Part shown: one piece after another, positions 1 to 41,655 of the stretch | How the letters are laid out: each line of letters opens with the position of its first letter | Numbering within the stretch: position 1 is the first letter of the stretch | Origin: a virus | Direction: 5' to 3' (one strand) | Length of the DNA: 41,655 nucleotides | Virus record (IMG/VR): IMGVR_UViG_3300025570_000030 | Span: 1 to 41,655 of that record | Notes under the pieces: generated by a model | What the model was told of the DNA's origin: nothing | The model's input: the letters and a program-made list of their open reading frames with translations, nothing else | The model's database searches: none | Position numbers and translations under genes: made by a program

Positions 1-32
1 ATTATCTAATAGAGTACGTATTCAAATTGCAA
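1..32 (-). promoter_or_regulatory. Conserved 32-nt element, copy A (putative leftward promoter)
   Basis: Read on the minus strand it is TTGCAA, TTTG, AATACG, nine bases, then AGATAAT. Three other copies (750-781, 862-893, 1712-1743) have the same three blocks at exactly the same spacing. This copy is cut by the window edge, so the following TATA and GAATA positions cannot be checked. It would drive a leftward transcript outside the window. The promoter role is inferred from its position upstream of minus-strand genes in the other copies. Confidence 0.6.
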
Positions 33-114
33 TAAAGTATATAAAGTATTATAGTGTAAAAATAGTTAGAGGGGTATTACTCACTCTCTCTAAGCGGAGA
101 TCAATTAAAAAAAG

Positions 115-165
115 GTGACAATAGCTTATTAAGTAAATATAGTAAGGAGCTAACGTCACACTTTT
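115..165. repeat. 50-nt direct repeat with internal dyad, copy 1
   Basis: Positions 116-165 align without gaps to 1972-2021, about 36 of 50 bases identical. Each copy contains an inverted repeat. Here GTGACAATAGC (115-125) faces GCTAACGTCAC (149-159), with a 23-nt spacer. The arms are conserved better than the spacer. This suggests a protein-binding dyad or an RNA stem, lying upstream (in the leftward sense) of element A. Function unknown. Confidence 0.55.
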
Positions 166-199
166 GGTTACTGGTTTTACCTAAACTCTTTGGTTTCGG

Positions 200-284
200 T
201 GCTATACATACTCCGTATGGTGTGGGTGATCGGGGTGAAAGTGTGGACTGAACATACCTATGCTATACACACGCTGAGGTGTGT
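200..284. repeat. TGCTATAC repeats 1 and 2 with hairpins
   Basis: TGCTATAC occurs at 200-207 and 261-268. The first runs into CATAC-TCC-GTATG (207-219). The second runs into ACACAC-GCTGAG-GTGTGT (267-284). The stem sequences differ while base pairing is kept, so the structure rather than the sequence seems to be conserved. The other three copies of the 8-mer lie at 894-941. These may be operators or RNA elements upstream of leftward element A. Confidence 0.5.
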
Positions 285-379
285 TAGGTTAGATCATTAT
301 TTTTAATCATACATCTGACTCGCACAGATTGTGTCTCGTATATCCTTCTAGATATGATTAATTAGCCGAAGCCATAAGC

Positions 380-700
380 CTACTTTTTAGTAGACTTTTT
401 AGCTTCAGTTATTTCAGCTAGATGTCTAACTGTAGATGGTAAGTTAGTACTTTGTGACCAGTACTTTCTTTTGATCCAGCAAGCTTGTAATCTTAGTTTC
501 GGAAGCATCTGTTCAAGTATTGTATCATGACAGTATGTAACTGTTTGATTTTTGTTGTTGATGAATGTGATCTGTTGATTTCTTCCAAGCCAGCTTTCGC
601 GGACAACAAAGTTCTTTCTTGTTAGAGGAGGCCAGATCGCAGCTTTTTCTTTGTTGGACATAGTTTTTAGAGCTTTTTGCATAATTTCATTTGTAGTCAT
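380..700 (-). CDS. Hypothetical 106-aa basic protein
   Basis: I do not recognise this protein. It is 106 aa, rich in Lys/Arg/Gln, ends in a Lys-rich tail (EAKKSTKK), and has no clear membrane segment. An upstream ATG at 745 would add 15 residues made mostly of Asn from an AAT repeat. I reject it because the same AAT-repeat leader precedes other minus-strand genes here as untranslated sequence, and ATG at 700 follows a sequence (AAATCTTATG) much like that of the 54-aa gene (AATATCTTATG). Two copies of the 32-nt promoter-like element (750-781 and 862-893) lie upstream, so it may be expressed early and strongly. Aromatic residues (WPPL, ESWLGR, CWIKRKYW) suggest a folded domain, possibly nucleic-acid binding. 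That last point is inference. Confidence 0.6.
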   Translation of the reverse strand: MTTNEIMQKALKTMSNKEKAAIWPPLTRKNFVVRESWLGRNQQITFINNKNQTVTYCHDTILEQMLPKLRLQACWIKRKYWSQSTNLPSTVRHLAEITEAKKSTKK

Positions 701-737
701 AAGATTTAATTTTAAGTTATTATTATTATTATTATTT

Positions 738-781
738 TTATTCAACTATATTATCTTTTAATAAGCGTATTTAGTTTGCAA
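738..781 (-). promoter_or_regulatory. Conserved 32-nt element, copy B
   Basis: The core is 750-781: TTGCAA, ACTA, AATACG, nine bases, AGATAAT on the minus strand. It continues as ATA, three bases, GAATA, as in copies C and D. It ends about 40 nt before the start of the 106-aa gene, followed by an AAT-repeat leader. This is the position expected of a leftward promoter. Confidence 0.65.
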
Positions 782-849
782 AGAGAATTTATTTAAATTA
801 AATTTAATATTTATTTTTATATTTATTTTAATTATTATTATTAATTTCT

Positions 850-893
850 TTATTCCCTTATATTATCTTATATACAACGTATTATAATTGCAA
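850..893 (-). promoter_or_regulatory. Conserved 32-nt element, copy C
   Basis: The core is 862-893: TTGCAA, TTAT, AATACG, nine bases, AGATAAT on the minus strand, then ATA, AGG, GAATA. No gene lies between it and copy B, so the two look like tandem promoters for the 106-aa gene. The gap (782-849) is almost pure A/T. Three TGCTATAC copies sit directly upstream (894-941). Confidence 0.65.
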
Positions 894-954
894 TGCTATA
901 CAGCGTGGTGAGATTGCAAAGTGCTATACGCGGTGCTATACACCCCCGAGGGGG
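894..954. repeat. TGCTATAC repeats 3 to 5 with C5/G5 hairpin
   Basis: TGCTATAC occurs at 894-901, 922-929 and 934-941. The last copy leads into CCCCCGAGGGGG (943-954), a GC hairpin striking in this AT-rich region. The cluster lies between the end of the four-gene leftward run and promoter-like element C, so it could be an operator array, a processing site, or a weak terminator (there is no T run on either strand). Confidence 0.5.
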
Positions 955-962
955 CGTTGCGG

Positions 963-1115
963 TTAGACCGCGGACCAGAACTGATCGCGCTGTTCTTCCG
1001 TTAATCCGATGAGGTTTTCCTGATCGAACATTGCCTTACATATATCAGTTCTCCTGATCGATTCATTGTAGGCTTCCGTGACCTGATCCCAGGCCTGTTG
1101 ATTTGTTAGGGTCAT
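963..1115 (-). CDS. Hypothetical 50-aa protein
   Basis: The frame encodes 50 residues starting MTLTNQQAWDQV and ending QFWSAV. It is mildly acidic and polar, with no membrane segment or cysteine motif. I do not recognise it. Its start is one base after the stop of the 47-aa gene (TAGTATG), so the two are probably translationally coupled. It is the last of four small leftward genes from 1634 to 963 and is followed by a C5/G5 hairpin. Higher GC and non-random codon use than the surrounding A/T-rich spacers support it being coding. Tiny acidic early proteins of phages often bind and alter host proteins; that role here is a guess. Confidence 0.55.
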   Translation of the reverse strand: MTLTNQQAWDQVTEAYNESIRRTDICKAMFDQENLIGLTEEQRDQFWSAV

Positions 1116-1116
1116 A

Positions 1117-1260
1117 CTATTGTATTAGTAGTTCGTTAAATTTCCTGATAAAGTTTTCGTGTTCTGACTTGGCACGTTCTAGGTCTTCTTCCTGACTCCA
1201 TGTACGGATCATCCATTCTGGGTTGTCATGTTCTGGGTATCGTTCTTCGAATGTTTTCAT
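1117..1260 (-). CDS. Hypothetical 47-aa acidic protein
   Basis: The 47-residue frame starts MKTFEERYPEHDNPEW and is rich in Glu, Arg and Asp, probably largely helical in its second half (SQEEDLERAKSEHENF). It is unrecognised. It begins one base after the stop of the 51-aa gene (TAATATG) and ends one base before the 50-aa gene. This tight packing of three frames in the same direction supports all three being real. There is no Shine-Dalgarno sequence, as elsewhere in the window. The opposite strand has an 81-codon frame (1228-1473) without credible composition, which I treat as a shadow. Confidence 0.55.
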   Translation of the reverse strand: MKTFEERYPEHDNPEWMIRTWSQEEDLERAKSEHENFIRKFNELLIQ

Positions 1261-1261
1261 A

Positions 1262-1417
1262 TTATATTATATTTAGTTCTATTAGTATTGATTCTTGTAT
1301 GTCTTCCTCCAGGAATTGATCCGTGTCGTAATCCAGTTTCATTAGTTCGATTGTACGTTCTATTTGTTTTAACTTACCTGGATACTCCAGTTCGATTAGT
1401 TGTTGTATTCTGTTCAT
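1262..1417 (-). CDS. Hypothetical 51-aa helical protein
   Basis: The frame gives 51 residues starting MNRIQQLIELEYP, with regular hydrophobic spacing (IQQLIELEYPGKLKQIERTI), so an amphipathic helix or short coiled coil is likely. The C-terminal half is acidic (DYDTDQFLEEDIQE). No family recognised. It lies 52 nt after the 54-aa gene, with a G5/C5 hairpin between them (1434-1451), and is directly followed by the 47-aa gene. The hairpin could tune transcript levels between the first gene and the other three. Confidence 0.55.
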   Translation of the reverse strand: MNRIQQLIELEYPGKLKQIERTIELMKLDYDTDQFLEEDIQESILIELNII

Positions 1418-1433
1418 GGGTTTGTTTTTTAGA

Positions 1434-1451
1434 GGGGGATGTTACACCCCC
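1434..1451. other. G5/C5 intergenic hairpin
   Basis: GGGGGATGTTACACCCCC on the plus strand folds into a GC stem with a short loop. It sits between two leftward genes (stop at 1470, start at 1417). The leftward transcript has CTCTAAAAAACAAA after it rather than a U run, so it is not a standard terminator. It may be an RNA-processing or stability element. Confidence 0.4.
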
Positions 1452-1469
1452 AGTTATTATTATTATTAT

Positions 1470-1634
1470 TTAGATTAATTTATATTTTAAGTATTGTCCG
1501 TCTAGTATTTTAGTTATTGATTCTAGATCATTTGGATTGATTAGTATATAAGATTTGAAGATCTTAATGTTGTGTGATTTGTTTAGAATCATTTGAATTG
1601 TTTTAAAGTTTTGATTGAATTTTAATTTGATCAT
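1470..1634 (-). CDS. Hypothetical 54-aa protein, first of the leftward run
   Basis: This frame encodes 54 residues starting MIKLKFNQNFKTIQM. It is rich in Ile, Lys, Asn and Leu, basic, and has no recognisable domain. It is the first gene after promoter-like element D (1712-1743), with a leader of about 80 nt made of AAT/ATA repeats, like that of the 106-aa gene. The start ATG follows AAATATCTT, nearly the same as upstream of the 106-aa gene start. Its AT-rich codons make chance hard to exclude, but position and shared leader favour a real gene. Confidence 0.5.
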   Translation of the reverse strand: MIKLKFNQNFKTIQMILNKSHNIKIFKSYILINPNDLESITKILDGQYLKYKLI

Positions 1635-1699
1635 AAGATATTTATTTAAAGTTAATTATTAATTATTTATATTATTATTATTTATATTATTATTATTTT

Positions 1700-1743
1700 A
1701 TATTCAACTATATTATCTTTATATAGACGTATTATAATTGCAA
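1700..1743 (-). promoter_or_regulatory. Conserved 32-nt element, copy D
   Basis: The core is 1712-1743: TTGCAA, TTAT, AATACG, nine bases, AGATAAT on the minus strand, then ATA, GTT, GAATA. It precedes the four-gene leftward run. Copies C and D share the first 17 bases. It does not match the usual Bacteroidota promoter (TTTG, 19 bases, TAnnTTTG) well, so a phage-specific sigma factor, activator or polymerase may be involved. Confidence 0.65.
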
Positions 1744-1962
1744 AAATGCAAATGGTATGGTATAAAAATATAGTCAAGGTCAAGTAGTCACGGTGAGGTT
1801 CACGTGGTAGGATTGCAAGGATCGACGGCGAAACGGCACAAAAAAGTTGGGGGGCTGGGCAAAAATAATCGACTTCCCCCGGCGAAAACGAAATGTGTAC
1901 AGCGTAGCGTAACCCCATGGTTCCTTATGTGGACCAAAAATTTTTTTCAATATTTTTTTTTC

Positions 1963-1975
1963 GTCACAATGTGAC
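1963..1975. promoter_or_regulatory. Palindrome GTCACA-A-TGTGAC
   Basis: A perfect 6-bp inverted repeat around one central base, typical in size for a dimeric repressor or activator site. Its right half is also the left arm of the second dyad repeat. It lies about 80 nt upstream of the first late gene. The binding protein is unknown; the winged-helix-like product of 12005-12445 is one candidate (inference). Confidence 0.4.
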
Positions 1976-2021
1976 AATAGCTTGTTATATAATAATAGTA
2001 GTAGGCTATCGTCGCGTTTTA
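1971..2021. repeat. 50-nt direct repeat with internal dyad, copy 2
   Basis: This is the second copy of the element at 115-165, aligned without gaps. The arms are GTGACAATAGC (1971-1981) and GCTATCGTCGC (2005-2015). It lies just upstream of the first rightward gene. The same dyad also occurring upstream of leftward element A hints at a common regulator or an origin-like repeat pair. Confidence 0.55.
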
Positions 2022-2053
2022 ACTAATGGTAAAATAGCGTAATCATATCCAAT

Positions 2054-2308
2054 ATGAGACAACAACTATCAGCCACTGCACGGAGAGATAAAGCCGCTAG
2101 AGATAAAGCCTATGCGATGACTCCTGCGAGGAAAGCCAAAAAGGCACATTCGCAAAGAAAGAGGAGTGCTGCAAAGAAAGCTGGTCAAAATATCGATGGT
2201 CAAGATTACGATCACAAAAGACAAAAGTTTGTGTCTGTTAAATCTAATAGAGGAAATGAAGGAATAGGCACTCAGTCAGAGAGTGGTAACAATTATAATA
2301 CGGTTTAA
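2054..2308 (+). CDS. Small basic protein at the head of the late region
   Basis: It encodes 84 aa. The first 45 residues are extremely basic and Ala/Lys/Arg-rich (TPARKAKKAHSQRKRSAAKK), followed by a polar Gly/Asn/Ser-rich tail. Such a composition suggests DNA or nucleic-acid binding, perhaps a DNA-condensing virion protein. I recall similar small proteins in marine phage genomes but know no function. It is the first gene of the rightward block, five bases before the next gene. ATG at 2054 follows CCAAT, without a Shine-Dalgarno. Possible alternative: an assembly or regulatory protein. Confidence 0.7.
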   Translation: MRQQLSATARRDKAARDKAYAMTPARKAKKAHSQRKRSAAKKAGQNIDGQDYDHKRQKFVSVKSNRGNEGIGTQSESGNNYNTV

Positions 2309-2313
2309 CAAGC

Positions 2314-3027
2314 ATGGCAAGAATAAGCACCTACGCAATAGATGCAATACCCTCTTTAGGAGACAAAGTAATAGGTACTGACCAAAATTCTAATTTAAGA
2401 ACACAAAACTACACATTAGGTGAAATAATTACATTATTTAACGAGCAAAATAAGTTAGGGGTAGCGGATCAGAGTGTATTTCTGTTTCAAGATGATTTAT
2501 CTGCAGGAAGGGACTTAGGAACTATTAGTTTTTCTGCTGGAGGAGGTATAGGTACGGCATTTAGCAGTATAACTACCTTCTTAATTAGTAAATCTTCATT
2601 TGGAGGTGAGTCTAGAGCAGAATATCTACCTTTATTTATAGGTAAAGACATAATATTAGCTCAGTTATCTAATATAAACAATTTTGGTACATATAAGGTA
2701 CAAGATATTGTGACCGATGTAACTGAACCGGACTTTTTTGCGGTTACGGTATCAAATCAGGCGTCTAATGGCGTTTTAAAAGTAAGTTCGCACTATATAT
2801 TTAGTGAATTTACGGATCCTAACTCGGGAGGAGACAAAAACTTTGTATTTACACAGAATGTATCGTCAGCTACGTGGACAATACAGCACAACTTAAACAA
2901 GTTTCCCTCTGTAACATCCGTTAATATAAATAACATAGAAATGTATGGAGATATAGAATTTATAGACTTAAACAATTTAACGATAACCTTTTCAGCGGCC
3001 TTCTCAGGTAAGGCTTTTATAAACTAA
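2314..3027 (+). CDS. Tail appendage / fibre-associated protein
   Basis: This 237-aa protein starts MARISTYAIDAIPSLGDKVIG, a phrase common at the N-terminus of phage appendage proteins. It is followed by a Gly/Ser/Thr-rich middle. The last 60 residues (from KNFVFTQNVSSATW) carry the pattern of a heat-stable beta domain often repeated at the C-termini of phage fibres: a TWTIQHNL-type strand, PSVT, then a FSAAFSGKAFIN ending. A related ending occurs in the next gene (ASFTHSL and IRVVVIDA). It likely forms part of the host-contacting structure, as judged from its five appendage neighbours. Confidence in a virion role is good; the exact position is unknown. Confidence 0.75.
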   Translation: MARISTYAIDAIPSLGDKVIGTDQNSNLRTQNYTLGEIITLFNEQNKLGVADQSVFLFQDDLSAGRDLGTISFSAGGGIGTAFSSITTFLISKSSFGGESRAEYLPLFIGKDIILAQLSNINNFGTYKVQDIVTDVTEPDFFAVTVSNQASNGVLKVSSHYIFSEFTDPNSGGDKNFVFTQNVSSATWTIQHNLNKFPSVTSVNINNIEMYGDIEFIDLNNLTITFSAAFSGKAFIN

Positions 3028-3040
3028 CAAAAATAAAACA

Positions 3041-5128
3041 ATGGCAATTAATTTTTTAAACAATGTTGATTTTAATCAAAATCAATTATTTCACCCGGCG
3101 ATAGAAAACCAGCCGAATGACACGGCCGCTGGGACACCGGTAGACGGTCAACTATATTATAACACAGGTGCTTCACCGGGCCTTAAAGTAGGTGAAGGTG
3201 GCTCATGGGAGTATGTAGGGACAACGGATACTAATAACTACGTAACAGGTGGTAGCGTTAGCGGTGGAACAGTTACACTAGCTAGATTTGGTTTGGGGTC
3301 CGTAACCTTTCCAATTAACAATAGTAACATAACCAATGGTGCAAATTATATAACCGCCGCGTCATTACCAACAGTTAATGATGGTACATTGACAGTACAA
3401 GGTACTGGAGCTTTAGGAGGCTCAGGGACATTTACAGCAAATGATAGTGGTTCCCCAACAATAAGTATAACTCACGATGACTTTGGTACCGCGGGTACTT
3501 ATGCATATCCATCTCAGGTAATAACAAACAGCACAGGACATATAACATCGATAACTCCTGGTTCAGCGCCAGCCACGCCTAGCGATGCTACTATTACATT
3601 AGTTGCTGGAGATGTATTAGACGGAGGTGGAGCTTTTACACTTAATCAGTCTACTGGAGAATCAATCACATTCGATTTAGCTCCAGGCGGCGCAGGTGCT
3701 GCAGTATACGGGTCAACTTCTGACAGCGTAAAAATAGACACTATAACTCTTGACGCATACGGTAGAGTAACTGATGTAGCGACGGGAGTAACAGGTCAAG
3801 TAAATTCAGTTGGTTCGGGCACTTCGGGTACAATATCTATTGGAGGAAACGCTATAGTACCTACGGTATCCGCTATAACAGCAGCTGTAGCAAACAACGG
3901 AACAGCTTTAGCTACTGGGGACCAGATATATGATTTTGTAACTAGCCAAATAGCAAACATACCTTCTGGTTTATCTTTCGAAGGTAACTGGAATGCAAAT
4001 ACAGATTCACCTGATTTATCCGCGGCAACACCCGACAATGGACAGTTTTGGATTGTATCAGTTGCAGGTAGCACAAACTTAGATGGTATTACAGACTGGA
4101 AAGTTGGTGACTGGGCTATATATGTAAGTACAGGTGCAGGTACAGACGGCTGGCAAAAAGTAGATAATACATCCACACTTTCAGGATCTGGAGCTGCTGA
4201 TCAATTAACTTACTGGACGGGTACCGCGAATGTTGCAGGAGATGCTGGCTTAACGTATAATGCAACATCTAACAATCTTACTGTTGTTGGTACAATAACT
4301 GCTTCCGGAGGAAACTCGACTGAATGGAATACTAGTTACGATAACATGATAACTGGGTTTAATGATTCAGGTTCTTCTACAATAACGCTTACATTAACAC
4401 AGCAAGATGGTGGTACTCTTACTACTTCATTCGCTAACCCCCAAGGTGTTGTAGAAAGTATTGGCACGAACACACTTAATACTATATTAATTGGAGGAAC
4501 AGCTGCAGATCGTACAGTGTCTACTATAACAGCTACAATAGCAAATGGTGGAGGTGCCTTAGCTACCGCTGATCAAATCCACACTTTTGTAACTACGCAA
4601 ACGGATACTATAGCAGCCGATACAACTGGTAATGCTGCTACAGCTACCATACTGGAAAGTAGTAGAAATTTTTCTATAACTGGAGACATTACGGCGGCTG
4701 CTATAGGATTTAACGGATCTGGTAATGTAGCGCTAAATGCTAACATAGATGCTAATGTAGTTGGGGCTACTGAACTTAACGTTAGTGGCAATGGAGCAAG
4801 TGGACAAGTACTAGCTTCTGATGGAGATGGAACTTTCAGTTGGCAAAATGCTGGAGCAAACACACAATTAGCAACTGCGGCTGCTCTTATTGATGTGTCA
4901 GCTATGGGTAGTAATACGACTGCTTCATTCACACATAGTTTAGCGTCTAAGAACTTAATTGTTCAAATATATGATGTTACAACCGGTGCACTAGTATATG
5001 CAGATGTTGATCATACTAGTATAAACGCGATCTCAGTAAATTTTGGAGGAACTCCTACAAATGATATTAGAGTAGTTGTTATTGATGCGAAAAATGGATT
5101 AACAGATAAAACTGTTTCATATACATAG
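3041..5128 (+). CDS. Long tail fibre protein
   Basis: The protein has 695 aa rich in Gly, Thr, Ser and Ala, with few charged residues, as expected of a beta-rich trimeric fibre. The N-terminal 60 residues (FLNNVDFNQNQL, DGQLYYNT, WEYVG) resemble fibre attachment segments. A roughly 55-residue unit is repeated at about 252-306 and 467-520: NSVGSGTSGTISIGG with a GTALATGDQIYDFV tail, and ESIGTNTLNTILIGG with a GGALATADQIHTFV tail. A middle segment with WKVGDWAIYV and GWQKVDN (about 340-380) looks like a small beta domain seen in other fibres. The C-terminus matches the ending motif of the previous gene. Probable role: host-receptor contact. It is followed by a terminator-like hairpin. Confidence 0.82.
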   Translation: MAINFLNNVDFNQNQLFHPAIENQPNDTAAGTPVDGQLYYNTGASPGLKVGEGGSWEYVGTTDTNNYVTGGSVSGGTVTLARFGLGSVTFPINNSNITNGANYITAASLPTVNDGTLTVQGTGALGGSGTFTANDSGSPTISITHDDFGTAGTYAYPSQVITNSTGHITSITPGSAPATPSDATITLVAGDVLDGGGAFTLNQSTGESITFDLAPGGAGAAVYGSTSDSVKIDTITLDAYGRVTDVATGVTGQVNSVGSGTSGTISIGGNAIVPTVSAITAAVANNGTALATGDQIYDFVTSQIANIPSGLSFEGNWNANTDSPDLSAATPDNGQFWIVSVAGSTNLDGITDWKVGDWAIYVSTGAGTDGWQKVDNTSTLSGSGAADQLTYWTGTANVAGDAGLTYNATSNNLTVVGTITASGGNSTEWNTSYDNMITGFNDSGSSTITLTLTQQDGGTLTTSFANPQGVVESIGTNTLNTILIGGTAADRTVSTITATIANGGGALATADQIHTFVTTQTDTIAADTTGNAATATILESSRNFSITGDITAAAIGFNGSGNVALNANIDANVVGATELNVSGNGASGQVLASDGDGTFSWQNAGANTQLATAAALIDVSAMGSNTTASFTHSLASKNLIVQIYDVTTGALVYADVDHTSINAISVNFGGTPTNDIRVVVIDAKNGLTDKTVSYT

Positions 5129-5149
5129 TAGTAACAAGTAATTTTTAAC

Positions 5150-5173
5150 AAGCCCTCTTTAGTTAGGGGGCTT
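5150..5173 (+). terminator. Terminator-like hairpin between fibre genes
   Basis: AAGCCCTC and TAGGGGGCTT form an 8-bp stem (with one G-U pair) and an 8-nt loop, followed by ATAATTTAATA, a weak T tract. It lies in the 65-nt gap between two fibre genes, so it probably causes partial termination or protects the upstream message. Confidence 0.55.
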
Positions 5174-5193
5174 ATAATTTAATAAAGAAATAT

Positions 5194-8175
5194 ATGAAGT
5201 TTTTAGCTGACATAGAAGTAGAGGAAGGTTTAAAAGATTCCAGTGGCGACTTAGGTTCTAGTGGGCAGCTTTTATCTTCAACAGTAACTGGTACTGCTTG
5301 GATAGACCCATCGACTATTGTAGCGGAAGCAGCTACATTAGTTGTAATTGCGTGTAAGAACACTTCTGGAGCAACTATAGTTAAAGGTACTCCTGTATAT
5401 CAAACTGGAACAGTGGGCGCGACAGCGACTATTGAAATAGCACCTGCAGATGCATTAATATCAGCAAATAAACTTCCAGCTATTGGATTACTACAAACAA
5501 CACTAAACAACAACGGATTTGGTAATGTAGTAATAACCGGAGAACTTACAAATTTTACAACATCTCCTATTGATGGAGTTGTACCTACCACAGGGGATAA
5601 AGTATTCGTAAAATCAGGGGGAGGACTAACATTAACTAAACCAACAGGCGAGGGTAATGGTATTCAAAATATGGGGCTTGTTGGTAAAGTAGCTATAGGT
5701 GGTGCTGGATCTATTACAGTATCTTCTATTATGCGTACAAACGATGTACCTAATTTACCAGAGGGTAGAATATGGGTGGGTGATGGAAATACTCTAGTAT
5801 CTGATACTATTTACCTCGACGAGCCTAATGGTAGAATGGGGATCGGAACTACTAATCCATTAACAGAACTAGAGGTGGTCGGAACAGCTAGAATGGATAC
5901 TGGAATAACAGAAGGTCTTCATTATGTAGGCACAGGATTAGAGCACTGGGGAGATGGGGGAACAGGAATGTCTTTCCCGGCAAATGATATTCTATCTCTA
6001 AGAACAGCAGGTTCTGATAGACTTTATATTAATTCATCTGGAAACGTAGGGATCGGGACGACTAGTCCTGGGGCTAAGTTAGATATTGCAAGTTCATCAA
6101 CAAATACAGTTCCTTTTAGAGTTGCAACAAGTAATGGCGTATCGGGTGGAAGTTTTTACGAAGATACAAGTGGATACCTTTGGCTTCAAATGTTTGACAC
6201 TTCGTCAAATGAAAAAGTAAGGATTAGAACTAATTCTAGCTCTTTCTTTAATGGTGGCAACGTTGGGATCGGGACGACTAGTCCTAACGCTTCATATAAA
6301 TTAGACGTAATAGGAAATATAAGTGCTTCAAATAATCTATATATAGGTAACGCTGATGACTTAGTAACCCCTACAACTATATTGGCATTGAATTCTGGTA
6401 GAGTTAGAGGTGTAACACTAGCTAACTTAGTAGACGCCTCTGGTGGACCTTACTTACCGCTAGCAGGTGGGACGATGACTGGAACTATTACTATGGATTC
6501 CGCAAATATAGATATAAAATCTAGCTCAGGGGTAGTGGGAACCATTTTATCAAGCAGTAATTCGTTGACGTTAAACGCTAGGTACACTGGTGATATGATA
6601 TTTCAGTCAGGTGGAGCAGAAAAAATGCGTATTACCTCAGCAGGAAACGTAGGTATCGGAACGACTAGTCCTAGTACTAAGTTACATATTTCAGGTGGAG
6701 ATATTAGGCTTAGTAATACTGCTCCTATTTTTACTGCTGAAGCTACAAACGGAACTTCGGGCCTTAGAATGAATACAATTGGAGGAACTAGCGGCAGTAT
6801 ATTAAGAGTTCAAGAAAGTGGCGACACTAAAGTTCAAATTGATTATAACGGCAACGTTGGGATCGGGACGACTGGTATAGATACTATTTTGCATATAAAA
6901 GATACAGGAAAAGCTACCTCTATGACAATAGAGTCCGATGCGAACAACGTCGGGGTTATTAGTTTTATTAGTCCAACCAGCACTGACGGTGGCATCTCGA
7001 TGGCTTCCGACGGTGATTTTTCAATAAGTAATTCCACAAACACAGGATTTCGATTAACTGGAGATGCAGCTCCTAAGCTTGCTTTAGGCGTTAATAACTT
7101 TACCCCAACTCAACAGTTGCACTTAGACGCCAACATAAGGGTCGAGGGCGCGTATTATGACTCTACTAACTCCGCAGGTTCTAACGGACAAGTATTAAGC
7201 TCTACAAATAGCGGAACTACTACAGAATGGGTAAATGCGTCAAGTGGCGGAGGAATCGGCGGGACTATAGCTGCAACAGAATTAGCAGTTGGTGATGCGA
7301 CTGATAGTATTGAAGGTAGTTCAAAATTAACATTTACTTCTGTAAGTGATGGATTGGGTTTTGACAAACTTAGAATTGGGGATGGAAGCACTGGAGCTAA
7401 CCAAGTACTACTAGATATAAACACACTTGGAACTGCTAATTCAAGAGGAAGGCTTACACTTAGTGACGCAAGTATTTTAAGAGGTTTTTTAGGAATAACA
7501 GGAGGTGACGAAGAAGTAACCCTACTTAGTAATGCAAATCTTCTTTTAGATTGTGGTTCTACAGATGACATAACAATGGCTAGTTCTTCTAGTTCTGGTG
7601 TAGGAATAGGAACGACAACCCCATCAAAAAAGCTAACAGTTAACGGTACAATATATAGCATGCAAACTTCGGGAGAAGTTATGATTGCAGGTGATGGTAG
7701 TTTTGAAACTAAGTATATTGCAATTAGAAATGGTAATAATCCTGCTGCTCAATGGGGCTTGCAAAAAGGGACAACAACTCCCGATACGGGTATTCAGCCC
7801 TCCGGCTCGGTTATGCTTATGCGTTCTTCTAAGGATATAGCTTTTAGGTCTAATTTAGCCGAAAACACAGCATCTTTTCAAAATGTAGATGCTTCTCACC
7901 TTTCTATTGTATCGCCTACCGGTTTTGATAACTCGGCAGCTAATGTTGGAATAGGAACTGATACTCCTCAATCTAAACTACAAGTTAACGGTGGAATTCA
8001 GATGGCTAATGACACTGAAACTTCTACCACAAATTCAGATAAAGCAGGCACTCTTAGGTACAGGGAAGACCTTAATATTGGTACTCCTAAAGCTAGTAAT
8101 AGTTATATTGATATGTATATGAGAACGGATGACAGCACTTACGGATGGGTTAACATAGTCACAAATAATTGGTAA
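5194..8175 (+). CDS. Giant repeat-containing tail fibre / tailspike
   Basis: It has 993 aa and starts MKFLADIEVEEGLKDSSGD, a typical fibre N-terminus. A beta-type repeat with the core GNVGIGTTSP followed by xxKLxVxG occurs seven times, starting near residues 213, 283, 355, 484, 553, 801 and 916. Repeats of this type form trimeric beta stalks in phage fibres and bacterial adhesins. A second patch (GGTMTGTITMDSAN, near 425) is another common fibre motif. The C-terminal 55 residues (AGTLRYREDLN, YIDMYMRTDD, WVNIVTNNW) form a small conserved end domain. No catalytic triad or obvious S74 intramolecular chaperone was seen. It likely projects from the tail and binds the host surface. Confidence 0.85.
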   Translation: MKFLADIEVEEGLKDSSGDLGSSGQLLSSTVTGTAWIDPSTIVAEAATLVVIACKNTSGATIVKGTPVYQTGTVGATATIEIAPADALISANKLPAIGLLQTTLNNNGFGNVVITGELTNFTTSPIDGVVPTTGDKVFVKSGGGLTLTKPTGEGNGIQNMGLVGKVAIGGAGSITVSSIMRTNDVPNLPEGRIWVGDGNTLVSDTIYLDEPNGRMGIGTTNPLTELEVVGTARMDTGITEGLHYVGTGLEHWGDGGTGMSFPANDILSLRTAGSDRLYINSSGNVGIGTTSPGAKLDIASSSTNTVPFRVATSNGVSGGSFYEDTSGYLWLQMFDTSSNEKVRIRTNSSSFFNGGNVGIGTTSPNASYKLDVIGNISASNNLYIGNADDLVTPTTILALNSGRVRGVTLANLVDASGGPYLPLAGGTMTGTITMDSANIDIKSSSGVVGTILSSSNSLTLNARYTGDMIFQSGGAEKMRITSAGNVGIGTTSPSTKLHISGGDIRLSNTAPIFTAEATNGTSGLRMNTIGGTSGSILRVQESGDTKVQIDYNGNVGIGTTGIDTILHIKDTGKATSMTIESDANNVGVISFISPTSTDGGISMASDGDFSISNSTNTGFRLTGDAAPKLALGVNNFTPTQQLHLDANIRVEGAYYDSTNSAGSNGQVLSSTNSGTTTEWVNASSGGGIGGTIAATELAVGDATDSIEGSSKLTFTSVSDGLGFDKLRIGDGSTGANQVLLDINTLGTANSRGRLTLSDASILRGFLGITGGDEEVTLLSNANLLLDCGSTDDITMASSSSSGVGIGTTTPSKKLTVNGTIYSMQTSGEVMIAGDGSFETKYIAIRNGNNPAAQWGLQKGTTTPDTGIQPSGSVMLMRSSKDIAFRSNLAENTASFQNVDASHLSIVSPTGFDNSAANVGIGTDTPQSKLQVNGGIQMANDTETSTTNSDKAGTLRYREDLNIGTPKASNSYIDMYMRTDDSTYGWVNIVTNNW
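5830..7968 (+). repeat. Seven GIGTT repeats inside the fibre gene
   Basis: Copies start near 5830, 6040, 6256, 6643, 6850, 7597 and 7939. At DNA level the copies at 6040 and 6256 share GGGATCGGGACGACTAGTCC exactly, and 6643 differs by a few bases. Near-identity in DNA where protein identity alone would allow drift points to recent duplication or ongoing recombination between repeats. Confidence 0.75.
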
Positions 8176-8189
8176 ACAAATAAAATTAT

Positions 8190-8906
8190 ATGGGAACAAA
8201 AATAATGTATACAGATGACATTCACGTAAGTGGTGAAATGTTTGATTCTGACGGATCTCCAGGGTCACCAGGAAAAGCACTAATAGCTACACCAACCGGT
8301 TCTACTTGGCAAGATGTGCCAACAGGAACACCTTCGTTGTTAACCACAGCAATATTAAACAATGTACTTGTGAATACCACCTCCACTATGGCGGCGGGTA
8401 ATTTTCTAGGTGCCCAAGTTTTGTCGTCCGGGCAAACGTGGACCAGTAGTGCTGCAGGCGTTACAATACCGGAAAGCGGTTTTTATGAAATATCATTTTC
8501 AATAGCTACTACGAGTACTCCGGCAGGGGAGTTCTTTTTTGATTTATTCACTATTAACATAAACGGGACAGCTATAGGACCTGAGTCTTCAGCGGGAATA
8601 AGCGGTACTATGAGTAGTGGAGCTCCCAACTCTGCTGTATTGGTGATAACAAAACAATTAGTAATAAACGACATAGTAGGGGTATCTTCGTCACAAAATA
8701 ATGATAATGCGGTAACAAGCACGACAGTTGCAGCAAACTCATTTTTTAGTATAAGAAAATTGGGGCAACCCGGTACTACAACAGGTGTTGTATCTAGTGC
8801 TGAATCATCAGAGGCTACAAGGAATATAATAATAGGTACATCGGCAACTCCGCCGGCATTGGCAGGAGTTTTTCCAAATACTATTTATTTTCAAAGAGAA
8901 ACATAA
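8190..8906 (+). CDS. Appendage protein with C1q-like head domain
   Basis: The 238-aa protein has a short N-terminal part like the previous fibre (MYTDDIHVSGEMFDSDG, PGKALIAT, TWQDVP). Residues about 45-195 then read like a C1q/TNF-type jelly roll: conserved blocks GVTIPESGFYEISFSIA, FFFDLFTININGTAIG and NSFFSIRKLG. Such heads form trimers and bind sugars or proteins at fibre tips. The last 40 residues are Ser/Ala/Thr-rich. The stop overlaps the next start (TAATG), suggesting coupled translation. I am fairly sure of the fold type; binding target unknown. Confidence 0.72.
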   Translation: MGTKIMYTDDIHVSGEMFDSDGSPGSPGKALIATPTGSTWQDVPTGTPSLLTTAILNNVLVNTTSTMAAGNFLGAQVLSSGQTWTSSAAGVTIPESGFYEISFSIATTSTPAGEFFFDLFTININGTAIGPESSAGISGTMSSGAPNSAVLVITKQLVINDIVGVSSSQNNDNAVTSTTVAANSFFSIRKLGQPGTTTGVVSSAESSEATRNIIIGTSATPPALAGVFPNTIYFQRET

Positions 8907-9748
8907 TGGCGTTAGTACTTAGAGGCACAACAAAATTTGGCACAGAAACCGGTTATTTTAGGGGTAGCCCAACAGGTGCTAAACCTACCGGAACTGTAGA
9001 GGGAGACTTGATAGTTATATGGATGTCAGGGGATATCGCCTCTAGACCTAGCGTCACTTGGCCCTCAGGCTTTACAGCTATATATGATCAAAACGATACA
9101 GATTTAGGTGGGGGTTCTTGGATATATGGAGCTTATAAAGTAGCGGGAGCATCTGAACCAAGCACATATACCGTTAGTATTTCAGGCACTTTTTATAGGG
9201 GTGGGAGTAAATGTTCTATAATATCTTATTACAATGATGCGGGAGTAGGCAGTTGGAGTCTAGTAACTAGAGCGGCTAATAAGGTAACAAGTTCGTCTAT
9301 TACATCCCCCTCAGTTACAGGAACAGGTTTGTATATGATACCTTTTATTCACGAAGCTACCGCTACAGTAAGTAGCAATAATTCTCCGGTTCCAAGCATA
9401 TTATTTGATAATAACCCTTCGGGTTATGCCAATATTTCATCACAGATCTATGCAGGCTATTTAGCTGTTACTGCGGGAACTGTTAGTATAACTTGGAGTA
9501 GTTCAAACGATTTATATTCTTTACCGACAATATTCCAAAGTAATGTCGCGCCACCACCACCGCCACCGACTGGGTATGTTAGTAAAATAAAAATAAATGG
9601 CGCTTATAAAAATGTACTTAATGGATGGGTAGCGGTAGATCAAGGTGCAATTCCTGGATCAGCAACTTCTTGGAAGCAAATAACAGGAGGCTACATAAAG
9701 GAGGGTGATGGTCAAAAGGGATCTTGGAAAGAAATATTTATAGATTAA
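8906..9748 (+). CDS. Appendage protein with polyproline hinge
   Basis: This 280-aa protein has an N-terminal beta-rich domain (residues about 1-210) rich in Gly, Ser, Thr and aromatic residues. It begins LVLRGTTKFGTETGYF, followed by GDLIVIWMSGD and WPSGFTAIYDQ, which resembles surface-binding domains in other phages. A run of six prolines (about 215-220) forms a rigid hinge. The C-terminal 60 residues (YVSKIKINGAYKNVLNGWVAV, then GSWKEIFID) contain the short W/K motif often found at the ends of phage appendage proteins. It starts within the previous stop codon (TAATG). Likely a host-contact or decoration protein. Confidence 0.68.
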   Translation: MALVLRGTTKFGTETGYFRGSPTGAKPTGTVEGDLIVIWMSGDIASRPSVTWPSGFTAIYDQNDTDLGGGSWIYGAYKVAGASEPSTYTVSISGTFYRGGSKCSIISYYNDAGVGSWSLVTRAANKVTSSSITSPSVTGTGLYMIPFIHEATATVSSNNSPVPSILFDNNPSGYANISSQIYAGYLAVTAGTVSITWSSSNDLYSLPTIFQSNVAPPPPPPTGYVSKIKINGAYKNVLNGWVAVDQGAIPGSATSWKQITGGYIKEGDGQKGSWKEIFID

Positions 9749-9765
9749 AAATAAAAATAAAAATT

Positions 9766-10131
9766 ATGACAGTAAATTATTTATGGAATTGTACAAGAGT
9801 AGACGCTTATCCTGTAGAGGATGAAAATCCAGATGTGGTGTATAATGTTCACTGGAACCTTTTAGGGGCTAGTAACGAGGACACTATGCCTAACGGGCAA
9901 CCTTATCAAGCTTCGACAGTAGGCACTCAACTGTTAGACACTTCAACTATAACGGAATTTATTCCTTTTGAAGATTTAACTAATGAGATAGTTACCAATT
10001 GGGTTATATCAGCAATGGGACCGGAAGCAGTAGAAGCGCGAGAGCTTATAATAGCTAATCAAATAGATGAGCAAATTAATCCAACGTCTTTATCATTGAT
10101 AATAGGGCAGCCTATTCCAACTGAGGATTAA
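9766..10131 (+). CDS. Small conserved phage protein (DUF7936-like)
   Basis: It encodes 121 aa from ATG at 9766. An upstream in-frame ATG (9724) would add 14 residues overlapping the previous gene, so it is rejected; the sequence before 9766 is the usual A-rich leader. The pattern is W-x-C-TRVDAYP at the start, DVVYNVHWNLLGAS, FIPFEDLTNEIVTNWV, then a helix and EQINPTSLSLIIGQPIP. This matches a small family I know from many phages (DUF7936, from memory), whose function is not established and which is usually found next to structural genes. It probably has a beta sandwich plus helix. Confidence 0.72.
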   Translation: MTVNYLWNCTRVDAYPVEDENPDVVYNVHWNLLGASNEDTMPNGQPYQASTVGTQLLDTSTITEFIPFEDLTNEIVTNWVISAMGPEAVEARELIIANQIDEQINPTSLSLIIGQPIPTED

Positions 10132-10197
10132 ATAAATAAATACAACACGTAATAATTATACATAGACTAATATTAAGTGTAATTAAAATATAATTAA

Positions 10198-11751
10198 ATG
10201 GAATTCAATAGACCAAGTGAGATTGTGAAAACTCTTACGTTTGGCGATCAAGCCAATAAAGAAATAATGCAAGGTGTCAAGAAATTATCAAACGCGGTAA
10301 AGTCCACATTAGGGGCTAGTGGTAAGTGTGTAATTTTTGAAGACGCCTTAGGTAGACCGGTAATAACAAAAGATGGAGTAACCGTTGCGGAAAGCGTAGT
10401 CTTATTACACCCGGTTGAAAATATAGGGGCTACCTTAATAAAGGAAGCTGCTAGTAATACAGTTAGAGAAGCGGGGGATGGTACAACAACCGCCACCGTT
10501 TTAGCTGACTCTTTATTGGAAGAAGCTAACAAAGAAAAAGATACATCTGTAAGGGATTTAAAAGCTGGCATTATAAGTGGTGCTGAAAAAGTAAAAAACT
10601 ACTTAGATAAAATCAGTGTACCAGTTGAGGGTGAAATGTTAAAAAATGTTGCAATAATAAGCTGTAACAATGACGAAAAGCTTGGTAGTAAAATTGGTGA
10701 AGCTTACGAAAGAGTAGGTAAAGACGGAATAGTATTAATGGAAGAATCCGAAACAAATGAAACTTATGTTGATTTTGTGGAAGGAGTACAATTTGACTCA
10801 AAACTAAAGTCTCCACATTTTGCAACAAACAAAGACAAGGGTGAGGCTGTCTTAGACGACCCGTGTGTCCTTATTGTATCTTCTCCTATACCAAATATAA
10901 GAAGGATACAAAGTGTCTTAGAACACGTCGTAAAGAACAAACGTAGTTTATTAATAGTAGCAGAAGTTGAACAACAGCCGTTCGCTACATTAATGGCTAA
11001 TAAAGTAAAGGGTAATATTAAAGTAAATATTATCGATGCGCCTGGTTTTGGCCCAACAAGACAAGAAACTATAGAAGATTTAGCCATACTGACCGGAGCT
11101 CAAGTAATAAACGAAGAATTAGGAGATGATTTAGATCTTATAGATCCTAGTGTATTAGGAGAAGCTATTAAATCAGTTACAGGCGATAAAAGCACAGTGT
11201 TGCAAATAGAACCTGATAACGAGTTGCTAGAAGAAAGAATTGAAGGCGTAATAGCTAAGTTACAAGAAGAGACTAATCCATTCTTTAAGAAAAAATTAGA
11301 ACAACGTTTATCAATGCTAACTGGAAAAGTTGGTGTTATATTCGTAGGGGCAGATTCGGAAGTAGAATTACAAGAAAAGAAAGCTAGAGTAGAAGATGCC
11401 ATATATGCGACAAAAGCCGCTTATAAGGAGGGTATTGTTCCTGGAGGTGGAATAGCTTTACTTAATGCTTCTAATAAAATTAAACCAAGTAACAGAGGCG
11501 AAGAGGTATTGCTAGAAGCAATTAAATCTCCTTATACAACTATATTAGCAAATGCAGGCATTCACTCAATGGCGGATCCAAAACAAAAGAATAGAGGTAT
11601 TGATGTAGTTACTGGAAAAGAAGTTGACATGATTAAAGCTGGTATTATAGATCCAGTGTTAGTTACAAAGTCAGCGCTGAAGAATGCAGTTAGCGTTGTT
11701 ACTACTATAATTTCTGCAGATTGTGTAATCAGTAATAAAAGATTAGCATAA
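10198..11751 (+). CDS. groEL: Phage chaperonin GroEL (Cpn60)
   Basis: The 517-aa protein is a full-length chaperonin (bacterial GroEL is about 548 aa). ATP-site motifs are intact: ITKDGVTVA (56-64), GDGTTTATVLA (93-103, with D94 matching E. coli D87), D400 in ARVEDAIYATKAA (matching the ATP-hydrolysis residue D398), and PGGGIALL (415-422). The apical domain (about 196-374) is divergent. In the substrate-binding segment QFDSKLKSPHF the tyrosines of E. coli Y199 and Y203 are replaced by Leu and His, and the loop after LLIVAE is one residue shorter. The Gly-Gly-Met tail is absent. It would fold phage proteins, probably capsid or fibres, with the GroES encoded next. It starts after a 66-nt A/T-rich gap that may hold its own promoter. 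Confidence 0.95.
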   Translation: MEFNRPSEIVKTLTFGDQANKEIMQGVKKLSNAVKSTLGASGKCVIFEDALGRPVITKDGVTVAESVVLLHPVENIGATLIKEAASNTVREAGDGTTTATVLADSLLEEANKEKDTSVRDLKAGIISGAEKVKNYLDKISVPVEGEMLKNVAIISCNNDEKLGSKIGEAYERVGKDGIVLMEESETNETYVDFVEGVQFDSKLKSPHFATNKDKGEAVLDDPCVLIVSSPIPNIRRIQSVLEHVVKNKRSLLIVAEVEQQPFATLMANKVKGNIKVNIIDAPGFGPTRQETIEDLAILTGAQVINEELGDDLDLIDPSVLGEAIKSVTGDKSTVLQIEPDNELLEERIEGVIAKLQEETNPFFKKKLEQRLSMLTGKVGVIFVGADSEVELQEKKARVEDAIYATKAAYKEGIVPGGGIALLNASNKIKPSNRGEEVLLEAIKSPYTTILANAGIHSMADPKQKNRGIDVVTGKEVDMIKAGIIDPVLVTKSALKNAVSVVTTIISADCVISNKRLA

Positions 11752-12008
11752 TGCAGGCAATAAATTACTACGTAATTGTAGAAAAAATAAAGGAAGCTCC
11801 TAAGACAGTAGCGGGCTTAGAATTGACGGATAAACAGAACACGGATATAAGATATATTAGAGCCAACGTTGTAAGCGTTGGTGAAAACGTACCCATAATA
11901 AAAGAGGGAGACATAATAAGGTACGACAAACACGCAGGGTTTGGTATTGACTGGGATGGAAAAATGTTGTACGTTATAAAAGCAAATGATATAGTTCTAG
12001 TAGAATGA
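11751..12008 (+). CDS. groES: Phage co-chaperonin GroES (Cpn10)
   Basis: This 85-aa protein (usual length about 97) has the Cpn10 pattern: YYVIVEKIKEAPKTVAGLELT at the N-terminus, where residues 16-30 are the mobile loop that binds GroEL; then IRANVVSVG, EGDIIRYDKHAGFGIDWDG and LYVIKANDIVLVE. The loop hydrophobic tripeptide IVL of E. coli appears as LEL. The roof loop is short. Its start overlaps the groEL stop (TAATG), giving a coupled pair. GroEL and GroES from the same genome likely work together or pair with host partners. Confidence 0.9.
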   Translation: MQAINYYVIVEKIKEAPKTVAGLELTDKQNTDIRYIRANVVSVGENVPIIKEGDIIRYDKHAGFGIDWDGKMLYVIKANDIVLVE

Positions 12009-12445
12009 GGTTGTCGCCAAAGGATTTAAGAGATATGAATATCTTTAAATATTATAGGTTGACTAGAAGGTGGGTAACTAAGACATACGAGTTATCAAGT
12101 GCAGATTTTGAGTTATTGGTGTATTTAGACTGCAAGGAACTTTTTAGAAGACAAGACTTTATTAATGGAGCTTACACTTATACTTGGGATAAGAATAGAT
12201 GGGAGAGATTAAGGAGAGACGGATGGATCGACGTTTTTAAAGAACGAAATAGAACATCGTCTAAATATGCTGTTTATCAAATGTCTAGAAAAGCCAAGTT
12301 ACTTATAACAAGAGTTTATAGAATATTACTAGGCGAAGAAGATTTGCCTCAATCTAGTAGAAGCGTGTTTTACAAAAACAAAACATATACAGATAAAACT
12401 TTTAACAAAGCTATAGATGATATGTCAAATGATAAAGAAAGATAA
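12005..12445 (+). CDS. Winged-helix-like protein
   Basis: The 146-aa basic protein opens with FKYYRLTRRWVTKTYELSSA, then FELLVYLDCKELF (helices) and WERLRRDGWIDVFKERNR, which looks like the recognition helix and wing of a winged-helix domain of MarR type (about 20-105). The tail is Lys/Asp/Ser-rich. I recall similar proteins in marine phages near structural genes. It could be a late regulator or a DNA-binding packaging aid. It overlaps groES by ATGA and the next gene by TAATG. Fold is likely; function uncertain. Confidence 0.65.
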   Translation: MRLSPKDLRDMNIFKYYRLTRRWVTKTYELSSADFELLVYLDCKELFRRQDFINGAYTYTWDKNRWERLRRDGWIDVFKERNRTSSKYAVYQMSRKAKLLITRVYRILLGEEDLPQSSRSVFYKNKTYTDKTFNKAIDDMSNDKER

Positions 12446-12795
12446 TGGGATTTAAACTTAAAGACTTTTCACAAATGATAGGTATAGACAAAGAAAGCTC
12501 TACCTACGATACTCCAGTATTTAAGAAGGAGTTAAAAAGTGGTGGCGTTTTAGCAGAGGCTAATAACGACGGAACTATATTTATTGATAAAAGTCTTAAA
12601 GGTAAAAACAAAGAGGAGGCAATCGAACATGAGAAAGTTCACATGGACCAGATGAAACAAGGTAGATTGCAGTATGACGACAACACTGTAACTTGGAAAA
12701 AAGATACAAAATCACCAGCTAGAGTATATTCGCGAGCAACTATGGAAGAAGGCGCTCATAACTTACCTTGGGAAGCCGAGGCATATAAAAAATAA
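12445..12795 (+). CDS. Small zincin-like protein (HExxH)
   Basis: It encodes 116 aa. H62-E63-K64-V65-H66 in AIEHEKVHMDQMKQG is a classic HExxH zinc motif preceded by hydrophobic and acidic residues. Near the C-terminus LPWEAEAYKK (108-116) offers a Glu that could be the third ligand, as in gluzincin-like families. The N-terminal half (KSGGVLAEANNDGTIFIDKSL) fits a small beta sheet leading into the helix. The length is minimal for a peptidase. It may act in prohead maturation, cell-wall entry or lysis, or be a structural zinc protein. It lies between the winged-helix gene and the basic-protein cluster. Confidence 0.6.
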   Translation: MGFKLKDFSQMIGIDKESSTYDTPVFKKELKSGGVLAEANNDGTIFIDKSLKGKNKEEAIEHEKVHMDQMKQGRLQYDDNTVTWKKDTKSPARVYSRATMEEGAHNLPWEAEAYKK

Positions 12796-12799
12796 TAAG

Positions 12800-13741
12800 A
12801 TGTATAAAGCAACACCAATAACAAAAAGAGCAGGTAGCCCACTTCATAATGACCTAGTCGATAATGATCGCCGAAATATAGAAAAGGGTAAAAAAGATCC
12901 CAGCATAGATATTATAAGCAAAAGCACTGAGGAAGGAACACCCGGTGAAAAAGGAAAAGAAAAAACTAGAAATAAGACTTGGGACGACTTAAGAGCTGAA
13001 GGCTGGTCTGAAGATAAAATAAAAGAAGCGAAAGATTGGAGATCTAAGAACCAAGATGCTCCCAGGGATCAGGTAGGGACTGGAGATTTTGAACCGGATA
13101 AGCCAGGTACCCCCGATAAAACGAACTATACTGCTACCGAAATATTTAAGCAAGATTTTGGCACAAACGTAGGAGATATAGAACAACGCGAGATGAATCG
13201 TGTTACTAAGAAAGCTGAAAAGGATGTTCGTAGAGGTAAAATAAAAACAGCTCGTAGTGAATCCAGAGGTTATACTGTTAACGATGAAGGAGTGGCGGAA
13301 AAAACAGGAGAAAAACTAAAAGGAAAAGAAAAAAGAAATTTTTTAAAAGACGCTAGACAAAAAGCTAAAGCGGAGGAAAGAGCAGCAGAAACAAAATCCT
13401 TTAAAAATAGAGCGTCTAATGCAGCAAAAGGGCAAGCCTCGGGCAAAGGGCTAGATCAATCATATCGTAGAGATGATGTAGCTAAAACAAAAGGTGATTT
13501 TAGTGATGATACTCAAATAGCTCAGGACCAACTTAAACAAGACATGGCGGCTAGTAATGCTAAAGAAGCTGTAAGCAATTCAAATACCATTAACTTCAAC
13601 ACAGACGTTAATCAATACAAACCAGCCGGGATGCAGAATGTAAAAATGAGAGATTTTGCTTCAGAATTTGGTGCAAAAAACGTTGCTTTATCTGCAGCTA
13701 AAATGCGAGCTCCTATAAAGAAAAACTATTTTAAAAAGTAA
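12800..13741 (+). CDS. Lys-rich low-complexity protein
   Basis: The 313-aa protein is highly charged, rich in Lys, Glu, Asp, Arg and Gln, and mostly disordered or helical. It starts with TPITKRAGSPLHND. The SPLH/SPLK-type phrase recurs in the 237-aa basic protein at 14221 (VSPLKE), suggesting a common targeting or attachment peptide. Residues 57-95 (TWDDLRAEGWSEDKIKEAKDW) form a small helical module. No enzyme motif was seen. I infer an internal head or packaged protein. Five bases separate it from the zincin-like gene. Confidence 0.62.
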   Translation: MYKATPITKRAGSPLHNDLVDNDRRNIEKGKKDPSIDIISKSTEEGTPGEKGKEKTRNKTWDDLRAEGWSEDKIKEAKDWRSKNQDAPRDQVGTGDFEPDKPGTPDKTNYTATEIFKQDFGTNVGDIEQREMNRVTKKAEKDVRRGKIKTARSESRGYTVNDEGVAEKTGEKLKGKEKRNFLKDARQKAKAEERAAETKSFKNRASNAAKGQASGKGLDQSYRRDDVAKTKGDFSDDTQIAQDQLKQDMAASNAKEAVSNSNTINFNTDVNQYKPAGMQNVKMRDFASEFGAKNVALSAAKMRAPIKKNYFKK

Positions 13742-13746
13742 TAATT

Positions 13747-14073
13747 ATGGCATACAAGCAAGAACCTAAATCCCCAGTATTGAAAAGATGCTGGGAAGGG
13801 TATTCTCCAGTGCCCGGTAAAAAGAAGGAGGAAAAAGGAAGTTGCGCAAAGTCACCGGCTAAAAGAACTAAGGCTTATACTGCAGGCATGAGTGCCTCTG
13901 AAAGAAGAGCCTATAACAATAAAACTGGTGGCAATTTAAAAGCGCCTCAACCAGGTGGTGGGTCAAGGAAAAAATCTTATTGTGCTAGGTCTGCAGGTAT
14001 TAAAAAATGCAAAGATCCGGACAAAAATGGGGATTGTCCAAATGATATTGCTAGAAGAAACTGGAAATGCTAA
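13747..14073 (+). CDS. Small basic Cys-containing protein (DUF6321-like)
   Basis: It encodes 108 aa with an N-terminal MAYKQ, six cysteines and many Lys/Arg. The C-terminal part (RKKSYCARSAGIKKC, then DPNKNG-like spacer, ARRNWKC) matches a short conserved module often found in phages (RKSFCARM...RRWKC, DUF6321 from memory). Function unknown; DNA binding or head packaging protein is plausible. The next gene starts inside its stop codon (TAATG). The MAYKQ start is shared with the gene at 14221. Confidence 0.65.
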   Translation: MAYKQEPKSPVLKRCWEGYSPVPGKKKEEKGSCAKSPAKRTKAYTAGMSASERRAYNNKTGGNLKAPQPGGGSRKKSYCARSAGIKKCKDPDKNGDCPNDIARRNWKC

Positions 14074-14219
14074 TGGAATCAAAAGGACTAGGAGACTCGA
14101 TAGAAAAATTTACTAAAGCAACTGGCATAAAAAGATTAGCCGATAAAATCCCAGGCGGTTGTGGCTGTGCGAAAAGAAAAGAAGTATTAAACAAATTATT
14201 ACCATACAAAAACAAATAA
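14073..14219 (+). CDS. 48-aa conserved small protein
   Basis: This 48-residue frame is easily missed. It starts MESKGLGDSIEKFTKATGI and has GGCGCAKRKEVLNKL near its end. The pattern of an amphipathic helix, then CxC, then KRKExLNKLxPYK is one I recall from small conserved phage proteins. It begins at TAATG with the previous stop and ends one base before the next start, so the coupling supports it. Possibly a zinc- or DNA-binding peptide; no function known. Confidence 0.7.
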   Translation: MESKGLGDSIEKFTKATGIKRLADKIPGGCGCAKRKEVLNKLLPYKNK

Positions 14220-14220
14220 G

Positions 14221-14934
14221 ATGGCATACAAACAGAAAGGCTGTACTCCGATTACAGCAAAGATTCAAAAGGGAACTAAAGGTGGAGTTACAAACCCTTT
14301 ATTAAACGTAGGTGTACCTATGAAGGTGTCTCCCCTTAAAGAAACAGGGTACGAAAAAATAGCTAGAAAACAAGGTAAAACCGTAGAGCAAGTTAAAAAA
14401 GAAGCGGGCCCTAATATTGTTGATCGACTTGTTTATAACGCAAGCAGCGAAGGTCAAGCTGCTAACAGAGCTAAGCGGGAAAAAATGTTAAATGATAAAA
14501 AAGAAGCTCATTTAAAAAGTCAGGGTCGCGGAACAAAAAGTACTACTACCTATAGTAATACTAAAATTGGGAAAGGAGCGGGAGCTACTGTAAATTCTGA
14601 AAAAAATACAGAGAAAACTTACAATCCTAAGAAAATGGAAGATGTAAAAGGTGTAGGCAGTGAGTATCGTGCAAAAAAACCTAAGGCAAAAGTATTAGAT
14701 AATAAAGTTAAAACTCAAGAAGTTAAAAAACCTAAAGTTTCAGTAAAAAAATCGCTAGAGACTAAAACTCCTGAAATAAAAATAACTCCTAAAGTAGTAA
14801 AAACCAAAAAAGAAGTTAGGGTAGAAACAAGAAAATCAAACAGATCAAATAGGCAAGAAACTAGACAAGAAAACAGGGACAATAGAAGAAATAAAAGAAT
14901 TGCAAATAGAACAGCAAGAAGAGCTAAAAGATAA
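14221..14934 (+). CDS. Very basic Lys/Arg-rich protein
   Basis: The protein has 237 aa. It begins MAYKQKGCTPITAKI, like the 108-aa neighbour, then VSPLKETGYEKIARKQGKT. The rest is repetitive Lys/Thr/Glu, ending in an Arg/Asn-rich tail (NRSNRQETRQENRDN). Such composition suggests a DNA-associated internal virion protein or a condensing protein. Low complexity means homology searches would mislead. The TAA stop is followed at once by the holin start. Confidence 0.6.
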   Translation: MAYKQKGCTPITAKIQKGTKGGVTNPLLNVGVPMKVSPLKETGYEKIARKQGKTVEQVKKEAGPNIVDRLVYNASSEGQAANRAKREKMLNDKKEAHLKSQGRGTKSTTTYSNTKIGKGAGATVNSEKNTEKTYNPKKMEDVKGVGSEYRAKKPKAKVLDNKVKTQEVKKPKVSVKKSLETKTPEIKITPKVVKTKKEVRVETRKSNRSNRQETRQENRDNRRNKRIANRTARRAKR

Positions 14935-15336
14935 ATGGACAAAATATGGTCATGGCTTACTGGGAGCGTTGTCAAAGAAGTTGGCAGCGTTCTCGATAAC
15001 CTTATAACAAGCAAAGAAGAAAAGCTACAAGCTAAACAAGCAATAGAAGTTATATTGCAAAAAGCTGAAGCAGATGCGCAAAGGGAAGTAACTAAAAGGT
15101 GGGAGTCAGATATGAAATCTGATTCTTTCTTATCAAAGAATATACGGCCTATGGTTCTTATATATCTAACAGTTATATTCACTGCCTGTGCTTTTTTTGA
15201 TGGTAATATAGGGGAGTTTAAAGTAGCTGAAGAATACATACCTATATTTCAAACTCTATTGGTTACAACATACGGAGCTTACTTTGTAGGACGTTCTTAT
15301 GAAAAGGCTAAATCAATAACAAGCAAAAACACGTAA
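14935..15336 (+). CDS. Holin, 3TM gene-transfer-agent type
   Basis: The 133-aa protein has a helical N-terminus (residues 1-60, SWLTGSVVKEVGSVLDNLI then a charged helix) and two clear membrane segments at about 71-88 (PMVLIYLTVIFTACAFF) and 102-119 (IPIFQTLLVTTYGAYFVG). The phrase RPMVLIYLT and the ending YGAYFVGRSYEK are typical of the family called holin of 3TMs (PF11351, from memory). It would make inner-membrane holes to release an endolysin or trigger lysis. No endolysin was recognised in the window, so the enzyme is elsewhere or is the small HExxH protein. Confidence 0.85.
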   Translation: MDKIWSWLTGSVVKEVGSVLDNLITSKEEKLQAKQAIEVILQKAEADAQREVTKRWESDMKSDSFLSKNIRPMVLIYLTVIFTACAFFDGNIGEFKVAEEYIPIFQTLLVTTYGAYFVGRSYEKAKSITSKNT

Positions 15337-15376
15337 TAAGTAAAATAACGGAATATTAATATTAAATTTAATCAAA

Positions 15377-15661
15377 ATGACAAAAAAAAGAACAAAAAAA
15401 CAAGACGTGCCTGTAATAGGACAAAGATTTATTACATCTGATGAACTACTAAAAATTAAAGTAGCGATAGAACAGGTTAATAATATCCAAATGCAGATAG
15501 GTGGAATTGAAGCTCAAAAAAGTGATCTTATATCTTCAATGAAGGAAAAGGTTATGGAGCTAAACAAATTAAAGTCAGAACTAGAATCTAATTACGGAGA
15601 TGTTGTTGTAGATCTATCTAATGGTGAAATAAAAGACAATGTACCTAATACGCAAGATTAG
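15377..15661 (+). CDS. Coiled-coil protein
   Basis: It encodes 94 aa with a basic start (MTKKRTKKQ) and a long helix with heptad-like hydrophobics from about 24 to 75 (KIKVAIEQVNNIQMQIGGIEAQ then KEKVMELNKLKSELE). Coiled-coil proteins of this size next to terminase genes occur in many marine phages without known function. It overlaps the next frame by 23 nt. The gap before it (15337-15376) may hold a promoter: AACACGTAATAA (15328-15339) also occurs upstream of groEL. Confidence 0.65.
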   Translation: MTKKRTKKQDVPVIGQRFITSDELLKIKVAIEQVNNIQMQIGGIEAQKSDLISSMKEKVMELNKLKSELESNYGDVVVDLSNGEIKDNVPNTQD

Positions 15662-15857
15662 TATAGGACGAGATTATAAGAGTGACGCCATGCACTATTC
15701 TGTTGGACAGGAAGTGTATGGTGGTCATACTATAGATAGTATAATTGAAGAAGATAGTAAGTACTCAATATATATATCTAAAAAAGACGAGATATTGCCT
15801 TGGAAGGATTTTAATAAAAACATGGCAATTGCAATAGAGTATAATCTAGAGTATTAA
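15639..15857 (+). CDS. 72-aa conserved small protein
   Basis: The 72 residues include IRKISIGRDYKSDAMHYSVGQ, HTIDSIIEE, YSIYISKKDE and a final AIAIEYNLEY. The phrase DAMHYSVGQ is familiar from small proteins next to phage terminase genes. It looks like a compact beta-rich fold. It starts in the 3' end of the coiled-coil gene (23-nt overlap) and ends as TAATG with the next start. Function unknown. Confidence 0.68.
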   Translation: MYLIRKISIGRDYKSDAMHYSVGQEVYGGHTIDSIIEEDSKYSIYISKKDEILPWKDFNKNMAIAIEYNLEY

Positions 15858-16477
15858 TGAAAGGCTACACCGATTTTGTTGTAGCACCCTCAGAAGGTAG
15901 ATACGACAATAAGCTAAATATAGATGGAGTTGAATTGATACTTAATACTGAATTGCAAAACCACTCTTATGTATCTAGAGTAGGTTTAGTTATTTCTGAA
16001 CCTTATTTTAATGACACAAGCATACGTAAAGGTGATTTAATAATATTACATCACAATGTGTTTAGAAGGTTTAGAGATATAAGAGGTAAGGAAAAGAACT
16101 CTCGAAGCTTTTATGAGGAAGACAAGTACTTTGTTCAACCAAATCAAATATTTGCTTTTAAAAATGATCAAGATTGGAAAGCTTGCAAGGGTTTTAATTT
16201 TGTTCAACCTATAAAAGAAACAAAAATGTTTTCTATTGATCTAGAAAAAGAAGGAATTGGTATATTAAAATATAAAGATCCAGAACTTAAGTCTATAGAA
16301 GTTGGTGATCTAGTTGGCTTTAAGCCAGGTGCAGAATACGAATTTATTGTGGAAGGCAAAAAAATGTATAGAGTGCCTACTAATCAAATCACAATAAAAT
16401 ATGAATATCAAGGAAACGAAGAGGAATATAATCCAAGCTGGGCAAAAAGCAGTGGAGGAATTGATAAAAGTAGCTAA
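15857..16477 (+). CDS. Protein with two GroES-like folds
   Basis: This 206-aa protein appears to have two beta-barrel domains of the Cpn10 type. In the first, VGLVISEP (42-49) leads to IRKGDLIILHHNVFR (56-70). In the second, GILKYKDPELKSIEVGDLVGF (135-155) leads to PGAEYEFIVEGKKMYRVP (157-174) and a final strand. The VGD/KGD turn before a hydrophobic strand is the Cpn10 signature. No obvious mobile loop was found. Many marine phages have such a protein beside the terminase. It may assist capsid assembly, perhaps alone or with the phage GroEL. It overlaps the terminase-small candidate by 77 nt. Confidence 0.68.
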   Translation: MKGYTDFVVAPSEGRYDNKLNIDGVELILNTELQNHSYVSRVGLVISEPYFNDTSIRKGDLIILHHNVFRRFRDIRGKEKNSRSFYEEDKYFVQPNQIFAFKNDQDWKACKGFNFVQPIKETKMFSIDLEKEGIGILKYKDPELKSIEVGDLVGFKPGAEYEFIVEGKKMYRVPTNQITIKYEYQGNEEEYNPSWAKSSGGIDKSS

Positions 16478-16676
16478 GGAAGCTATTGTTGATTCTGATG
16501 ATGATCTATCTGCGGACAAACTTAAAAACGCAGCAGCTACAAAAAAGTTAGCTATATTTGATGCTTTTGAAATACTAAATAGAATTCAAGCTGAAGAAGA
16601 TATATTAAACGAAAAACCAAAAGAAGATCTTAAGGAAAACGTTTACAAAGGGTTTGCTGAAAAAAGAGCCAAGTAA
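16401..16676 (+). CDS. Terminase small subunit candidate
   Basis: The 91-aa protein is mostly helical. Its key patterns are AGQKAVEELIKVAKEAI (13-29), LSADKLKNAAATKKLAIFDAFEIL (36-59) and KGFAEKRAK at the end. The repeated Ala/Lys helices and the position directly before the large terminase, with start inside its stop (TAATG), fit a small terminase or a related DNA-recognition factor. A long 77-nt overlap with the previous gene is unusual, but no later ATG exists and the reading is conserved-looking. Homology was judged by eye only. Confidence 0.68.
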   Translation: MNIKETKRNIIQAGQKAVEELIKVAKEAIVDSDDDLSADKLKNAAATKKLAIFDAFEILNRIQAEEDILNEKPKEDLKENVYKGFAEKRAK

Positions 16677-18892
16677 TGTATAAGCAAGATCTTTACTCAA
16701 TAGTAACTCCTATAAAAAGGAATGTGTTATCTAAACGTAATAGTTTAAAAAACTGGAAATACGGTTATGATAAAGAAACTGATGTAATAGTTATCAGCAA
16801 AACAGGACAGATAGGAGAAATATATAATATACAAGGATTAAAAATAGCTTTACCAAAAGCCCCTAAAAAAATAATCAAAGGCGATAACTTATGGAAACCG
16901 GAAGAGTATCCTAAAGAATTAAAAAGAATACAGAGTATATTTGAATGGAAAGATTATTTAGATAGTTTCAAACAAAGGTGGGAGCCTTATATAGACGAAC
17001 AATTTGAAAGAAGGGAAAAAGGTCACTGGTTTATTAATAATAATATTGAGACTTATATTACTGGTACTCATTACATGTACCTGCAATGGTCAAAAATTGA
17101 TGTAGGATTACCCGATTTTAGAGAGTCCAATAGATTGTTCTATATATTCTGGGAAGCTTGCAAGGCTGATAGACGTTGTTATGGAATTTGCTATTTAAAG
17201 AACAGACGTTCTGGATTTTCATTTATGGCTTCCGGAGAAACTATTAATCAGGCTACGGTATCCAGTGATTCAAGATTTGGTATATTATCAAAGTCGGGGG
17301 CGGATGCTAAAAAAATGTTTACAGACAAGGTTGTACCTATATCCGTTAATTATCCTTTCTTCTTTAAGCCAATTCAAGATGGTATGGATAGACCAAAGCA
17401 AGAGCTAGCATATAGAGTGCCTGCTTCAAGGCTAACTAAAAGGTCTATACAAAAAACAGCTTCTGACGAATTGGTACTGGAAGGATTAGATACAACTATA
17501 GACTTTAAAAACACAGGTGATAACAGTTATGATGGTGAAAAACTAAAGTTATTAGTTCACGATGAAAGCGGTAAGTGGGAAAGACCTAATAATATACTTA
17601 ATAACTGGGGCGTAACAAAAACGTGTTTAAGATTAGGTAGCAGAATTATAGGTAAGTGTATGATGGGATCAACATCGAACGCTTTAGACAAAGGCGGTAA
17701 TAATTTTAAAAAGTTATATCAATCTTCGGATATAAATAAAAGAAACAAGAATGGTCAAACAAAATCTGGACTCTATAGTTTATTCATTCCTATGGAATGG
17801 AATTATGAGGGATTCATTGACAAGTACGGAATGCCCGTATTTGATACTCCAAAGATATCTTTAGAAGGTCCATACGGTGATCCTATTGAGGTTGGAGTGC
17901 TTGAGCACTGGCATAATGAAGCAGAAGGATTAAAAGGCGACCAGGACGGCTTAAATGAGCATTACAGGCAATTTCCAAGGACTACAGAACATGCTTTTCG
18001 TGATGAAACACAAAATAGCTTATATAACTTAGTAAAAATATATGAGCAAATAGATTATAATGAAGATCTAAAGCATACGGGAGTATTAACTCAAGGTAGC
18101 TTTAGTTGGGAAAACGGAATAAAAGACACAAAAGTTAAATTCACGCCAAACCCTCAGGGAAGATTTAATATCTCTTGGGTACCCGGGTTAAATTTGCAAA
18201 ATAAGCAATATGTTAAGAACGGTTTTAAGTCGCCAGGCAATAGTCACATTGGTAGTTTTGGTTGTGATAGTTATGATATTAGTGGTACAACAGATGGCAG
18301 AGGATCTAAAGGAGCGCTTCATGGACTTACGAAATTCTCGATGGAAGATGCTCCTCCTAATACTTTTTTTCTAGAGTATTTAGCCAGACCTCAAACAGCT
18401 GAGATGTTTTTTGAAGATGTCCTTATGGCATTAGTTTTTTATGGCATGCCTATTTTATGTGAGAACAATAAACCTAGATTGTTGTATTATTTAAAACGAA
18501 GAGGATATAGAGGTTATTCTATGAATAGACCCGACAAAGTATGGAACAAACTGTCAAAGACAGAAAAAGAAATAGGTGGAATACCAAACTCCAGCGAAGA
18601 TATAAAGCAAGCTCACGCTGCTGCAATTGAATCTTATATAGATAGACATGTAGGTATAAAAGAAGACGGCCAATACGGAGGAATGTATTTTAATACTACT
18701 CTCAATGATTGGGCTAAATTTGATATAAATAACAGGACCAAGTTTGATGCTGCTATAAGTTCAGGTTTAGCTATAATGGCTGTTAATAGGCATTTATATA
18801 GCCCTGCAGTGGATCAACCAAAGCAAAGGTTGAATTTAAAAATAAGCAAATATTCCAATGCTGGAAGTATTTCGAAATTAATAGAAAAATAA
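16676..18892 (+). CDS. terL: Terminase large subunit
   Basis: At 738 aa this is the packaging motor. The ATPase N-terminal part has a degenerate Walker A at KNRRSGFSFMASGE (175-188), lacking the usual GK[ST]; a Walker B with catalytic acids at LLVHDE (292-297); and a coupling segment MMGSTSNALDKGG (329-341). The nuclease part has the RNase H-like acids D531 (FGCDSYDISG), E596 (ILCENNKP) and D691 (NRTKFDAAIS). It would cut and translocate DNA into proheads at the portal encoded next. The long N-terminal extension (about 150 residues) is also seen in related marine phages, as I recall. Order TerS-TerL-portal-scaffold-capsid is canonical. Confidence 0.92.
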   Translation: MYKQDLYSIVTPIKRNVLSKRNSLKNWKYGYDKETDVIVISKTGQIGEIYNIQGLKIALPKAPKKIIKGDNLWKPEEYPKELKRIQSIFEWKDYLDSFKQRWEPYIDEQFERREKGHWFINNNIETYITGTHYMYLQWSKIDVGLPDFRESNRLFYIFWEACKADRRCYGICYLKNRRSGFSFMASGETINQATVSSDSRFGILSKSGADAKKMFTDKVVPISVNYPFFFKPIQDGMDRPKQELAYRVPASRLTKRSIQKTASDELVLEGLDTTIDFKNTGDNSYDGEKLKLLVHDESGKWERPNNILNNWGVTKTCLRLGSRIIGKCMMGSTSNALDKGGNNFKKLYQSSDINKRNKNGQTKSGLYSLFIPMEWNYEGFIDKYGMPVFDTPKISLEGPYGDPIEVGVLEHWHNEAEGLKGDQDGLNEHYRQFPRTTEHAFRDETQNSLYNLVKIYEQIDYNEDLKHTGVLTQGSFSWENGIKDTKVKFTPNPQGRFNISWVPGLNLQNKQYVKNGFKSPGNSHIGSFGCDSYDISGTTDGRGSKGALHGLTKFSMEDAPPNTFFLEYLARPQTAEMFFEDVLMALVFYGMPILCENNKPRLLYYLKRRGYRGYSMNRPDKVWNKLSKTEKEIGGIPNSSEDIKQAHAAAIESYIDRHVGIKEDGQYGGMYFNTTLNDWAKFDINNRTKFDAAISSGLAIMAVNRHLYSPAVDQPKQRLNLKISKYSNAGSISKLIEK

Positions 18893-18896
18893 AAAT

Positions 18897-21323
18897 ATGG
18901 CTGAGTCAGTTATAACAAGTTTTTTTCCAAGCCAGATAGCTAGTGATTCTGAAAAGATGAGTCTAGACTATGGGACTAGAGTCGGCAGAGCAATAGAAAA
19001 CGAATGGTTTCGTTCTGATAATGGTATCGGACGATTTAAAAGTAATCAAAACACTTTTCATAATTTAAGATTATACGCAAGGGGAGAGCAAGGAGTACAG
19101 AAATATAAAGACGAGCTTTCTATAAATGGAGATTTGTCTTATCTTAATCTAGATTGGAAACCTGTACCTATAATACCCAAGTTTGTGGATATACTAGTTA
19201 ATGGTATATCTGAAAGAATGTTTGATATAAGAGCTTATTCTCAAGACCCTTATGGCGTAGATAAAAGAACTAAGTATATGGAATCTATACTTAGAGATAT
19301 GCAAACAAAAGAATTAGGTGAGTATGTAGAGGCTGAGTTTGGTGTTAATTTATTTGAAAACAATCCAGAAGATTTACCTAAGAATCAAGAGGAACTTAAT
19401 CTGCACATGCAACTTTCCTATAAGCAAGAAGTTGAACTAGCGGAAGAGCAAGCTATAAACACTTTACTTGACGGCAACAAGTATGACTTGACCAAGAAAA
19501 GATGCACCTACGATTTAGCTACAATAGGAATTGCTGCCGTAAAGAATGGGTTTACAAAATCAGAGGGAGCTACTATTGAATATGTTGATCCTGTTAATTT
19601 AGTGTGGTCATACACTGAGTCACCTTACTTTGATGACATATATTATGTAGGAGAAGTTAAAAGCGTGCATCTAAACGAATTAAAGAAACAGTTTCCGTGG
19701 TTAACTAATGATGATCTGAATGAAATATCCGGGCAATCGTATCAAAACAACGGGTTTTATGATAGAACATTAACTAATAATGACGAAGACGATTCTAATA
19801 CTGTACAGGTATTATATTATAATTACAAAACATATTCCAACGAAGTATATAAAGTAAAAGAGTCTGCAACCGGAGCAGCTAAGTTAATACCTAAAACGGA
19901 TGAGTTTAACCCTCCTGAAGAAATGTATGAGGAGTATGGTATACAAAAACTATCTAGATCTTTAGAGGTATTATATGAGGGCGTTAAAATATTAGGAGGT
20001 AAAACTTTGAAATGGGAGGTAGCCGCAAATATGATACGACCTAAAAGCGATTATACTAAGGTTAAAATGAATTATAGTATTGTAGCTCCTAGAATGTATA
20101 AAGGTAGAATAGAAAGTATTGTATCTCGCATCACAGGTTTTGCCGATATGATACAGCTTACTCATCTTAAGCTGCAACAAGTTTTATCTAGAATGGTACC
20201 AGACGGTGTTTATTTAGATGCTGACGGATTAGCTGAGGTTGATTTAGGTAATGGTACGAACTATAACCCGCAAGAAGCATTGAATATGTTTTTTCAAACA
20301 GGTTCTGTAATTGGTAGATCATTTACTCAAGATGGAGATATGAATCCCGGCAAAGTACCAATTCAAGAATTACAGTCTGGTTCAGGCGGCGCTAAGTTAC
20401 AATCCCTTATTCAAACATATAATTATTATATGCAAATGATAAGAGACGTAACTGGGTTAAACGAAGCTAGAGACGGCAGTACTCCTGATGCTAGAGCGTT
20501 AGTAGGAGTACAAAAGTTGGCAGCAGCTAACTCTAACACAGCTACAAGACACATACTAGATGCCACTTTATTTTTAGCAAAAGATTTATGCGAAAACTTA
20601 TCACTTAGAATATCCGATATATTAGAGTATTCACCTACAAGAGAAGCTTTTATACATAAAATAGGTAATCAGAATGTAGCTGTGTTACAAGAAATGAGTG
20701 AATTGTATTTATACGATTTTGGAATATTTGTAGACCTACAACCAGACGAAGAGCAAAAAGCTGTGTTAGAAAATAACATACAAACAGCATTGCAAGCGGG
20801 ATTAATAGATTTGACAGATGCTATCGACATAAGGGAAATACAAAACATAAAACTAGCTAACCAGCTTTTAAAAATCAAAAGAGTTGAGAAACAAGAAAGA
20901 GAGCAACAGCTACAACAACAAAATATTCAAGCACAGTCTCAAGCTAACGCTCAGGCTACCCAGGTTGCTGCTCAAGCTGAAGTACAAAAGCAACAAGCAC
21001 TAATGCAGCAGAAAATGGAGCTAGAGCAAATGAAAGCTAAAATAGATCTAGACAAAATGCAAGCTGAAATAAATGCTAAAAAAGAATTGATGAATCTTGA
21101 ATTTCAGATGAACATGCAACTTAAAGGTCTAGAAACTCAAGGAAAAAAACAAGAAGCAGACAGCAGGGAAGATCGTAAAGACGAAAGAACTAAGATACAA
21201 GCAACTCAACAAAGCGAACTAATAAATCAAAGACAAAACGACACCATGCCTAAGAACTTTGAATCCGCTGGAAACGATGTCCTTAACGGTAACTTCAACT
21301 TAGGATCTGGTGATCCTAGGTAA
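18897..21323 (+). CDS. Portal protein
   Basis: The protein has 808 aa, long for a portal but in the range of T7- and crAss-like portals with extended C-termini. It begins with FFPSQIASDSEKMSLDYG, followed by FHNLRLYARGEQGVQKYKDE and PIIPKFVDILVNGISERM, the latter typical of portal N-termini. A middle helix region (LGNGTNYNPQEALNMFFQTG, then GLNEARDGSTPDARALVG) corresponds to wing and stem. Residues about 660-785 form a Gln-rich coiled coil (QQQNIQAQSQANAQATQ), the barrel-like tail seen in podovirus portals. Dodecameric ring through which DNA passes. It lies four bases after terL. Confidence 0.88.
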   Translation: MAESVITSFFPSQIASDSEKMSLDYGTRVGRAIENEWFRSDNGIGRFKSNQNTFHNLRLYARGEQGVQKYKDELSINGDLSYLNLDWKPVPIIPKFVDILVNGISERMFDIRAYSQDPYGVDKRTKYMESILRDMQTKELGEYVEAEFGVNLFENNPEDLPKNQEELNLHMQLSYKQEVELAEEQAINTLLDGNKYDLTKKRCTYDLATIGIAAVKNGFTKSEGATIEYVDPVNLVWSYTESPYFDDIYYVGEVKSVHLNELKKQFPWLTNDDLNEISGQSYQNNGFYDRTLTNNDEDDSNTVQVLYYNYKTYSNEVYKVKESATGAAKLIPKTDEFNPPEEMYEEYGIQKLSRSLEVLYEGVKILGGKTLKWEVAANMIRPKSDYTKVKMNYSIVAPRMYKGRIESIVSRITGFADMIQLTHLKLQQVLSRMVPDGVYLDADGLAEVDLGNGTNYNPQEALNMFFQTGSVIGRSFTQDGDMNPGKVPIQELQSGSGGAKLQSLIQTYNYYMQMIRDVTGLNEARDGSTPDARALVGVQKLAAANSNTATRHILDATLFLAKDLCENLSLRISDILEYSPTREAFIHKIGNQNVAVLQEMSELYLYDFGIFVDLQPDEEQKAVLENNIQTALQAGLIDLTDAIDIREIQNIKLANQLLKIKRVEKQEREQQLQQQNIQAQSQANAQATQVAAQAEVQKQQALMQQKMELEQMKAKIDLDKMQAEINAKKELMNLEFQMNMQLKGLETQGKKQEADSREDRKDERTKIQATQQSELINQRQNDTMPKNFESAGNDVLNGNFNLGSGDPR

Positions 21324-21355
21324 TAATAATAGTAATAATTATATAATATTTTATC

Positions 21356-22504
21356 ATGGAAGAAGAAGTAAAAACCGAGGTTGAAAATACGGAAGTAGAA
21401 CAGCCTCAAAAAGTATCTCCTATAACACAGGAGGACAATGGATTAATAAAAGTTGACTTAAGCCAACTAAGTAAAGCAGAGGCTAAGGAAACCGATGCCT
21501 CCGTTGCACAATCCCTTGAGCAACCAGCGGAACAGTCGGTTAGCGAAGAAGTAGTTCAAGAAGAGTCTCAATCAATTTTACAGGAAATAACAAACGAAGA
21601 AGTTGAAGAGAAAGTAGAAGAAGTACAAGAACAGGTAGAGCAAGCAATCGCGACTCAAGAGCCTGGAGTAGATTTACCTGAAAACATTCAAAAAGTAGTT
21701 GACTTTATTAATGATACAGGAGGAAGTTTAAAAGATTATGTTAATCTTAATACAGATTATAGCTCTCTTAACGAAGATCAATTACTAAGAGAGTATTACG
21801 AAAACACAAAACCTCATTTAGATTCAGAAGAAATAGGATTTGTCATGGAAGACAAGTTTTATTTTGACGAAGATATGGACGAGGAAAGAGATATACGTAG
21901 AAAAAAATTAGCTAGGAAAGAAGAATTAGCTAAAGCTAAAAATCACTTAGAGGGTTTAAAAGGTAAGTACTACGAAGAAATAAAAGCTGGGTCACGGTTA
22001 AGCCCAGAACAAAAAAAGGCGGTTGATTTTTTCGATCGTTATAACCAAGATAGTGAGAAGTTGACAGTAGATAGAGAAAGACAAACATCTATATTTAATG
22101 ACAAAACTGAAAAACTATTTTCTAATGAATTCAAAGGTTTTGATTTCGAGGTTGGAGAAAAGAAATTTAGGTATAAAGTCAATGATGTAGAGGGAGTGAA
22201 GTCTAAGCAAGGAGACATTTCAAATTTCGTTAAGAAGTTCTTAAACGACAAAAATGAAATGGCAGATGCTAAAGGATATCACAAGTCTTTATTTACAGCA
22301 ATGAATCCCGATGCAATTGCAAACCACTTTTATGAACAAGGTAAAGCGGATGCAATGAAAACAAGTATAGAAAAATCTAAAAACATCGATATGAGCCCAA
22401 GGGGTACTCACGAAAATGTTAAGCCACCTAACGGATGGTCGGTTAAATCTGTACCAGGGAAATTTGAGTCAGCTACGAAGCTTAGAATTAAAAAAAGAAA
22501 ATAA
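21356..22504 (+). CDS. Acidic scaffold protein
   Basis: The 382-aa protein has a very acidic, Glu/Gln-rich first 105 residues (VEEKVEEVQEQVEQ), then mixed helical parts (EERDIRRKKLARKEELAKAK near 185) and a basic C-terminal tail (KFESATKLRIKKRK). This layout and its position between portal and major capsid are typical of phage scaffolds, whose basic end binds capsid. Possible internal protease not seen. The leader ends in ATAATATTTTATCATG, very like that of the gene after the capsid (ATAATATTATATCATG). Confidence 0.75.
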   Translation: MEEEVKTEVENTEVEQPQKVSPITQEDNGLIKVDLSQLSKAEAKETDASVAQSLEQPAEQSVSEEVVQEESQSILQEITNEEVEEKVEEVQEQVEQAIATQEPGVDLPENIQKVVDFINDTGGSLKDYVNLNTDYSSLNEDQLLREYYENTKPHLDSEEIGFVMEDKFYFDEDMDEERDIRRKKLARKEELAKAKNHLEGLKGKYYEEIKAGSRLSPEQKKAVDFFDRYNQDSEKLTVDRERQTSIFNDKTEKLFSNEFKGFDFEVGEKKFRYKVNDVEGVKSKQGDISNFVKKFLNDKNEMADAKGYHKSLFTAMNPDAIANHFYEQGKADAMKTSIEKSKNIDMSPRGTHENVKPPNGWSVKSVPGKFESATKLRIKKRK

Positions 22505-22526
22505 TAATTACTAAACTTTACAAATA

Positions 22527-23954
22527 ATGGCAAATGGATCATTTTCTGGGAGTGCAGCGGCATTAGCGCACTTAACGCCCAGACCAACACAAACGTTGTT
22601 TAACGACAACTACCTGGCCCTAGGGGACATGGATTTTACACAACAATTTTTACCAGAAGTATACGAGAAAGAAGTAGAGCGCTACGGAAACCGTACTATC
22701 TCTGGGTTCTTACGTATGGTAGGAGCTGAAATGCCTATGGCATCTGATCAAGTAGTATGGTCTGAGCAAGGGCGTTTACATATTGCTTATGACGATGTTA
22801 CTGTTGTAGATGCAACTTCAATTACTATTCCTGCTGTAGGCGGAGCTAGTAAAAACTTAATTGGACCTGGAGATACTATCGTTATCGCTGATTCTACTGG
22901 ACTAACAGTTGAAAAAGCATACGTAAGTGCTGTAGCTGTTGCAGGAAGTGGAGTAGCTACTTTAACAATAGCAGGATATGCAGGAAACATTACGGTTACT
23001 GGTACTTCAAACGTAAAAGTATTCGTATATGGATCTGAGTATGCAAAAGGAACATCAAATGCAGGAACTTCTGTTGATGCAGCTTTCGAGCAATTTAGCA
23101 ACAAACCAATCATTTTACGTAACAAATACGCTGTTAGCGGATCTGATACAGCACAAATTGGATGGGTAGAAGTAACTACTGAAGCTGGAACTTCTGGATA
23201 CTTATGGTATTTAAAGTCTGAGCATGAGTCACGTATTCGTTTCGAAGATCACTTAGAAATGTCTATGATTGAAGCTGAAAAAGCTGCAAATGCAATCACA
23301 CCAGCTGCTGGATTAGGAGGAGGAACTGAAATTACAGGCTCTGACGGACTATTCGCTGCACTAGAAAACAGAGGTCTTGTTTACACAGATGCTGATTTCG
23401 GATCCGGAACAGATTTAGGATTAAGCGATTTTGACGCTATCTTAGGTGAGCTTGATAAGCAAGGAGCTATCGAAGAGAATATGTTATTCTTAGATCGTTC
23501 AACTTCTTTAGGTATTGACAATATGTTAGCTGCTCAAAACTCTTACGGAACTGGAGGAACATCTTACGGTGTATTCGAAAATTCAGAAGACATGGCACTT
23601 AACTTAGGATTCAGTGGATTCCGTAGAGGATCTTACGATTTCTACAAGACAGACTGGAAATACTTAAACGATGCTACAACTAGAGGATTAGTTGGGGATA
23701 TCGAAGGTGTAGTTGTTCCTGCTGGAACTTCAACAGTTTACGATCAAATGTTAGGTAAAAACATTTCAAGACCTTTCTTACATATCCGTTACAGAGCTTC
23801 TGAAGCAGATGATAGAAAAATGAAGTCTTGGATCACAGGATCTGTAGGTGGAAACTTTACAAGTGACGAAGATGCAATGAACGTTCATTTCTTATCAGAA
23901 AGATGTTTATGTGTACAAGCCGCAAACAACTTCATTTTATTGAAGAATACATAA
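22527..23954 (+). CDS. Major capsid protein
   Basis: It encodes 475 aa and lies between scaffold and neck genes. It is Ala/Gly/Thr-rich with N-terminal QTLFNDNYLALGDMDFTQQF, a middle insertion rich in Val/Thr/Ala (about residues 88-175, resembling an inserted beta domain), and a C-terminal part with ENMLFLDRSTSLGIDNML and SYGVFENSEDMALNLGF. An HK97 fold is inferred from position and length. Codon use differs from neighbours: Arg is often CGT while others use AGA, Gly is mostly GGA, and codons look optimised. This suggests the most abundant protein. A strong terminator follows. Confidence 0.88.
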   Translation: MANGSFSGSAAALAHLTPRPTQTLFNDNYLALGDMDFTQQFLPEVYEKEVERYGNRTISGFLRMVGAEMPMASDQVVWSEQGRLHIAYDDVTVVDATSITIPAVGGASKNLIGPGDTIVIADSTGLTVEKAYVSAVAVAGSGVATLTIAGYAGNITVTGTSNVKVFVYGSEYAKGTSNAGTSVDAAFEQFSNKPIILRNKYAVSGSDTAQIGWVEVTTEAGTSGYLWYLKSEHESRIRFEDHLEMSMIEAEKAANAITPAAGLGGGTEITGSDGLFAALENRGLVYTDADFGSGTDLGLSDFDAILGELDKQGAIEENMLFLDRSTSLGIDNMLAAQNSYGTGGTSYGVFENSEDMALNLGFSGFRRGSYDFYKTDWKYLNDATTRGLVGDIEGVVVPAGTSTVYDQMLGKNISRPFLHIRYRASEADDRKMKSWITGSVGGNFTSDEDAMNVHFLSERCLCVQAANNFILLKNT

Positions 23955-23970
23955 TTAATTTATTAGTGCG

Positions 23971-24002
23971 CCGGGGATCATTGGTCCCTGGCCACTATTT
24001 TT
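23971..24002 (+). terminator. Rho-independent terminator after the capsid gene
   Basis: CCGGGGA and TCCCTGG (one G-U pair) form a 7-bp stem with a 7-nt loop (23971-23991), followed by CCACTA and TTTTT (23998-24002). It is the best terminator in the window and would lower expression of the downstream neck and tail genes relative to capsid. Confidence 0.8.
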
Positions 24003-24024
24003 ATCAATCTTATAATATTATATC

Positions 24025-24906
24025 ATGCCAAATAAAAAAGTACAACCTAAAAAAGCGGTTGCAAAACAAGTAGACTTAGAAGAGTCTATAGAAGAAGTAG
24101 TAAAAACAAGTGAACCAACCGAAACTACAAAAGATTGGAAACACTTGAAATCACCAGAACCAGTAAAACCAAAATGGGAATACAGGGATAGAACTTATGT
24201 TTTAAAAACCGGTAAATCTCCTCTTTTATATACGTTGCCCTCAAAGCATTCTCAAAGAAAACCGTTATTGTGGTTTGACGAAGAAAAAGGATATCAAAGA
24301 GAATTACGTTATGCTACAAATCAGAAGTCTCCTTTTGTAGACGAACAAAAAGGTACTGTGACATTAGGTAGAATAGCTATGAGGAATGGAATGGTTAAAG
24401 TAAAGAAAGAAGATGTATCTTTACAAAAATTACTATCTTTATATCATCCTTTAAGGGATAAAATATATTACGAATTTGATCCAGTAAAAGTTTCTGTAAA
24501 TGAATTAGATTGGATTGAATTAGAATTAGAAGCATTGACTATAGCTAAAAGCATGGATATTGACATGGGAGAAGCTATATTAAGAGCTGAATACGGAAGC
24601 GAAGTTAATAACTTATCGTCTAGCGAACTAAAGAGAGATCTTATGATATTTGCTAAAAGACAGCCGGCTTTATTCATAGAGCTAGCTAACGACGACAATG
24701 TTCAATTACGAAATGTCGGTATTAAAGCTGTAGAAGCTAAAATAATTGCATTATCAGTCGATCAAAGAACGTTCACTTACGGCGAAGGAAACAGAAAGTT
24801 AATGACTGTACCTTTTGACGAACACCCATATAGTGCTTTAGCTGCATTCTTCAAGACAGATGAAGGAATGGAAGTATATAAAGCAATACTAAAAAGACTT
24901 TACTAA
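24025..24906 (+). CDS. Conserved protein following the capsid gene
   Basis: This 293-aa protein has a Lys/Glu/Pro-rich N-terminus (about 1-50), then a beta part (YRDRTYVLKTGKSPLLYTLP, KPLLWFDEEKGYQRELRYAT) and a helical part (IELELEALTIAKSMDIDMGE, SELKRDLMIFAKRQPALF, NVQLRNVGIKAVEAKII). I recall this family from uncultured marine phages between capsid and connector genes, with no known function. Candidate roles: head completion, decoration or an internal head protein. The start is preceded by TTATAATATTATATC, which could act as a promoter -10 region after the terminator. Confidence 0.7.
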   Translation: MPNKKVQPKKAVAKQVDLEESIEEVVKTSEPTETTKDWKHLKSPEPVKPKWEYRDRTYVLKTGKSPLLYTLPSKHSQRKPLLWFDEEKGYQRELRYATNQKSPFVDEQKGTVTLGRIAMRNGMVKVKKEDVSLQKLLSLYHPLRDKIYYEFDPVKVSVNELDWIELELEALTIAKSMDIDMGEAILRAEYGSEVNNLSSSELKRDLMIFAKRQPALFIELANDDNVQLRNVGIKAVEAKIIALSVDQRTFTYGEGNRKLMTVPFDEHPYSALAAFFKTDEGMEVYKAILKRLY

Positions 24907-24913
24907 GTCACCT

Positions 24914-24955
24914 TTATAGTAGATAGGCTGCTTAACGGTGGCCTAACTATTATAA
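24914..24955. terminator. Long intergenic hairpin
   Basis: TTATAGTAGATAGGC (24914-24928) pairs with GCCTAACTATTATAA (24941-24955) at 13 of 15 positions plus one G-U, with a 12-nt loop. There is no T run on the plus side, but A-rich sequence follows, so on the minus strand T-richness precedes it. It may act as an RNA-stability or attenuation element between the post-capsid gene and connector genes. Confidence 0.5.
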
Positions 24956-24971
24956 TAATAAAAAAAGACAC

Positions 24972-25661
24972 ATGAGCGTAAATATAAATACTGTTTATCA
25001 ACGGGTATCAGCGATACTTAATAAAGAACAACGAGGGTATGTTACGCCTCAAGAATTTAATCTGTTTGCTAATCAAGCTCAGCTAGATTTATTTGAGCAG
25101 TACTTCTACGATATTAATCAATTTGGTAGAATACCTGGCAACGAAACAGAATATTCAGATATGATAGAGCTTCTTGAAAAGAAGTTATCTATATTTGAAA
25201 CGGTTGGCATTCTTACTGCTAACTCTGGTAAATTTCAATTACCTATAGATATATACCAATTAGGAGCTGTTTTATATAACAATATAGAAGTAGAGCGAGT
25301 TACACCTAAAGAATGGATATACATAAATCAATCTCCTTTAACAAAACCAACAGACACAAGGCCTATATATAAAACAAGCGGCACAAATCTTATAGAGGTA
25401 AAAGGTACTCTTTTACTTACTACAGGGGTAAGTGCTCAATATGTTAGAAAACCCGCTTCAGTATTGTGGGCACACGAAACTATATTTAACGAGCCTCTTT
25501 ACGATCCAACTAATAGTATTAATTTTGAATTAGATGTTGCTGAAGAAACTGAGCTAGTAATTAAAATACTAGAATTATGTGGAATATTAATAAAAGACTT
25601 AAGCTTATACCAAGTTTTTGATAAAGAAGATCAAGAAACAATACAACAACAAAAATCATAA
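24972..25661 (+). CDS. Head-tail connector / ring protein 1
   Basis: The 229-aa protein starts with NINTVYQRVSAILNKEQRGY and TPQEFNLFANQAQLDLFEQY, a helical opening common to adaptor proteins next to the portal in short-tailed phages. The middle is beta (FQLPIDIYQLGAVLYNN, RPIYKTSG) and the end helical (EETELVIKILELCGILIK). It resembles ring/adaptor proteins of crAss-like and related phages by pattern. It would sit under the portal. Four bases separate it from the next gene. Confidence 0.75.
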   Translation: MSVNINTVYQRVSAILNKEQRGYVTPQEFNLFANQAQLDLFEQYFYDINQFGRIPGNETEYSDMIELLEKKLSIFETVGILTANSGKFQLPIDIYQLGAVLYNNIEVERVTPKEWIYINQSPLTKPTDTRPIYKTSGTNLIEVKGTLLLTTGVSAQYVRKPASVLWAHETIFNEPLYDPTNSINFELDVAEETELVIKILELCGILIKDLSLYQVFDKEDQETIQQQKS

Positions 25662-25664
25662 TAC

Positions 25665-26567
25665 ATGGGCTTAATAACACAAACTGACGAACAATATTAC
25701 TTAGGTCCTGATGGTCAATGGAATAGCTTTGACGAAAATTATGGAGACTATCAATTCACTGCTATAGGAGATATTATAAATAACTTTATGATTTCTTATG
25801 TAGGTTTGGAAAAAAACATATCTAAAGTAAAAAGAACTGAGGTAGCTTTTCACGCTCAAAGAGGGTTACAAGAATTTAGCTTTGATATATTGCCTTCTAT
25901 GAAATCCGCAGAGATTGAAATAGGGCCAACCTTAAACTACATATTACCTATAGACTACGTAAACTATGTAAAATTAGTTTGGGTGGACTCTAAGGGCATA
26001 GAACGCATTATATACCCAACCAGTAAGACCTCTAATCCGTTGCCTATACTACAAGATGATGAATTTGAATATTTATTTGATGAGCAGAGTGGGGAAATAT
26101 TAACAGCTGAAGAATCTGAAACAAGGAGAAAATTTCAAAAACAAAGAACAAACACTAGCGACCTTGAAGAACTAGAGGACAACTTAAACCAAGGAGGATT
26201 TGGAAGAAGATATGGGCTTTCTCCTGAACAAGCACAAACAAACGGGGTATTTTATATAGATCAGTTAGCCGGAATTATATATTTTGATTCTAGTTTTGTA
26301 GGCAAAATAGTTACATTAAAATACATATCAGACGGATTAGCTACTGATGAGGAAATGGTGGTGCACAAGTTTGCAGAAGAAGCTTTGTATAAGTATATAG
26401 CTTTTGCAATTCTTTCTACAAGAGCTAATACCCCTGAGTATTTAGTAGCTCGCTACAAAAGAGAACTAGCTGCTGCAAGAAGAAATGCTAAATTAAGATT
26501 ATCAAATATAAAGATAGAGGAGATTACTCAAGTTATGCGTAATAAATCTAAAATCATAAAACACTAA
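25665..26567 (+). CDS. Head-tail connector / ring protein 2
   Basis: The 300-aa protein has TAIGDIINNFMISYVGLEKN near its start, EVAFHAQRGLQEFSFDIL (about 64-81), then a beta sandwich (IEIGPTLNYILPIDYVNYVK, GVFYIDQLAGIIYFDSSF) and a helical C-terminus (FAEEALYKYIAFAILSTRA, RYKRELAAARRNAKLRL). This layout matches tail-tubular A-like (T7 gp11-type) or crAss-like ring proteins. It probably links portal/adaptor to the tail muzzle. Assignment rests on order and pattern only. Confidence 0.72.
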   Translation: MGLITQTDEQYYLGPDGQWNSFDENYGDYQFTAIGDIINNFMISYVGLEKNISKVKRTEVAFHAQRGLQEFSFDILPSMKSAEIEIGPTLNYILPIDYVNYVKLVWVDSKGIERIIYPTSKTSNPLPILQDDEFEYLFDEQSGEILTAEESETRRKFQKQRTNTSDLEELEDNLNQGGFGRRYGLSPEQAQTNGVFYIDQLAGIIYFDSSFVGKIVTLKYISDGLATDEEMVVHKFAEEALYKYIAFAILSTRANTPEYLVARYKRELAAARRNAKLRLSNIKIEEITQVMRNKSKIIKH

Positions 26568-26570
26568 TAT

Positions 26571-29500
26571 ATGCCAGAGTTTGTACATGTTTTCCAGTCT
26601 GGAAGAATGAACAAAGATCTTGATGAAAGACTTGTTCCAAATGGTGAATACCGAGATGCTTTAAATTTAGATTTAGCAAACTCAGATAATGGCAATGCGG
26701 GTTCTTTAAAGAATGTCCGAGGGAACAGTCAATTAAGGGGCAAGCCTCAATGGAATAATAACTATATAGATTCCTTAACTAATGCAAAATGTATAGGTTC
26801 TTTTGTTGATGATAAGTCAGATAAAATTTATTGGTTTATAACTTCTACAGAAGCTGACTGTATTGCTGAATACAGATTTGCAGGCGGACAAATAAGGCCA
26901 GTTATAGTCGACACTAACAACGTTCTAAACTTTTCTACACAGAACTTAATTACAGGTATAAATATAATAGACAATTTATTATTCTGGACAGATAACAATT
27001 CTGAGCCAAAAACAATAAATATTGACAAGTTTAAACGAGGATCTGTAAACTTTGTAACACACACTAAAATACCAGCCTACGATAGTGCAAGCCAAACTTA
27101 CAGTGCTAATTTAACGGGTAGACCTGATTTTATTGAAGCAGATGTAACGGTTATTAAGAAATCACCACTTACAGCGCTTACATTAGACATGTCCGCTAGC
27201 TCAAGAGGTGACAGCCCCGGGACAGGAACAAATCTGGTTACTTATGGTGTGTATAATCCAGGAACTTTAGAAAAAAGAATAAACTTTACCTATGCTCCTG
27301 ACTCTACTGTTCCGCTAATTAGGGAATCCTTGCCAACCCGATACGATTGGCAAACTAATATCGATGGAGATGCTACTTATTACAATAGTTCTAGTTTAAA
27401 CGGGTGGGATGGTTATTTGTCTCTGAACTTTCAAAATTCATCTTTACCTCTAAATACTTGGAGAGTAGGAGATACTGTTATTTTAACATTTGACTCAAGC
27501 GACGTGTCTTTTACGGATCAAGAATACAGTGTATCTATTAGATTAGTCCAGGATTTTACAGGAATAGGGCTTTGGTGGAAGGCTGAAATACAAGCTATAT
27601 CTTCGGACATAGGTACTTTTGATGACGGGAGCGGAGGCATAACAGAGTTAACGTGGGAGGCGCTATTACAAGAGGAAGATGCAATGTTTGAAGACGTATT
27701 TCCTAGGTTTGCTTATAGATGGAAATATATAGATAATGAGTACTCTACATTTTCTCCATTTTCAGAAGTTGCATTTTTAGGAGGTGAATTTAGCTACGAG
27801 TCCAGAGAAGGGTATAATATTGGGATGATAAACAATATTCGTAAGCTTATACTAAAGGATATAGAATGGGGAAATGATAGTGTTGAGGAAGTTGATATAC
27901 TTTATAAAGAATCAAACAGTTCAGCTGTATATGTTGTTGATACTTTATTAAAAAACGAATCTTACGATACATCAGGCGCTTTAATAACTGAGTTTGAAGT
28001 TCAAACAGAATTGATAGGAGCGTTAGTAGAAAGTAATCAAATACTAAGACCTTGGGATAATGTGCCTAGAAAAGCTCAAGCTCAAGAAATGATAGGCAAC
28101 AGGATAGTGTATGGCAATTATTTGCAAAATTACAACGTACCTACTACTCAACTAAGCTTAAGTTCTATATCTAACGAATACAATCCTAATAACATTGGTA
28201 AGCCTTTGCTTTCTGTTAAATCAATGAGAACTTATCAAGCCGGAATTGTTTACATAGACAAATACGGTAGAGAAACTCCTGTTTTTACAAACAAAGAAGC
28301 AGGAACGCAATTAAGGATCGCTTCATCTAGTAGCTTTAATAGGCTTATAGCGCAACCTACAAACGATCCTCCGTCGTTTGCAACACATTATAAGGTGTTT
28401 TTAAAAGAAACTTCTAACGAATACTATAATTTAGCATTAGACAGATACTACGACGCCGAAGACGGTAATGTTTGGCTTTCTTTTCCTTCTTCGGAAAGAA
28501 ATAAAATATCAGAAGAGTCCTACTTAATAGCGAAAAAGCAACACGACAACAATATACCTATACCTAAGACTACTCGGTATAGGGTTATGTCTATATCTAA
28601 TGAAGCTCCGGATTTTATAAAAACCGTAGGTTTATCATTAGGTACTGAAAACGTAGTAAGTCAATCCTCTATGGAAGTAGGCTCTCTAGGCTTTGCTTTT
28701 ATAGGCCCAAACCCTAGTACAAACCCTCAGTTTGCTCCAAATTTTGCGGGTAATAAAGTTGTTTTTGCGGTAGGTAACTTTACTTCAGATGAATACGATG
28801 TTCAAGATTATAAGGTTGTTAGTCAACCCACCGACTCAACAACTCTTTACGAGCTATCTTTAGACAGAGGAATAGGAGCAGATGCTGCGTTTTTAGCAAA
28901 TGTATCAGTAGGATCTAATTTTTCTATAAGAATAATAGGAGATAAAGAGGAAACAAAACCAGAATATCAAGGTAGATTTTTTGTAAAAATACCTAGAGAC
29001 ATTGAATTTGATGCGAATATAATGAAATCATTTCAAGCTCTGGATCCTGAATATTCTATATTAGGTAGTATTTCTTTTACATTATCTAATAATGGAAATC
29101 TAGGGGAAGTCGGGCCTGGCAGAAACTTCCAATTTGGGTATTACTGGATTGACTGGGGAAATAACTATTCAACTTCAGGATCGGGAAATAATAATGGTAC
29201 TACTAGATTTCATTATGTTGCAGGGAAGGGAGTTTGGATGGATGGAGAACGTGTAACTGGAGGTGCGCCTAATCCCCCTGGGGGACCTATAGGAGGCCTT
29301 ATTAACAATCCCGGGGGAGTGCTACCAGGGCAATACGATTTTTTTCAAAATTTTGGTCCTATAACAAATGGTAGCGAATACTTTGGGTATAGTTATGTCG
29401 GAATAAAAGGAGATGGAGACAATGTTCCACCTAAATATATTGACTCTATGTCAGGCGCTGCGCCCGGACCTTTAGGTCCAATTGTTATTCCAGGTAGTTA

Positions 29501-32114
29501 TAAAACAAGTAGACCAGTATCTCCAAATGGTTTTCTAGCAACAGGAAATTCTGTTAGGTTTCTGCACGAGCCAGATGGGGTGGTGTCGGAAATTTATACA
29601 ATAGAGGAGGCTTATGGATTTTGGCATAAAAGAGGTGAAACTAACGAGGGTGAAACTCGTAACTTTTCCTATACAGTACTGTACAGATTAGATAGACCTG
29701 TATTATGGCAATATGCGCCAGGTTTTAATGGCAATTCTTCATACACAGATCATCTATCAGCTGCTGCAGATATAGTGATACAAGCTGTAAAACCAGTGGT
29801 GCCAAAAGGAGAAAGACTTCTTACATCTAATAACCCCGCTATATTTGAAACGGAACCTAAAGAAGCGGTAGATCTTGATTTATACTATCAAGCTAGTGAT
29901 TCTTTAGCTATAGCAAACTACAACAATCCTGTTGAATTAAAATGGTATAACTGTTTTAGTTATGGTAACGGAGTAGAATCAAATAGGATTAGAGATGATT
30001 ATAACGCAGTTACTATAGACAAAGGAGCTACGGTATCATCTATATTAGCGGACCCATACGGTGAAGAAAGAAAAGGTAGTGGATTTATATTTTCACAAAT
30101 ATATAATTCTACATCGGGTATAAATAGATTAAACCAATTTATACAAGCCCAACCTATTACAAAAGATCTTAATCCTGTATATGGAACTATACAAAAGCTA
30201 CACGCTAGAGACACTGATCTTATAACATTATGTGAAGACAAATGCTTTAGAGTATTAGCTAATAAGGATGCTTTATTTAATGCAGATGGCAATTCAAATA
30301 TAACATCTAACAACAATGTTTTAGGGCAAGCAACTCCTTATGCTGGTGAATTTGGTATATCTAAAAACCCAGAATCTTTTGCAGACTATGGCTTTAGATT
30401 ATACTTTACAGATAAGAACAGAGGAACAGTTCTAAGATTGTCTAGAGACGGTTTGACGGAAATATCTAACAAAGGAATGGGTGATTTCTTTGCAGATGTT
30501 TTAAAACTCAATGGTACTTTACTAGGAACTTACGATGCTGATAACGGATTATATAATTTAAGCTTACCTACACTAGGTTCCGAGTGGAACACTAAGCTTA
30601 ACCCTATTCAATCGGATAACTTGTCTACAGCTTGCGAGGATAATGAGCAAAATCCACCAGCTACAGAAGATTATGTGCATACTACAGTTTCTTTTAAAGA
30701 GTCTGTAGACGGATGGACTAGTAGAAAATCTTTTATGCCAGAATCAGGTGTTTCTTTAAACGATAGATATTTTACATTTAAAGAAGGATTGATATGGGCT
30801 CATGGTGAAAATCTTTTATACAACAACTTTTACGGAGAACAGTATGTAAGTTCTTTTAATGTTCTTGTAAATGACTCTCCTAATATAGTTAAAGGTTATA
30901 CAGCATTAAATTACTCCGGTACTAAATCAAGAGAGTTAGAATACGAAAAAAACAATACTGATGAATGGTATTCTATAGCTGAAGTTAATGCGGAAGGATG
31001 GCGACCTACATCTACTAGAATTAAAAACGCAGGGTGGTATGTAAATTATGTTAGAACAAACTTAGAAGCAGGGGAGATAAAAGAGTTTGAAAATAAAGAA
31101 GGCAAGTATTTTAATTACATAAAAACACTAGCGGTATGTGGGGAAGCTTTTGGTTTAGGCTATTCTACAGAAACAACTTCTGATCCACAAAACTATTTAT
31201 TAACTACTTTTATAGATTTTAATTGCAGTAACACTGGTTCTTCTACAGACCCAGACGAAGAATTAAGGCTATGGACTGATTGGGACCAAATTGTAGGCGT
31301 AAACGATATAACGATTGCTACTCAATCTGATCCTCAAACAGCAAAATGTATAATAGAAGGATTTTACGATACATCAAGCGATTACACTAATATTGCTAAA
31401 GACGGAATTGAATTTAAGTATTTTGCAATAGCTGGATTAGTAGTAGGCACACAATTATATGATTATAACACCGAACAGCCTTTAACGACGGCTGGATTAG
31501 GTTTATACGTACCTCCAACGACTCGTGTGGTAATTCCTAACGACGCAGCTTTAGATAGCAATAACACTTCGGTTAATGTGCCTGACAATTACGATATTAT
31601 AGTTTACAATTCTAGTGGAATTATAACGCAGATAGTACAGTACAATACTTTATTAGCTGCTTGTGGTAGTGATGATATTCCTTTAAACTATGATGGAGCA
31701 CTTTTTCTTTCTGGGCAAACAGTTATTAACACCTCTACTGGAACTTCAACTGTATATGGGCCATATAATGGTTATTGGCCATGCCCGCAAGTATATAGCC
31801 TAGGTGCACTCTCAAGTTTAGGTAGCAATGGAGCAATAACTTATCAATCAGTTGAATTATATAAATTAGCAAGTGATTCATTTACAAGTATAGGAACACA
31901 ATTATATACAGACCCAGCAGGACAAAACGCGGCTACAGCGGGATCTTCTAGAGGATTCTTAGTTAATCCCACCGAAAGTGGACTACCCTTGCCTTACACT
32001 GACTTTAAACTTAGCGGGTTTTATCAATCGAACCCTCAGTTTTATTGGATTAGTATAGATGCCGCGGGTCAAGTCACACAGGCAACATTATGGGATGATA
32101 CCGCGTGTGTTTAA
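26571..32114 (+). CDS. Tail muzzle / tubular B-like protein, very large
   Basis: At 1847 aa this is about twice as long as T7 gp12 (794 aa). N-terminal residues 10-35 (SGRMNKDLDERLVPNGEY, RDALNLDL) and the following DKIYWFIT and ITGINIIDNLLFWTDNN strands are signature phrases of muzzle or stabilisation proteins of crAss-like phages, with propeller-like repeats. PRKAQAQEMIGNRIVYGNY (about 498-516) and SFKESVDGWTSRKSF (about 1373-1387) are further family motifs. A Gly/Pro-rich insertion (about 890-925) and a roughly 280-residue C-terminal Tyr/Thr/Gly-rich extension appear to be additions. It would form the end of the short tail that carries fibres. Neighbours are connectors upstream and a fibre downstream. 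Confidence 0.8.
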   Translation: MPEFVHVFQSGRMNKDLDERLVPNGEYRDALNLDLANSDNGNAGSLKNVRGNSQLRGKPQWNNNYIDSLTNAKCIGSFVDDKSDKIYWFITSTEADCIAEYRFAGGQIRPVIVDTNNVLNFSTQNLITGINIIDNLLFWTDNNSEPKTINIDKFKRGSVNFVTHTKIPAYDSASQTYSANLTGRPDFIEADVTVIKKSPLTALTLDMSASSRGDSPGTGTNLVTYGVYNPGTLEKRINFTYAPDSTVPLIRESLPTRYDWQTNIDGDATYYNSSSLNGWDGYLSLNFQNSSLPLNTWRVGDTVILTFDSSDVSFTDQEYSVSIRLVQDFTGIGLWWKAEIQAISSDIGTFDDGSGGITELTWEALLQEEDAMFEDVFPRFAYRWKYIDNEYSTFSPFSEVAFLGGEFSYESREGYNIGMINNIRKLILKDIEWGNDSVEEVDILYKESNSSAVYVVDTLLKNESYDTSGALITEFEVQTELIGALVESNQILRPWDNVPRKAQAQEMIGNRIVYGNYLQNYNVPTTQLSLSSISNEYNPNNIGKPLLSVKSMRTYQAGIVYIDKYGRETPVFTNKEAGTQLRIASSSSFNRLIAQPTNDPPSFATHYKVFLKETSNEYYNLALDRYYDAEDGNVWLSFPSSERNKISEESYLIAKKQHDNNIPIPKTTRYRVMSISNEAPDFIKTVGLSLGTENVVSQSSMEVGSLGFAFIGPNPSTNPQFAPNFAGNKVVFAVGNFTSDEYDVQDYKVVSQPTDSTTLYELSLDRGIGADAAFLANVSVGSNFSIRIIGDKEETKPEYQGRFFVKIPRDIEFDANIMKSFQALDPEYSILGSISFTLSNNGNLGEVGPGRNFQFGYYWIDWGNNYSTSGSGNNNGTTRFHYVAGKGVWMDGERVTGGAPNPPGGPIGGLINNPGGVLPGQYDFFQNFGPITNGSEYFGYSYVGIKGDGDNVPPKYIDSMSGAAPGPLGPIVIPGSYKTSRPVSPNGFLATGNSVRFLHEPDGVVSEIYTIEEAYGFWHKRGETNEGETRNFSYTVLYRLDRPVLWQYAPGFNGNSSYTDHLSAAADIVIQAVKPVVPKGERLLTSNNPAIFETEPKEAVDLDLYYQASDSLAIANYNNPVELKWYNCFSYGNGVESNRIRDDYNAVTIDKGATVSSILADPYGEERKGSGFIFSQIYNSTSGINRLNQFIQAQPITKDLNPVYGTIQKLHARDTDLITLCEDKCFRVLANKDALFNADGNSNITSNNNVLGQATPYAGEFGISKNPESFADYGFRLYFTDKNRGTVLRLSRDGLTEISNKGMGDFFADVLKLNGTLLGTYDADNGLYNLSLPTLGSEWNTKLNPIQSDNLSTACEDNEQNPPATEDYVHTTVSFKESVDGWTSRKSFMPESGVSLNDRYFTFKEGLIWAHGENLLYNNFYGEQYVSSFNVLVNDSPNIVKGYTALNYSGTKSRELEYEKNNTDEWYSIAEVNAEGWRPTSTRIKNAGWYVNYVRTNLEAGEIKEFENKEGKYFNYIKTLAVCGEAFGLGYSTETTSDPQNYLLTTFIDFNCSNTGSSTDPDEELRLWTDWDQIVGVNDITIATQSDPQTAKCIIEGFYDTSSDYTNIAKDGIEFKYFAIAGLVVGTQLYDYNTEQPLTTAGLGLYVPPTTRVVIPNDAALDSNNTSVNVPDNYDIIVYNSSGIITQIVQYNTLLAACGSDDIPLNYDGALFLSGQTVINTSTGTSTVYGPYNGYWPCPQVYSLGALSSLGSNGAITYQSVELYKLASDSFTSIGTQLYTDPAGQNAATAGSSRGFLVNPTESGLPLPYTDFKLSGFYQSNPQFYWISIDAAGQVTQATLWDDTACV

Positions 32115-32133
32115 TAAATAAAAATTAAAAAAA

Positions 32134-33636
32134 ATGGCAGAAGATTCATCATTAGAATTCAATTATACCGCTACCGTAGTACAATATACTATATTAGAAG
32201 GAACTAATATTTCTAGTCAGCATCCTACGGCGGTTATAAAAATAACAGCAAACACGGGATACACAGTAACAGCTGGGGACTTTTCCTGGAATGGACCCTT
32301 AGCGGGAATTACTAGCGTAGCTTTTACTCAAGATGGTTTATTTGTTTTATGCACAGTTACATACGATACATCGTTAGTAATGCCCGCGGCTAATCTTAAT
32401 TTAGGATTATGTATAATAGGTGATGCAGTCTTAGACGGTGTAACTGTAGCTGGAACATTGACAAGCGCTGTTGACGTTAGTGTAACAACTACCACTCCTT
32501 CTGAAACAGACACAGCATACAGTGCTTCAGGAGCAGAAGGTGGAACTTCATCAGTATTATTTACTAGAACTTATTCAGCTCCTTCAGGATTTTATTGGTC
32601 AGCAACTCCTAGCATACAATTAACAACCGGAAACTTAGGGCAATACAATATTACTCAAACGCCTACATATACGGCTGCTAATGAACTTATAGCTATAACC
32701 TACTCTGTAACTTACATATTTACTAGTGGTAATGTATCCGGCGATAAGTTTGATATAAACGTGCCTAAAGTTGCTCAAATATTAACGCCAGCAACAGGGG
32801 TTACATCGTTTACTGGGCCAACTACGGGAGTACAAGCTAGCGGAACTAATTACATAATGACAGTACAAGGGGCAGTTGGGGCTACGTATAGCATTTCTAT
32901 GAGTGATGGAACTACTTCTACAGCTGTAGCAACTAATGCTGTTATGGGAACTAGTGGTAATGCACAACATAATTTTATAATTGTACCTAATACAGGCACT
33001 TCAGATATAACGTGGACAGCCACTATATCCGGAGATATAGAGTCGGGAGTTTCAACAACCATAACGTTTATTCAACTATTTCCCGTTGTTACTTGTGGAG
33101 GAGTATTAGCTGACGCTCCTGTTAACGCAATTACAGATTATTCTATTAACTTGAACTCTTCTGGCGGAATACTTACTTTCCTAGTTAAAGCAGGTGTAGC
33201 TACTAAATTTGAAATAATACACGGAACCGCTGCTGGCACTAAAAAAGCTACTTCCGGAATTATCGCCAGTGGATTAAGTAACGCCGGTCCTTTCGACAAT
33301 TTAACTGGAACTGAACCATCTAATACTCTACCCACTGATGTCCAAGCAGGAGGAGGGAGTGGTCGTATAGATCAATATATATATAATCCGCAAGATCCTA
33401 ACAAACAATCAACTAGACAAGGTGACTTTGCCACTGATACCAGTTTTGAAATTCTAAATATGACCGTAGCAGGAGCAGAAACTTATCATCAAGTTTTATG
33501 GTGGGAATACACAGCGGGTGATTACACCACTAATGCTAACGCAACCTTAAGAGTAACTAATTCGAATGTACCGGGAACTATAGCGGCTAAAATATATCAA
33601 ACATGCTGCCCCGACAATGTTTGTACAACACCCTAA
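32134..33636 (+). CDS. Fibre-like protein with Ig-like beta domains
   Basis: This 500-aa Thr/Ser/Ala-rich protein has few Lys or Arg residues. Segments such as TAVIKITANTGYTVTAGDFS (about 30-49) and GYTVTAGDF / GFYWSATPSIQLTTGNLG look like repeated Ig-like or bacterial-type beta sandwiches. A region with YSISMSDGTTSTAV and ITWTATISGDIESGVSTTIT (about 250-310) is another. The C-terminus has a Cys-rich end (YQTCCPDNVCTTP). It follows the muzzle gene, whose C-terminal extension has a related composition, so it may attach there as a tail appendage. Confidence 0.68.
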   Translation: MAEDSSLEFNYTATVVQYTILEGTNISSQHPTAVIKITANTGYTVTAGDFSWNGPLAGITSVAFTQDGLFVLCTVTYDTSLVMPAANLNLGLCIIGDAVLDGVTVAGTLTSAVDVSVTTTTPSETDTAYSASGAEGGTSSVLFTRTYSAPSGFYWSATPSIQLTTGNLGQYNITQTPTYTAANELIAITYSVTYIFTSGNVSGDKFDINVPKVAQILTPATGVTSFTGPTTGVQASGTNYIMTVQGAVGATYSISMSDGTTSTAVATNAVMGTSGNAQHNFIIVPNTGTSDITWTATISGDIESGVSTTITFIQLFPVVTCGGVLADAPVNAITDYSINLNSSGGILTFLVKAGVATKFEIIHGTAAGTKKATSGIIASGLSNAGPFDNLTGTEPSNTLPTDVQAGGGSGRIDQYIYNPQDPNKQSTRQGDFATDTSFEILNMTVAGAETYHQVLWWEYTAGDYTTNANATLRVTNSNVPGTIAAKIYQTCCPDNVCTTP

Positions 33637-33647
33637 ATAAATAAACT

Positions 33648-34001
33648 ATGGCAGCAGCTCCTGTACCTATACAAATAAATTTTCCTAATTACTTACCCGT
33701 AGGTTTAGATCTACACGACATAGTATACTATTTAGATACCTCCGAAAACGAGCATGTTAGAATGGGACCTGTAACTTCTATAGTTAACAACGAGAATACT
33801 AATGTGTATTATATAATAGTAAACGCTTCTCCTGGAGTAGCTCCGCCTAATACCGAGGATTTTATTTATTATAAAAAGAATCCTATAGGCTATGTAAGTT
33901 CTTTGAAGGGATATTTTGCGGAAGCACAATTTATAAACACTCAAACTAAGTATGCGGAATTGTTTTCAGTTGGAGCTGAGGTATTTGAGAGCAGTAAATA
34001 A
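33648..34001 (+). CDS. Small tail or virion structural protein
   Basis: The 117-aa protein has a beta-strand pattern (LPVGLDLHDIVYYLDT, VYYIIVN) and a C-terminal phrase GYFAEAQFINTQTKYAELFS followed by EVFESSK. I recall that ending from small virion proteins in marine phage genomes next to muzzle and fibre genes. No enzyme motif. Its function is unknown; a tail adaptor or decoration protein is plausible. Confidence 0.65.
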   Translation: MAAAPVPIQINFPNYLPVGLDLHDIVYYLDTSENEHVRMGPVTSIVNNENTNVYYIIVNASPGVAPPNTEDFIYYKKNPIGYVSSLKGYFAEAQFINTQTKYAELFSVGAEVFESSK

Positions 34002-34031
34002 CGTGTAATAATACAATATAAAACATAAATT

Positions 34032-34658
34032 ATGATAGGAGCAGCAATGGGTGCCCTAGGTGGATTAACAAAAATAGCCGGGGGAATTATAGGATCTAAA
34101 AAAAGAAAGCAAGAGCAAAGAGATGCTCAGAAGAATATGAACATGAGAATGGCACAGTTTGAAATGGCTGATACTTCTAATGTATATAAAGACATGGAAA
34201 ATACCATGGAAGATTTAACTGTTAACACACAGCAAGCTGACTTTCAAGCTCAACAAGCAAATCAAGGTATTGCAAATACTATGAATTCGATGCAAGGTGC
34301 AGCTGGCGGAAGTGGTATTGCAGCAATGGCTCAAGCAATGGCGGGACAACAAGCTCAGAACATGCAGCAAGCTAGTGTATCTATAGGGCAGCAAGAACAA
34401 GCCAATCAAATGGCAGAAAGGAATATGGCTAGCCAATTACAAACACAAGAAGCTGCAGGTGAACTACAATCAAGGGCTGCTGAAAAAGAAAAAACAGATA
34501 CATTACTGGGTATGTCTCAAAATAGATTAGGCGCAGCTAATCAGGCTATGGAAGCGCAAAAGCAAGCTATAATAGGTGGAGTTGGAGATATGGCAGCTGG
34601 AGCAGCTGGAATGAGTGGTATAGCTAGTAAGGTGCCTGATTTTATACAAGACGCATAA
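34032..34658 (+). CDS. Internal virion protein, small (T7 gp14-like by layout)
   Basis: It encodes 208 aa. A Gly/Ala-rich hydrophobic N-terminus (IGAAMGALGGLTKIAGGIIG) is followed by a basic stretch (SKKRKQEQR), a helical Gln/Ala/Met-rich body (DTSNVYKDMENTMEDLTVN, then a Gln-rich part) and a Gly/Ala-rich C-terminus (GGVGDMAAGAAGMSGIA). This matches the smallest ejection proteins, which insert into the outer membrane during DNA entry. It is the first of three consecutive internal-protein genes. Confidence 0.75.
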   Translation: MIGAAMGALGGLTKIAGGIIGSKKRKQEQRDAQKNMNMRMAQFEMADTSNVYKDMENTMEDLTVNTQQADFQAQQANQGIANTMNSMQGAAGGSGIAAMAQAMAGQQAQNMQQASVSIGQQEQANQMAERNMASQLQTQEAAGELQSRAAEKEKTDTLLGMSQNRLGAANQAMEAQKQAIIGGVGDMAAGAAGMSGIASKVPDFIQDA

Positions 34659-34667
34659 TAAAAAGAT

Positions 34668-36002
34668 ATGGCAAATTCAGATTTAATAAAAGGAGCGGCA
34701 AAAGTATACGCTAGTCAAACGGGAGACATGGGAGCTTCATTTTCTAAAAGTTTAGAGAAGGGGGCCGCTAGACTACGAGCGATTAGCGATAATAAAAAAC
34801 GAGAGAAAGAAGTTATTAATAATAAAACGGCTAATTTTATAAATCGTTTAAACTCAACTGTAGATGTAACCAATTTAAACGGATCTCAACAGCAAGCAGT
34901 AACTGACTTCCTTGTTAAAGGTAGAAATGAATATGCAGGATTAGCTAGTCGTATGGCTAAAATGGAACCAAGTAGTGCAGGCTATATGGATTCTGTAAGC
35001 AGAATGAATGACATACAAATGAGTTTTCAAACTTTAGCAGGGAACATTAAAATGTATAAAAAAGACAGAGTGTCTTTTATAGAAGATTTTGACAATGACA
35101 TGCTATCTGAAGGTAACGAAGTAGGAACTTTAGGAGAAGTTTCTAATATATATACAGAAGGTAGCAACTTTAGTGTTGCTCAAGGAGGTGGATTAGAATT
35201 TTTTGATGAAGCATCCGGGCTTAGTAAAAACTATTCGGATATTAAAAAACCATTCTTAAAAGATTTCGCAGCTGCTGATAATATAATACAGATGAACCAG
35301 TCGTTATATGCTTCAGGGAAAGAATTAACAGGTGCTAGAAGGAATATGATCCAGCAAAAACTAAAGAACCTAATAGGCAAAGGAGGTAGAGATACTCTTA
35401 TGTCTTTAGCTTCCGATGATTTCATTATGGAAGGTGGATTAGGATTACAAGATCCTATGCTGTTCGAACCTGAAAATCAAGATGCTTTAAAGCAAGCTGT
35501 ATTAGATGGTTACATGAACGTATTAGATGCTTCAGCTAAACAAGGTGCAGCGGATAAAGCCCCTAAAGCAAGTAGTAATAAAGGATTAGGCTTTACTAAG
35601 TCTGTCGAAAGTGAAATAAGGAGCGCAGGTCCCGTGCTAGAGGATGCTGAAGCATTTGTGAATATGTCAGGAGATTTACAAGGCATGGTTAATACATTAA
35701 ACTTTAAAAATCCAGGGTCTAGGCCTTACATGGGAATAGATGAGTTTAAGCAACTAGCTAAAGAAAACCAAGAAGATTTTGATGAGGCTGCTTTTGATGA
35801 AAAGTATAAAGGAATAAGTTTATTAAAATTTGATGGCGGTGCATCTAGGCCTTTACCTATAGATATTAATAATCCTAAAGAATTGTTTAAACTATACCTA
35901 AGTGTATCTGGATTAGGAGATCAAGCCTCTAATTACTTCATATCAAACTTTGACATATCTAACTCTAACGAGGGGGGTTCAACATCTAAATATAATAAAT
36001 AA
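34668..36002 (+). CDS. Internal virion protein, middle
   Basis: The 444-aa helical protein starts with LIKGAAKVYASQTGDMGASF, then ARLRAISDNKKREKEV (coiled-coil-like). The remaining parts are mixed helical with no catalytic motif. Its place between the small and giant internal proteins is that of T7 gp15, so an ejectosome component is likely. Nine bases separate it from the previous gene, three from the next. Confidence 0.68.
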   Translation: MANSDLIKGAAKVYASQTGDMGASFSKSLEKGAARLRAISDNKKREKEVINNKTANFINRLNSTVDVTNLNGSQQQAVTDFLVKGRNEYAGLASRMAKMEPSSAGYMDSVSRMNDIQMSFQTLAGNIKMYKKDRVSFIEDFDNDMLSEGNEVGTLGEVSNIYTEGSNFSVAQGGGLEFFDEASGLSKNYSDIKKPFLKDFAAADNIIQMNQSLYASGKELTGARRNMIQQKLKNLIGKGGRDTLMSLASDDFIMEGGLGLQDPMLFEPENQDALKQAVLDGYMNVLDASAKQGAADKAPKASSNKGLGFTKSVESEIRSAGPVLEDAEAFVNMSGDLQGMVNTLNFKNPGSRPYMGIDEFKQLAKENQEDFDEAAFDEKYKGISLLKFDGGASRPLPIDINNPKELFKLYLSVSGLGDQASNYFISNFDISNSNEGGSTSKYNK

Positions 36003-36005
36003 AAT

Positions 36006-39000
36006 ATGAACGAAGAAGCATTAAACGACTCGTTTAACCTATTTGCTAGCCAAGGCTATAATGGCTCAATAGAGGATTATAAAGAACTTATGGTGTCTAA
36101 TAAAGACGCTAGGGCTGATTCTTACAACCTGTTTACAGGTCAAGGATATAACGGAACTGACACTGATTTTAATGACCTTATAGGCGTAAGTGGGCAAGTT
36201 ACACTTACAGATGATGAAGTGGGAAAGACAAACGACTCTGCGAATGCGGATCCAAGTGCGGAGTCAAACGTTACGGATTCAACATCGGAAAATGGTTCTT
36301 CGGTATCTCAAGAAAAAGATACTGCCGTTGAAAGATTATTTGGTAAAAATTTTATTACAGATTTTGCAGGAGATTTATACAGGTCGGCCGCATCCGGTTG
36401 GACTCAAGGTGAGTCTTTAGATTCAGCAATGGATATATTTAACGACGGTAAGAACATGACTGAGGATCAGTATGTTGAGTTTGTTAATCAATCCAGAGCA
36501 ATGGAAAATGCTGGTCAAACGGATGAAATGATAGATTTTAGCGAACAGTACGCTAAAGATAAAAAAGAGTATGGAAGTGTAGGGGCGTTTTTTACAAGCT
36601 GGTGGAAAAATCCAACAGTAATGACTCAATATACCGTGCAATCATTATCAAACATGGCTTCTAGCGCGATGAATAGTGATGATGCTGCATTAATAGCCGC
36701 TGGAGGTGCTACTCTAGGGGCTGCTGTTGGAACTGCTGCAACACCTATAGGAACCGTAATAGGTGGACTTGCTGGGGGTATGGGGGCTTTATCAGGAACT
36801 ATGGAGGTTGGTTTTACTACCGCTCAATTACTACAAGAGGCGGCTGTTGAAGCAGGTAAAGATTGGAACACTATGTCCGATACCGAAAGAATAGATTGGA
36901 CTAAAGAAGTTGTAAACAACAAAGATCTTTATGATGATCTAACAAATAAAGCTTTAAAAAGAGGTATTGCTATTGGCGCTATTGATGCTGTTACCGGAGT
37001 ACTATCAGGAGGAGCTGGAAATTTAGCTAGAAAAACTGTATCAACCACCGCTAGGAGCGCTATGGCTGGAGCTGCTGAAGTTGCTGCTGTTGCCGCTACT
37101 GAAACCACTGGTGGATTAGCTAGTGAAATAGCTGGACAATTAGCTGCTGATCAGGAATTAAACGCTCAGGAAATACTTACAGAAGGATTTGCGGATAAAA
37201 CATTTACAATAATAAACGTAGCTCAAGGTGGTTTAAAAGCTCCTAAATATACATTAGCAGGTGAAAAAATGAATGGCAAAAGATTTAGGGAAGCTGTTCA
37301 AATTATGGACGATGCTACTATTGCTACAGCCGAACTTGAAATATCTAATGATCCTTTAATGGAAAAGATAATTCTAAACAGAAAAACCGACATAAAAATA
37401 GATCAAGAGATAGATGCTACTATAAGCGGAGTTGATGATAGAGCTGAAATAATTAAGCTGCAGAAAAAACTAAACAAATTAAAAGGCAATGATAGTGTAA
37501 CCGCAAAGAATACTAGGTCTGAATTAACTTCTCAAATAACTGAAATACAGGATAAGTATAAAGGATCTGAAGTCGATGTAACTATTAAACAACGCCAAGA
37601 AGCTGTAGCTAAAGCAGTTGACACTAAATTTGAAGAGAACTTTAATAAATACTACAAAGGAGCTAAAAAAGCGGCTAAAGACTTGGGCTTTAAGCAAGGT
37701 CCTAAAATTTACAAAACAACTAAGGGGTACGAAAAAGCCATAGCTGCCAAATTTAAATTTGACTCGTTTGATAAATATATAGAAGCTGTAGCTAAAGATA
37801 AAAACATATCTATTGAAAAGGCTGCTAAAATATCAAGAGGATCCGATGGGGTATTCTTAGGTGAAGGCACCATGTTTATTGATAAACAAAAAGCTAAAGA
37901 AGTAGGTGCTATTTCGGGGGCTTCACACGAACTATTACACCCTGTATTTAATGCTGCAATTGGGAGCGCTAATGCTCAAGGTAAAATAGTTAAAGAGTTT
38001 AAGAAAGCAATGACTTCCAAGCAAAAAAGATTTGTTAGGAATAAACTTAAAGCTAATGTAAAACCAGAAAACTGGAATACAGAATACTTAAATTACTTTT
38101 CTGATGCAATATTAAAAGGAGAAATTAATTACGACAAAACTTTATTTGAAAAACTAAAAGACATTGTTCTTGGAATACTTAAAGGAGCTGGGTTTGATAA
38201 TGTTTCTTTTGATAGTGGAAGAGAAGTATATAACTTTTTAAAAGAATACAATACTAGCTTAAAAGAAACTGGACAAGTAAGTGAAAAAGCAGTTGAAGCT
38301 ATTAAAACTGCTGAAACAAAACGTACTACCAAGCTTAGAAAGGAAAATTCTAATGCTCCAGAAGTAAAAGCTGCTACTGTTAGCAGAGTAGGAGATATAC
38401 AAAAATCTGTTAATCAAGAAATATTAGATTTAACAGACGCATTAGATGCTGCAGAGGATGCTTATGCAGATGACGCAGACAATCCTACATTATTAAAAAA
38501 TGTTGAATTAGCTGAAAAAGCTTTAGAGGAAGCAGAAGAAAGAGCGTTATCAGGAAAGCCTGTAGTGGTTAAACCCAAAGAAGAAAAGAAAAAGGTAGTT
38601 AAAAAAGAGCCAAAGCCGGTTCGAACAACTAACTTAGCCCCTCAGACTGCTCAAGATAAAAAAATAATGGATACCTACAATGAAGGTATGAAGGACACTA
38701 AAAGAACTAGTTTTACTAGTAGTAATCCTTTACCTGCTAAAGTAGAAAACAAATTAATACCTCTTTTCGAAGGGTATATAAATACATTAGTACAACAAAA
38801 GTTTAAGCAATATCAATCTGAAGCTTTAGAATTTCAAGATGCGCTATCTATATTAAGAGTAGAAGCAGTTAATGCTTTAAGAACATTTAATCCTGCTCGT
38901 AATGAAAATTTATCAGGATATGTACGTAGGTTAATAGCACTTAGACAACCTAAGATGTTTGAAAAAGCTAATAAAGAATTTACTAGTAGTCTAGATGGTG

Positions 39001-41655
39001 TAGATATAGAGGGAGATGCGGGTGTTATACGTAGCTTTGCTAATGAAGAAACAGTTGCTCCGGAAAGTCTTATAAAAGCATCGAAAGTAATAAGCACTAA
39101 GGTGAAAGACAACTTAGTTAGTATGGTAAAAGCGTGGGCTAGCCAAAATAATATAAATTTTGATCTGTTTAGATTTGGAGATGTAGATGCCAATGCTACC
39201 GTTATTGTAGATGGCAAAAAAGTTACAATACTACATGAATTATTAAAAGAGTTATTTCCTGATGTTAATCCTGAAAAGTTTTTAGATAGCAGCACCATGT
39301 TTACAGGCCCCGAAGCTAGTATCGTTTTAGAAAAGCTAGCCTCTAATGAACAAGAGCTAATAGAGCTATTTATAAATCTTCTACCTAGAGGAGCTGTAAT
39401 GCCTAAAGGCAAGAATAAAGCTATAGTTAAAGACGACAATTATGGTAAGTCAACAAAGCTTGATAAGTCTATACTTACTGCTTTCTATAACAAGGGAGAT
39501 ATATCCGAGCGTTTTACAAAAGACGCTGGACTTATACCTTTTACTTTAAAAGACAATGTCCGTTATAGCGACGTTCACAAAGCTTTTGGAATGGATTCAG
39601 CTGGTAACAAGTTAAACTACAAACGATCCGGTAAAGGAAGCGCAGGGCCCGTTTTAGCGTCCGCATATAAGATGTTAGGTAGACTAATAATGAATGAAAT
39701 TATTAGAACTGACTTAAACCTAACTGCGGAACAGAAAATGAATGTAGGCGCAGGTAAAAGTGATTTACAATTCAGTAAAAACGCAAGTGTTCTGGAAGCT
39801 TTAAATGTTGAGGGCACTGAAAATTTTAGAAACATCTTTGCTCATCATAGCGAAAAATACAGAAAAGAAGGTCAAGATTTATTAATTGAATTAGCTTATA
39901 GGTTTACCCCAGAAGAAGTTAGAGATTATATACTGCCTTTAATTTCTGACGTAGACGGCTCTAACTATGATGGGGACTCGAAGTTGCTTTTTAAAAACAA
40001 AGATGATTTTTTTAGAAAGCTAAAAAAGTACAGAAAAAGTAAATTTGGAGATTACAAGCCTCGTCAACAAAGAATATCTGTTGAAGGTGGAGCCGAATTA
40101 AAATTAGCAAAAGTTACTAGCAAATATTACCAAGGCGCTTCTTTTATAGAAAACATTAAGGCTTTTGTAGGAAATATAAAAGATAGACAAACATTTGCAA
40201 AAGAACAGCAAAAAGGGTTACTTAAAATAGTTAAAACATTGTCAGAAATTTTAGATGAAACTTCTTCTAAAAAAGGAGGGTTTGATGGCAAAAAGTTTAA
40301 AGATATATCATTAGGTATATTTGCTTATTTTAACTATTTAAACACTAAAAATAAGAACGGAATACTTCGTACCTCAGCTGTTCCTACACAAATGGCTATA
40401 ATCCCAAGGCTTTTAGGGTTTAAAGATACACCTGTAAAATATATTTACGAACATACCCAGACCGCTTCCGATACATCGGGAGAATTGTTGCAATTAATAT
40501 TTAATAAATTTGCAAAAAATCAAAAATTTGGCAAAGACGCAAATATTGAAAAAGAATTTAAGGAAATTATGAATGGGTATACAGTTGCATTAATACCAAA
40601 AATTTATGATACCTTATTAAACACAATAGCTAAAGAAAACGGGGACAGAGAAAACACTAAAACCAGGAAAGATTACATTAAAAAATTATTAAAGCCAGGA
40701 GAAGACGGCATTCCTACTAGATATAAAATACCTGCTTTTGAAAGTTTACTTGAAGAATATGGATTAGAATCTTTACAAGATATACTTACGCCTATTAGTA
40801 AAGCAGCTTTTGAAAATGAAGTAGGTTCTGATGCTACAAAGCAGGCAATAATCATGGAAACCCAATTTTCTATAAGTAGAATAGAAACTGCTGATATACT
40901 AAACAAGGCTAACAATAATGCTAATAACATCAATGCCAAGCCTAAAGGTATAAGTGTTTGGGATTTTGACGATACCTTAGCTAAGACTAAAAGCAATGTA
41001 TTATATACAATGCCTGATGGTACTAAAGGTAAACTTAACGCAGAAGAGTTTGCCAAGAAGGGTGATCAGATGCTGGAAGAAGGAGTTGAATTTGACTTTA
41101 GTGAATTCAGTAAAGTTGTTAATGGAAGCAAAGGTCCTTTCTTTGAAAAGGCTATGGCTAGAAATAAAAAGTTTGGAAACAAAAATGTTTTCATACTTAC
41201 AGCCAGACCGGCAAACAGTGAAAGTGCTATACACGAGTTTTTAAAAGGTATTGGATTAGATATACCTTTACAAAATATTACTGGCTTAGCTAATTCCTCG
41301 CCTCAAGCTAAGGCTAACTGGGTTGTAGGTAAAGCTGCGGAAGGTTATAATGATTTTTATTTTGCAGACGACGCTACTCAAAATGTTAAAGCCGTTGATA
41401 AGGCATTAAAAAAATTACCTGTTAAAAGTAAAGCTGAACTAGCAGTAATTAAAAAGTCGGATATACAGTTTAGTATGAACACTAAGTATACAACTAAATG
41501 GGCAGGTCTAAGGGATTTACCGGGAAATGAGAGCGCACGTGACTTAGTTACTAGTGGGACTCTAAGAGTTGGTGAAAATACGATTGGAATAACAATTGAC
41601 GATGGAGCTGCTCCAGGTAGTGAAGCATTGGACTTTGAGTTTCCAGATTTAGGTA
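36006..41655 (+). CDS. Giant internal virion protein with HExxH and HAD domains (partial)
   Basis: The frame is open from ATG 36006 to the window end, at least 1883 aa, with no stop. Residues 9-30 and 40-61 are tandem repeats (FNLFASQGYNGSIEDYKELM and YNLFTGQGYNGTDTDFNDLI). A Gly/Ala-rich hydrophobic part lies around 225-280. H641-E642-L643-L644-H645 in SGASHELLHPVFNA is a zinc-peptidase motif, with a possible third ligand in NTEYLNYFSD. A Lys-rich linker follows (about 860-880). Near 940-980 a segment (ILRVEAVNALRTFNPARNEN, then LSGYVRRLIALR) faintly recalls sigma-70 region 2. Residues 1653-1789 are a full HAD phosphatase: DFDDTLA, T1732 in FILTARP, and D1788-D1789 in YFADDAT. It resembles ejected proteins in place of T7 gp16, and probably acts inside the cell at entry. 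Confidence 0.82.
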   Translation, partial: MNEEALNDSFNLFASQGYNGSIEDYKELMVSNKDARADSYNLFTGQGYNGTDTDFNDLIGVSGQVTLTDDEVGKTNDSANADPSAESNVTDSTSENGSSVSQEKDTAVERLFGKNFITDFAGDLYRSAASGWTQGESLDSAMDIFNDGKNMTEDQYVEFVNQSRAMENAGQTDEMIDFSEQYAKDKKEYGSVGAFFTSWWKNPTVMTQYTVQSLSNMASSAMNSDDAALIAAGGATLGAAVGTAATPIGTVIGGLAGGMGALSGTMEVGFTTAQLLQEAAVEAGKDWNTMSDTERIDWTKEVVNNKDLYDDLTNKALKRGIAIGAIDAVTGVLSGGAGNLARKTVSTTARSAMAGAAEVAAVAATETTGGLASEIAGQLAADQELNAQEILTEGFADKTFTIINVAQGGLKAPKYTLAGEKMNGKRFREAVQIMDDATIATAELEISNDPLMEKIILNRKTDIKIDQEIDATISGVDDRAEIIKLQKKLNKLKGNDSVTAKNTRSELTSQITEIQDKYKGSEVDVTIKQRQEAVAKAVDTKFEENFNKYYKGAKKAAKDLGFKQGPKIYKTTKGYEKAIAAKFKFDSFDKYIEAVAKDKNISIEKAAKISRGSDGVFLGEGTMFIDKQKAKEVGAISGASHELLHPVFNAAIGSANAQGKIVKEFKKAMTSKQKRFVRNKLKANVKPENWNTEYLNYFSDAILKGEINYDKTLFEKLKDIVLGILKGAGFDNVSFDSGREVYNFLKEYNTSLKETGQVSEKAVEAIKTAETKRTTKLRKENSNAPEVKAATVSRVGDIQKSVNQEILDLTDALDAAEDAYADDADNPTLLKNVELAEKALEEAEERALSGKPVVVKPKEEKKKVVKKEPKPVRTTNLAPQTAQDKKIMDTYNEGMKDTKRTSFTSSNPLPAKVENKLIPLFEGYINTLVQQKFKQYQSEALEFQDALSILRVEAVNALRTFNPARNENLSGYVRRLIALRQPKMFEKANKEFTSSLDGVDIEGDAGVIRSFANEETVAPESLIKASKVISTKVKDNLVSMVKAWASQNNINFDLFRFGDVDANATVIVDGKKVTILHELLKELFPDVNPEKFLDSSTMFTGPEASIVLEKLASNEQELIELFINLLPRGAVMPKGKNKAIVKDDNYGKSTKLDKSILTAFYNKGDISERFTKDAGLIPFTLKDNVRYSDVHKAFGMDSAGNKLNYKRSGKGSAGPVLASAYKMLGRLIMNEIIRTDLNLTAEQKMNVGAGKSDLQFSKNASVLEALNVEGTENFRNIFAHHSEKYRKEGQDLLIELAYRFTPEEVRDYILPLISDVDGSNYDGDSKLLFKNKDDFFRKLKKYRKSKFGDYKPRQQRISVEGGAELKLAKVTSKYYQGASFIENIKAFVGNIKDRQTFAKEQQKGLLKIVKTLSEILDETSSKKGGFDGKKFKDISLGIFAYFNYLNTKNKNGILRTSAVPTQMAIIPRLLGFKDTPVKYIYEHTQTASDTSGELLQLIFNKFAKNQKFGKDANIEKEFKEIMNGYTVALIPKIYDTLLNTIAKENGDRENTKTRKDYIKKLLKPGEDGIPTRYKIPAFESLLEEYGLESLQDILTPISKAAFENEVGSDATKQAIIMETQFSISRIETADILNKANNNANNINAKPKGISVWDFDDTLAKTKSNVLYTMPDGTKGKLNAEEFAKKGDQMLEEGVEFDFSEFSKVVNGSKGPFFEKAMARNKKFGNKNVFILTARPANSESAIHEFLKGIGLDIPLQNITGLANSSPQAKANWVVGKAAEGYNDFYFADDATQNVKAVDKALKKLPVKSKAELAVIKKSDIQFSMNTKYTTKWAGLRDLPGNESARDLVTSGTLRVGENTIGITIDDGAAPGSEALDFEFPDLG

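Follow-up and report, generated by a model that had tools for sequence, protein, structure and literature searches.

A near-invariant putative early promoter in a large group of uncultured Bacteroidota podoviruses, with a phage sigma factor as its candidate reader

Introduction

Phage sigma factors classically serve later gene classes, as in SPO1 (gp28, gp33/gp34) and T4 (gp55), where they act on middle or late genes, and the known promoters of single-subunit phage polymerases are shorter than an element of 39 bp that reaches to −38. The early promoters of phage N4, read by its virion RNA polymerase, carry a hairpin around −11 (PMC4496689), and promoters of Bacteroidota follow a consensus of TTTG at −33 and TAnnTTTG at −7 (PMC2483708). 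Here, we set beside these systems a three-box element that is repeated at the head of the early arm of a podovirus and its relatives; among open-access papers, we found none describing this promoter.

Results

Four copies at the head of the early arm

The window (the whole stretch of DNA analyzed, 41,655 bp, identical with the complete IMG/VR virus record) comes from a podovirus that is kin to the Flavobacterium elemo phages and Cellulophaga phage phi38:1, as marked by its terminase, portal, capsid, and large virion proteins. Its terminase shares 46% identity with the elemo phages, 61% with Manatee Spring phage MW202828, and 35% with phi38:1. Set against these related genomes, the window comprises most of the rightward structural arm, whose rightmost gene continues beyond the contig end. 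Of the leftward early arm it covers no more than the initial 2 kb, with the motif copies forming the head of that arm. The features concerned are as follows.

1..32, minus strand: promoter copy A, truncated past AGATAAT where the contig ends
115..159, no strand assigned: 45-bp imperfect palindrome, copy 2, between the 106-aa gene and copy A
380..700, minus strand: early protein of 106 aa, downstream of copies C and B
741..781, minus strand (boxes 750–781): promoter copy B, presumed start G 743, 43 nt before the ATG at 700
853..893, minus strand (boxes 862–893): promoter copy C, presumed start 855, in tandem with copy B
963..1115, minus strand: early ORF of 50 aa, with homologues in G004, G005, and G007
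1262..1417, minus strand: early ORF of 51 aa
1470..1634, minus strand: early ORF of 54 aa, the candidate first early gene, behind copy D
1703..1743, minus strand (boxes 1712–1743): promoter copy D, presumed start G 1705, 71 nt before the ATG at 1634
1971..2015, no strand assigned: 45-bp imperfect palindrome, copy 1, at the divergent junction, immediately ahead of the first rightward (late) gene
36006..41654, plus strand: giant late protein with a sigma region-2-like stretch at about 38715–38990

All four minus-strand copies (1–32, 750–781, 862–893, and 1712–1743) match TTGCAA-N4-AATACG-N9-AGATAAT gap-free and with 0 mismatches, just as a sequence-only reading of the window had listed them, and the continuation ATA-N3-GAATA noted there is present in all three complete copies. 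The window holds no other match, even with up to 3 mismatches allowed. Dinucleotide shuffles of the window yielded a mean of 0.03 copies and never reached four, which excludes chance as the origin of the motif. Copies B/C and D lie upstream of leftward genes, as had been read, and the leftward arm opens with copy D as its first promoter. Copies C and B would act in tandem as promoters for the 106-aa gene, and a like pair stands upstream of the homologous gene in relatives.

The 106-aa protein belongs to a family (FVVRKSWLGRNQIITFTNNK...YNHD) that occurs in all 18 motif genomes first examined, sometimes as two copies per genome. Its AlphaFold model is confident (pLDDT 91), and no match was found in Pfam, PHROGs, or the PDB, by fold or otherwise, so that no function can be given; nor did cultured phages in INPHARED contain a match at E 0.01.

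The same phages carry a second, separate element, a rigid 45-bp palindrome of the form GTGACANTAGC-(about 23 nt)-GCTANTGTCAC. It recurs at the divergent junction and/or just past the 106-aa gene in G003, G004, G005, G008, G017, G018, G019, and many of L150–L229. Because its arms differ within a copy, it looks protein-binding rather than like an RNA hairpin. Short gaps between early genes in the window (207–268 and 901–941, minus strand) additionally contain GTATAGC five times, and in relatives L154–L157 this heptamer marks the left edge of variant promoters (GTATAGCAAAAACGA...TATAATA).

On the late arm, a promoter search by k-mer enrichment surfaced only a conserved ATTATATTATATC, which is almost invariant directly before the ATG of the gene following the major capsid gene. 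That gene (window around 24025; L025–L104) is preceded by a terminator-like hairpin in many relatives. Further along (26571–32114, plus strand), an 1847-aa virion protein resembles the C-terminal domain of the muzzle protein of crAss-like phages, with a score that narrowly misses the Pfam cut-off (E 3e-5).

Distribution among relatives

Searching relatives for the spaced motif returned many further copies, on the early-gene strand of related phages. Scanned for exact matches, IMG/VR yielded 20 loci, the majority of which contain several additional degenerate copies, and a weight matrix recovered 125 copies in 18 genomes and 0 in reversed sequence; two exact matches, L018 and L019, resemble coding coincidences. 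Since circularity was to be avoided, loci were then gathered through two protein families, the 106-aa early protein and the phage sigma factor described below, and not through the motif. Loci chosen by the 106-aa protein contained 502 copies, every one on the gene strand; the opposite strand and reversed sequence each gave 0, and 79 of 80 loci have a copy at most 400 nt upstream of the gene. Those chosen by the sigma factor contained 408 copies upstream, 14 downstream, 2 on the opposite strand, and 1 in the null; where at least 3 kb of upstream sequence was available, 62 of 66 loci had the motif. ORFs cover 46% of the strand in question, whereas only 26 of 424 distinct copies fall inside one, unlike the random or coding placement that would speak against a promoter. 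Intergenic placement on a single strand likewise rules out a coding repeat.

No copies were found in the motif-free relatives elemo, MW202828, and phi38:1, and the element looks specific to a phage family. Within that family, boxes can change genome by genome: all copies of G032 (= L189) have changed together to ATATAAGTTTRACACGA, and all those of G022 (= L155) read AAAACGAC...TATAATA. Changes common to all copies of a genome are what a lineage-specific reader would leave. As far as its sequence tells, the element is repeated, directional, intergenic, start-site-like, fixed in geometry, and the property of a phage group. This placement in relatives bears out the promoter reading, and we consider the element almost certainly a promoter.

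Consensus, spacing, and presumed start site

Conservation extends beyond the 32 nt first delineated, over about 39 bp up to the presumed start site. The full consensus is TTRCAAACTAAATACGA-N9-GATAATATA-nn-TGAA, with an information content of ~36 bits as computed from copies selected by score. The 19 fixed bases of the sequence-only reading are all exact within the window; in the wider family, A is commoner than G at position 3 (TTRCAA reading TTACAA in most genomes) and position 13 is T or C. Conservation reaches 99–100% at C15, G16, A28, T29, and A30 in the aligned family set. Spacing is equally strict: ACG-N10-GATAATA holds in 373 of 382 counted copies, other spacings amount to 9 in total, with no single alternative (4 to 17 tried) exceeding 4 copies, and the distance from the first box to ACG is just as fixed.

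Every copy has a purine at position 39 (G 89%, A 11%), and in the 424 copies with a downstream gene the distance from there to the ATG has a median of 24 nt and a sharp edge at +2, with 26 start codons lying 2–4 nt past position 39 and hardly any before it. Because of this invariant purine and the edge of start codons, we place the transcription start at position 39, which puts GATAAT at −12 to −7 (GATAATATA spanning −12 to −4), ACG at about −25 to −23, and TTRCAA at about −38 to −33. Nearly leaderless messages would result for some genes, among them the sigma gene in nine loci where a copy lies 38–41 nt before its ATG. About one helical turn separates each of the conserved centres (near −35, −24, and −10) from the next, a geometry that appears to allow recognition by one protein on one face, as had been proposed, while the upstream boxes and the −10 box could also have different domains or proteins as readers.

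Discussion

A phage sigma factor as candidate reader

At the end of the early block, these phages encode a sigma70-family protein of ~250 aa in which regions 2 and 4 are recognized (Pfam r4 6e-6, r2 4e-5; PHROG_351 1e-27). The window ends short of the position where this gene is expected. It was found in 35 of 42 records; three of the seven records without it are motif-free phages, and at least three of the other four are contigs that lack the region or are cut at it. Motif genomes in which the region is complete encode the sigma factor, and it is absent from the motif-free elemo, MW202828, and phi38:1. Because the sigma factor accompanies the motif and is absent from motif-free relatives, we favor host RNA polymerase programmed by it, and rate the chance that host core enzyme plus this 250-aa protein is the reader, as these comparisons suggest, at about even. 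The co-occurrence may be common ancestry. The upstream box co-varies significantly with the sigma factor (partial Mantel r 0.28), but likewise with the neighboring Erf-like gene (0.36) and exonuclease (0.34), and among the three genomes with a divergent sigma factor (G022, G023, and G024) two keep the ordinary motif. G022, where the divergence is strong, is also without the 211-aa gene normally found ahead of the sigma gene; in G009 (L116), the sigma gene is apparently interrupted by stops and canonical promoter copies remain.

Mechanistically, we posit that the element would be the early-class promoter of a large uncultured podovirus group of Bacteroidota, with GATAATATA as its −10 region and ACG and TTRCAA as upstream contacts at fixed distances. 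Transcription would begin at the G ~39 nt from the left edge, and each of the one to a dozen copies per genome would control a single small early gene or a short series of them, all encoded on the same strand. Host core RNA polymerase would read the element once given a phage-specific specificity factor, which would most likely be the sigma70-family protein that closes the motif-controlled block. In some phages the sigma gene lies directly behind a motif copy, from which positive feedback would follow. Its position at the far end of the block also means that, if the sigma factor is needed, something else must provide the first molecules of it.

Alternative readers

A possibility that we regard as rather doubtful is that the host housekeeping sigma reads the element with a host or phage activator on the TTRCAA and ACG boxes, the late genes being left to the phage sigma. 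Copy D leads the leftward arm and has nothing upstream to give a phage factor, the sigma gene comes late in the block (in some phages with a motif copy directly upstream), and GATAAT is a generally usable −10 sequence; the phage sigma may read the late arm, with the motif being read by something present at infection. Against this stands the poor fit to the usual Bacteroidota promoter, on which the sequence-only reading was right: at about −7 the consensus has GATAATATA and no TAnnTTTG, and upstream, TTRCAA at −38 to −33, fixed in its distance, stands in place of the TTTG (PMC2483708) or TTG that the host type has at about −33 with tolerant spacing. Host-type sites (TTG-N17-22-TAnnTTTG) show no clear excess in 80 motif loci (44 vs 35 in the reversed control), whereas motif-free elemo has TTG...TAnnTTTG sites at the same divergent junction. 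Moreover, box changes are common to all copies within a genome, and the spacing is far more rigid than housekeeping promoters usually have. On balance, the reader is probably phage-specific rather than the plain host housekeeping sigma. It is very unlikely that the element is instead an operator or other binding repeat, such as a repressor or partition site: it is repeated, conserved, and intergenic as such a site would be, but it is strictly confined to one strand and non-palindromic, has a purine start position and a sharp start-codon edge, and occurs in phages that carry the separate palindromic element.

Two further readings would supply a factor from the phage itself. A sigma-like domain might be delivered to host RNA polymerase by the giant late protein, whose place in the virion is suggested by gene order; its region-2-like stretch, also present in G026 and G056, matches Pfam Sigma70_r2 (E 0.01 for the excised region and 8e-5 in one genome), and a profile of five relatives had a single match in the PDB, the N-terminal domain of SigE (8b3z, E 0.003), to which the AlphaFold model of the domain aligns with a TM-score of 0.74 on the target and an rmsd of 2.6; the leading Foldseek matches of that model are mostly sigma factors. 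All scores are nevertheless below curated cut-offs, the model is poor (pLDDT 48), the best Foldseek E is 0.15, and a profile comparison of the giant protein with the free sigma gave nothing. With the domain clear in only 3 of 35 records, it would not be a general reader unless diverged elsewhere, and we consider delivery by the virion improbable as an account of the motif. Where present, such a domain would solve the start-up problem. We attach the same low probability to a combined scheme in which the domain enters the cell inside the injected giant protein, and the free sigma later takes these promoters over by positive feedback; if true, this would be a sigma-based counterpart of the injected N4 polymerase, redirecting host RNA polymerase to early promoters from the start. 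A diverged and unrecognized phage RNA polymerase, single-subunit or crAss-type, seems decidedly improbable. The high information and fixed spacing are like those of single-subunit promoters, giant virion proteins (2,000–3,900 aa) occur in these phages, and the 1847-aa protein has its muzzle-like domain, but the searches gave no support for the phage polymerase first suggested for this element, and a sigma70-family factor was found instead. No match to multisubunit polymerase (PF00623) was found in 23 records, with the control detected in 14 of 14; single-subunit polymerase (PF00940) likewise had no match in these 23 records, a search in which the positive control was detected nowhere. The DxDxD motif is not present in the giant protein of the window, and a reach to −38 exceeds that of known single-subunit promoters.

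Implications and comparison with known systems

A near-invariant early promoter with a candidate reader and predicted starts in tens of genomes offers a testable transcription programme for an abundant, uncultured group of viruses of aquatic Bacteroidota, and the element is usable as an early-gene marker in metagenomic contigs. A further question is how infection starts when the earliest promoters do not resemble those of the host.

Among described systems, T7-type single-subunit promoters are similarly long, information-rich, and fixed in spacing (the likeness to TAATACG being by chance), but the present motif extends to −38 and has a variable N9 between boxes, and no polymerase was found. 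The promoters of the N4 virion polymerase share the setting of podovirus early genes, phage-specific promoters, and giant virion proteins; they differ in their hairpin, as the aligned copies show no N4-type inverted repeat at −11 (consensus by inspection), and in the polymerase, of which none was found here. Like the Bacteroidota housekeeping promoter, the element would drive genes in a Bacteroidota setting and is followed by A-rich leaders; fixed spacing, an ACG box near −24, and a TTRCAA box from −38 to −33 set it apart. Closest to the reading favored here are the promoters of phage sigma factors (SPO1 gp28 and gp33/gp34, T4 gp55), which also form a phage-specific class with a −10-like and an upstream box in phages that encode a sigma70-family protein, and the present element would work as they do if the sigma factor is its reader; unlike these, it is found ahead of the earliest leftward genes known, not of middle or late ones, and combines three boxes at fixed spacing.
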